A program made the position numbers and the translations under genes. A DNA stretch of 64,000 bases from assembly GCF_000003815.2 (NCBI RefSeq), contig NC_049989.1, positions 6,768,734 to 6,832,733 on the forward strand, in the 5' to 3' direction. This document shows positions 1 to 64,000 of the stretch, piece by piece. The stretch comes from Branchiostoma floridae. Taxonomy: Eukaryota > Chordata > Leptocardii > Amphioxiformes > Branchiostomatidae. Each line of letters opens with the position of its first letter. Position 1 is the first letter of the stretch. Below the pieces are notes generated by a model. It ran no database searches and was not told where the DNA came from. It saw only the letters and a list, made by a program, of their open reading frames with translations.

Positions 1-2824
1 TGTATAAAAACGTTTGGGTTAAAAAATGGGTTAAAGTTTTGTACCCCATATTAGCACATCTCTTTGTTGTATAGTTAGCTCGTGTTTCCAAAATATTTTT
101 TCAGGGCTAAGAAATGGGATCAATAACCAAGCCTTCCCATGTCTGCGGGCTACCTCAAAACGACTTGATTTAACATCCGATTTAAAGGATAGCTGGAGGA
201 AAGCTCGAACTTAACAATGTATGGTAATGACAAAAATGCAACTATATACATTGTATATATATGGTATTTCTTGTGACTTCAACACAGTATATACCAAGCT
301 TGTACTTGATAGGAAAAACACAACCTAGAATGGCTACTTACGTACGGTTCTATTGAGTCGAAGGTACCTTACACCGTATAACGTAGGAATGTCCAACTTG
401 TTGAAGGCGTGAGTGTGGACTGCGTAGGAAGGCAATTACCTTCCTAGTGCTTATCACATGTCAAGGTATAAAGTTACCAATTGGTTGGAATCAAACACGT
501 GCCTTTTTTCAATGGGTTGTATGTTAATCCGATCCCTGTTGCCTGTAATATAATTGGTTATTACACAATCGTTGGTGGTAGGTTTTCTGTCACGCAAGAA
601 TTAATCATCAAGGCTAACATATGATGTGTGGTCCGCCCATACCCCGATTGTCATCTTTTAATCATTCCAAATACAACGAAGGACAATGTTGTGGCACACT
701 CAAGTTGTGCATCTTACATTTTGGGCCAATGCAATGACAAACACTGTAACAATCAAATAAAATAAAGCAAGATAGTGTTGTATTGACGGTACGTGCATCT
801 GCGGGGGGTTGTAAGGGCGCTCTTGACGCTGCCACTGATCTGGAGAACGTATTACTCATAAAGATAGCCTCCACTGGATTTTAGGGTTGTCGTTAATGAA
901 AAATTTATATGGAGTAGTCATTATGTATACATGTACAGGAACGATACCTAGCGATCTTTTCCCAAACGGCAAGCACCCTTGAGAGAGAGCGCAACGGGAC
1001 AAGTCTCAACTGTTTCGAAACCCAAAATAACCGTTAAAACAAATTTGGTGGAACTCCCGATTAAAAGCATTATTTGCGTATTCCTTGAGAAAATGGGGTA
1101 AACACAAACTCGTGACTGAGGATGATCGAAATAAAACTTGGAAACAATATCAATTTATTAAAGCCGGATTTCCTGCGTCGACTAGTGAGGCCAACATCTC
1201 GTACATCTACTTTCATCTTTTCAGCGTCCGCATCAGGAAGGAATGCATGATTTGATTGTTTCATTATTTGGCTGTTGCTATGCTAAAAATGTCTAGTTTG
1301 TTTACTAATGGCACCTTTTGGTAAACAAATTAGCGATTTATAATTGTGCACACAAATCATCACAGAATTGAATGTTTTCGGAAGACGAAGAAGAAGAGCA
1401 TCGTACACAGAACCTTCGGACACTGACTATTCACAATTCTTGTAAAGGGGGGGTATGATTATATCTCAAAATATTCTGCATAACTGAATGCTACACTCTA
1501 CATACATAAAAACAACTACATGAACATTTTGTCGTACATGTACCGCTTATATTATAATCTTTTTCTCAAAACCTCTGACTTTGAAGAAGATATATGAATG
1601 CGGAATTGTGAATGTAATATAATCTCCAACCAGATCCACGCTGCGTAGTATAGTATTAAACTTGCGGTGCCCGTTTGACTCCCTTAGCCGGCTATACTCC
1701 CAGCTTTGATACTATCTTATGGCACCGTAGGGTCTGCTTGGAAATTAAATGGAATGGTCAAATTGCAAAGGTCAAAGATCGATGAACGTGCGCTCACCAA
1801 GTTACTTGTACCTGCACGGGCGGCCGGCGAAATTTGTTCAGTCTAACGACGGATTCAAGGCTCGATTTACAGGTATTTTATGCTTGTGTAGAACTATGGG
1901 AAAACGATAAACAAGCTCCATAATGAAATGCTTGCTGTTGTTGTTGTTGTTGATGATTTCTTCGCTAGACTTGCTCTCAGCTCAGAAGTAACGTAAGCCC
2001 TGGAGACTCTGTATGGCCATAGATGGAGTCTATCTTTTACACGTCTGTAGGTGGACATGTAACATGAATATAGAAGCATAAACGTCCACGGTCCACCCAT
2101 ACAGGGCTACAGTAACTTCGGCAGGGTTCACACACGCGTTTTCGGAGTCTACTCAAATCTCTTTAATCCGCCGAGTCGACTACATAATGTGAGTGTAACC
2201 GGGCCTTCCTTACAGTAGTCATGTGGTGGTGTCAGACTGAGAGGCCCCTAGTTTTGCTAGAAACGTTCAGTTTTTGTGACTTAGTGAGTAAACTAGTGTA
2301 ACTTTCGAAATGCATTTAAATGGCATTCTGGGTGACGCTTTGACGAAGGCATGGACGCCCAGTTTGCTTGCCCATACGTAACGGGATGAACTGTTGGCAA
2401 ATATTTCGACAATGAGTAACTGGAAACCTGAATGTTGGCAGGATCCACACTGTGAGCCTCCTCTTATGCAGTAGGTCGACCTAACATGTCTCTAAATAAA
2501 TTTTGCCGCAGGTAAATTAACCGGGGAGTGGCACAGTTGACCAGACGAAGATATAAGGCACATAGTCTGTGTTTAGTCGAATCCCAACCGTTGAGTGAGC
2601 AAAACAATGAGAACGAAATTTAACTGGGTCAGGATTCTTTGGTTGGTGTACAATGACTAAATATTTATTTGAAATCATGTTTGATTTACGCTGTATCAAC
2701 GCAAGAAAACAAATGAAGGGGCGTGAAAGAAAACGAGCCAGGTTAGACAATAACCATCTCGCGCTATTTTTTATTTTCACAGAACATTCCGTTCCAGTAA
2801 ATTTTGTGTTGTCACGACGCCAAA
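1..2824. other. 5' flank of the first CMBL-like gene; repeat-related, no gene
   Basis: I see no supportable gene here; short open frames on both strands lack splice context. From about 930 the sequence resembles the flanks before the truncated copy at 8191 and the copy at 9367. Shared landmarks are a 'GAACGATACCTAGCGAT' block near 938, a 'GATCGAAATAAAAC' block near 1123, a 'GACGGATTCAAGGCTCGA' block near 1848 and an 'ACCGGGGAGTGG' block near 2519. The last lies about 300 bp before the start codon, so the promoter should be in this final part, but I see no clear TATA box. A short GTT run lies near 1937-1951. Confidence 0.5.
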
Positions 2825-5800
2825 ATGGCGAACGCCAACAACGAGACCCCGTGCTGTATCGGGGACAGACTGGAGTATGGCTCCATGGGGAGGGAGCTGA
2901 AGGTGGGCGGGGTCGACATGTACCTGGCCACGCCCAAAACCCCCACCAAGAAGGGAATCGTGGTTTATATAGACATCTTCGGCTGGCAGATGTCCAACAC
3001 TCGCTACATGGTGGACATGATCGCCAACAATGGTTATGTGTGAGTAATACTTTTAATTTCATTCATACAGGTTAACCTGTGTTTACACATTCTATCGCTG
3101 GCTGGGGACCCTCTGATGGACTGGCCGCTAGGAGCGCGATTTAGTCAGGCTACACAGGGTATTAAATGTTATTTTGGCATGTGCGTATCTCATAGTGCCT
3201 ACTATTATTGCTCTTGCAGGGCAATTCTTCCAGATGCATTTCAAGGTGAAGAACCATGGACACCTACCAGCGATTGGAGCACCTTCAACGAATGGATGAA
3301 GACAAAGGACCCAAACAAAATTCATACGTGAGTAAAACTTGCATTCGTGAATAAAGACTGTTTTTTTTACAACCCTGTCTTTGTTTCCAACTACGTTTCG
3401 GTGACGGTCTGTCACCGTCTTCAAGGCTGGAGTTGAATTCAACTTATATATACTACATCTTACAGATAGTAACATCAAATGTCAGGCTAGACGAGGGGGC
3501 AGAACAGATTAATGAGACAAAGAGTTAACTTCTGCATTACACTCTTGCTATTGTTCCTTCTGACGTGTCCAGTGTAGCTGATGCAGCAGTAGGTTACCTA
3601 CAGCAGGAGTGTGGTGTGGAACAGCTGGGATGTGTGGGCTTCTGCTGGGGAGGGCGAGCTGTGCACGCCTGCCTGGTGGACCGGAAGGACTTCAACTGTG
3701 GAGTGGCTTTCTACGGTGAACTGATGTTCCTGTGGATTTAGACATTTCAAAACCAGACTTTAAAAAAACCTAACGTTGCTAAGAGATTTTATCTTTGGTC
3801 TAATCACGTTGTGTGCCTGGGTGTGCAAAATACATCACTTTATATCATACAGGCAGAAGCCGATACAGATATTAACTGTCTGTACCTAAATGGGTATTTT
3901 AGAATGATACGTGATATCTAACAACCAAGAAAATAGAATTGGCGTGACCTTATATAATGATATATAGCCTGTGTTGGCTCAATATTTTTGACAGAGGCGT
4001 TATTGACCTCAGGGGGGAGGTGCGGATGTTGGAGAGCGATCTAGTCATGCTGACTTTATCATATGACTTAGATCTAACTTTTTCTCCCTTATCCGACTTT
4101 TAGGTATGCGTGATAAAGATGATGAGAAACGTGGACTTCTGAACGCACCTGGGCTTTTTATCTTTGGAGGAAACGACCCTGTGATTCCTTTGGATCAGGT
4201 AAAGTTTCATTTATTCTTTATTTATTGCAGGCGATAACAGGCCCATCTAAATTTATTCTCTTCGCCAAGAAGAGTATGAGATTGCTTGACTTGGGTCTGT
4301 ATGTAGGTCAACAGCATATAACTCGAGAAATTGTGGATGGAACTTTGTGATTTTTGGTAGGTGTGTAGCAGTTGTCGAAAGGAATGCCAAGTTTGAAAAC
4401 GGTTTACCTGGCGTTTTCCTACGGTACTGCAGCGAGCTTGGTATGTTTTTTGCGGTTTGTTTTTGGCAGCATAAGTCAAAATCTAGCTGGGCGATTTTCA
4501 CGAAACTTGGTAGGTGTGTAGCGGTTTTGGAGAGGAAGGTCAAGTGCGAAAATGGTTTACCTGGCTCTTACCTATGGTGCTGTAGCGGGATTTGTATGTA
4601 AGTGCGTTTGTCTGTAAGCAAGATAACTCGAGAACCCTTGAATGGATCCTGATTATATTTGTTAGGTGGATTGGGGTTAGGAAAACGAAGGTCAAGTTCG
4701 ATAATGGGCACCCTAGTGGCTGCCTAAGGTACTGCAGCAAAACTTTTAATTTTGGCACTTCGTGTTCTGGACATGCTGTGGTCATGATTTTTGAGTGGTA
4801 GATAGCCCTTGAAACAGAGAGTAAGTGCTGTGAGTTTGGACCCACTAGCGGCTTTTTGGGAACTGCAGGCACCGATTTCCGTTCAAACTTTGGACGAGGA
4901 TAACTTGAGAACGTGTAAACAGATCATCAGGATTTTCGGTATGTAGATAGAATGAGTGATGACTTATACAATGTAATACTAATTATGCAAATTAGTAGCT
5001 TATTTGCATAATTAATGAGGAAAGTTCATAAATCCATGCCAACAGCATATAACTCAAGAAGCTGTGTATGGATTTTCATGATATTTAGTATTTAAGTAGC
5101 GGCTGCGAAAAGGAAGGTTGTGTTCGAAAATAGTTGACGTAGCATTTTCCGTTAGGACGGTAGCAGGCCGAGTGTGTGCGTCCTTTTGTTTGTGGAATGC
5201 ATAACTCGAGAAGCCTTGAAAAAATCCTGATGATATTTGGTAGGTGGGTAGGGGTCAGGAAAACGAAGATAAATTATGATAGTGGGCCCCCTAGCGGCTT
5301 CCTAAGGTACTGCAGCAAAACTTATTAACAGAAATAAACTGTGCTCTATATATCTCATTTTGACCTATATCTATGGACACAGCTGTTATACAGATGGTTT
5401 GCTGGAGGACGCCCTTACACTGGGGACAAAGTCTAAATTGACAAGCATGAAATTCTGATTGACAAGGGATGCTACCAGGTCATCTGTCAGGTCACAGTCT
5501 GGTTTTGTTAATGTTTGTGTGTTTGTGAGGAACAATAAGACCTTAAAGTCTTAAATAAAGGCATGATTATTTGGCGAAGAGATGGGTTCGTTGAACTCTA
5601 GTTTATCTTAAAGATGTAATGTAACCTCATACATGTACGTAGTTGTAACGCTTCAACATTCCTGAACTAAGTTACTAGAATTCTGACAAAGTACTCTACA
5701 AATTAGTAGACCGTGTCCAGTTGATTGTTTACCAGTATCTTTCATATATTTGGTAAATTTGATGTTTAATAGACTTTCACGTATCCCGGTATTCTGCTGC

Positions 5801-6061
5801 ATTGAGACAATATCGCTGTGTTCTGTCTTTCAAGATTAACAACAGACATTATGAACAATTATTGAATTTGGTTAAACTTTCTAGGTAGAAACCCTTAAGA
5901 CAGAGTTGAAGAAGTCTTGCAAGGTGGACTACCACGTGACCGTGTATGAAGGAATGCCACACGGTTTCGCACATCGTAAAAAGGAAGAGAATGACAAAGA
6001 TGCAGCGGCCATTGATGGAGCACGTCTTGAGATGCTGAAGTGGCTGGAGAAGTACATGTAA
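2825..6061 (+). CDS. Cmbl: Carboxymethylenebutenolidase homologue (dienelactone hydrolase family), copy 1
   Basis: This alpha/beta-hydrolase of the dienelactone hydrolase family is expected to be a cytosolic esterase/lactonase; vertebrate CMBL activates ester prodrugs. The spliced exons are 2825-3039, 3220-3327, 3573-3715, 4104-4198 and 5885-6061, all with GT/AG ends and matching phases. They give 245 residues, the length I recall for vertebrate CMBL. The catalytic triad is visible: nucleophile Cys132 in GFCWGG, Asp180 in the GGNDP segment, and His213 in PHGFAHRK. The start is ATG 2825, because the family N-terminus (MANANNETPC) begins there and the same start is kept in both other copies. 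The frame is open upstream to 2804 but without similarity. Intron 4 (1.7 kb) is packed with degenerate repeats. A near-identical copy follows at 9367-15244. Family assignment is secure; the substrate is unknown. Confidence 0.9.
4250..5345 (+). repeat. Degenerate tandem repeat in intron 4, start marked by TTCGCCAAGAAG
   Basis: About six imperfect units of roughly 120-170 bp. Each unit contains, in order, a variant of 'AACTCGAGAA' (4322, 4627, 5049, 5207), 'ATTTGGTAGGTGGGTAG', 'AAGGTCAAGTTCGA', 'CCCTAGCGGC' and 'GGTACTGCAGCA'. The block begins with TTCGCCAAGAAG near 4260. Related blocks lie near 19725-19945 (same orientation) and 35805-36062 (reversed), so this is a dispersed family and not a local satellite. 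I see no coding capacity. Confidence 0.7.
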
Positions 6062-8190
6062 TCAAGGAGGTTGCCATCTTAATGCCATCGTTGTTACGTG
6101 TCCACCAACCTTGGAGTGGCCTTCAGGTCTCATTACGTGGTAAAAAAAATCATCTTGTGCCTTTATCGGATGTCCATTCACTCATGTATGCATGATTAAC
6201 AGGTCTCAAATGTTTTATAGCAGTTTAGACGATAATACTGTAAGAGTTGATTAAGATGGTTTTTGATTTAAGGCTGAAATACATTTCACTAACCAATCCC
6301 TTATCATGGAGTACAAAATTTAATTCTGAATAATGTCATAGTAAAGCATAACGACAAATATCATTTATATACATATCGTTATCCTTTTATTTAACTGTAA
6401 CGTTAGAGATAATTATAATGATAAGCAAATTCCGTAATCCATCGATGTACTTTATCTTTTTCATAATGAATACCAGTCTCTTTATCTCACACCCTTTCGT
6501 CATACGTATTCTTACAATGTACTGTTCGTAGATAGTGTATTGATTTGGAGATAGACTTTTCAATAGAGGTAAAGTCTGGTAAAGTGGATTGAATATCTGG
6601 GTTCGTATACTAAAAAAGGTCGCTAGGCTACGCCTCTGTCTATTTCTTTCAGTTAGCACTATCAATTTTAGCCAGAAGGTTACGTTCTAATCATATTTTG
6701 TGCAAGCGTACACCAAAGTTGTTTAATGTCAGAAACAGAGAAGAAACAGAGCGCATCAGAAATATGTATGGCTTAGCATGAAGGCAGCCTACACTGAGGA
6801 TTTTCGCCTTGGCGGTTATGCAACATTTATATATGTAGACAGGAAGGATATACCTAGGGATGATTTCCCATAACCACACACACACTTGGAGAGATAGAGG
6901 CAAGTTTCAACTGTTTCGAAGCTTACGATAACAGGCAAGGCAACGGCATCAATGAGGACGATCGAAATAAAACCTGGAAACAATTTCTGAAGAAACCGGA
7001 TGCCAGTTGTCACTGCTACTTTTCCATGATCCACTTCATCTTCTCGGTACCTAGGTTAGAGATCGATAGAAATGCATACAGTATGAATATTTTCATTGTT
7101 ATTTGGATGTTACTATCTAATTACTACATGTATTTCCAGTTTTCTCTATAAAATGAAAAAAGGTGTCTATGTTGCTTATTATAATGATTGTACGTTTAGT
7201 TATGTATTGCAAGGTGAAGAGATAGTATGATTTGGCACACAGACTATGAAAAAGGACAAAGTGTTATGTTGTATCCAGAGAAACATTCATTTATATAATA
7301 TGTGGTGGCGGCGGACTTCATTATGGTATAGAAAAATCCCCCCTCGGAATTGTGAATGGAACAGTCAAAGGGCAAAGTCAAACTTACCTGGCAGTCCCGT
7401 GATCAGTCTTACGACGGATTCAAGGTTCGACATACAGGTATTTATTGTTCATTGTTCTTCCTACGTTTCTTAGTCCCTCATGAGATGCATGCCGTTTTGC
7501 CGGAAATTTCCGCCTTGGGTGGCTTAGTAAGCTGTCGAACGTAAACTAGCGTAACTATCGAACTTCAAATGAGCATCTCAGTGGGTGATGAAAGTATGGA
7601 CGGCTTTTACTTTACCATTAAGGCGTCACGTATCGTTGTTAAACATTTTGACAATGAGTAACCTGGAACTGTGATCACAGATTACGTTGCCAGGGCCCAC
7701 ACAGGCCAGTCTCTTCGGCAGTAACGTTAGGTCGATCTAACAGTTTACGAAATTACGGTTGCCTCAGCCCCACTGACGCTAGCTGTTACTTGAATTTAGG
7801 CAGGTAAAATCACCGGGGAGTGGGTTCTTAGATGATCTTTTATTCCAACACCACACTATTAGCATAGTTGGTCCGGCGGGAACATAGAAGGCTTACGTCA
7901 GACCATGATCTATGGCCGCACCTTGGGCAATTACTGTCGTATTAAGGTCACCTGAGTGGCGTCAAATGGACCCTTGTGATTTAGCACCGCCTATTGTAAT
8001 CTCCTCGCAATTCAGCCCCTGACTGCGAAGAGGAAGTAGTCGACCTACCCGATAATGCATACAGCCTTTACCGACGAATTTTAGCACAAAGACCTGTGAG
8101 CCCAGGTTTAAGATAATAACCAGCCTTTTTGATTCCCACAGAACATACCTCTCCGGTAATTCGTAAAGTTTGTGTTACCACGACGCCACA
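6062..8190. repeat. 3' flank of CMBL copy 1 merging into the 5' flank of a truncated copy
   Basis: No gene. 6390-6660 resembles the sequence 3' of copy 2 (15720-15960): both contain 'GGTCGCTAGGCTACG' and an 'AGAGATAAT' block, so the duplication included the 3' flank. From about 6830 the sequence resembles the upstream flanks at 935 and 8230, sharing 'CAACTGTTTCGAA', 'GATCGAAATAAAAC', 'GACGGATTCAAGG' and 'ACCGGGGAGTGG'. This marks the start of the second, truncated gene copy. Confidence 0.6.
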
Positions 8191-8220
8191 ATGGCAAACG
8201 CCAACAACGAAACACCGTGC
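8191..8220 (+). pseudogene. Truncated first exon of a third CMBL-like copy
   Basis: Ten codons, MANANNETPC, are identical at the protein level to the start of both intact copies. The preceding 'CCACGACGCCA' matches the 5' leader of copy 1. After 8220 the homology stops abruptly and an ATTAATTAATTAATTAATTA run begins. From about 8230 the sequence resumes with flank sequence of the next copy. It cannot encode a product and is a breakpoint scar of the tandem duplication. Confidence 0.8.
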
Positions 8221-9366
8221 ATTAATGCTTAATTAATTAATTAATTAATGCATAGAGTATGAATGCGTTCGTTATCATTTGGAAGTTATTATTACCTAAT
8301 TTTCCTCTATGAAATGGATAAAGAATGTCTAGGTTGCGTAATGATTGTACGTTTAGCGGTATGTACGCTAATGTGATAGTATGATTAGGCACACAGACTA
8401 TGAGATAGGGCACAACATTCAGATATATATCCAAAGAAAGCATTCACAAGTTTATGTGGGGCGGCGGACTTTGTCCCAGTGCACCTGTCGGTATGGTATA
8501 GTACAGGGTACCTCCGGTTATTGACCTCTATATGTCTGTTCCATTCACAATTCATGGGGGTGCATGCTCACAATCTGAAAATATTCCTCAAGAAAGATTG
8601 TTTAACTGATTTACATTCCACATATATAAAACAACTTCTGAATATTTTTCGCCAAACCTATCGCTCTTCCAGAATTTCAGGCTACCGAACAAATTAATTG
8701 CACTCAAATTGTCTTTTTCTAATAGCTTCTTAAAACAGACACCTGTCATAGGCAGGGGTTCCAATGCTCTAACAGTTTTGGAAAAGTTTGCTTGCGATTT
8801 ATTAAGTGCTTATCTGTTGGTTTCTTTCTTAAGACCGCATTTAATAGGAGTTTCTGCTTCTGATTTGGACAAAATAAGATGTCCCGCGAAATTGTAAATG
8901 GAATAGTCCAAGGTCAAAGATCAAATTTGAGGTGAACTGGTAGTACCTGGTACTGTGGTCCCATGATCAGTCTTGCGAAGTGTGTTGCGACGGATTCAAG
9001 GCTCGACATTCAGGTATTTTAGTGTTGAATTATGGAAAAAAAACTATATCGAAATCCAGTGCTTAACGTCCTGAGATGCGGGCAGAAATTTCCGCATTTG
9101 GACACCTCTCTTATTCTCAATGAAGTAGCGTAACGTTAGGTGGCACAAACAGTCTAAGGAGATTTTGCCTCAACCCCACTGTTAATTGAATTTAGGCAGG
9201 TAAAACCACCTGGGAGACGCTTCTTGCATATGATCTTTTATTCCAATACCATACTATGTCCACTATTTAGTTGGTCTGACGAAGATAGCATATGTGACCA
9301 AAACCCTGCGTGCCCACGTTAACGTTGTTTGATTCCTACAGAACATTCCGCTCCAGTAAAATCACA
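8221..9366. repeat. 5' flank of CMBL copy 2, third copy of the upstream module
   Basis: No gene. It contains the same landmarks as the other two upstream modules: 'AAATGGAATAGTCCAAGGTC' near 8897, 'GACGGATTCAAGGCTCGACA' near 8989, and 'GTCTGACGAAGATA' about 90 bp before the start codon. The poly-AATT junction at 8225-8247 marks the boundary with the truncated copy. The promoter of copy 2 is presumably in the last few hundred bases. Confidence 0.55.
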
Positions 9367-9667
9367 ATGGCAAACGCCAACAACGAGACCCCGTGCTGTA
9401 TCGGGGACAGACTGGAGTATGGCTCCAAGGGGAGGGAGCTGAAGGTGGGCGGCGTCGACATGTACCTGGCCACGCCCAAAACCCCCACCAAGAAGGGAAT
9501 CGTGGTTTATATAGACATCTATGGCTGGCAGATGCCCAACACCCGTTACATGGTGGACATGATAGCCAACAATGGATATGTGTGAGTAACTAATTATACC
9601 CAAGGGTCTGAAGTATTATTTTTGGTGTGTGTGTGTGTTGTGTGTGTGTGCGCGTGCGTGTGTGTGT

Positions 9668-9718
<51 letters not shown>

Positions 9719-12700
9719 AGTCCCACAGTACTAGTGTCTGACTGAATGTCTGTATGTATGCATCAACTGTGTGTCAGTATTTGACAGTATTTCCAATACA
9801 CACTGACAGTACAGTATTGCGACAAGTACTCTGTGCTGCTATTTTTGCATGTAGAACTTTAAAGTATCCTGAAGCAGCATGGGTTGAAGGGAGTGAACTC
9901 TGGTATCTCTGAATGCCCTCAAGGAAATCACATGAACGTAGGGCTAGCTGGGAGAAAAATACTCTAAAAGGCTATAGATAAAGGAGAAGAAAAGAACACA
10001 TTTTGCATGGAAAAATAATCATTATGTGAAAAAACTATTGTTCTTGCAGGGCAATTCTTCCAGATGCATTTCAAGGTGCAGAACCTTGGTCACCTGACAG
10101 AGATAAGAGCACCTTCCTTGAATGGAAAAAGACAAAGGACCCAAACAAAATTCATACGTGAGTCCAGACATCTTACAGACTTTTATCATTAACACAACCT
10201 ACAATACAAGTCACAGGTGGCTACTTGTGATCCTGCATCATACACCAAGACTTACATCATGTGATGTTGTCCGTACAACACCTGTGAGAAAAGGAATATC
10301 TACAACGCTACAAGTATCATGGGCTGTAACACAGAGAGAAAGAGAGGGAGAGAAGGGGAAAAGCCTTCTGATTTGTAGAGAATGCATCAAATACTTTTAA
10401 GTAATACTTAATTATTTATTTTTATTATTTAACCCCCAAGCACGTGACATATTTTTTTCAGAAATGGTATGTGGGTGATTCCAACTAAGCCTACTGCCAT
10501 CTAATGTAAGGGGAAACAGACATCTGTGGGAGATTGTGAGTAAGACCATAAAAGTCAAAGTCAACCCTAAACTCTGCCATTGTCCAGCGTAGCTGATGCA
10601 GCAGTAGGTTACCTACAGCAGGAGTGTGGTGTGGACCAGCTGGGATGTGTGGGTTTCTGCTGGGGAGGGCGAGCTGTGCACGCCTGTCTGGTGGACCGGA
10701 AGGACTTCAAGTGTGGAGTGGCTTTCTACGGTGAATTGATGTTCCTGTGGATTTAGACAATTGTAAACCAAACTTCAAAATCAAACGTTGCTAAGAGATT
10801 GATGCAACCCCTTGATCATTAAACTGATCATGGTGTGTGCCTGCAACGTGGAAAATCAATTTACAATAAAAGTGCAGAAACATAGATAAAAATATAGACA
10901 TTAGCGAAAAATAGCAATAGTAGCAGTTGGTACTACAGCCAAACCTGTCCTGAGCAACCAGTCAAGGGACCGAGCAAAAATGGTTGCTGAGGACAGGTGG
11001 TTGCTCCTGACAAGTTGGTTGGTTGGCGAACAAAAATAATAAATGATACGGTTCGCATGATATACACCTTTCAGTTAGTTCTCAGGAAACATATCTACAA
11101 GAGATGCACAGTTTTCAATCCCCATGCTGTTATGTAAACAAATTTCAAGAAACCATTGTTAAACAATCAGAGCTGAGTTTGTCTAACAATCAAACATGGT
11201 TTGTTTTGTAGTTGTCTGTTTTCTTGAACAGCCCAAACAAGTGCTTTCAATTTCTCTACCAGTATGTCAAAATTCTCACTGATAATCATTTTGCACGGTG
11301 CACATTGTTAATATGCTTGAGTGATATTCCCTTACATAAAGAAAAGAAGTCCAGGGTAACTGTGCCTAGTACACTAGGTACTAGTGTAACTGTGCCTAGT
11401 ACACTAGTAGCTAGCTGCTGTCAATCAATTTTGGTTGGTTGGGGCAGGTTGAATGCCCCTTTGGGACTGTAAAAAAGTGGTTGCCGGTTGGGGAAGACAG
11501 GTGGTTGCTTGGGAGGGGGTCTTAACTATGTAACTAGAAAGGCCGACATTTGCTTAGGAGCAAATACAGCATATTTCAGCCATAGCTTTTCCCATACAAC
11601 ATTTAACTGTCTCAAATAACCCCTGCTCGAAAATGGAACATTTAGGGGCACACCCCAGTTTCTCGCCCCCATTGAAACGTATAGTTAAGAGACTATTTTC
11701 AACGACGCCGTATTTCCAAACAAAATTTTCCCCGGGAACTACACCTATACAGTATACAGGAAGTAAAAATGTACCATCTGGTCTAACATATCTGATTTGC
11801 AAGAAAATTGTAGGACCTAAAATCTCACAATATCCTAATGAATTTCGAAAGCCCGTAGCGATGACATTATCGGTCAAGCTGCCCGGGGTGCTTCACTGTT
11901 TGCGTCCTCGGAGCGATACCCGGAAGCCAAGATGTGTCGACAAAAACTTACCAAAAACAACATATAGGGGTCGAAGTTTATACTTGCAGCGGATCCGCTC
12001 CGCTAATTTTACAAGACGTGCCCAACCCGATTCGCATGTGGGAAATGTTGTTATACGTGTCGTTACCATCTATACCAAGACAACAGCCTTGGCTGCAGTC
12101 TTTAGATATACCGATTAGACAGGGCGTGCCACTTTATGCGAAAAATCGAATTAACTTGCGACCAATCACAGCCAGCAGCGGCTCCAACAAAGGCGGTAAC
12201 ATAACGTCAATCAAGAAGAGGCACGAAACTTTGCGAAAATAAACCGAGAAACTGCGATGTTTGGGACTGGATAACATACACAAGTATCTCGCTAATATAA
12301 GGCGTCGACCTGTCAACAAGTGAACGACGCGGAAACTATTGCTTCTACTACAACTAAGTTGAGGGACAACGACAAGGGGCAGCGGTGCAGTCAGGGCTGA
12401 CACCGATCGCGAGGAAACGATGCCAAGGCCGCGGTGGACGGCTCGACTGTCGAGTCCGTCTAAAATCCAATAAAAATGGCGCGAATGGCTTGGTCACATC
12501 GGAGACGAGTTGTGGGTGACGTGTGTTTACAGTTTGCACCAGGAGAAAAACATTCTTTAACGCTTCCTTTGTCGATAGTTTTTAAACTATGAAAATAGGA
12601 AGCGTGACTACTGAGAAAAGAATCTGAACTAACCAAGGAGCTTTTATCTGATAAAAGCTCCTTGAACTAACGTGTCGGATTCGTCATAAATTCCAATTTC

Positions 12701-15244
12701 ACGTTAAATGCAGTTTAAATCGTACAAGGTCCGGGTGATTCCGATCGGAGTTTGCAGGCATTGCAAATTAGAATCGTGAATAAAAGTGAATGTTACCGAA
12801 TAAATAGTATCATAACATTTCTTTAGTCATGCTTGTTCATTTGCTTACGCGCCTTCAACAATAAAAGTGGCATAATACAGACATAAAGTTATCATATTGC
12901 TGCAACATCGTGCTGGCAAAATGTATGTTTATTCATATAAACATTGCACAGGTAACACAATTGTTTAGATTTACAGTTCAAAACATTCTAACGATAAATA
13001 TTGATGAGGAAATAATCATTCTCGCCATTGTTAAACTTACTTATCAAATCTAAACTGGCCAATTTCCCCGCGATTTCCGCCAAGTAACATTTCCTCGATT
13101 GTCTCAACTTACCCTGCCAAAGTCAAATCTGCCGAAAATGATTGATATTGCTACGCGGAATGTTGGCAAATTCATCGACAAAGACATGTACTCTGACGTT
13201 CAAGGAACGCGTACCTTCTGCTACCGTCCAAATGACCTTGTCGTTAACTCCAAATCCTCGCAAAAAAAACTATTTTATAATTATATACATGTATATAAAA
13301 CCAGGCGTAAGGTGACATTCGTCCACTGTGTTGTCAAGATATGCACGTGTTTCTATATACACGGGGTTGGAAGGCCCCGCTATTGAATATTAATTAGACT
13401 TCGTCTTCCTTTTCGCTGATTGGCTGGCTCGTTAAATTCATTTAACTTGCACGTGCGGGGCTCTGCGGGGTGACGTCACGGCAAAAGGCCGAAAGAAAAC
13501 CAATTTTCCCTCAGAAAAGTGCTGAAATTTACTGTATATAGTAAAGCGCTGGTTGTAAGTTAGCAATTTACGTGTTTGTAAGCATAAGTCCGTGAGATTT
13601 CTGAAACAACAGCAGTTCTGTGATAAACGGAACCTTCTAAAAACGTACGGAGCTAACAGCGCAGGGAAAATATACCATCGCATCACAGAAAAGCCCCTAA
13701 AAACTGATACAATAAGCCTTCTGAATAGCCCAAAGTGCAAGAGTTTCCCCCAACGGGGCTCTGCCCCTGGACCCTGCCGGGCCGGGGCCTTCGGCGTTCT
13801 TCGGTGGACCCCGGGCCCCGTGTGCCGACGCTGTAAAAAATTCTGGCGGGAACACTGCAGTTTATACGGAATCGTGAGGCCCCGCTTATGAATATTAATT
13901 AGCCTTCGCCCTCTTCGAGCACAGGTGTGGGCTCCGTGCGGGGTCACGGAAGGTCACGTCAGGAGGCCAAAAGAAAACAAATTTCCCATCAGAAAAGTGC
14001 CAAAATTAATCATTTAAAAGTAGTTTATGTCAAAACTTTTACTTGGATCATTTTACCAACTATCTAATGCCTATCTACACCAAATTTCAGCTCATTCGGT
14101 TATAATACCAGGGTACAGGGGGCCAAAATATACAGTTTTGGTCTTAAGATGACCCAAAAACCTTAATAAAATCATTTTAGAGACAGATATGGGAAAAATG
14201 AAAAAAACGTCCGAGGGTATTGGCCTACTCTACCCTTGTGTTAAATTTCAAGTCATTCGGTTGAGGAACAACGGAGATACCGTGTTCTGAAGATTTGACA
14301 GGAGAAAGAAAGAAACATTACGAATACAATATATTTCACCATACCTATGGTATGGCTGAAATATAAAAATGGACGGGACTGTTTCAAAGTGTCCTCTGAC
14401 GGCAGGTGGTTGCCTGCGCCAGGTGGTTGCTCGGACAGGTTTCACTGTATAATATTTTGAGACTTAAATCCAGATTGACAAGTGATCCAACAACCAAGAA
14501 ATTGAATTCAGGTGGCCTTAAATCAAGTTTAGCCTGTATCTACTCAATCTCTTTGGCCTGAAGAGTTATTGACACCCAGGGAGTAGATATTTGGCGGGCC
14601 TAGGTGCACCATATTGCTATATGATATAGAATTATAGGTCTAACTTTTCGCTGCCTTATCTGACTTGTAGGTATTGCTAACAAAGATGATGAGAAACTTG
14701 GACTACTGAATGCACCTGGGCTCTTCATCTTTGGAGAAAATGATCCTGTGATTCCTTTGGATCAGGTAAAGATACAATGTAACCTTTCATGTAGTGTAAC
14801 ATTTCAAAATTCCTGAATTGCCAAAATTTTTCAAAACACTGTACTGTGAAGCATTGAAACTTGTCGACTGATACCAGTTGATATTTACCAAATATGGTTG
14901 ATATATTTGGTATCTTTGATGTTAAAACTATTGTCATGTATCCCAGTGTTCTGTTGCATTGAAACAGTAGCATTTTTGCATTTTGTGCTGACAAAGATTA
15001 TATCAGATAACAGAATTCATGAACTTGCGCTATTGGACTATTAAGACATGACCGTTAAACTTTCCAGGTTGAAACTCTTAAGACAGAGTTGAAGAAGTCT
15101 TGTAAGGTGGACTACCACGTGACCGTGTATGAAGGAATGCCACACGGTTTCGCACATCGTAAAAAGGAAGAGAATGACAAAGATGCAGCGGCCATTGATG
15201 GGGCACGTCTTGAGATGCTGAAGTGGCTGGAGAAGTACATGTAA
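9367..15244 (+). CDS. Cmbl: Carboxymethylenebutenolidase homologue, copy 2
   Basis: Second intact dienelactone hydrolase gene. Exons are 9367-9581, 10050-10157, 10588-10730, 14671-14765 and 15068-15244. Their lengths (215, 108, 143, 95, 177) and phases are identical to copy 1, giving 245 residues. The triad is kept: Cys132 in GFCWGG, Asp180 in the GENDP segment, and His213 in PHGFAHRK. Exon 5 is almost identical to copy 1 at the nucleotide level. Differences include Lys for Met after GS in exon 1 and changes around 'REDKSTFLEWK' in exon 2. These suggest a recent duplication, or older copies partly homogenised by gene conversion. Intron 1 carries a TG microsatellite. Intron 3 has expanded to 3.9 kb by insertion of a terminal-inverted-repeat element. 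An AATAAA lies at 15778. Confidence 0.9.
9625..9715. repeat. (TG)n microsatellite
   Basis: About 90 bp of nearly uninterrupted TG dinucleotides in intron 1 of CMBL copy 2, with a few CG and TC interruptions near 9650-9672. Copy 1 lacks this tract in its corresponding 180-bp intron. Confidence 0.95.
11349..11410 (+). repeat. Two-copy tandem repeat
   Basis: GTAACTGTGCCTAGTACACT occurs twice, at about 11357 and 11386. Each copy is followed by AG and a palindromic CTAGTACACTAG-type core. It lies inside the transposon-like insertion and has no coding context. Confidence 0.7.
12635..12663. repeat. Perfect 14-bp inverted repeat (hairpin)
   Basis: AAGGAGCTTTTATC, one central T, then GATAAAAGCTCCTT. 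This is a perfect palindrome with a one-base centre, inside the inserted element of CMBL intron 3. The core resembles another inverted repeat at 60980-61020 built on ACCAAGGAGGTT. It may be the meeting point of terminal repeats of a small inverted-repeat element. Confidence 0.85.
13367..14020 (+). repeat. Direct duplication of a roughly 150-bp block, about 505 bp apart
   Basis: 'GGCCCCGCT' followed by a 'TGAATATTAATTAG' block occurs near 13372 and 13877. Each copy is followed at similar spacing by GTGCGGGG, a GTCACG segment, and 'AAAGAAAAC' then 'TCAGAAAAGTGC'. These are same-strand copies with about 80% agreement by eye. Between them is a GC-rich stretch (13750-13830). They could be ends of a small element or a tandem duplication within the insertion. 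Confidence 0.6.
14328..14361. repeat. Imperfect hairpin
   Basis: TATATTTCACCATACC, a short TAT loop, then GGTATGGCTGAAATATA; the arms pair with one extra base. It lies close to the right end of the insertion in CMBL intron 3. Confidence 0.7.
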
Positions 15245-16641
15245 TAAGCCATATGAATACAGGCTATTTCCACACTTTCCTTTACCTTTATGAAGTGTTC
15301 ATTCACCTAATACATTGTAGTATGTGTAGATGATTGGCATGGCTGAAATGGAGACTACTAGATAAGTACACTGGAAACAATTGTAAGTTCAATGTTCAGG
15401 TTTTAATTGAGATTCTGGATAATGCTATAACAGTTTGATTAGATTCCATTCAACTTGATAAGATTCAACTTGATAAGATCAACTTAAAACTAGCTCACAA
15501 AATTGTATGATGCTAGTAGTCCCTATTTTATAAAGAATACAGGGGTAGATGGGAGTGGACAACATCACACATTCGCTCATTACTTTGATGAATGTTAGAC
15601 ATCCAGATCAATAATATTTGAGGACCTTACAATGAACATAAGTCTGTATAATTAGACAATAAGAATATGTAACATTATATATGTGAATTCATACATATCC
15701 TGATATCTATATTTGATTGTATAACCAGAGATAATCAAATTAGATAGATGAAATACTATCTACTTTATCTTTTATACAATAAATCATCCACCACTTTGTC
15801 TGTCTGACTCATATGTTCAAAGAGGTGCTGTTTATTTGTATATAGTTAATCCAATAGCAGATGGACATCCTAGTCAACTGTGAAAAAGGGCTGATATACA
15901 GCAGAAGGTCGCTAGGCTACGTTTTTGTCGGTACCAAGTCGATCTCTATCTACTTTCAGTAGAGACAGATTTTTGGACGTATGTAAGCTGTAATACTTTT
16001 TTTACTTCAGTTAGTTTCTGTAAGGGGCGTCCCTCCGATAGGACCTTAAATGGAGGTCCCGTGTTTGAGGAAAGCCACACCTCTAGCACTTTAAAGGGGG
16101 CCCACGCCTTTTTTTAAAGCATTCTGGAATATGTTAGATACACCGAAAAGTCCAGTTCTTACTTGTTTTACGTTAGTGACTAGTCCATCATAGATTACCG
16201 GCCAAACTTAAATAATCTCTTACCGACTTTCTAGTGTGAGTGGTTAAAAACAAACCCGGTATGAATTGATGGGGTAGGGAATTTCCCAAGCAGCCTTCGT
16301 TATCCCTGTTTCTATTTGGTCAGAAATTCCTCACTCTTAGTGAGTAATTGATTGATGAGTTAGTCTCAATCATCTTTCAGACATAGGGAGAAGAGATACT
16401 ATTTAATCCTTGTCCTTCCTTTGGTCACACCTTGAAGTGACCTTCACCTTTACAAACAAAATGCAATTTTGCAATGATATTGTCAACTTTTGTCGCCTTC
16501 CTTGGGTGGTTTGGTTATGTATGATATTTTCATGAATTTTCATTTTTACCTCAACCTTTTGATTATCATAGTGTAAGATGACTATGCATGTACACAATAT
16601 AAGTATTTGCGTGCCTGCTGAGATTTATAGCAGGAGAAGTC
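15245..16641. other. Intergenic region between CMBL copy 2 and the LRR-Ig gene
   Basis: No gene seen. The first 700 bp is the 3' flank of CMBL copy 2, with a polyadenylation signal AATAAA at 15778-15783. It resembles the 3' flank of copy 1, including GGTCGCTAGGCTACG near 15907. The rest (16000-16640) has no clear feature. Confidence 0.5.
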
Positions 16642-16648
16642 TATATAA
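16642..16648 (+). promoter_or_regulatory. Probable TATA box of the LRR-Ig gene
   Basis: TATATAA lies in 'GTCTATATAACAAGC', 154 bp before the start codon at 16802. A transcription start about 30 bp downstream would fall near 16672. No splice sites are needed between there and the ATG. Confidence 0.5.
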
Positions 16649-16801
16649 CAAGCATGAGGTGGGGAAGGAGATGCAGGTCTAACACTCAGACACCCATCGC
16701 TGTATGACTTCTCCGATCTTTACATGACCAAAGCTTCTGTGTACTAACAAGAGGTTGTGACAACCATTTATTGGATGCATTTATGAGGACAGAACTCTAA
16801 G

Positions 16802-18634
16802 ATGGCGAGCACAAGGCGCGTACGTATGTTTATTACATTATTTCTTGTAGCATGGAGTGGAACAGGATACACAACCATGTCCTTTAGGCTGCAATGCTGT
16901 GACAGCTTCCCGATTGGACCAACTTTATGGTGTTTAAAAGCTTGCAGTTTCCATCACATCCCCACGATGCCGTCAACCCTTGCTGACTTATTGATACAGC
17001 ATCAAAATATCACGAACATCAGGGTGGGAGATTTTCACGACCTTAAGTCTTTAACAAGGCTGCGCATATGGGACAGTCACGTTGTGAATCTACAACCAGG
17101 TTGCTTCCAAAGCTTGCCGCGTTTGAAAGAACTAGATCTCCGTCGGAACAGTATCGTGCGACTGAAGGCAGAAACTTTCAAGGGACTGGAACAGCTTGGA
17201 ACTCTGAACTTGGACCATAATGAGATATATCATATTGACAATGCAGTTTTTCCTGGGCTCAAGAAACTTAAGTCTTTGTCTATCAAGGATAATTGCCTTT
17301 ATATTATTCCACAAGGTATAGAGTCTATAGCTATCAGATCAGTCTACTTAACTAAAAATCCCATATCATCCGTGGGAAATGTTGGAGCATTGAGTCACCT
17401 CTCAAGGTTGGATTTGGTTTACAACAAGATTCGGTGTGACTGCGGTCTAAGAGAAATCAAGACGTGGATCCTTGAAAATGAGAAGATGCTGTGGACAATT
17501 CCGTGCATGGATGGCGAAACTGGAACCTTCAAGCTAATTGAAGATGTTCCTTGGGATGATCTGATGTGTGCCTCACCTGACGTGTCTATCATCGCAGACA
17601 ATAGAACGGTTACAGGTAACGTATCCCTCACCTGCCAGACAGACTGTCAGGATGGTTTCAAACGGAAGTTCTCGTGGATCTCATCGAACGGAAACCAGAG
17701 ATCACCAAGTTACGAGTTCTCCAAAAACTACACCCACGTCAGCAAACTGTCGTGTAAAGGGTCAAACATCACAAGAATGGAAAAGAAGAGAATGTGCTAC
17801 TCTGTGTTGAACATCCTTCCGATGAGCAGCGGTACCGAAGGCACGTACACTTGCAAAGTGACGGCTAACCATACCCAGAACGCTAGTGCATCTGCAGTGT
17901 ATCAGGACATAACGGAAGGACAAGATAACATAGCTCAACCTGACAATATTACGACAAAACCAAGTTGGGAGAAGTACCAGAAAGTACAACCCCTCAGNNN
18001 NNNNNNNNNNNNNNNNNNNNNNNNNNNNNNNNNNNNNNNNNNNNNNNNNNNNNNNNNNNNNNNNNNNNNNNNNNNNNNNNNNNNNNNNNNNNNNNNNACC
18101 AGAAATGTAGTAGATGGAGGCTCAGGAAATGATGCCCAAAGTTCGGGGACGGGTGGTGCAACAGTCAGCCACTATGAGAACGACAACCAGGTTTCAGACA
18201 CGGTCTCAGACGAAGAAAGAGCCAGTGATGGACACTACGAGAATGACGACCAGCTCTCAGGCGGAATAGGAGTCAGGGATGGACACTACGAGAATGATGA
18301 CCAGATCTCAGACAAAGGAGGAGCCAAGGGTGGACACTTTGAAAATGACGAGACTGACCCACATCACTACGAGGATGATGACGAGGAACGCTATGAAAAG
18401 GATGATCACCTTTCTGCCAGTGATGTGGACAAGAACTCACAAGGGACGATCCCATCTAATGTCACCGGTGTGAGGCCAAGGAAAACATGCTCGAACGTCA
18501 ATCAGACCAAAAACGCCATACGTCATAAAACAAGAGCTCTATCCAGCCACTCTAAAGCCAAACTTACCCCGAGCATGGTGGCATTCCACATCAAAGCACA
18601 ATCACATGGACACTATGACAATGAAAGGATCTGA
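16802..18634 (+). CDS. LRR and Ig-domain transmembrane receptor with repeated Tyr-x-Asn tail motifs
   Basis: Predicted type I surface receptor. Residues 1 to about 24 are a signal peptide (RMFITLFLVAW core). A cysteine-containing LRR N-cap is followed by five or six leucine-rich repeats (about 60-205), for example 'LKELDLRRNSIVRL' and 'LGTLNLDHNEIYHI'. Then come an LRR C-cap (IRCDCGLREIKTW) and one Ig domain (about 258-368) with the VSLTC, FSWISS and GTYTC pattern. The extracellular part carries several N-glycosylation sequons. A 100-N assembly gap at 17998-18097 falls where the transmembrane segment is expected. The acidic tail then repeats HYENDDQ-like units. The start is the first ATG, directly before the signal peptide. 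The frame ends at TGA 18632-18634, but related coding sequence continues in another frame to 19043. Single-exon LRR-Ig genes are common in amphioxus. The ligand is unknown. Confidence 0.85.
   Translation: MASTRRVRMFITLFLVAWSGTGYTTMSFRLQCCDSFPIGPTLWCLKACSFHHIPTMPSTLADLLIQHQNITNIRVGDFHDLKSLTRLRIWDSHVVNLQPGCFQSLPRLKELDLRRNSIVRLKAETFKGLEQLGTLNLDHNEIYHIDNAVFPGLKKLKSLSIKDNCLYIIPQGIESIAIRSVYLTKNPISSVGNVGALSHLSRLDLVYNKIRCDCGLREIKTWILENEKMLWTIPCMDGETGTFKLIEDVPWDDLMCASPDVSIIADNRTVTGNVSLTCQTDCQDGFKRKFSWISSNGNQRSPSYEFSKNYTHVSKLSCKGSNITRMEKKRMCYSVLNILPMSSGTEGTYTCKVTANHTQNASASAVYQDITEGQDNIAQPDNITTKPSWEKYQKVQPLXXXXXXXXXXXXXXXXXXXXXXXXXXXXXXXXXXTRNVVDGGSGNDAQSSGTGGATVSHYENDNQVSDTVSDEERASDGHYENDDQLSGGIGVRDGHYENDDQISDKGGAKGGHFENDETDPHHYEDDDEERYEKDDHLSASDVDKNSQGTIPSNVTGVRPRKTCSNVNQTKNAIRHKTRALSSHSKAKLTPSMVAFHIKAQSHGHYDNERI
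17998..18097. other. Assembly gap (100 N)
   Basis: Exactly 100 N, the usual placeholder for a gap of unknown length. It lies inside the LRR-Ig gene between the Ig domain and the cytoplasmic tail, so the transmembrane helix is hidden. The real distance and reading phase across it are unknown. Confidence 0.99.
18164..18420 (+). repeat. Coding tandem repeat, units of about 51 bp encoding HYENDDQ
   Basis: 'GGACACTACGAGAATGA' recurs at about 51-bp spacing (18231, 18282) with diverged units before (18168) and after (18333, 18364, 18391). Translated units run SHYENDNQ, GHYENDDQ, GHYENDDQ, GHFENDE, HHYEDDD and RYEKDD, each followed by an acidic or serine-rich spacer. Related HYDN units occur at 18610 and, in the shifted frame, at 18713. 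Confidence 0.85.
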
Positions 18635-19043
18635 AAGGGGCGTCACCAGTATTGAAGCTCACCAGACACCTTCGGCCGATGATATATCTATTGCCGCAGA
18701 ACGATTGACTGGACATTATGATAACGACAAGGACACCAGGGATTTTGATGCCAGTGCTTCAGATGCTCCAGGAGAAGAAGACTCAGATCCAGAATATATG
18801 ACGTTCCCTAAAGCTACCACAGAACAAGAAGCTGGAATCGGAGAGGAGGGTTTACAATGTGAGAGAGAAAGCAAAGACAAGAACACCGTCTCTAGGTCTG
18901 TAAGTGATACTAACATGTCAGATCATGGTTATATAACCTTTCCTGGGACAGACAGTGCTGAAGACGATAACTCTGATCACACTTATATAACATTTCCTCA
19001 CACGGACAATGGTGAAGAGCAATCACGCGATACCCCCGAGTAA
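18606..19043 (+). CDS. Frameshifted C-terminal continuation of the LRR-Ig receptor
   Basis: About 145 codons follow in a frame different from 16802-18634 and overlap its last 29 bp. The sequence is acidic and continues the same style. It has one more GHYDND unit and three tyrosine motifs of a second type: EYMTFP, GYITFP and TYITFP. It ends in TAA at 19041-19043. Repeated motifs in a clean frame argue that this is, or recently was, coding. The break between 18606 and 18634 could be a sequencing indel, a true frameshift allele, or a short unrecognised intron. AATAAA follows at 19369. Confidence 0.65.
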   Translation: MDTMTMKGSERGVTSIEAHQTPSADDISIAAERLTGHYDNDKDTRDFDASASDAPGEEDSDPEYMTFPKATTEQEAGIGEEGLQCERESKDKNTVSRSVSDTNMSDHGYITFPGTDSAEDDNSDHTYITFPHTDNGEEQSRDTPE

Positions 19044-19368
19044 AGTACGTTTTATTGTGGTGTTTGCCTACCTGTGATTTAACAAAAGCTTTGTATATCC
19101 ATTAGAACCAAGACAATACCCAGTCAGGTAGACTACTTTGACCGTTTGTTATGTTTTCGATGTGGTATTATGAATATTCTAAAGATAAGATTGAAATTCC
19201 CGCTCCTTCACTTCAAAGGATGTTGTTCGATTGAAGAAAACACGTTAGACATTTTCAATCAATGACGACCTGTATTGGCAATTCAAGGAATCTCTTTGTA
19301 ATGCCACTCAGAATCTCACGAATCTCAATAGTAGACTCATTTTATGTACGAAATATATTGCAATACCA

Positions 19369-19374
19369 AATAAA
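19369..19374 (+). terminator. Polyadenylation signal AATAAA of the LRR-Ig gene
   Basis: AATAAA in 'ACCAAATAAAAAGTG', 326 bp after the stop at 19043 on the same strand. It is the nearest canonical signal. Confidence 0.5.
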
Positions 19375-19724
19375 AAGTGTTCGGGGGAAAGATTGAGGAC
19401 GTTTTACTGCAAAGAAACTGTATGTATGTATGTATTGAGAAGTTATGTATTCATAGTAAAAATATATAAATCGGCCAGGAACTATCATATTTCATGTATA
19501 TTAAGATGACCAATGTGCAAACATTTCGTTGAAATCATTATGGAATCTGAAGTTTGTTGTATAGTATATGTTGTGCCATGTATGTGTTTCTATGTGCGGA
19601 AGGGTAGCCTACAAAGGTGCATTTTACACCTGTTTTGCCCTCCCTTTCACTCCCTGTTATAAATCCAAATAAAGAAATAATGTAGAAAATATTTGTTCGA
19701 AAAGCTTGTGATATTGTCGATGCA

Positions 19725-19945
19725 ATAACCTTCGCCAAGAAGTTACATTTTCGGTACCATTTGCGTGTGTGTATGTACCGCACTATGTATGGATGTATAC
19801 GTAAATACATGCATGTTTGTGGATGGCCATCGAAACTCTAGAAGGCTTGAATGAATTGTAGCAATATTTGGTATGTGGGTAGGACTTTATGAGACCTTGA
19901 AAAGGGCACCTAGCAGTGGTACTGCAGCAGAACATTGACAGACCA
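19725..19945 (+). repeat. Copy of the dispersed TTCGCCAAGAAG repeat family
   Basis: Begins 'TAACCTTCGCCAAGAAG' and continues with 'GTTTGTGGATGGCC', 'CTCTAGAAGGCTTGAATG', 'ATATTTGGTATGTGGGTAGG', 'GGCACCTAGCAG' and 'GGTACTGCAGCAGAACATT'. The order is the same as in the units at 4250-5345. Confidence 0.7.
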
Positions 19946-20559
19946 TGAAAATTATGCAAATGAAGATCTGCGTGAAACTCTAGGTTAGCGTAATTTTCAG
20001 GCCCTGTGCAATGGGCCCTCTCTGCTGGAGGCGAACGGTAAGGCCCTAGCCTGGCAGTAGTATTGGCACAGCAAGATATGATGATACCCAGGCCTGACAA
20101 GCAGGTTTTGTGACATGCTGTGCTATACTGGGTGCCAGACTTTAGCAAACCGGGTCGTCAGAGAATTTCTTCGGCAGCCCTGGCAGTTTCATCCACCGAC
20201 AAGACTAGTGCTCCGGCCTCGTGGGACTTGTTAGCCATGCAGGAAAGTCGACAACACCTCCACCTGACACAGCCTGGTGGGGTCTGCAGCTGGGCTGTCG
20301 TAGACATTGTCTGTTCGCACGCGAGAGTCTTGTCACTCTTGCGCCCAGGGTAATGTCGTAATGCTTAATGGTGGACCAATACTTCCAAGTATCATTAATA
20401 TAACAGATCTAGAGCACAGCAAAAAGTATTTGTAGACTACCATGGCACCGTGTATGTTCTTACGTAGTGCGTAAGTACATGAAGTCTCTATAGGATCTTC
20501 AGGTTGGCGTTAATTAATATATATAATGCAACCATGAAAACACATTGACGCAACTTTCA

Positions 20560-20760
20560 TATCATATGTAGACAGGAACGATACCTAGCGATATTTTTCG
20601 AAACGACACGCACGCGTGTGACAGAGATCGTAAAAGTTTCAACTGCTGTATCCATATCCATACAACGCCGACGTCTCGCGGCACTGCCAGTTTTGGACTT
20701 CTAAGCACCCGGATCAGAAAGAGAAGGCATGTAAAACGAACGATCAAGTTGGGTGTCACA
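20560..20760 (+). repeat. Distant copy of the CMBL upstream-module sequence
   Basis: 'AGACAGGAACGATACCTAGCGAT' (quoted in part) near 20570, then 'AAAGTTTCAACTG', resembles 935-1020 and 6838-6920 in the same order and strand. No CMBL exon follows. The module is therefore a dispersed repeat as well as part of the tandem duplication. Confidence 0.6.
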
Positions 20761-21102
20761 TTTTACGTTCTTTGGCAAAATATCGTGTCTACATGTATGT
20801 TATAAAAATATCTAGGTTGGTTAAGTACATTTAGGGACGCAAGATACTAGTATAGCGTTACAATGGCATAATTTTGCACGCAAGCTATGAGCTAGGATAG
20901 ACTAGTACTGCTTTCCGGCGTTGCATCCACAGAAAAAAAACATTCATCTATCAATAAGAGAGCACGACCTTGACTTATATCATGATCGACAACGCAGGCA
21001 CCAACCTCTCCATGGAGAAAAGTTCTATTTGGAAGTTTTCCAGGTGCCAACTCTTTTCGTCCCAGGAGCCATCGACCGGGCATTTTGCTGACACTTCGTT
21101 TG

Positions 21103-22542
21103 ATCGATTATCATTGATAAAGGTCGTAATCTCATCTCGGCTTTCAGGCCTGTTCGAAAAACATCGATCAATCAATAGGCGGTACCCCCGGGGGAGTGCG
21201 CACAAGTCTTACTACATGGTCTGAGTCGGACCAGGTGAGGTGTCGAACATATAACATCCGAACGGGACACGAAGGGGTGGTGCTGAATTCCTTCCGTGTC
21301 TATGTTTCTCTCTCAGTTTATGGTTGAATTTGCGAATATTCAGGGATATGTACTGCTGTAGGACGCCCAGAGAGATGCATGTACACTATATCGGAGGTTG
21401 CAATGCATGCAACTGTAACTAACGATACATTCCGTTTTATCTAGTCATCTACATCCTTTCTTTTCTTTTCATCCATCTTTTCGCCGATCCCCCATGCCAA
21501 CATCCTCTTTTCAGTCCATCCCTTCCCTTACTTCTACCTATCTTCAATTCTTCAAAACTTCTCTAGCCTTTTTGCAGGCCACGTCATCTAAGATGATCGA
21601 TATAGATCGATTAGTCCATTACATATGCGTGTAGTTGTCGTGGGTTTTAATTCTATATTCCTGGTAATCTGAATAGAAGCATATTGGATGTTGACTATCT
21701 TTGTTGCTGTACTACTCCGTTTAAGGAATCAGTGGCATTTTCCGCCTTAAGAGTTAGATGTCGTACGTTAGTACTATGTATGCTGGCTAAACAAATCTTT
21801 ATCAGTAGCAGCCTTTCCAGCGGTCAGTCCAGTGGAGGAGGCCCAGTCATCCACTGACGGCGAGAGATTGTGTACCACCGGCTAGTTGCAATGACGTGAG
21901 AAGCTGACATCCGTTTGTCTTCTTTATTGAATGACAGACAGTCTGTCTCCCAATTAGAGAGATGTTCCGAAGCTACTCAGCGCACAATAGTCACTTTGTA
22001 CGTGTACCTGGCATTGGTTATATGTAGAACGAGGATTACAGCATGCCAGCCATTCTATTCCTGGTGTTAATAAACTTCAAACGGTTTGTCAACATGAGTG
22101 CGTCACTACTACGTCTGTCATGTTTTGTCTTATAACCTGAATAGAAAATTTATTTCTTAATTTCAAGTATAAAAAAGATCACACATAGATACATATACAT
22201 TACAACATCTAGCTGTACAAAAGCAGTTGCGGAAATGTGTTTCTATAGCCATGTCATTCTATAACCATGTCATATCAAGTTGCGCTTTCCAGAGAGTTAC
22301 ATATGAAGGCTTACATACTCAAGACAGCGCCACATCTGCCAGTCCTGAAATGAGGCACCAAGGAGCTTGCAATAAGTTGAAAAACAGTGCGTTTCCGCCT
22401 GTGCAGAGTGTCAGGCCGGGATCCGAACAGGTCTGATGTCGGCTCGCGGCGCCGTCCGATCGATGGATCGACCGTGACTTCGTGCCGAAAGTAAACTTTC
22501 CTCCAACCGACCTGTCAGACCAAGTGATCGATCAGTATCGAT
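21103..22542. promoter_or_regulatory. Cluster of ATCGAT motifs, candidate Cut-homeodomain sites upstream of Cux
   Basis: ATCGAT occurs at 21103, 21163, 21596, 21606, 22459, 22527 and 22537: seven in 1.44 kb, against about one per 3 kb expected at this base composition. Two pairs have starts exactly 10 bp apart. ATCGAT is the known preferred site of the CUX cut-repeat-3 plus homeodomain module. The nearest downstream gene is Cux (start 25788). Autoregulation is inference. The palindrome is also part of DREF/BEAF-type sites in insects. Confidence 0.35.
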
Positions 22543-24238
22543 CCCCTCATTATTCCATCGCCAGCTGACATTTCCAACCAGGTCCGTTTCATCCATCATC
22601 CTCGGCGGGATGATTAAAATTGATTTGCTGTAATTATGCCTTGGCGCTAGAATTTCTTCTGAAGGCTTGACCTGTCGATACTTCGATTGGATATCCACAC
22701 TGCGCCCGGGATTGTTTTATACCAGACTCAGGTCATTTGTACACGTAGAAGGGCAAAAAGTTCTCAGTCGATCGCGAGCACATTCCGTCATAGAGTAATG
22801 CGGACGAAAGTTTTTGTTCCAAGTTTTTTTTTTCGGCAGTGCATCATACAAGTTCAAACGTTTGAAGAAATTCTAAATAAATGTGTAATAAGTCTACTTG
22901 CAATCATATAATTAACAGGATAAACACATCGAATAAAAACTAAGACTGGCTACTGGTAACAGATTCTGAATGTCTAAGTTTATCATTTGTTCGGTTTGAA
23001 TAGAATTTTTTTTTGGGGGGGGGGCATGCAGTACTAACTACGTTTTCTTTCATACGCGGATTTCTCAAAATAATAAATTGAGGATTTTCTGATGCTGTCC
23101 TTTAAGTTCGACACGAATCGGGCTACCTCCTTGAATAATGTCCGTTTTGGGATGAATATCTTCGCTAATTCGGCTTGGTGTCTTTCACTATTTTTTAAAT
23201 CCGCAAAGTCAGTGCTTCCGGCACAGGTGTGTTTAGTACTTACTCTAGGCATCCTGTAGTCCTCCAAGTCTGTACTCGATTACTCGGATATGGACAATAT
23301 GACACTAGATATCTACAACATAGCTCTCAGAGACTCACACTTTCCTCCTACACTTCGGTCTACGCCTCTGCATTTTACCTTACTGAACCTTCAAGAGCTA
23401 TGGATGTGTCCGGTGGGTACCTTAAGAAAGACACACATGACTATTACTAACGGAACTAAATATAACTACTGTAGCTCTAACCGCGGCGATGTCGCAGTCA
23501 GTCCAGAAAGTCTAAGCCGGGGATACACCGGTCCTGGGGCGGAGATTATCGCTTTGCGTTGCGCATGGGAACAAGATTCGTTCTTAGCATACCCACCGGA
23601 GGGTCTAAATGGGTCGTAGATATTTGAAAAAAAGTTTAGCGCATATTTCTGCAAACTGTGGCCGAGATGACTATATACGAGTTTAAACTTCGACATGAGG
23701 GAATGGTCATTTAAAAATTATCTATGACCACCGTCAAGATTGGAAACTGGGGTGGAAAATCACCGGCTTGCATGGTGTGCATTTGAAGCAATAAAATAGA
23801 AAAAATAGTGATAACTTATCTATAAAAGAGATCAGGTTTTAATAGCTCGGTATTTCATACGCTAGAAATGCACAAAGACGAAAATGCGTAAATGGAACGT
23901 TTTATAGGAAACACAACTTTCTCTTTATCGTTGTCCTCTGAAATATAATAGGTGTGTCGAACTCAGATTCGCCCTTGAGAAAGTCATTTACACAGCACGA
24001 CTGAACAACCCGACCGCCTGGGGAGCCGTCACGTGATCGATAGGGATGATTTGCACGCCAAGCTAATGATTGAGTCCGGCCCCCCTAACGACCATTAAGT
24101 AAGCACTACTGTAATGGTCAAACAGCAAAAAATATACAAGCAAGCTTATCGCTGGACCATTTCTAAAGTAGGCGTGAGTAGTAAGAAAAATGTTAGGCTG
24201 TACATTCCATCTATAGCCGAAACTTTTTGTCTATACTC

Positions 24239-24408
24239 AGAAAGAGAGAGACAGAGAGCGAGCGAGAGAGAGCGAGCGAGAGAGAGAGAGAGAGTGAGAG
24301 AGAGAGAGAGCGAGAGAGCGAGAGAGAGAGAGTGAGAGAGAGAGAGAGTGAGAGAGAGCGAGAGAGAGTGAGAGAGAGAGAGAGAGCGAGAGAGAGAGCG
24401 AGAGAGAG

Positions 24409-24449
<41 letters not shown>

Positions 24450-24474
24450 ATGAGAGAGAGACAGTACAGTGGCA
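24239..24474. repeat. GA-rich polypurine tract
   Basis: About 236 bp of almost pure purine on the plus strand, mostly GAGAGA with AGCGAG and GTGAGA interruptions. The long frames on both strands across it are low-complexity artefacts. Such mirror-symmetric polypurine tracts can form triplex DNA. Confidence 0.95.
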
Positions 24475-25127
24475 GTAGAGCATGAGAGACGTCGACGGAG
24501 AGAGAGATTGAGAAAACAGAGAGGGGAGAATGTTCGAGGTAGGGCAGAGATGGAGAAATGGGCGGAAGGGAGGGAAGGAGATGGAGAAAGAGGGGGTATG
24601 GAAATAATATTTTTTTTGTACTATAAACATTTATATACACAGATATAATGCAAACGATCTACGCCGTTGTTGCGAAAACTATGTCAAAGATAGGACTGAC
24701 ACTAACTTGCATCATTTGCGCCGAGCATATCAGAACTTGTATCTGATCGTGAAATAAGATACGTGCCTGTGTGAATCTAAAACATAATAACTACTGCATT
24801 ATCTATAAGCGCACTATTATGTACTGAAGAAGATAACTAATCTGTACGAAACAATGGAGGGTTGTGGTCAATGCATCATGTATAAAGGTTATGTCTAATT
24901 CGCATCAAGATCAGTCTTATGATTTTGAAATAAATTTATGTCAACCCGTGTCGCGTATTATGCCCCAGTTGTGTTAGATAGGTAATCTTTATTGACACGA
25001 CAAAAGTACAGCGACTTTCGTAAGGTCTACATGTATAACAACTACTTACAGTACAACTAAACACATATATATGGATATCTATAGGTATGGATACATCAAC
25101 ATAAAGGGTTTAGCATCAACATAAAGG

Positions 25128-25160
25128 GTTCATATCTAACCTTTTGTGTTAGATATGAAC
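25128..25160. repeat. Perfect 13-bp hairpin
   Basis: GTTCATATCTAAC, loop CTTTTGT, GTTAGATATGAAC. It is immediately preceded by two copies of 'ATCAACATAAAGGGTT' (about 25096 and 25115). Too short for a typical microRNA precursor. Confidence 0.8.
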
Positions 25161-25769
25161 TGGTCATCATCAGTGCAAACGAGTCTTGCGTTGAAACTTT
25201 ATGACAGTCTTCACATCTGTGATATCATAAAGAAAATGTAAACTCTAACTAAGATGTTCAGATTCAGTATGCAATCCGAGTTATGTGTTGTGCTCCGATT
25301 ATTATAGGGGTGACCACTTTTCGGAGGTTTGACACTCTCGTTTCAGCTTTCAAGTTGTTTAATTAGCTGTCTCTTGTCTTCCACGTTAGTTTCACTTGAA
25401 GCTTACTTGTATGTCTGTTACATTTCGTGTATCCGTGGTGTCCAGGTTCGACGTCGGAAACAGCGCTATCATTTATTTACCTTTTTAATTTCTTTTTAGC
25501 TTACGTTACTGTCAATGACAAAACTGTATATTTAACTTCGTGTTATGTTGATATTGTTTAGTTAGCACTTTTCTTGATTCATCTCAAGGAGTTTATTTAC
25601 ACGATTTTTGCTTCTTATTTATATGGAGCACATGCATAGTCAGAATTTATAATTCTCTTTCCAGATCCGTATTTTTTTTCAAAGAAAAATGGCATGAAAA
25701 ATGATGAAATGATATTATCATCCTGACCCTCCCCGCGCGAATGTTGGAGTGGACCAGTCTGATATTGAC

Positions 25770-25800
25770 AATTGCCAAATCGCCAACATGGCGGCGGGGA
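25770..25800 (+). promoter_or_regulatory. Cux/CASP translation start embedded in a YY1-like motif
   Basis: 'CGCCAACATGGCGGCGGGG' contains the initiator ATG at 25788 inside a match to the YY1 consensus (AANATGGCG). This is typical of TATA-less promoters with short 5' leaders. The preceding 60 bp includes 'CCCCGCGCGAA'. A second 'CCAACATGGCGCG' lies in intron 1 near 26002. Confidence 0.4.
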
Positions 25801-28800
25801 GCGCGACGTCCATGTTGGAATATTGGAAACAGTTCGATCTACACCAATTCCAGGTGAGTTTTGCTTCCTCCTTATCCTCTACATTTCTTCCCCGATGTTT
25901 CCTTTAAGTCGTGATCCAAGACGGCGGTCCCTAAAACTTTGTTTTCTGCGAATTTTCTTCCTGGAAATTGATAGCTATCAGCTATGGATCAATCAATTAG
26001 AAGCCAACATGGCGCGTTTGTTGTGAGTGCAGGCTTTTGTTTGCAGACGGGGGATTCCCTGCATTTTCAGGCCTGATTCTGACACTGTATGGTCACCATT
26101 GCTACAGGAGTATGATTATTAGTCGTGTCTAATGATGATTAAGTCATAGCGGCACTGAGAAGTGATTTAGATGGAAAGAAAAGCGCGGAAATCTGGCATG
26201 GAGGAGTCGTCGGTCCGTCGGACTGGGGAAGTGCGGGAGGTAGGGAGGGGGATAGTTTTTGGCAACACTTTTTATCGGAAATTATCGCACTTTCTTTGCA
26301 CAAGTTGCCTGTCTCCTTAACCAGACTGTTTATTGTGTGGAGTTGTCACACTATTCGGGAAGCAGGGAGAGTTCACGCTAGTTAAATTATGTGTCAAAGG
26401 AAAGTTGTGATCGGGACGTGTCACTGTCAGTGCGTACTGCGTAGTGTATTTTGCGTACACAGAGCGCTGAGAAAATAGAAGTGGGCAAGGCGGACAGAAC
26501 AAGTTAAAACTGAGGCCGCAAAATAGCCGTCTACGAGATGTTATGCAATTTCTACAATCTACTGCCTACTATTTGTATAATGATATGCTCCACTGTTTAC
26601 ACAGTGTGAAGTCAAGAACACTATCTCCTTGCAAATATGTGTAATATGATAACTGCATACATATAACTTATAAGGAAGTGTAAGAAAAACACCCAGTAAA
26701 TTTAAGTACCCAATGGAATGTTAGTTAGCTTAGTTAAGTGAGTTGATATCTAGTAGATGGGATTAACTGATATGCTGTGTAGTTTATAGAAGAAAGAGGA
26801 TCCGGAGATTCATCATTTTTTTCAAGTGCAGTGCTGCTTTGCAACAGCTGGTGATTTTAGCTCATATTCTCAATAAAGAGTGCTCTTTACATACAGAACT
26901 TAACATAAAAAAACAACCACATCCTAATTTGCACAGTAGGGCTCAAAGCTCCACCCTCTGGATTTATGGATTTTGATTCATATGTATTATTATTATTATT
27001 ATGATTGCCGTACAATATATGGTACATGTGTGCTATATGTGTGTATGTACTGAAATAAAAGTACATGAATTTGTTGGATTAATGTTAAAAATGCCATATA
27101 TTGATAATGGCTTTTTACCAGAAGACACAATAAATTACAAATGTACTGTTACTATGGTCATGTTATCATCTTGCTATTGTTATTCGTTTTAAGTTTTACA
27201 TTAGTCAATAGTGCATGTCTTGTACTTTTATCAACACATTTTCAATGTACATAGAAATGTCTAGCATATATCATTTTAGCTCCAGGCTGTCCCAAGGGCC
27301 ATTCCCCCTAGACTCGTGTTGCAGTTTTCGGAACGGGGCTGGTTGTTTTCTCTCGTCCGGAGGGAGCAAAGACTCGTTATCACGGCAAACTCCCTTCCAC
27401 AGCAAACTCCATTTTTCGGCAAACTCCTTTTCCCGGCACAAGAGAACATAGCCAACATTGAAAATGGCGGACCAACGCCCCCCCCCCAAAAAAAAACCCC
27501 AAGCCCTTCCCAACCACCCCCCCCCCCCCAAAAAAAAACCCAGCCCCTTTCTGAAGACTCCAACGGGAGTCTACATTCCACCTATCTTTGAAGAGAGAGG
27601 CCCGACTGGATTAAAAAAAAGAAGAACATTTTTGAAAAACGTATCATTCAACAATTTCTTAATATATTTATTTTAATAATTTTATAAAAAAAAATACTTG
27701 TAATAGTATTGTACTGAAATTTCTTTTTGGGGTAACATATCTTGACTTGTTAGAACTTAGTAGTAGTTACTATTTCCTGATGTTATTGTGTAAGAAGCTA
27801 CTAGTACAAAATGTACATGCTTCAATGATGCTTGTATCAATAGAAATGTCCTGAAAGGAATATTCCTGATTTCAAATTTTAAAAGTCCTCATTAATGCAC
27901 AATTTGTCTCACAGTAGACATGAATGGATTGATCTTTTGGTATGTAAACTGAAACAAATGTCTACAGTTATACCCATTACACAGCTAGCCTGTACAAAGG
28001 TTCTGTCCCAAGGCTTTGTTGTCTAGACGAAAGGTTTTCAGGACATATGATTTATGAAATGGAATCCAGAATTGATTATGAAATTTGATTTTCAGCAAGT
28101 TGCAGGCAAGTATTGAGTTCTCTGTTACCACATTTAGTATGATTTAGTCTCACTGTACATTCTAGAACTAAAGATTAATGCTGGAAATCTTTATCTGGAA
28201 AGTCCACTAGCCCAATTGTCCCAGGCAAGTGAAAGTGCCAATCGGGCAATCTCATGTCCTACCCCACTTGCCCGATCAGGCAAGGAAGATTTTTCCATGA
28301 GTGAGGTTTTGATATACTTGTTACTTTTCACAGTCATGGCATCAAGCATTGTTCAACACACATAAATAGAGCCAATAGTAAAAGAATTTCAATCCTACAA
28401 GTGAAAGTACATACATTTTTAGAAAAATGTTATTTGGATTTCAGGCAAGTAAAGAATTTTCTGTGCTTGCACAATAGGACACGTTCAATTTTAGAAAACT
28501 TGTTAAACCCTGTAGAAAGGAAGTCGAAAGAGAAAGTTGTATCAACCTGAATTTGGCAGACGGACAATATGATATATGTATATGCTGTCCAAAAAAGCCT
28601 GGGTATACATCATCATATACAATGTATATATATATGTACTAAGCTTTTCTTTCTGTTGGCCAAACCTGATATGTATTTATTTCCAGTTATCTGTTTTTCA
28701 TTCCTCACATGCCCAGAGTTTGATAGTCGGGGCATACGTATGGTACATTGCTTCGGAAGTCCTTCAAAGCTGGTGGGAAGGACAAAATATCAATTTCTCT

Positions 28801-31800
28801 GTCATTGCCAAACGTTGAAATTTATAGGTCTCAGGAAATAGCCAGTATTAATGTCAGTGATGCATGCCCGTCGATGGGGAACCCTCAATATTGGCAATTT
28901 TGGGAGGTGTGACATGAATGAAAATTGCCGGCAGATTTATAGCCAAGTGCTCTGACCAAAGTTATGATAACTCTGTGAGGCATTACCGGAGAAATTGTAT
29001 TGCAATTATGATTAGTATGCCGGGGCTATAGCTACGCAGTAATGGCCTAACTAAAAGTTCCTCTCGGCAATAAATAAAGCAGATGAGATAGAAGGTGTGT
29101 GCAGTAATAACTATGATGATCAGAGCTCTCTATCTATGGTGTTCCTGTGTTTGATATGATCTAATAGTCCAGGTACACCACTCCGAGAATACTGGTAGCA
29201 TTAATGGGGTGATTTGAATCAAATTGGGTTCGAGCTAAGATGCATTGGTCGTCAATGTAAAATGTATGGAAGTTGTGTCCGGAAGAAAAACTTCATTGTA
29301 ATGGCTGTAGATCAAAGAAACGACATTACAGTCATCCCAGCTGAAATGTTGTATACTAAATATCTACCAATGGAACAGTAAAATCCCATAGCCTGCAAAG
29401 AAATCTGAAGTATGCTTGAAAAAGTTGTAACCTTGACAAAGTACCGACATTTTAAGACATAGGTAGGCCAAAGAAATTCATGTCCAAACAAAGTTAAACA
29501 TTTTTCCAGATGTTTGTCATTTTACACTAGTTTTGTAGGCTACCGCATTTATCTTGCATTAGCATGATTCGGACTTTGATCAAACGATTCAAATTTAAAA
29601 CCTTTAAATTGTTTCAATGATGGAAAACAAAGAGTTAAGTATTGGCTATGCTCATAATTTTTGGAATATCCAGTGTCCAGCTAAAAAACTTTTTAGTTGG
29701 CCTTTGAGCAAGTTGCTCAAAGCAAAGAAACAAACATTCACTTTTATGCCACATCAGTTTATTTGCCTTGCTTCATGTTCATTTTAAGTAGAATTCTAGC
29801 TAGACACATGACAACAGAGCGAGGAGAGAAAGTACTGGTATCTGACACTTTGTGTGCCAGGGACTTCTCCTCAGTTTCTGTTTTGTGTTAATTTCCCAAT
29901 TCAGCATTAATTTGAACCAACAAATTGAATTGTTTTGGAAAGATTGAACTTGGACTTGTGACAGGAATAAATAGTACAGTTTGGCAGAGAGTCTCGTTCC
30001 CACAATTTTTCTAATTGACCAATGTTTGAGGAATCATGTTTCTGTGTGAATGTGGATTGTGGAATGATGTATGAAGGCAGGTGCTGTATATTGGGTACAC
30101 ATACACAGGTCAGGGACTAGTGCAGCTTACATGTATACCATGTGGTGTATGTCCCTAATAACCAGGAAACTACAGTTCTTTGATATTTGTGGTGATATAT
30201 TTTTCTAAGAAGAATTTTGGTCAATGTGGACCTGTTTTCTGCCCCGAGAAGGACGGAGGCCTTCACTGTACCACAGGTGTGCTAAGACTACATCAGCTCT
30301 GTTTAATTGGTAAATTATGCTATGAGAACTGTGTTGTTTCTGGGCAGAACAATCCATTGGGATAAGAGGGGGACTCCAGTCACAGAAATGGATTCCAATG
30401 TCACTGTCAGCTCCATTGACGAGTTGACAAATCAAGTGTTTTTTTGTTGATTACAGTTTACACAATAGTGTTTCATGGGCAGAGTAATTACTTATCCATG
30501 CAGCATTGCCAAACTTATTATTGACTTGCTTGAGGCTTGTACATGTAATTTCTAGCAGTTTTATATGTAATATATGACCTTTATAGGGTGATTGCTCAAA
30601 ACCATAATTTGGTAATGATACTTCGACAATTTTTTTACTTTTTGTGAAGTAGAAGATTCTGCCTATGAAGTAAAATTGGTTATAACGAATCAAAACGATA
30701 TAATTCTTGACATCCATAAGGTCCATAAACTTTAAGTTGAACTGGTGACTGTCACAATATTTTCATACCAATAGAAAATGTACGACATATTTATTCTGGA
30801 CTGAAAGGTTGACACTGGCAAAAAACCTCAGCCCAATGAAAGAAAAGGAAGCCCTATATTTTACTGAAGTCTCTTGGAGTGTATGGGACTATAGTCGAAC
30901 CATTTTATCTAGTATAAAAAGCAGTGATAAAATGTATTTCATATAATTAAATAGTCATGCTGGTTTTGATGGATGTCAGTGTTGGTAAACCCAGAGGGCT
31001 TGTTAAGTACTTACCTTCCATAATGTACAACAAGCTTTACATGACGGCTTCATGCATTCATAAACAGTAAAAACACATAATAGTTGTGCACACATGTATG
31101 TAGGCTACACACAGAATGAATGAAGGTTACCCCATGATCTTATGTTTTCAGAGAAGGAAATAAAACTGCTTACAAACTGACATGAGATTTACTACCCAGA
31201 ATTGTGAGAGTCTCCTGGAGGGGTAAAACGAGGGACACCTCTCCTCCTCACTCCTCAGAAGAACTTTCCCAGCAGCTATAGCTCCTACTAGCAGATGTGT
31301 TTGTCAGATTAACATGATGGATACCTCACTGAGCAGGTAGTTAAGCTCCTCAAAGCCCCCACCTGTGGGCCTGTGAAACAGCCTCACCAATCATAACGGA
31401 CACACTTCAGGCCTGCAGGTCCCACAGTAATGCACAGACTATTACAGCTTTCCTCCTTGTCTGCATCCCGACTCAGGTTTCGTGGAGAAAAATAATTTGT
31501 GTGGAACACTAGTCATCAGGATAGAATTGAAAAAATCCATTGAAGTTATAAAAGTATATTTCTAACAGCTTTAACGGTTCAGTAGATTATGAAAACATCA
31601 TAGCAATTATGAAAGAATGCTTTGCAGTCAGGCATCATATATCAACAAGTGATTTTGTACTTTTCTGTTCTCAAGTTTGTAGAGGATTCGGAGGCCTGAG
31701 TCTATCCCTGCAATCTTCCACCTGCTGCATAACCCTTTATCCCAAATAAACATGATGCAAAAGGTTACCTCAGTAGGGAGAGGGTTAACTTGATATCAAT

Positions 31801-34800
31801 TGCCATGAATTTTGACCTTTTCTCTGCATGTAAAAGAATATTAATTTGTCAGAAGTTAGCTGCTAGGAGTTCAACCTGGAAAAGAAAAGAAAATGTATGT
31901 GATTGTGTTGAAAACAATTTGTGTGTGAGTTAGTTAAGTACAGGTCTGGACATGGATATCATATATACTTGTACTTGAACAAACTAAAACACTAGTGGAT
32001 ACCATTTGTTTAAGAGTAAATCCTGTCAAATTGACAATTAAGCTGTTGAAAATTAGGAAAACTTTTTTAATGCAGTAGTCAGATTGAAGTATGGAAATCC
32101 TCAAGTAAAAATGACAATTTATCACCATTGGTTAGCTGTATAGCATACATATAATTGGCCAAACTTGCATATGTGTAGGTACAGGTACAATGCCGTTCCT
32201 TTATCTCAAAATTTTGCAGTTACATAGCCCTATTAAGAAAAGTCCTACAACTACAAGTATTGATGACTGTGATTGATGTGTGCATCGTCCAGAGGAGAGG
32301 ATTGGGCTTTGTCCCTGGAGGAGATATGAAAGCCTTTGATGGATAACTCTTCATCACGTTGTAACACCTCATACAAAATCCATTTCTGTGACCACTCAAG
32401 CAGAAGCACATACACTGTTAGGTTTATTAGCGCTTACACATACATCATGCCGAGATTGGTAATGTATGTGTCAACTTGGCCAATTCATTTACTTTTTGCC
32501 TGTGGGATCAAGATGTGAGACATTTTCATAATTAGATGTACTGGCAGGATTTGAGTTTAGTTTTGCCCCAAGAAAACTTATAGGGAACATATAAGGCTGT
32601 ATATAGCCTGCAAAGGTCTGATATGCCAGACATATAGACTCTGGGATGGAGTCCTCATTACTTCAGGCTACAGTCACATCTACTGGACAGAGTGAAGACC
32701 AGCGGCAGCTTGCTAGGTGATGTGCTAAGAAATTCAACACTGTAAAATGTTGTTGCTTCCAGAAGTGACTTGATGTACATGTATGTTTCTGAACTGTCTG
32801 TTACTTTAGCATTACTTCAGGTCATACATATAATTTTCATAAATGCATTTACCATACTTGTGACAGGGCAGAGATGTTGGCTGGCATTACTCCAAAGTCT
32901 GCCATTCTATTTCTGTGGTGAAACTAATTTTGTGTTAGTACATGTACAAACTTGTACATTGTCGGATACAGTCGTGGCTTTTGCTTATAAGAAAAGCATG
33001 AAATGTGCAGAGAAGAGAAGTTTTAAAATGAATTATTTCCCGTTGACTTGCACTGACATTCTGATAGAAGTCTGTTAAATTTCATTTAAACAGGGCAATA
33101 TGTATTAAAAACGTTAATATTTTGATTGAGTTGTCTGCTCTGCCATTCTAAACGAGTTCTTCACTTTTTGACTCTATAGATCAAAAAAGTTTTGCTGTGA
33201 GCTCAGCTGTCATGCAACTGATTCATGAGGTTTCTCAAAGCCAGTATTGAGAGGGAGGGAAGTGGCTTTGATTCTGATTGGTAATCAATACAAATTGAAT
33301 CAATGAGCACAGCTGGGTTCTCAGTATTGCACCTTCTCTGCTCATTTTTGCAATTGAAATCAATATCCTCCCAGTTTAAATTGTATTGCTTCATCTTGGG
33401 GTATCGAATGCCTTCGATCGAGAAATTGCAATTAACTTGACTTGCAATATCGAAGATTCCCCCGACCGGTTTGTTATTTGATTTCTTGCCCCGAAATTTA
33501 ACGAGGATGGCAGCAAAATCAAACAGAATCCGATACCCGAATGTGGCGGTACTGAATGCTATCACGCGCACACAGCTTCTACGAAGTTCATCGCCTTGGG
33601 TGTTTGACTCGTTATCAAAGTTACGCTGAGGAACGTTTTCTAGCCGGGGATGAGTGAAAAATGGACAGAGCGCCCATTCTCCCTGCATCGGCCAGAAAAT
33701 TGATTATACAAGCAATGCCTGCTAGATAATGCAGGCAATCAATAGCGGCAGCGCGGGTGGCTCTCCCGTGTCAGAAAACACATTATATTAGCTGTTGCCA
33801 TGGCAACTAATGGGATTTTTCCATCTACGTTATGCAGGGATCAACCGACCCGCCATTGATTTTATTGGATATGCCTTGTGTGGAATATTGATAGGGAGAC
33901 TGTACCAACTTAGTAGACTAAAGGGGTGTTTATGTGGTAGTAGGGTTTTCAGCAATATGGTGCTAAAATCTGAGTTAAAAAAGGCAGAGTGAGCTGTTAC
34001 AAGTTACTGTGTAAATCCAGGATACAGGTGAGAAAAGCATAAGTAGATTCAGACTCTTACACATTGTAGCAGCAGCAGAAAAAGATGCAGAAAGCTGTTT
34101 GGCTTTCAAAGTGGAACTCAAGTTATGTTATTATTGTATCCTTGTAATGTTACCACAATGAAACATGCATTATTATGAAAGACTTACCGATATAATAAAC
34201 TAGGCAGATAGAATTTAGCATGTTCATTTGAGCTGGGAGTCAGTGGAGAATTTCATATGGATGTTACTGAAAGAATCATGATACATATGGTATTGAAGAC
34301 CAATTATTTTCATCATCTATCTTGTGGTATTTCTGTCCACTGGTATTTGTTCTTGACTTGTAGCTTTTTTTTCCTGGCTATTATAATCACATCTTTCTTG
34401 AAAAACAGTTAATCTGTATTAGATTTAACAAATCAAATCATCCCCAAGAAAGACAATATATCTTTACTGATGCAAAAACAGTAGGGAAGGTGAATGTGAC
34501 TAATTAAGACAGCATCCCCCCTGTTCGTAAACTGAGAGTGGACTGTTCCAGTGATATCATAGGGCAGCCGTAACACTCACCAGTTGCCAGGCGATATGAG
34601 GGGACGGACAGGCAATCTTGCCTCCAATGCCTCACCAATATTAAACTTTCCAGGCCGCTGGTTCAGGCAGGATATGAGGCCATTTTTCATAACTCTGGGC
34701 AGACCCAAGTGGCATACAAAATCTGGGCCATGCCTGTCAACAAAGTTGCAAGAAATCTGATGTCTCTTGGGAATATACTATGTATGTAGATTTACAGATA

Positions 34801-37800
34801 CAAATTTATAAATGTTTGTGTAGGATTTGACAGATTATACTGCACTACCTGATAGTTGGAGCTGAGTATAATCAATCACTAATATGATAAAGTCAACATT
34901 GTAAAAATCCACACCTCAGTATCAACGAATGAAGACCTTCATTTTTGCCCCACTGAGCTAAGTACAGGTCATATGAAAACAATCATAAACATGTAACAAT
35001 GGTAACAATCATATACATTTATATGTGCATATAAATGTGTAATCTACTCAAGTACATCCGACTCATCTCGCTTCTTGGTATTAGAAAACTGTTGTCTGCA
35101 AGCAAAGTGAAGCAGTTGTCAAACTGAAATAGAAGATACTTGTATGCACATGTTGCTCCAATGCTGCTACATACAGTCATGGAGATACAGCAGCTAAATG
35201 TCAAGATGCTTGAAACACAAGTCATCTAAAGGGAAAACAGGTTGTCCTTGAAGACAGCAGTATGCAATCATGTTATCAGCCTTTTGACCTTGGTTGAGGC
35301 TCACAAGAAGATTTTTTTCACCTTCAAGGTTGCAATTTGTTGCTATAGATCTTGATATATTTGCTTCATTTGTCAAGTTTGTAATTGTTTCACTCCGCAC
35401 TGTTCTGGTACTACGGATATTAAGATGAATGAATTTTCACTATACCAGTGTTTTCAGTGTACCAATCAACAGATTAGAGTAATGGAAGAAAAGGCTTTTG
35501 AAAGGCTGAATGAAAAGGAAGATAACAGGGCTCAAAATTTCTTTTTGGGAATCCATGTAGGTGCAGTGATGTACCTGAGCTAGAAATTTAGGTGAACAGA
35601 CAAAACTTTGGGTTCACAACATAAAGTAGATTGTTAGCAAAACAACCACAAACCTTACTGCCTCTCTTCAGAACTTGAATCTGTAACTCTTAACTTAAAA
35701 ATTTTAAACAAGCAATGCAACAAACTAAGTACGATATGAATATATTAAAAAAAATAGTTTGATACTAAATCGGCTCTTGTAGTTCCAAAAATATCAGCTA
35801 GTACAAATCTACACCACTTCCTTGCCTCAAAAGCTCAAAAATCGTGACCACAGCATGTCCAGAACCCGAGATATCAAGCTCAGAATTCGCCCTGCAGTAC
35901 CGTACCAAGCCACCGGGAGCCAAAAATCTAATCGTTTCCAGGTCTCATCAAGACCTACACACATAAAATCCATCCAGGTGTTCTTGAGTTATGCTAAACT
36001 TCTACCCCCCCCCCCCACACACACAAACGCTACCGAAAACATAACCTTTTTGGCAAAGGTTTAATATTAGGTGCACAGCTCGTTTTTTGGGTGCACAAAG
36101 ATGCACATGCACCAGTATTTTGAGCCCTGGACAATAACACTACACTTTCCCAGTAACCGTGCATCGCTGATATATGAACACTATTATGTTTAAAGAAATC
36201 AAATCACTGTTGTCCCTGAAATTTCATTTTCTTTCATCTTCTACTTACAGAAAGAGCTGGACTCTACTGCCACAGAATTGGCCAACCGCCAGGATGAGAG
36301 TGATCAGTCCCGCAAGAGACTCATTGAACAAAGCCGGGAGTTCAAGAAAAATACACCTGAGGTACAGGAATATGTCCCTTGCACACCATGTGTCATCTTA
36401 TTGAAGTACGCAGTAATCGTTTGACATATGTTTCAATGATAAAATCATATCGCTGTTTAGCTTATTGGCTGCAGATGTAAACTTGCAATTTGTTTTCTCC
36501 AAAATTTGACAATTTGCACAATTGACAATCTGATATTTGCAATTGGGTTTTACTTACTCTTATATTCAGAGAGAATAAGAATTCAGTAGAATAAGATATT
36601 TGTCAAAAAGATGAAAATATTTAGACAGTAGAACTTTCCTTTGGGACTTATTGACATGTAATTGTATACATTTTTAAGCATATTTGGGCATACCTGCGAT
36701 ACCTTCAATATGTGCATGTAATAAAGGTTTGCAGCTGGGCCCATTTTAGCATGCTTGATGCAAAGAAACCATTTGGAAGAAGATCAACCTAATCATTAAA
36801 GGCATGTGTTGACAGTTTATTGCTGATGTCCATTTGTAGAACCATCATAAAGCTAACTCCTAAGGTAATACAGTCTGGGCATCCATTGACAAGTTTGTGA
36901 AGACATGACAAACGTTTAGAGTTTCCAAACTTGCTCGCAAAGATCCCGAAAAGTGTCACATATCTGATGCCATTAACTCCCTGAACTTTGGAAAACCAAT
37001 TTTCAGGATCTACAGGTTATTGAGTTTGAGTCTTGTTTTGCCCTGTCATCCTGATTCAATCAAGCAAGAGAAACCGTCCATAGATAAAACTCCCCTTTCC
37101 GACTTCACATGTCACCAATCAAGAAATTGCCGGTGATTAGAGCCCATCGGATAAAAGATGATTTTCCACGCCATAAGTTTCCATCATGCGTACCTATCGC
37201 AGCACGATTGTTCCGCAACGCCGAACACAAGACGCGTTTAGCTCGTCCTATTAAGCTATCAAAGCGCTGTCGTACATGAAGATCCAGTCATATTCGAGAC
37301 CGGGTCCCCCGTTAATGACGACCATAAATCTCCACCCGCCATCTAATGGAGAGCGGGGCAGAGTTTAATGGTGGTATGAATAAATTTGAGGTTTGTATCT
37401 TCTTGGAGTAGCACTTGGGTGGGAGTACAACTATCAATCCCAAGTGTGGACTGATTGGGAATGCCAATTTGATAGGTTTTCGCCCAACTTTGGAATCCTG
37501 CTTGATAGAACGGATCTTAAACTTTGACATTCATTTATTTTGCTGCAGGACATAAGAAAAGCTGTTGCACCCTTATTGAAAAGCTTCCAAGCAGAGGTAA
37601 GTGCGATTCTACCGATTTGGGATCTTTTTTGGTAGTTCGTAGGATGAGGGTTGGAAAATTTGGAGATTCTCCAGGGTCTTGGTGAGTTAAGGTTTCTCTG
37701 ATTCCCATAGATGTCATTATGTGTCCACTGTGCATGTTTGTTGTCAGTAGCTAATGTAAAAACCATGTATTATGGCGACAGGAATTTTTGTCCTCAGCAG

Positions 37801-40800
37801 TCTGTTTCACAGATTGGTCTTGTGAAAGTATGATGGAATGATGCAGACTTCAAATCAGTAAATAAGCTTCTTCCCTTTTCGTTTATATGGTTATTAGCAT
37901 AATATTACAGACCTCAGGCTTGACTGTTCATTTGATTTTGAATACTTCTCAATGACAGAAGACCCAGGAAGCGAATGTGATTGTCAACAGGGACAACTGT
38001 AAAATGCCATCATGTCACATCCAACATTTACATTGATTTTGCAACGCCTCGCATATATCACACACATATTGATGATCCATACCGTTCTTTATTTCTCTTC
38101 TCAGTCTCATTATTTTGTCTATTGATTGCTAACTTATTCGACTTTATCTTTATTTGTGTAGGGGTAAGTTGGTGACACGTCTGTATTGATTGCCAGCAGT
38201 TTTCTGTTTGATGAAAAGCATGTCTGCTGAAAGACAAATGAGTTTACCCTCTACTAGTACTTGTAACTGTAGACATACGTACAGATTATCTATTCTAAAA
38301 CTAAAAGGTTGTGCAATTGAATTCAATAAACCTAGACAAAGATTTTTCAGATTTTTCTTACAGACATTTGATTATTTTACTTAAGTATAATTTCAACTAA
38401 AATCATCTAAATTTGTTACTGTGTTCTAATCTTGTGCACTATGTCGCAAAGCTCCATTGTTTGAAGGAAGTACTGCTTATTTTGATAAAAAGTCAATGCT
38501 TCTATATTCAAAGCATATCTATTTCAATTGGCATTTGCCTCCTTTTTCCTCATATCCCACTACTTAGAGTAAGTCTATTGTGCTCCTGTAGCCAAAGCAC
38601 TGTGTGATTTATCATAGAATAATTTACTGCTGTAGGGCAGTTGGCAGGCCAGACTTGTCATGTCAGGCATAATTTGAGGACAGAAGGTGCTGTTTGGTGA
38701 CACTGGCCTAATCCACAAGGAGACATATCATTTATACACCAAACAAATACATTACAACTCTTCAAATGATATTCATGCTTGTGTAACAAATCTTTGCATT
38801 CTGTTTCTTTTTGAAAATGTTTTTTCAGGATATTGATTGTTAGAGTTCTACTTATGAAGTTGTGAATCTTATATCTGTGTGTGTTGTTGCTCTTTAGGTG
38901 GATAACCTGTCCAAAAGGAGCAAAGCTGCAGAGGCTTCTTTCCTCTCAGTCTACAAAAAACTTATTGACATTCCAGGTACCTTTTTTCACTTGTAGTTGT
39001 ACATGTTTATTCCTCCACATTACAGCACACTTGCATTCAGATGTACATGCACATGTTAGACAAAAGGGTAGGCTCAGGGTAGCCTAAATATCACTATCAG
39101 TCTAGTTAGTCAACTACATGTATATGGGAGTCAGGTGACCGTTAACATCTGAACTCTTGTTTTCCCTTAAATAAAAAAAATGTACATTTAGATGAACACA
39201 AAAGAAGGATATCATTGAAAGTTATAGTTCTTTCATAAACTTACGAATAACAATTGCTAAACTTTTCATGAGCTCAAGTTTTCAAATATAGTTTCAACAG
39301 GCAAGCATCACTGTCCATAAAATAAGAACTCCTGATTGCTACAATACCTCCCTGCCATCTCCTGAGATTGATAGATCTTGCAGTGATTAGATTTTCCCAT
39401 CAGATTGTCTCTTCCCGGGTTAATGAGAAACAAATAAGTCTCCATTTGCCAGTGTAACCCTGCTGATGATGCCCCACTTGTTGCCCAGACCCTGTCCCAG
39501 TGCTGGAGCACAGCCAGGCCCTGCAGAAGAAGGTACAGCGCGCGCAAGATGTGGAGGTGGAGAATGAGAAGCTACGCGAGACGCTGGAAGAATACAACAA
39601 GGAGTTTGCTGAGGTCAAGAACCAAGGTCAGCATATGGAGTATGATATTGTAGAATGTTAGAAAACGTTTGTTTTTAAGTTTCAGCCTTTTTTTAAATTT
39701 CACAAAGATGAAATGTTGTAGTGGCATTTGTGATGAGGTGATACTTGCTAAAGAGGGTTTGAAAGAGAACAATAGTTTTATATACTAGTAACTAGACAGT
39801 ACATGTATTTGTGAAGAATATTTTTTTCTAATTTGAATTTTATGAAATGAACTTTTGAAATCAGTATAGGATGTTTTTCAGTTACTGGAATGTGTCAAAG
39901 AATTGTAAAAAAAGGACATAAACTATGATAAAGTGCTTTTGCAATTTGTTGCAAGGGAAGAGAGTAGGAGCATTTTTTTATCCATCCTACAATTTGCTTA
40001 CATTTCCATACTCAATGATTTACATTTATAGTCCGTATCAAGCTTCTCAGTTTCACATATGCGGTTACCATTTGATTTGTATCAAATGTGTTTAATTCTA
40101 TCCTTTACATACATGTTACTGTTTGTGTTCCCTAACAGAGGTGACCATAAAACAGTTGCGAGAAAAGCTGCGAGAAACAGAAGAGAAAATGGAGTCCCTG
40201 GCTCAGGGGCGCGCCAAGGAGAAAGAAAAGGAATTGCAGCGGGCCTTTGCAGAAAAAGAAAGGTGAGCATGAATATATGGTTAACTCAGCTTGTCATTTC
40301 TTCTTTTTTGGGGGGGCGTATGTAGAGGAAAATTCAATGTTCAACAAAAGAGAAGTACAAAAACAAGGGTCTGGGCTTAGCATTATTACGTAATGCTCTA
40401 GTATAAGCTCACAACCCACTTGTGACAAATGTCCCCACGTTGTCAGACTCCTGCAGGAGCCATTGAATGTTTACAGCTAATGGGGGGCAAGCCGCCCAGC
40501 CTTTTTAAAGGATTAGCTTGGGGTTCATGTTTGTACACTCCACACAGTCAGAAATGGAAGGGATTTGCAACAAATGTGTTGTAAAGTAGAGCATTTTGAA
40601 ACAAAGGGTAAAAATTTTTTCATGTAAAGTGTAGGTTCGAAAGATAAAGTTGACAACAATATGCAACAGAAGGCATCGGCGATCAAGGCAAAATATTGGG
40701 CTAGATACTTAAATATAGACTTCATGATTGATAGTTATCATCGGTAATTTTCAGACAACTCCAGGAGACTCAGATGTCTGTTGCTACTAAACTGGGCGAG

Positions 40801-43800
40801 GCTGAGCACAAATCTACAACCCTGCAGAATGGTACGTCTGATTTTAATCCTGTTTTTTTCCTTTTTGTACAAAATCAATCATTGATAGAATATATTGAAT
40901 CCATACTACAAATGTTGGACATCTTGCCCATATCTTTTTGATAGACATCTTGAAATTCATTTTTTTCCCTGGCTTCATACTTCAGCTTTGGATTCTACTA
41001 ATGCTGAGCTTTTTGAGCTGAGGTCCAAATATGATGAGCTGAACAGTGCAAAGTGAGTATAGTTTTCCATACCTCTAGTCAATATAGATGTTTCATGGTA
41101 CCTTGTTGGTCAGGCAATTAGCTTTAAGTTTACAACTTCTGATTGGCCAATACAAATCTTAAGTTGTTGCAAAAGGACTACCATAGAAGGGAGAAGGATA
41201 CGCACACCAGTTGGATTGGTTGGTTCTCGGATTTAAAAAGAATTTTAAAAGAATATGCTTAGCTGGAAAAACATAATAAAAACAAAGCCAGAGGCCAAGG
41301 TGTATGCCGTGGTGGACTCTTTATGTAGGGAATACAGTCATATTCAAGTTTTTCTCCCTGCCCAATGCTTCTATGGTGTTCGCTTTTTATTTTCAAAAAT
41401 CCGAGAACCAAGGAAATCAATTGGCATAGCCTTAAATAGAGCACAACATTTCTCCAGGTCGGACGAGATGGACATGATCATGACAGACCTGGAACGAGCC
41501 AATCAGAGAGCAGCCACGGCAGAGAGGGAGGTGGAAACGCTGAAGGAACAGCTGAAGTCCGCCAACGAGTCGCTGCACCTGGCAAATCAGATGCAGAAGG
41601 CTCCCACCATGGAACAGGCCATCGACATCCTCACACGCTCTAGTCTAGAGGTGGAGGTGGCTGCCAAGGAGAGAGAGGTAGATGGAAAAACAACTGTGTC
41701 TAAGTTGTATATTACAAGCATGATATTGATAATTGATGTAAACCAGTCCAAACTCTTATGTGATTATAAATTGGAGAGATGTCTAGTGAAAATCCTCACC
41801 TGCTGCCTTACCCTGTAACTAAGTAATACAGTGTACACACTCTTAATTGGTAATAGAACGGCTATTACTAGAGCTACTTCCACTCGCAAATGCATTGTTA
41901 CAGAACATGATGAAAGTATGATACTTTTTAGTGCTTGAAATAGCATCAAAACAGAACAACAGATATTTCCTACAAACTTTCCTCAGCAGTAAACATGTAA
42001 GCTTGAAGAAAAAGAATGCTAAGTCTGACTTTCCTACAGCACATAATGAGAAATTATATCTAGACACCAATGGGTAATTTTGCATGCTTTAAGCCTTTCC
42101 GTTGCTGACATAAGTGCCCTTCACAGACTTATGCTTCATGTGATGGATATCAGCTTATCCTGCAAAAGGCCATGGGCACAGTAGAGACAAATACATCAAG
42201 TGGAGATATTCTAGTAATATTGGCCTCTCCGGACAAACATTATCCTCAATTCTGATATCATCTACACCCTATATAAGCTTTTGCTAATCATAGTGTGGAG
42301 AATAGAAGTTCAAGAAAATGTGGAAATTGTCTTTTAAATTTGCTGATAGTCATTGACTAAAGAAATGATTGATATAAAAAAATCCTGCTTTCTGCAAATT
42401 TCCAAGCAGATATTGGGTCCAGATCCAAATGAACCTAGACCGCTAAGGAGTAACAAAGACTCAAAAACACAGCGTAAAACACTTACATTGACCCTTCTCC
42501 TACTTAAAGGCTTCTGCCACATTACCTAGAATATAGTTTGATTATGTTTTGATAATCACTCACTTCATTGATCTTTGTGCTTTGACAGGTTGCCCAACTC
42601 GTGGAAGATGTCCAGCGGTTGCAGAGTACCCTGACCTCGTTACGTGAGTCCACCTCATCGCAGATTGCCAGGTTGGAAGAGGAGGTACGCAAGAAGAACC
42701 TGGCCTTCAGGTCACTGGAAGAGAAACTTCAGACACAGAAGGACTATGAAGAAATCAAAAGGGAGCTGGGGTAAGGAGAGATAAATGTTAAAAAAATGCA
42801 ATTCTCAAGAATGAAGGGCACAGGGCTGTCTCCAGCTTTAAATTCTTTCCATCCCTCTCATTGTTAGAGAGCCAGTGTTTTTGATTTCCTTGTAAAATCT
42901 GTCATTTTAAGCTCATAAAACATTTTCATCAATTTTATGTACTGATCATGAACGTGGTGAAATTTTTGTTCATCCCAACAAATTCCTGTCCCAGGTCCTG
43001 GAGACAGCCATTCAAGGGTATAACATTTCCACAGTGAATACAATGTGTTTTCCCTTTAAATTTCCTGTTTACTCAATAGTAAACTGCAGCTTGAAAGATA
43101 CCTAAAACTACAAAAAGGACGTTTTTGTCCCCTTATGTTGACCAAGGTTTATGCCTAGTGATGTTTTTTTTAATTGTGGAGATTTTTCTTGTATCTTCCA
43201 GCATCATGAAGTCAACAGAGTTTGGCCAGAGGGAAGAGAGTAGTGACAATGAGGTAAGGAAGAACTGTCACTTAGGTGACAAAGGGTTCATGGACATGTA
43301 TGTGTGATATACATTATTTTGACAGTGATCATTGGAACAAATGTTTATTTGACATGTTTGTTGTGGTGAGGATTGAAGGGCATTGACTGAACTTAACAAT
43401 GAAGACAATGACAAACTGGTGATAATGTGATTGATACACATCTGACAGCCTTTGTGAACATCACTAGTAGAACAGAGGAATACACACTTCACAGTTGCGA
43501 CAATAGATAATACACATTTGATAGAGATGACGACAGAATATGCACTTAACATACATGGCAACAGACAATACACATTTGACAATAGGGAGCCCGTTCACCG
43601 ACGGCAGTAGAGAATACACATTTGACAATGGTGACAATAGAGAATACACTTTTGACATTGATGACAACAAAGAAAAGAAACTTGACAGGCATGACACAAT
43701 AAAGAATACACACTTGACAGGCATGACAAAGAACACACACTTGAAACAGAGATGACATTGGAGAATACACACTTGACAATGATGACAATTGAGAATACAC

Positions 43801-46800
43801 ACTACACAGTGGTGGCAGTAGATAAGAAGGTAGAAGCTGCATGTATTAGCAAGCGATAAAATGTAATTAGACAGTGTGTACTCGTGTAGGGCTTGAATCT
43901 TGAAGCCTACAGTATATGGCTATGTGTGATAGTATACAATATCTGATTTGTGAGCTACATACAGCTTGGTGTAGCAGTGTGTATTCTTTATGTCTTGTAT
44001 CACCCTTCCCTTCTAGGACCCTGATGGGAAGTCCCTGGAGGTCCTGCTTCTGGAGAAGAACCGAAGCCTGCAGTCGGAGAACACGACTCTGAAGATGTCC
44101 AACAGTCAGCTCACAGGTACAGCTCCAGGCTTTAACACATCATGCCTCACAGCACAGCACAGTAGCTCTAACTTTCCCTCGGCTGCATAATCCAAAATAT
44201 TGCATACCTAAAGGTTACTTCAGTGGGCAGAAGGTTAAAGAAAAGAATATCATTTGGGTTTCGTAGGTGAAGAATTACATTGCACTACACATACACAAGT
44301 GGCTTCATTGCACTGCATAGACAGACACATTTTTATACACGCATGAAGGGATTCCACTGGCAAGTTCTTCCGCTACAGATTGAGTGAACATATGTGATAT
44401 CATGCATTGCAGGTGAATGTCTATAAAAACTTTTTTAGACGAAGGGTACTTATCCTGGATCTAATATAATTACTCTTACAAAGTGTTTTGTATAAGACAA
44501 AGCCATCATTGTTCCGAGTGGAATTTTCTCATTTTGAGATAGTCAATTATAAGAAATAAATCATTTTAATGAGAAGGTACTAAGGCCCTCATGCAATATT
44601 TCAACAGACTTATTTCTATCTGATTACAAGGGTAGAACAAAAATAGTGACCTGGCCATGCAGTTTTCTATGGCTTAGTGGTGTCAAATTGTTAACACCGC
44701 AGGTTTTCCCAATAAATGTGCGTAGTAGTCATTTCTAAGCAACTTGTCTCTCGTCAAATATGCTCTGCTTATAATTTTGATTGCGTCAATGATAATTGTA
44801 CATTGTACATTTCAACAGTACATTGCAAGATGAGTGTATTTCTTATCTTTAGAGATTCACTTCAATGTAAAAGTCACATCCGGTGCCTACTAAGAAATTA
44901 CCTTTAGTTGTAAAGCCTACGGGCAAGATTTCTTGATAAATGCATTGTCCCATGGAAGATCTCTAATACTAATCGAAATCGAGATAACTCTGATTTAATA
45001 CCATAGCATTGTCTGTGGTGATCTAAATACAATGAACTTGGCTTGGGTGTTTCACCTCTGGGCCAGCTGGCTTTGTTCCAGTTGGCTCCCATTGGCAAGG
45101 TAGAAATAACTTGTGAGGTCAGATGATTGTTTGGTACTGAAGAAGGGTAGCCTGGGATCTGCAAGAAAGGTTTTGCCGTCCAAAGTCTTGAAATGTGAAA
45201 TTTTATCGTATCGACCGCTTGCTACCTGTGCCTCTCCTGGAGAATATTGTCTCTGTCTTTCCATCTTTTGTTCTCAAACTTTGTCTTAAATTTCTCGTTT
45301 CTATGTAAGGCTGTACAGCCTATCTACTACAGCTGTGAGAGCTGTCCTCAGAGATTTGTGGTGTGAAGATAGACCACTCTCTACATGTACGTATCTGTAA
45401 ATCTCTACCTTTGAAAAACTTTTGCAGTTTCCGAGGCTCACCTTTTATCTTCAAAGTTTGAACTCCTTTCTGTGGGAGAGGCTCAGAACCGGCAGGCGGA
45501 AGAACAACCTTATAACCCTGTAGCAAGACCATCACACAAGGAAGGAAAGTGTTCCTTTAAGATGATTTTGATCCTAAGAAGTTTAGTTTTCAACTTTCTC
45601 TCAGTGCTGCCACATTTAAAACTGCGGCCTGAGTTGAGAGGAAGTTGGGATTCCAGATTCATCAGTTTTTTTACTAAAAAATGGGAAAATATTGTCCTTT
45701 CAAGAGTGGTCTTGTTGCAGGCTTTGAATTGAAATATTCCACCTTCTCTTTCCAGAAAAAGTGCCCTACTTGATAAAATATGTACAAAAATCCCTAGATG
45801 TAACTTTAAAAAAGTATCGAAAGATTACAAAGATAGCTTTTTCTGGAAAGATGGAAGGTGGTAGATGATCCAAACGTGCCATCAGTTTTGAGTTTGGTCA
45901 GTTGTCCCTGAGAACGGCTGTGTGATACCTTTCTTGCAGGGTCCTCAGGGCGAAGCTTGGAACCCGCGGGGATGGTGGGCCTCTCTGCCCTGGACCAACA
46001 AAATGTGCTTGCATTCACCACAATGCTTGGTGAGGAAATAGCTGCTTCCTTCCAGAACGGATCAGTCAATCACGATAAAAATTCTCAGGACGGGAAAGTG
46101 GCAAGCAACGGCAACTCAAGCCGTGTGGTTGTTTTGCCAGCAAACGTACCACTGGTCGGAGCTAACGTGACGACAGCGACGGCCTCTACTGGAGCAGATG
46201 AACTTGACACTTGGTGAGTCGTTGTTGTTGAGTGTCGTATCTGTGCTACTTGATAATTGCCATCATTATATAGCTTTCATAATTCAAAAGGTGTAACTTC
46301 TAAAGAATGAATAGTAAGCTGCATGTAGTGCCAACTTCTGCATGAGATGCCTTAGGCTTGTTTACAGCCCCATACATGTCAATGTGGATCTTTTGTCTTG
46401 TGAACTTGAAAACTTAGGTATTGTTTTATGTTGAAGACTTTCTCTGTCTCCAACTTTAAATCATAATTCATGAAGAAATTTCTCAATTTTCTTTGTAAGA
46501 AACAACTGCACAAGGAGGCTTCATCTGTTTATTTTGTAATGTCTGTATATTTTTGTTTGACTTAATGGAAAATGGATTTTAAAAAAATACATGAAGAGAG
46601 CAAAGAAAATGCATATCATTGCATTTTAGACCAGACTGCATTCGTTCTCATCAGAACAACCCACTTAACTATTTCTTTGAATTGTTTAAATGCTTACAGG
46701 GAGATAGCCAGGCAAGTAAAGGACCTTTTACTCCACAACAACATTGGCCAGAAGGTGTTTGGCCAGCATGTCCTGGGCATGAGCCAGGGATCGGTCAGTG

Positions 46801-49800
46801 AGATCCTGTCCAAACCTAAGCACTGGTCCAGACTGACCTCCAAGGGAAGGGAACCCTTCATCAAAATGTACTCATGGCTTCAGGACAAAGAAAATATCGC
46901 CAAACTCAAGGCAGCAGAGGGCAGGGACAGAGGTGTGTATGGTAAGACCTTAGTTATGCTTATACAAAAGTATCTTTTGAGACTGGCCATTATTTGCAGG
47001 GTAATATTTGTATTGGCTATATGTATGATAATTATGAACAATGTATTACAGCCCAAGGCATTTTCATATGATAAGTCTGAGCTTAAAAAAAAATTATGTT
47101 TAAGGACATAATACAGTATCCAAAGAAAAAGCATGTACAGCAACTGATTTACACATGATCACATCTGAACATACAGAATGCAAAATATTAATACAAATGC
47201 AAAATGCTTTCCAGACAGTATGAATACATGTAGTGTTCCTGTGTTTCATGTCAGAAACCATGCATCTAAATCCACTGGTGTAAAAGCAGTTGACATGTGT
47301 CTTACAGACCCTGTGCGGCCTAACCCATCTGAATCTGATGCCGCCATCGCCATGATTCTGGAGCGAGCGCGGCAGGAGATGGCAGCACAACAAGCTCGAG
47401 CAAGAATACCCCCTCCTCTTCCTACGTCCCCCCTGACAAGAATAAGTCCCGTCCCTTCCTCCCCCCTCACAACATCCATCGCTCCGCACATGTCTCCCCT
47501 CATCCCAAGCTCTCCTACCTTAGCACAGTCTACAGACCTCCAGTTTCCTCGACCCCCACCACTATCAGTGGCTTCCATGAAGGACAATTTACATGTGACA
47601 CCTTCTCACACAGTCGTGGCGTCAACTTCAGTTGTGTCGACGGCACCCACAGCCACAAAATCTACACTGAACAGTGCCGAACCCATCATTCCAGTTTCCT
47701 CGGCACGGCAAATCACATCGATGTCCGCGTTATCATCACGCTTAATGTCAATCGCAACCACTCGACCATTATCACCAGAACCAGTGCCTAGCTACACTAC
47801 CATTGCAAACTTTGCCGGTATGTCACACCCTTCCCTCCCCACCATCTCTCCACTCAACAAGCCGCCACGAACCGTGCCTCCCCCTCTCACCTCAGACCAG
47901 TACCAGAAGTTTAACGACATAGACACCATGGACCTGACCAGAAAAATCAAAGACACCCTGGCAAGGCTTGCCATTGGACAGAAGGTGTTCGGGGAAAAGG
48001 TGTTAGGACTCTCACAGGGAAGTGTCAGTGACATGTTAGCGCATCCCAAACCGTGGTCCAAGTTGACACAGAAGGGAAAAGAGCCGTTCATCAGAATGCA
48101 GCTGTGGTTGGAAGAAGTGGAGCATACTGGAGGGGATGCCATGGGCATGACGTCGATAAGGAACAATACCCCAAGATTGACAGGTAAATATGGAGTCTTT
48201 GTGCAAGAAGTGAGAAAGTTTTTGCTTCAAGCCTTTAGTATCAGCTCTGAATTTTAATTTGTATGCCTTACCTTGACAGAAGTGCTCACTGAGCTCATAA
48301 GAAGCAAGTACATTTGTATGTTTCTATTCAGAGTCAAGGAAGCATGATACCACAGAAATTCTATCCATTGATACAGTAGAGAACTGTAGAATTGGCTCTG
48401 TATGGGTCAGTCATGATTTTTAACACTTATTTGCCAGAGAACTTTCTACCATGATTTATATTAAGCTTAAACAGTTTTGTTTCTAGAAAAGTGCCATGAT
48501 ATTAGATCCAAGAACATACTAGTGAGTCTGGTGAATACCACAGAAACTCAGTACAATGTGTGGTCAGGTTTCTCACAAAAGTTACACTCTATACATGTAT
48601 TAATATTGTTTTCTTCTGTCTTGTTCCTCTTACACCTACACAGAGCCCAGACCACCAGAGATGGTTGTGCCATCCTCGCCAACCACGTGTAGCAGTAGAA
48701 TTACCAGCAGTACCAGTCCACCTGCCACTGTCGCCACTCCAAAACACGTGCCACCAGTCAACAAAAGGGTCCCTGAATCTAAACCAATGACAATTCAAGA
48801 ACTTGTTGCCCTCTCCCCTGACCTAGACACATATGCCATCACAAAGAGAGTGAAAGAAGTTTTGATGGAGAACAACATAGGACAGAGGCTGTTTGGGGAG
48901 ACAATCCTGGGCCTGACACAGGGGTCTGTAAGCGATCTACTGTCCAGGCCTAAGCCATGGCACAAGCTCAGCTTAAAGGGCAGAGAACCCTTTGTACGCA
49001 TGCACCTGTGGCTGAGTAACCCAGAAGCCATTGCACAAGTCAAGGCCATAAAGGAAGAAGCCAAAGGTATGGGCCATATCATACAATGTGTATCAGCGAC
49101 ACTTTCAAATTTCATACAAAGGACAAATAGAGGTGCATGAAGAAGAAAACTGAAACAACATTTCTGAAAAAATATTTCAAACCATTTTCTATACGTGTAC
49201 TGCACACCATGCATTTGCGTCATTCTTTGATAAGTAGTAGAAAGGGAAAGAAGCTGAGCATGTGAACCTACATTAACTTATACCTACCTGCCTACCTAGT
49301 CCCTTGACCTCCAGGTCGTTGGGGGGACAAGGTAGACATTAACTTATGCCTACATGAAAAATACATGTCAAGTAAAAGACATGACTTGAATCAAAAGTTA
49401 AATGCTATTGCTTGTACTACTATTGATGGATGGATGTTAGGATAAACCCACACCTTGTTTGTCTGTATTCACAGCACATCGCCGTCGTCATTCCACCTCC
49501 AGTCTTTCTGACAGCAACTCTTACGACGGCCCTCATCACAAGAAGCAGCGGGTTGTTCTCTCCCCTGAAGAAAAGGAGGCCCTGAGAAAGGCATATGAAC
49601 AGGAACCTTACCCCTCACCCAGCACCATCGAGTACCTGGCAGCCAAACTCAACCTTCGGCCGTGCACCGTGACCAACTGGTTCCACAACTACCGTTCGCG
49701 TCTGCGGCGAGGCTCATTCAACGAGAGCCACCACCACCAGGAGCAGCAACACCAGCAGCAGCTGCAGGCGGCCATCAGTGAACTACATCAACAACAGCTT

Positions 49801-50382
49801 CAAATGCTGACCATCAACCTTCCAGCGACCCCTAACGACCTCCCCACCATGGTCGTCATCAACCAAGACGGTGCCCTCAACCTCAGCAGTAGGGATAACG
49901 CTTCCAGTCTGTCAGAAACGGTAGTCGTAGCAACTGCAGGAAACGGTCCGAATCAGGAGCAGTCCGGAAAGCCTGAGGCCAGGGAGTGGGACAGTCGCAG
50001 TAGAGACAATGGTCTGGGACTGACCCGAAGGCACGGTTCAGAAAACTCTGAGACTGTCGTGTGCAAGACAGAAGTAGACAATTGGAGCGACACAGACGAG
50101 ATGGAGGTGGAGGATGGCAACTCCCACAGCAGCCAGGAAATGATTATGCCAACTCCAAAACAGGTAGTGGCTGTAGGAAGGATGGAGAACCCCTCCCCGG
50201 GCAGCCCTGCTGATCTGACCCCGCTAGTGGCTATTAACCAGGATGGTGTGCTGAACCTGAGCAGCAGAGATGATGCTGACGACAGCTCACAGGGCAGCCA
50301 GGACGGCAGGAAGATAACAGCAGTCAAGAGGTTGGAGAACAGCATTAAGGAGGAGGAGGGGTTGGACCAGTGGGAATTCTAG
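25788..50382 (+). CDS. Cux: Cut-class homeobox transcription factor Cux (three cut repeats plus homeodomain isoform)
   Basis: Nuclear transcription factor of the CUX1/CUX2 family. Exons: 25788-25853, 36251-36361, 37549-37596, 38898-38976, 39489-39626, 40139-40262, 40755-40831, 40986-41052, 41458-41677, 42589-42770, 43202-43253, 44017-44116 (shared coiled coil), then 45940-46213, 46700-46941, 47308-48183, 48644-49066 and 49475-50382. All join in phase, giving 1328 residues. Cut repeat 1 is at about 513-590 ([14 protein letters not shown]), repeat 2 at about 799-875, repeat 3 at about 945-1020, and the homeodomain at about 1046-1105 ending in [12 protein letters not shown]. Repeats 1 and 2 are separated by a long Ser/Thr/Pro-rich linker, the region proteolysed in vertebrate CUX1. 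An alternative donor at 46933 would shorten the repeat-1 exon by 9 bases. The first exon encodes [19 protein letters not shown], clearly the CUX/CASP N-terminus. The C-terminus holds a duplicated INQDGxLNLSSRD segment. Confidence 0.92.
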
Positions 50383-53300
50383 AGGATACAAATTGCCTCA
50401 CTCAAAGAATACAAAAGCCAAGCTCTACATGTCTGATGGTGTATGTATACATATACATGTGCTTGGAAATATGTCCTGCTTTTTCTCCTCAAAGTAAACT
50501 TGACTAGCAAAAAAATGACCCTGTTACAGGTTTGATTTTTCCTGTGACACAGCAGATACATGCAAGTTTAATGTTTATCACAGGTTGAACCAAGACCCAA
50601 GCCTGCTACCCAAGAGTGCATTTTTATGCTATGTTACAGGACTGACATTAGGTTAAGGTGGTAGGTCTTTGACAAGAGAATCTAGTTTCATTTACCATAG
50701 CATTAGAATTTATGAATCTGTACCTTTAAGCAAAGAAGAAATCATGCATGCAATTCATGGTAAGATAAGCACAAAAACTAACAATTTAGAAACCATACAT
50801 AAATACGATCCTTCCATTTTACCTCATACTAAGTGGCCTGTCATTTTAGTTTCAATCCTACCTATCACTAAGATGACAGTAACTGTTGGTATTAGATATA
50901 TAAAAACTTTGTTGAACAAAACAGTACTACCCAATGGCAGTGCTTATACATGCACTCCTGTACAACATGGAGACGGAGTAGTTTTACAATTAGTGATGCA
51001 GTATCAGACTTGCGGCAATAAACTTCTGACAAAAATACGAATCACAACTCTACATACCCAAGCATAGCCTCAACAAATGCTTACTACAACTCCCCAAACC
51101 GCGGCCCCAAAATTATTGTATACAGAATCATTTTGTCTGATGTTATTGTGGAAAGGAAAGCAGGTCACAAGGTAATATGACTTGTTGGCCTGTTGTTCCA
51201 AAAATGTGTCCTAAAATCATGTGTAAAATTGCTTCTCATGATCATGTATTTGATGGAAATGTAGTTTTGTAACATTGTCAATATGTGCAGTTATATATAG
51301 ATAGTAAGGAAGCTGTATCAATATAGTTGTGAGTTTATGTAAAATAAAGGAGTGAATGTCCGAATGTGTCATTACTGTTGCCTTCATGATACACCCCTGT
51401 GAGATAACATGGTAGGTCCCACCTCAGCTAGGTTATCAGACTCTGATGTGCAGTCACAGGATCGGTGTATTTAACGAATAGGGTTGTAAGTTAATATGGG
51501 ACAAAGGTACAGAATGTAAACTTGTCCCATGTTAAATGTAATAAAAATTGTGGTCAGCTGCAATTGAGTGTGATAGTTTTGTAAAGCTGCCTTCCATTTT
51601 TATGTACCTTAGGGTAGAAGTATGTAGTGTACAGTATAACAAGAGTAAGTATTGTATAGATGTGCGTGAAAACTGGGAGCAAAACATGTCAGTATTAAAA
51701 CAACAGGAACATCATGTCACCTGTAGTAATTTTGTACCGATTGTGATATTTTTGTACTTGTCAGTCTGTGCAACAATGTTATCTGTGGAAAATAGAATTC
51801 CACACAAAGATGAAATATGTCTTCATGCCCTGTTGGTGTATTTGTAAGTAGTAAATGCATCATGTGTCTCCGTGTTATACATGACCTGAATGTAATGTCA
51901 CAAATGTCAGGCTCTTCCATTTTTTTAAATTTTGCATTGGAGACACCAAAGAAAAATATATCCAGGGGATCTGGGAGTTACAGCATATACATGCATGAGG
52001 ATAGAAACTTAGAGGAGGTTTTCAAAAATTGGAAGGGGGTGAAAAGAAAAGTTTCGGGTCACCCCCTTGAGATGTATGAAATGGAACAGCCTTACCTTGT
52101 CTAAATGCAGTCTTAGATGTTCTTGGTGTTGTTCAGATCCCATGCAATGGTAGTGTTTGTAAGTCACATGTTCACATGTTGTTCCTTGTATCTTGGCAAT
52201 ATCTTTTTTTCAGGATAGATAGTTCAATGTCAATACTGTTGTCTGTCAATGTTTATAGCCATAGCATTTATAAGCAGTTTTCTAAGATATGTTATTTGCA
52301 GCATTTTACTCTTCTCTCTAATGTTAGCAATAACATGCTTAATATCTGTAGTACTATACTGTTGTATGTGCATTGCTTTTTGGATTGCAAGGGCTGGACT
52401 TTTTAGTCACTAAAACTGTTGAGACTACTGAGTTTATTCTCTATTATGACACTTTTTAAAAGCACTCCTTGGATATTGTGATTTCGAAGTTCGCAAAGAC
52501 TTTCTTTATTTTTTAACTTTATTGTTTCCTCAATAATGCAGTGATTATATGAGATTATTATGTACCCTTACATTCTTTATTTACAGTCCACACTTGCTTG
52601 TATGCATCTGTGTGCAACAGTTGTACAATATGTAATTGTGTGTATCTACTCTGTCTAACAGTAGTACAAAATCGTATTAGAACAACATGTACATGACAGT
52701 AGTCAATGTTCAAACTGTGTCTTAGATGTCTCAAGAAAAGTGTCCAGGTGTAATGGACACATAAGGAATTTATCCTTAAAAGTATTTCGCATTAGGTACA
52801 TTTCTAAATTTTGTTTTGTTTTTACTTATATGATATTTTATTTAGTTAGTTAAATTGTGTAATCTGTAAGATAACTTACATAAAATGTTAGTTCTTTTTT
52901 AATATTTTGTACCATTAACAAATATTGTGTCACCTCATATATTTTGCTATGTATTGTATATGTAATGCAGTCTAGAATAGATACTATCCTTGGTATAGCC
53001 TATAGTTTTCTGTGTTGTACTAAAACATGTTATAATGTCTGCCCAGCCTGAAACAGGTTGGGGTATATGTGCCACTTATGTATTGTCTGTGTACAAGTCT
53101 CTGTGTAATAAAAATGTGACACCCATGGAGCGGTCTATTATTTTTACATCTACCGGTAATTTTATTAGCTCCTGCCAGCATTGAGTTTTGCATTTAATGC
53201 TACCATACAATACAATTAGACAAAAACCTGTCAGTTACTAGAATTCAGAATTCATTTCTGTTTTGTGACTACATATATTTTATTTCAAGCAAGTGTTGCA

Positions 53301-56300
53301 TTTAGCACTTGAAATATCTACCCTTTGGAAAGCTCCTAGCCTGGATACCATTCTGTGTTACTGCTGGCTTGCTTGCTCACTACTGCTAGAAAACTCCATG
53401 ATTGTGGTTTTCTTAGACCTAAAAAATATTTCCAGTCACATAATGAATATATGTACTTCCATCAAAACGATATAACCTTGTTGGCACAAAAGACCATTAA
53501 GAGACATTGAAGACAAAATCACTTTTTTGCATGAAAATACACTCACCACATGAAGTTAGTCAGATTGAGGTAACTGAGCCTGTTTGGGCTGCATGAGGTG
53601 TAAGAGTTAGGCAGCTGAGCTATGACATTGTCTATCATGTCTCAATATTCATGTACTGGTTTACTGGCCATGGATGGACATAAGAATATATCTAGTAGTA
53701 GTGATAAGTTGACCTGTGATTTCAAAGCTGTCTAGATATAAGTCTGTCCTGATCTATGATATAATGAAGGATTCAAAAAGGCAAATAGCATGATATGAAA
53801 AGCTCATCATGTTCCTATCTGTATTTGAGAAACCAAAAATAATAAGCTGTCTTCCTTCCAAGCCAACAGGTAAATAATGTGAATGCTTACATTACCAGGA
53901 CACAACAGTACGCTGAGGTCATAATATTAGGTAAGATGTAGGAATCATGCACCGGGCTTCTCGAAATATGCTTTATACGACGAGACCTTGATAGACATGG
54001 TTGCCCCCCTCCCCACAGCTCACTTCAATGATCTCCAGGAGCAGTACAGTGAAGCAGTCAGCACCATGCAAGAACAGAAACTGCTCATCACTAAACTGGA
54101 GGCAGACCTGGCCAGTGTTAACACCTTGTCAACACTTTACAGAGGGGAGGGAGAGGTTGGTAACTTTCTGTTGGGAAGTGTAAAGTCTACTCTTCATGAG
54201 AAGTGCCACTGAGAAAAGGTAGTGGCCTGAAATGTCTGACTGTTTTCAAAATCATATCCTTGTCTATTTTTCTGCTTGTCTATTTGGCGAATCTTATTAC
54301 TTGGATGTCTAACCTTCATTGACGTTTAATCTTCATGTTGTCAAGCTTCTTTCTGTGTCTGCTGTATAATAATTGTTACGCATCAGCTGATTGAATTTTT
54401 ATAGACATGATGAATGATTTCCTGTGTGGGTAGATTTTCTGCTCTGTAATAAAAGAGTGTCTCCTGTCACAACTCCCTTACAGGGCTCTGCTAGTCCAAA
54501 CATCACCTCTGAGCTTGTTGCCGAGGCGACCCGAGAGGCTGCAGCGAAGAGCCAGGATGGTACGCCATCCAGCACGGAGTCACTCCTGTCTATCGTGTCC
54601 AGTCAGAGGGAACGTTTCCGCCTACGCAACCAGGAACTGGAGGGGGTAGGTTCCTGTAGGGCTAGAAAATGCATAGAACTATAGATAGCTAGCTAGATGC
54701 TATTAGTCTCTACCAGACTCCAGGTCAAACCGGAAAACCGTAGAAATTGAACAAATAGAGGAGTAAGCCAGCCAGAAGAGTGTAGCCGGCCAGGGAGCAG
54801 TACGCAACCGTTTCAAGATAGCGACCCCTCACAGACTCCGCAGGTCGCGCGTAAACAGGTGTATGCATATTTTGACCAGTGTTGATGACTTTCAAAGGGG
54901 GTTACCATTCTGTAACTTGAGCTTTATATTGTTTCACAATTGACATAATTTATTCTGGGCCATTGCAAATCGTCTGCAATATTTTGAAGATGTCTAAGAA
55001 ATGCAGAAGGACTTTCTTTACAAAGCCACCCCACTTGACTCACTGACTCAGTAGGTAGTTGTATTGCACTGGCTTGGCATCAGATGCCATCATACATCTC
55101 AAAATCAAAACATGTTGTTAGTTTGTTGCATGTTAGAAGAATTTTACAAGGGAATTATGGAGAGATGGAGATCATTTTTTTCTGTATTGTTTGCTTGTAT
55201 GTTTAGGAGAACCGTCAGCAGCAGCAGCATGTCCAGATGCTGCAGAACGAGCTGGACAACCTCAGGTCGGACAACGTCAAGCTGTATGAGAAAATCAAGT
55301 TCCTGCAGAGCTATCCAACCAAGGTAAAGGTTAGGATAGTTTATGGGGATACAAGTTGAGTGGAAACGCTAAAGCCAACACTAGGTCTATGAACAAACTG
55401 AGCAGTCTTAATCATGAATGATAAAAATGTCAAATTACACACAAAGCACACGCAGTTACAGCACCAAGCTTTAAGTGCACTAGTGGGCAAGTCAAACTTG
55501 CACATCACTATAAGGTGCAGTGATGTTACATGACAATCTTAATGATGATATATTGTGTAGGTATAGATAAAATATAGCTGTCTTGCAGTACATATGATTG
55601 TATTTGTGGATAATGCTTATTGTTTGTGATATGATTGCCAGGCCATGACAGCCACAGATGACACAGAGAGTAGATACTCCAGCCAGTATGAGGAGAGGCT
55701 CGACCCCTTCTCTTCCTTCAGCAGAAAGGTTGGTAGAAATTAAAATTACTTGACTGTATTGTAAGGTCTTTTGTGAGTAGTCGTATTCATATTTATACCA
55801 GCACGCCCGGATGATGATGATGACATGGAGGCAGTTAGTGTCATTTACATGAAGATAGGATTTAAACAAGTGCTTTTAAAAAAGCTGGCATTTTGCCAAT
55901 GTTTGCGTGTGTGAACGTTTTTTTCTAGTTATTAGAATGTCATATAAATAGAACAGAGTAACTAAACCTGATATTGGCGCATGGAGAGATTCACATATGT
56001 GCCTGAATCTAGATCTAGACGCCACCTGTTAAAATTTGCGTGAACTGCAGCAAATTTCACTACACTGCCTGTTTTTGAGTGAGCTCTGTTGCGGGGCATT
56101 TTTAAGTTGTTTTTTTTAATTTTTATTTCTATTCGGCAAAAAAAACGAAGCGGCGAATCCGTTAACCAAAGAAATAAATTGGTGTGGCCAAATGGATGTA
56201 AAAATTAGTATTTTAATGGTGTAAAAAAGAAAAAAAAAAATCTACCTCCCCGGATTCGAACCGGGTGCATTGGTTTAGAATGCGTAAACTTTAACCACCG

Positions 56301-57916
56301 CGCCAGTGCGAACATGTTGACGAAATGCCTGTTTTAACAGGTATAGAAATGTTTGGCATGGATTGAACAGGTCCGTTCATCTCAACATCACTCCATCACA
56401 ACGGCGACTACTATGGATAGAAGGCATTTTGCGACTGCAAGTCGCAAAATGCAAAAAACTATTACAGTCCTAAAAGGTCTATACACATTGTGCACATGGT
56501 ATTGAAGAAAACCTGCCAAAGGTTTTTAAACAATACAGTTGTTTGATTGGCACAAATATATTGATCCATCATGTTGTATACATTTTCGGGTATTGGAAGT
56601 TTTTAATCAGTTATCATTTCTTATCCTTCTACAGGAACGACAGAGAAAGTACATGAACATGAGCCCATATGACAAAGCCACCCTCAGTATGGTATGCCAT
56701 TTTTGTTTCTTTTACTTTTTCAAGACAGTTAATGCTTCATCATAATGTGTTACACTTTTTGTACACAAAGCACTCACCAACAAGCTTTTGATCAGCCCTA
56801 TGAATCCTTCTCAAGTTGAGTGTGTACAAATGTCTATGATGTTAATTGATATCACAGATGAACTTTCATTCAAATGAAAAGATAAAGGTTTACATCATCT
56901 GTATCTGTATCTATATAGCCAGTATAACCGCCGTTCCGCTGTAATACACTATTGTGAATGTATGTTGTCTAAAGTGTACATCTTTTGATAAGATCATTGT
57001 GTACTCAATACAGTTTGTGTGTGGATATAGCTGGCTTATATTCTTAGGCTTGTGACATACACGTATTTATGTCTTCATTTCTCTCAGGGCCGTGTCATCC
57101 TGTCCAATAAGATTGCTCGAACCATCACCTTCTTTTACACCCTGCTCCTGCACTGTCTGGTCTTCCTGGTCAGTATGAACTATTAAGTGCTTTCATCTTA
57201 CCAATTCACAGTTTTAAATGTTAGTAACACTTTACCAATACTTTATTTCAAAGGAACAATATATTGTTATCAGTGTAGTGCCATCAACAGGGATTGGTCC
57301 ATACTTTTATTTTTGCATTACGAATCATGACCTCTCATTTAAAGTGATTTATATCTATTACTTATCTGTGTATATAAGATGACATCAAGTCCAATTTATT
57401 ATGATGTAGCTGTTCATTTTGTGATGACCATTTCTGCAGGTTTTGTACAAGCTTGCTTACACCGAGAGCTGCAAGAGGGACAGTGCTGCTGATTGTTACC
57501 AGAAGTATGTGCTTTTGTCAGTCTTGTTCCATGCCCTTTTGTTTAGTTCCACTTGACTTTCAATGTCACTTTTTTAGGTGTGATCTATATCAGTAGGTAT
57601 ATCTGATATGAATTACTATTTGGCATAACACATCAGCTCTGCAGGTGCTGTTGACTGGTCATACATGACTGTGTATTATCCATTTGGTGTGTCTTATTAC
57701 CTGGATACCTTCATCAACGTTCATGAGTATTACATATTTTCTCTTCTAACTCCAGACATTGTTTATTGCAGAATGTATCTTAAAAAGAATTACCCAATTA
57801 TACTTGGTGACAATGAGTTCCAATGTACGATAGACACTGACTGACACCTGTCATCCTCCCCCTGTAGGTTTGCTGAACACATGCAGCAGTTCCATGAGGA
57901 CCCACACCATGGCTGA
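25788..57916 (+). CDS. Cux: CASP isoform of the Cux locus (Golgi coiled-coil membrane protein)
   Basis: CASP is a tail-anchored Golgi protein made from the CUX1 locus by alternative splicing; it takes part in retrograde transport. It uses the twelve shared exons to 44116 (phase 1), skips the cut/homeobox exons, and joins 54019-54155, 54484-54645, 55207-55323, 55642-55728, 56635-56691, 57088-57168, 57440-57504 and 57868-57916. The result is 672 residues, close to the length I recall for human CASP (678). Hallmarks are '[20 protein letters not shown]', '[15 protein letters not shown]', 'KATLSM' and the C-terminal membrane helix [20 protein letters not shown]. The first Cux-specific and the first CASP-specific exons both start in the phase left by exon 12, so either splice keeps frame. 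The donor after 54155 (GTTGGT) is weak; a missed small exon there is possible. Confidence 0.9.
27480..27545. repeat. Poly-C / poly-A low-complexity tract
   Basis: Two 'CCCCCCCCAAAAAAAACCCC'-type blocks flank 'AAGCCCTTCCCAACC'. Open frames translated through it are proline/lysine artefacts. Homopolymer lengths may be unreliable. Confidence 0.9.
28855..29210. promoter_or_regulatory. Candidate intronic enhancer A
   Basis: About 350 bp of complex, non-repetitive sequence of balanced composition in AT-rich intron 1. It holds homeodomain-type cores (CAATTATGATTAG, GGCAATAAATAAAGC, TTTATAGCC), a CAATATTGGCAA block and a CAAAGTTATGATAACT inverted repeat. Only cross-species conservation would establish function. 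Confidence 0.25.
33250..33780. promoter_or_regulatory. Candidate intronic enhancer B
   Basis: About 500 bp with unusually complex composition. It contains many ATTGAT/ATCAAT cores (for example GAAATCAATATCC and GGCAATCAATAGC), a TTCGATCGAG palindrome, and an inverted repeat GCCTGC-8 nt-GCAGGC near 33720. The 161-codon minus frame across it has no domain I recognise, so I read this as noncoding. Confidence 0.25.
35805..36062 (-). repeat. Reversed copy of the dispersed TTCGCCAAGAAG repeat family
   Basis: On the minus strand it starts 'AAACCTTTGCCAAAAAGGTT' and ends with 'GATATCTCGGGTTCTGGACA' followed by 'TGCTGTGGTCACGATTTTTGAG'. That last phrase also occurs at 4761-4797 in CMBL intron 4. It lies just before Cux exon 2 and contains a poly-C run at 36005-36016. 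Confidence 0.65.
37040..37380. promoter_or_regulatory. Candidate enhancer C in intron 2 of Cux
   Basis: About 340 bp of non-repetitive, comparatively CpG-rich sequence just upstream of exon 3. It has dense transcription-factor-like cores: CACCAATCAAG, CGGATAAAAGATG, CACGCCATAAG, TTAATGACGACCATAAATC and CATCTAATGG. No coding potential is seen. It is distinct in texture from the AT-rich intron around it. Confidence 0.3.
43470..43811. repeat. Minisatellite in intron 11 of Cux
   Basis: About ten degenerate units of roughly 30-36 bp built on 'GACAATAGAGAATACACATTT'-like sequence (for example near 43609, 43635, 43758 and 43785). It produces spurious overlapping open frames on both strands. Confidence 0.8.
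50383..53130 (+). other. Cux: 3' untranslated region of the Cux isoform
   Basis: AT-rich sequence without recognised exons. Canonical AATAAA signals lie at 51343-51348 and 53107-53112, so the 3' UTR may be about 1.0 or 2.7 kb. A 132-codon frame (50669-51067) and others here have no recognisable features and sit where a UTR is expected. Confidence 0.55.
53131..54018 (+). other. Spacer between the Cux 3' end and the first CASP-specific exon
   Basis: Intronic for the CASP transcript. No exon, RNA gene or strong repeat seen. The acceptor of the next exon is CCCTCCCCACAG ending at 54018. Confidence 0.5.
56242..56312 (-). other. tRNA-like sequence with Pol III terminator, probably tRNA-derived SINE or tRNA pseudogene
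   Basis: On the minus strand there is an A-box-like TGGCGCGGTGG (56305-56295) and a perfect B box GGTTCGAATCC (56262-56252). A 5-bp anticodon stem GCATT/AATGC encloses a 7-base loop, and a perfect T stem CCCGG/CCGGG is present. A run of ten T follows at once, a Pol III stop. The would-be acceptor strands (TTCGCAC and GAGGTAG) do not pair and the anticodon loop CTAAACC is odd. A functional tRNA is therefore unlikely. Confidence 0.55.
56424..56452. repeat. Perfect 13-bp hairpin
   Basis: GCATTTTGCGACT, loop GCA, AGTCGCAAAATGC. It lies about 110 bp from the tRNA-like sequence in the same CASP intron and may be an end of the same repeat element. Confidence 0.85.
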
Positions 57917-59508
57917 TCATCAGTATCATGTCTAACCTTTAGGTTTGTACATGGAGAACAGGTGATGTGGAAACTCTCCAATGGCATTGAGTCTTGCCTG
58001 TGAGAGCCTTAAAGTCGAAAGGTATTCTTATACAAATGTAGTGTTGGATGATAAGAAGTGATCTCAAACCATGGACACTATATGGTTGCCAAAATATCGA
58101 TGGCAAATGTGTCTTTCCTCCACGTTATGAGTGTCCGTGCACCCTTTCCTTAGCAATTGTTGAAGGCTCTACACGTGAACATATTGTAGATCTCTGTTTT
58201 ATGTTAAACTTTTTTCTTTTCTTGTCTGCTTTAATAGCTGAAAACTATTTTTGAATAGAACCAGTGCAATGTATAAACATCCATTTTGAATAAAAAGTTG
58301 GAATATTAACACTTAATATGTGGTATACATTACATGTAGTTCTAAATATTGTTCATGGTTTTAGTTAAATGCCACAAAGAATCTGAACCCTGGGAACCAG
58401 GCGAAGCTGAAACTATCATTGTAAACGCTCAAAAATATAGGCCGCAGTATCTCGTATCTGAGTAACACTGTAACAGATTATTCCATACAATATACATGGT
58501 TAAGTTCAATGATATTTACTGACAGATGTCTTCCTTTTCCCTAGTATTCTTGCAGCTTGTTGCACTGCACAAGCAGAAGTTGCCATCTTCTGCCACTACC
58601 TAAGTATCTTATAAAAGCTGTAGTGTGCAGAGCTAATACTGTGTTGTAATGTAGTATTTTGGGTTCCTGTCAACATCACTTAGTCTTATTTATTGTTACA
58701 GGTAAAACAGGACTTGTCATAGGGTGTTGGGAATATATTTGTTGCTTTTACCAAAGCTGGCATAATGCCATTTAACATACAATAAATGTAAGTAGCTGGT
58801 GCCAACAGACTGTACAGTGTGAGACAAAAGGTAGATTACACAATTCAACATTTCATGTATACATCCATGCACTAGATATATATGTAGCAAATTTCATAGC
58901 AATAAATTGTGTAAAAATGCTTATAGCATGTCAGCTGTTTTGTTTTGTGAATTCTAGCTAGTACTTAAGATAAGGCTTGTATTCGTTTTCAAGTCAACAA
59001 GATGACATTACTGTGGGCATGCATGTCAAAAGCATACTACAGTATACAATATGTACTATTATGGCTAACAGTATTCATAAATTATTGTAGACAATATTTT
59101 GGAGTGTAAAGTTACCATGCCTATTTTCACACAGTGCTACATGTATGCACTATTCCATAAAACCTTAATTTAAAATCTTGCTCTGAATATATAGCCATTT
59201 ACGTGTGCAACAAGCAAAGAATCCATAAATGCATAATGCATTAATTATACAAACTAATTAAATGGTAAAACTATTGTTTATTTCTTAATTAAGGCATTTT
59301 ACCTTCACTTCTATCCATGATTCAAGAGCATTGAACATTCATTTAAGGAAATAATAATTGCAACATCAGTCTTTTTAGTGTTACATTAATGAATTTTAGA
59401 AACATGATTATCAGAAGCAAACAGACATGGTTATTACACTTATATCCTAGTCCAAACCGTGGACCTATTCTATTCTATAGATATCATGTTTAAGTTGGAC
59501 TTGACCTT
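57917..59508. other. 3' region between the convergent CASP and DED-CARD-SPRY genes
   Basis: CASP 3' UTR. AATAAA at 58289-58294 is the nearest canonical polyadenylation signal, 373 bp after the stop; another is near 58782. The remainder is AT-rich with no gene or strong repeat seen. Confidence 0.5.
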
Positions 59509-59514
59509 TTTATT
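59509..59514 (-). terminator. Possible polyadenylation signal of the minus-strand gene
   Basis: TTTATT on the plus strand is AATAAA on the minus strand, 23 bp after the stop codon at 59537. That is unusually close; another copy at 59277-59282 would give a 3' UTR of about 270 bp. Confidence 0.35.
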
Positions 59515-59536
59515 CACATTATCCTAACGTCAAAAG

Positions 59537-62338
59537 CTACAGAAACATAGGAACTTCGGATACCGACACCAATGACAATTCTCCATCCCAGACAGAGAAG
59601 GCAGGGTACAGCGGTTGTGAGAAGTGTGCAAGGAATGTGTGCAAAATCCTCCGCCTCTCTACATCACAAAATGACAGCCTCCCTCCACCAAAGTCCAGGA
59701 GAACCCCCACCCTCTCTGGTGATGGTCTATTCATGGGAAAACTTTTCCCATTATGTCTTCCGGAGCATTCCATAAGGCTGTGCACTAGGCACCAGGATGC
59801 ATTACTGTCCCCCAGACAAAGATGGCGGGGCACGTTCTTGTATGCTACACCAATCCTGTATGTCAAACTACTCCTAACATTGACTTCCCAGTAGTACACA
59901 CTGCTTGATACTGACACATCCCCTAGTACAGTAGGGTTAGGGAGGAATCTTGTGTCCACAAATTGGTCCCGACCACAGGCGGTTTCTGTCCTCTCGTTCT
60001 TGATTGTCTCTCTGTAAACAGCGTTGTTGTCGTGGGACAATCGGACATCGCGGTGAGCTGTGTTGGGGTTGAACTTGAAGACAAGGATAGATGTTGTGTT
60101 ATTGCTGTTGGCATCCTGTAGACTGAAGTCAGCATGAGGGTAGGCTGGGCCTTCTGAGTCTGTCATCACAAGGGGCTGGGGTCTTCTGAAAACAGTGCCA
60201 AAAATAAAGGATTTTCCTCCTTAATGTCTAATGGGACCAGACTTCCTGGAAATCCATACAAAATGATATTTAGAAAGTATTTACACTAACTGGATGGTGA
60301 TGAGTTAGAGTATGTGGATATTGCCAATACTTCAATTTTTACAATGGATATACTGAATTGAATGTTGACGAGCTGGTATTCAAGCCACAAATCAAATCAG
60401 CATAGCTTCTAGTAGAATTTAATTGAAGCTTCAGTTTCTAAACCCTGACCTGGTGTTGTGTCTATGGTAACCAACAATGGCTACCTGTCAAGTCCCTGTG
60501 CTGAGTTCTCAGCCTGTTCCAGTGCATCAGCCAGGTAGTTCTGCTGGGATCCAGTCCTCAGTGCCGTGCAGAGCTCACGGAAGGCCTGGTCTCCTCTGGT
60601 GGGGAGAACCTGCAGTAAGGCTTCGTTCATGGCCTGACGTGAGCCTCCTGTGTTTCTGTGCATAAATTAGGCATTTTAATGATTATGAATATGCTATATA
60701 ACAAGTAACAATATATTTTCGTCAATCAATGATAATGCTACATCATTTACATGATTGTTTTCAAATTAAGGTTAAGAAAATGTCACTGAATTATATAACA
60801 AATGCAGAATAACCATTAAAAAAGCCCATAGCAGAAAACAGGAGAGTGTAGGATTTAACTTTTTGAACTGGAAAAGAGTGGAACGTTGAATAAATGTACC
60901 TGAACTGAATGATGCTTTCCATTTTACAGAGAAAGAAAGAGGGATGTTAGGAAAACAGAACATTGTGAGGGACAGTATCACCAAGGAGGTTAAAGAAAGA
61001 CATTTTTAAACCTCCTTGGTACCGCTATTTCAAATTCTAACTTAAATACATGTACACTGTACTAACTACAATAATTACATGTATATAGGTTAAAGGGGTC
61101 ATTCTCAAGACTAGGCTTATCCATCTCACATGATCTCTGCCTCCAGTCTGTCCGTGAGAATGCCTGTAGCCAGGAGGTAGGGTAGGACGTGGCGAGTGTG
61201 CATGTCCGACACTAACGTGGCGCGGTGGTCACGTAAGATGGAGCGATGCAACTCCGACATGCTACCGACTACAGCAGCAGTGCCACCTGTAGGAGAAAAT
61301 AAAACATTCTTAAAAAGATACCCTCACATAATGTTAGTACTAGTAATTTGTTCTGTGCATTCTGTAAGGTTTCCAGCAACAGTGCCACACAAATCATGAG
61401 CACATAACACTTCAATCAACACAACATTACCCATATTATTAGAAGTTTTACACTAAAACTTTTAGATGCAGGTCAAAATGAATTTGCACTGCAACACAAA
61501 TTTATCAGCTCCTAATATCAGCTAAGCTGCCTGGGTTTGCCATGTATTACAAGGTTTCTTAATAAACAACAATAAACAACAACAACATTGTCTGCAATTT
61601 CAATGAACATATAAAGCGTCATTTACCACCTGAGATAATGGCTTGCTGTAAAGTATATACCTCCTCTGCGTGGCGCCATGCCTGCAGCCTGATGTTCCCC
61701 GTTAGAGGGCGCTTGCCTCCGGTCCACGGTCTCTTCCCTAAACTTCTCAAGTAGATACACCAGATCCTCACGGTTACACTCCTGAAGGAGGTCCTCCAGT
61801 GCTGTCAGGTCCCCGTCAAGGATCACCCTTCTGTATGAAACAACCACAACAAAACTCGTACATGTATAACGTTAGCCTATAACCAGATCAAAAGCCCCTT
61901 TCGGAGAACCAAACAAGTCGAGGCATGTCACGCTACAAAATAATTTTTGAGTCTAGTCTCTCTTCGCTTTCAGTTCCCCAAATGGAGAACGAAGATTCTT
62001 TAGAAAATGAAATGTTAGCCATGTTATGTTTGAAGTCATTCTTTTCTTTTAGATAGTTACGATACGCTTTATTTGAAACAACCAGCAACTTAAAAGGCTT
62101 GTTTTTCACTTTCACCCTCACCGTCTTGCCCTCACCAAAATTATCTTCTGAGTTTGTTTTACCTGGACAAGAGTTCTGCAAACATGGCCTTGCCGTCCGA
62201 GATGCCGCTCAGGATGGCTTTAGGGATCTTGTCCTCACACAGGAACTTTAGAGTGGTCATATCTCTGTCCGTGAGATTATCGGCGATCTTGTTGAGAAGT
62301 TTTCTGAACGGAGAGACGCGGAAGCCTGCCGCCGCCAT
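59537..62338 (-). CDS. DED-CARD-PRY/SPRY (B30.2) protein, putative death-fold adaptor or sensor
   Basis: Five exons in transcription order: 62338-62163, 61830-61661, 61286-61130, 60655-60485 and 60185-59537. All have GT/AG ends and consistent phases (2, 1, 2, 2), giving 440 residues. Residues about 8-92 form a death effector domain: FRKLLNKIADNLTD, LKFLC, then the RxDL signature in CNREDLVYLLEKF. Residues about 126-208 form a CARD: LHRSILRDHRATLV, VLPYLLATGILTDRLEAEI, then ALLQVLPTRGDQAFRELCTAL. Residues about 245-438 are PRY/SPRY: PNTAHRDVRLS, YYWEVNV, RIGVAY, RVGVLLDFGGGRLSF, LYPAFSVWDG. The start ATG sits in ACAATGGCGGCG. The DED suggests binding to FADD/caspase-8-like partners and the CARD to CARD partners; the B30.2 domain suggests ligand or partner recognition. 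I know no vertebrate protein with this order. There is no transmembrane segment or enzyme domain. Exon junctions are unverified. Confidence 0.8.
60980..61020. repeat. 12-bp perfect inverted repeat in intron 3 of the minus-strand gene
   Basis: ACCAAGGAGGTT (60980-60991), a 17-base loop, AACCTCCTTGGT (61009-61020). The arm resembles the palindrome at 12635-12663 (CCAAGGAGCTT), suggesting members of one small inverted-repeat family. Confidence 0.8.
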
Positions 62339-63214
62339 TGTTTGAACTTGAGCACTCCCAGCATGCACTCGGCGGGACAGGAAAGTCCACTTTCGTGCTG
62401 AGGGGTGTGAAAATTTTGTACATGTACTTCATCATGTAAACCATAGACTCAAAATACTAGTGCCTTATTTTTGTTTTCTCATAAAACTTTTGGCTTCCTG
62501 TAATATTTGATTGATGATGCAATTCTTATGATTTTGTAGTACTACTAGTATACCAAATATTAAACTCAATTCCCCTGCAAATACCACAGGCTGCTGGAGC
62601 CTACTAATGGGGTATTCATATTTTAGCATTAAGTACTCAAATTACCAAACGCTCTGCTTGATGAAAAAGTAGAGTTAGGCCGAATGGGTCGAATGATTTG
62701 CAAGAGTCATTAGGCTGCCACAGATTTACATGGTTGCTAACTTGCTAGAAAAGGAGTGTGTTTGTCTCATAATGTGTACGAGAAAGGTGACAAAAAGTTA
62801 GTAAACACGGTTTAATATCTGAAAGTTTTGACAGTTCATTGAGACTTCGTAGGTCTAATTGACTGTTTAAAAAAAACTTCTACAGACCAAACATTTGGCA
62901 GTTGAGAACAGATCTGATCATCATCATCGGTCGGCTGTTTTAACTTAAGTTGGCCTTAATTGCAAATATCCTGCTAGCCAATGTAGGATACCACACATGT
63001 AATTTACCGGGTAACGTTAACTCTTATGCCAAAAGTTTTCATTAGCTTGCTAATTCCAGGTAGTGGACATTATTGAACGCTTGTTTTACTCGTCTGTAGC
63101 TTAGTCACGACCCTAGCGGTTCATAGCCAAACCGCAGATACGGGCTGCCGCAATCTCAGCCAGTCAGTGATCAGGTGTCAAGTCACGTTCCTCACTTCAC
63201 TAACCTCTTCAACT
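62339..63214. promoter_or_regulatory. Probable promoter region of the minus-strand gene, possibly bidirectional
   Basis: This 876-bp interval separates the minus-strand start (62338) from the weak plus-strand candidate (63215). The segment next to 62338 is GC-richer (GCGGCGGCAGGC in the start context) and the ATG lies in a YY1-like ACAATGGCGGC. No TATA box is seen. Confidence 0.35.
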
Positions 63215-63764
63215 ATGACGTCGATCTTTTTGTGTGTGAGGGTACGCGTGGTTACGAGTGGTAAGCTCTGTGTTGTGTTGTGTTTTTTTTTTCTACACTG
63301 AAAGTATAGCCGGGTTCAGAGCGCTGGTGTCTATGTGGGTCAAAGGGCACCGCTGTCACCCGTAGCTCAGTCTCTCCTGTAGCTGCGGTGGGCGTGGACG
63401 CGTCGTCAGGAAAGCAGTCAATCCAGGTTTCTGGGGAAAAAAGTTGTGTGTCAACCAGTTTTGATCGGATCGTCTTTCAACAACGATGTAAACACGTCGC
63501 CAAAGGTACGTGGTTCTGGCACATGTATTCGACCGTGATCTATGGGTCGTGGTTTAGGCATTTAAACATGGTCTTTGGACTGTGTGGGTAACAGGTAGGG
63601 TGGCAAGCAAGGCGTTGTTTGCTCAGTGGGGAGTGTTTTATAACGGGCTGGTGAACGCGTGTGTTTTTACAGCATACTGCTGTGACGCACTACATTTATG
63701 TCTTATAGGCAGCCATGATGGTACAAGATATGCTGTTATATCACGGATTATCCATAATGTATAA
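63215..63764 (+). CDS. Weak spliced open frame, possible start of a divergent gene
   Basis: Exons 63215-63260 (MTSIFLCVRVRVVTS), 63383-63505 and 63673-63764 (ending TAA) join in phase 1 with donors GTAAGC and GTACGT and acceptors CCTGTAG and TTTTTACAG. The total would be 86 codons. An alternative third-exon acceptor at 63718 keeps the same frame. I do not recognise the protein and composition gives no clear support. It could be chance, or the 5' end of a gene running beyond the window. Confidence 0.22.
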
Positions 63765-64000
63765 ATCTTGGCTCCTCTCCCAGAACACTTCAAGTATCGA
63801 GAACTGATAACACTGACGATTTTCAGATCTACAGTTCTAATTTGTATGTGCAAATATGCACGGATTCTTGAGTTGTCTCCCAGAGAAAGCGCTTTGACCC
63901 TCCCCACACCTAATTCTGTGACAGTTTACCCTCTGTCCCCACCGTGCTACCCCTCTACTACCCCCTCCCCCCGACAATTCTTGGTTGCTGCATGCAACAA
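63765..64000. other. Window end, no feature
   Basis: A C-rich end (63896-63974) and otherwise nothing I can identify. Confidence 0.5.

Follow-up and report, generated by a model that had tools for sequence, protein, structure and literature searches.

The window, meaning here the whole 64-kb stretch of amphioxus DNA that was analysed (G000:C11:6768734-6832733, in a genome searched over 513,431,437 bases and 431 contigs), carries on its minus strand a gene of five exons spanning window positions 62338-59537, which join in phase to give 440 codons plus a stop. Exon 1 (62163-62338) supplies the start codon and the first part of a DED, with D26 and F32 (residues 1-58), exon 2 (61661-61830) the end of that domain with R79-E80-D81-L82 and then a linker (residues 59-115), exons 3 (61130-61286; residues 116-167) and 4 (60485-60655; residues 168-224) the first and second halves of a CARD, and exon 5 (59537-60185) a linker and a MID1-type PRY-SPRY (B30.2), with the stop codon at 59537-59539. 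The ATG, in the context CAAACAATGG, is the first of its open frame and lies downstream of an in-frame stop. All four introns (332, 374, 474, and 299 bp) are of the GT-AG type, with phases 2, 1, 2, and 2, and GC content is 0.59 at third codon positions vs. 0.32-0.37 in the introns. A polyadenylation-like AATAAA is found on the same strand at 59509-59514, about 20 bp beyond the stop; further AATAAA motifs occur in intron 1 (62073) and at 59282, and ATTAAA in introns 3 and 4 (60423 in the latter). The five in-phase minus-strand exons and 440 residues proposed in an earlier sequence-only reading proved right in their coordinates, with GT-AG introns and no internal stop. A gene that is intact but unexpressed, or one in decay, we consider very improbable, as the 440-codon frame runs without stop or frameshift and splice sites are canonical, a polyadenylation-like signal is present, and the signature residues are intact. 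Judged by its sequence, the DED-CARD-B30.2 gene is real and intact.

Other features were observed in the window. Convergent with this gene is a plus-strand gene of the CUX1 type at 46566-50379, whose three CUT domains (3.5e-25, 4.5e-26, and 2.2e-28) and homeodomain (4.1e-16) are distributed over separate ORFs. A 615-aa ORF at 16787-18634 (plus strand) contains LRRs (3.5e-24), a weak Ig match under the cut-off (0.004-0.005) and an internal run of N codons. A simple repeat at 24146-24658, probably not a gene, reads on its minus strand as open frames of Leu and Ser. No Rfam families or tRNAs were found in the 64-kb window.

The translated exons were compared with Pfam, and both death-fold domains scored significantly and above the curated cut-offs, as the earlier reading had anticipated: the DED at residues 11-92 (1.8e-18, 67 bits; cut-off 35.9), containing the RxDL signature claimed for it as R79-E80-D81-L82, and the CARD at residues 131-215 (5.6e-11, 42.7 bits; cut-off 23.9). 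The PRY/SPRY had been called complete. The SPRY (residues 322-424) exceeded its cut-off (5e-16, 59.3 bits; cut-off 26.3), whereas the PRY (residues 263-287) remained under it (0.0017, 18.4 bits; cut-off 27.5). Among PDB sequences, however, residues 260-437 matched best the PRY-SPRY of MID1 (1.8e-30) over positions 6-178 of a 188-residue chain, and as this match covers nearly the whole chain, both halves of the B30.2 are present. The next B30.2 matches were MID2 (2.9e-22) and TRIM14 (1.9e-15), and pyrin B30.2 chains also matched (e.g., 9r6y, 6.6e-10).

Introns interrupt both the DED and the CARD, and the halves matched complementary parts of amphioxus profiles in the same order. The DED and CARD profiles (11 and 7 rows, respectively) exclude the gene itself, but resemblance to this gene guided both the choice of their members and the alignment. 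In a scan of ORFs of at least 20 aa from the window and from loci L001-L039, profile positions 1-49 of the DED fell on exon 1 (5e-10) and 53-82 on exon 2 (1.8e-5), and positions 1-43 of the CARD fell on exon 3 (9e-14) and 45-90 on exon 4 (5e-15); exon 1 was also matched, again over positions 1-49, by the DED search of the animal's own genome (3e-9). The SPRY profile covered exon 5 with positions 1-172, a profile that itself includes exon 5 (through locus L009). The spliced 440-aa protein reached 68.4 bits for the DED and 111.7 bits for the CARD, and outside the five exons no window ORF matched any of the three profiles at E values up to 5.

With respect to domain class, the DED alone was closest among PDB sequences to caspase-8 (1.3e-11) and then to FADD (5e-8), while the CARD alone was weakly closest to RAIDD (9e-4), APAF1 (1.7e-3), and caspase-9 (6e-3). 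The DED keeps D26, F32 (the Phe of LKFL), R79, D81, and L82, sites serving assembly in FADD and caspase-8, so that with its Pfam score and E/D-RxDL motif it is of the canonical FADD/caspase-8 type; the Pfam score likewise places the CARD in its family. An N-terminal death fold followed by a CARD is the order of ASC (PYCARD), a protein of two death folds only, to which the B30.2 at residues 260-437 is here added. The C-terminal PRY-SPRY is that of TRIM proteins and pyrin; no RING, B-box, or NACHT was matched in Pfam with the 440-aa protein at E values up to 1, so the B-box that, with a RING or a coiled coil, precedes the B30.2 in that class is not seen, nor is the NACHT of NLRs. Identities as an E3 ligase and as an NLR were rejected for want of a RING and a NACHT match, respectively. 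Catalytic, Death, caspase, FN3, and LRR domains were also sought in the 440-aa model with Pfam, without any match.

Two adjacent genes, a DED-CARD adaptor made of exons 1-4 and a separate B30.2 gene made of exon 5, could produce the same arrangement of domains. Reading through the end of exon 4 meets a TAG at once, the ATTAAA at 60423 follows in intron 4, and a protein with the B30.2 alone might begin at M232 of exon 5. Such a division we nevertheless judge unlikely: the acceptor of exon 5 is canonical and its phase matches, intron 4 is just 299 bp long, an AATAAA lies directly after exon 5, and a DED and a B30.2 can also be joined in frame at a second locus, L019 (see below). The TAG straight after exon 4 and the ATTAAA do make a short DED-CARD isoform conceivable. 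The single-gene architecture put forward in the sequence-only reading is well supported by the splice model, Pfam, the MID1 match, the profile halves and the predicted DED-B30.2 relative at L019.

This second locus lies on the same contig at about 6.613-6.616 Mb, some 215 kb away, and has a DED exon along with SPRY exons of the MID1 type. Its DED gave the best other match of the 440-aa protein in its own genome (C11:6616151-6616411, 6.7e-9, the next being 8.3e-6), and SPRY matches (6613560-6612828, 40 and 47% identity) were found on the same strand 3 kb downstream. The DED exon closes with the donor GTGAGA and the SPRY exon starts after TTTGACAG, both in phase 1, so that three exons (L019 8483-4771, minus strand) are joinable in frame into a predicted DED-B30.2 product of 335 aa, for which Pfam placed the DED (1.5e-16) and the SPRY (1.3e-17) above the cut-off and the PRY (5.6e-6) just under it. 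No CARD was detected in the 2.5-kb intron between DED and SPRY by tblastn or by the CARD profile. The exon structure also differs, L019 having its DED in one exon, its SPRY in two and SPRY entry in phase 1 instead of 2, which speaks against a simple duplication; given these differences and the undetected CARD, an independent fusion is possible.

Trees were built from fetched loci only (29 DEDs, each with at least 15 bits and 55 profile positions, and 16 SPRYs, the SPRY locus L062 being left out because too little of the profile was covered). In both trees L019 was the nearest row by path to the DED-CARD-B30.2 gene, although no starred branch joined the two in either. The SPRY of L019 showed the highest identity among the 15 other SPRYs of the set (43% over 175 columns), whereas the DED with the highest identity was that of L047 (42% over 69 columns), and the DED of L019 has Thr at position F32. 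By E value, three SPRYs stood above the split SPRY exons of L019 (3.4e-18 and 4e-12), namely those of L021 (C11:6528977, 8.6e-29), L020 (C11:6619439, 2.4e-27), and a locus on C1 (9286142, i.e., 9.286 Mb; 6e-27), because these lie in one exon. All these factors taken together, common descent of L019 and the DED-CARD-B30.2 gene is likely, though not proven. A DED-B30.2 gene would then be common to both loci, the CARD having been gained in one or lost in the other.

The loci L020 (2219-1409) and L021 (6317-4893), both on the minus strand of C11, are MID1-like B30.2 loci with a split PRY/SPRY; no DED, CARD, or scored B-box was found near them in the fetched DNA, some flanking stretches of which are masked. 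Two weak and partial CARD-like matches, one by tblastn at E 2.9 in L020 and the other by profile at E 4.6 in L022, were put down to chance; both loci are partly masked. The scored B-box matches (the best 150 of 570 candidates) include two on C11, whose positions of 3.4 and 23.0 Mb are distant from the DED-CARD-B30.2 gene and from the SPRY loci of this contig.

The pairing of these domains was then considered over the whole genome. In the DED, CARD, Death, and B-box searches at most the 150 best matches were scored for each and domains split between exons were missed, so the counts that follow are lower bounds. Among scored matches, a DED preceded a SPRY on the same strand by no more than 10 kb at two places only, the DED-CARD-B30.2 gene and L019, as compared with 0.04 pairs expected under even placement; the reverse order was found once, where the SPRY of L020 lies ahead of the DED of L019. 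This comparison set 83 of the 150 scored DEDs (that of the DED-CARD-B30.2 gene included) against 30 SPRYs, leaving out 67 DEDs at C17:18.28-18.90 Mb, a contig whose only scored SPRY is at 16.05 Mb and whose scored CARDs are at 8.3 and 10.9 Mb. None of the 149 scored CARDs, a list from which the split CARD of the DED-CARD-B30.2 gene is absent, had a scored SPRY of its own strand at a distance of up to 25 kb.

The 67 DEDs at 18.28-18.90 Mb of C17 form a cluster with Death matches interspersed, which may correspond to the published DED-TRADD-N-WD40 expansion or to DED-Death genes. Membership of the DED-CARD-B30.2 gene in this large group was rejected, the gene falling outside that starred clade. 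A separate observation concerns L033 (2-1300, plus strand; C5, about 21.15 Mb), where ankyrin-like repeats and a coiled-coil-like stretch, both recognised by eye, precede a C-terminal CARD; this CARD is among the nearer relatives of that of the DED-CARD-B30.2 gene (41%, 1.1e-11).

At five other loci among scored matches, a DED and a CARD share a strand and lie no more than 3 kb apart, three with the DED first (C11 at 14.5 Mb and two on C15 at 21.2 Mb) and two with the CARD first (C19 at 9.9 Mb and C5 at 12.4 Mb, the latter with a Death match between the two domains). The C15 loci, L041 and L042 (about 21.23-21.24 Mb), are neighbours in which a DED exon is followed in phase 1, by sequence reading, by a CARD exon that runs to the stop (exons of L041 checked by Pfam), and they look like plain ASC-like DED-CARD loci. 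The DEDs of all five loci, along with two more, fell into a starred clade (99/96) without the DED-CARD-B30.2 gene. RxDL was present in 20 of the 29 DEDs examined, that of the DED-CARD-B30.2 gene included, and in none of the seven of that clade. The gene therefore seems unlike the ASC-like loci, lying outside their DED clade and keeping RxDL, and this suggests two lancelet DED-CARD designs, one ASC-like without RxDL and the other bearing RxDL and a B30.2.

According to the accessible text of PMC3196919, an N-terminal DED replaces the PYD in two ASC homologues of amphioxus, bbtASC-S and bbtASC-L. Of the amphioxus caspase prodomains assayed there by co-immunoprecipitation in HeLa cells, that of caspase-1/2 bound the ASC DED, unlike those of caspase-8 and caspase3-like. 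The DED in the PYD position, together with an extra length of bbtASC-L that this text leaves unexplained, would allow the DED-CARD-B30.2 gene to be bbtASC-L itself with an unremarked B30.2 tail. This identity seems quite improbable to us, since L041 and L042 look more like plain ASC, their likeness to bbtASC being our own deduction, and their DEDs, without RxDL, belong to the clade that excludes the gene.

Overall, the domain classes favour, at about an even chance, a 440-residue sensor-adaptor scaffold with a FADD/caspase-8-type DED, an apoptotic-type CARD, a MID1-type B30.2, and two outputs. Caspase-8-like and CARD outputs, as the earlier reading had imagined, are a reasonable inference from the nearest PDB sequences, which are caspase-8 and FADD for the DED and, with weak scores, RAIDD, APAF1, and caspase-9 for the CARD. 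The B30.2 would bind a ligand or self target, and clustering would bring the death-fold domains together; the DED could then nucleate filaments with the DEDs of FADD or of caspase-8-type proteins, and the CARD could recruit apoptotic CARD partners. A single recognition event would in this way have two outputs, in a protein that would be cytosolic, with a role in cell death or immunity. With adaptor modules and a B30.2 predicted in one chain, sensing may be linked directly to cell death. The fuller proposition, that a single B30.2 recognition event seeds both FADD/caspase-8-type DED and CARD assemblies and that the gene belongs to a small one-chromosome lancelet family of DED-B30.2 genes, is put forward tentatively, as possible and not probable.

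The main rival reading is a decoy or brake, of the kind that cFLIP can be for caspase-8. The DED-CARD-B30.2 protein, from whose model a catalytic domain is absent according to Pfam, might be such a decoy or brake, capping DED and CARD assemblies where and when its B30.2 directs. This anatomy fits a brake as well as a sensor-adaptor and sequence cannot separate them; both DED signature sites are kept, which suits a building block, although anatomy alone does not discriminate, and we consider the brake rather unlikely. If the sensor-adaptor reading is true, one chain would fuse a sensor and a dual adaptor, roles that in vertebrates are divided among pyrin or an NLR, ASC, FADD, and RAIDD, and would provide a direct natural link from B30.2 recognition to DED-type and CARD-type caspase activation. 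How B30.2-guided inflammasomes such as pyrin arose could then be examined experimentally, using recombinant domains from a basal chordate.

The earlier reading knew of no described DED-CARD-B30.2 protein, and none was found in the accessible open-licence PMC literature, although one may be listed in a catalogue. Some of this logic is nevertheless already published, in the ASC with DED for PYD and in SPRY combined with death folds. In the accessible portions of the respective papers, amphioxus NLRs with a DED and hybrid genes verified by cDNA are described (PMC2575513), as are combinations of SPRY-like domains with Death, Pyrin, or CARD and a Branchiostoma expansion of DED-TRADD-N-WD40 (PMC8195603), an inflammasome-like complex formed via DED interaction is proposed (PMC10155998), and fish NLRPs carry a C-terminal B30.2 (PMC11508797); the available part of PMC11788884 contains no DED or CARD.

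Among known systems, pyrin/TRIM20 (MEFV) shares with the DED-CARD-B30.2 protein a death-fold N terminus and a B30.2 C terminus but has a PYD instead of the DED and no CARD, and the B30.2 described here is nearer to MID1 (1.8e-30). Pyrin/TRIM20 also carries a B-box and a coiled coil. MID1 and MID2, class I TRIM proteins, are the two best B30.2 matches, whereas no RING, B-box, or FN3 was matched in the present gene. The FADD/caspase-8 prodomain has the DED class, RxDL and the Phe of LKFL in common with it, without the Death or caspase domain being found here. bbtASC-S and bbtASC-L, from the same animal group, likewise have a DED in the PYD place, although a B30.2 is not mentioned for them in the accessible text of PMC3196919, and the DEDs of the DED/CARD pairs in this genome differ from the present one in having no RxDL. 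With fish NLRPs (PMC11508797, as far as its accessible text goes) the combination of a death fold and a B30.2 in one chain is common, but NACHT and LRR are not matched here. Finally, the Branchiostoma DED-TRADD-N-WD40 proteins, as they appear in the accessible part of PMC8195603, similarly couple a DED to a β-rich putative sensor, with WD40 where the present protein has a B30.2 and TRADD-N where it has a CARD.
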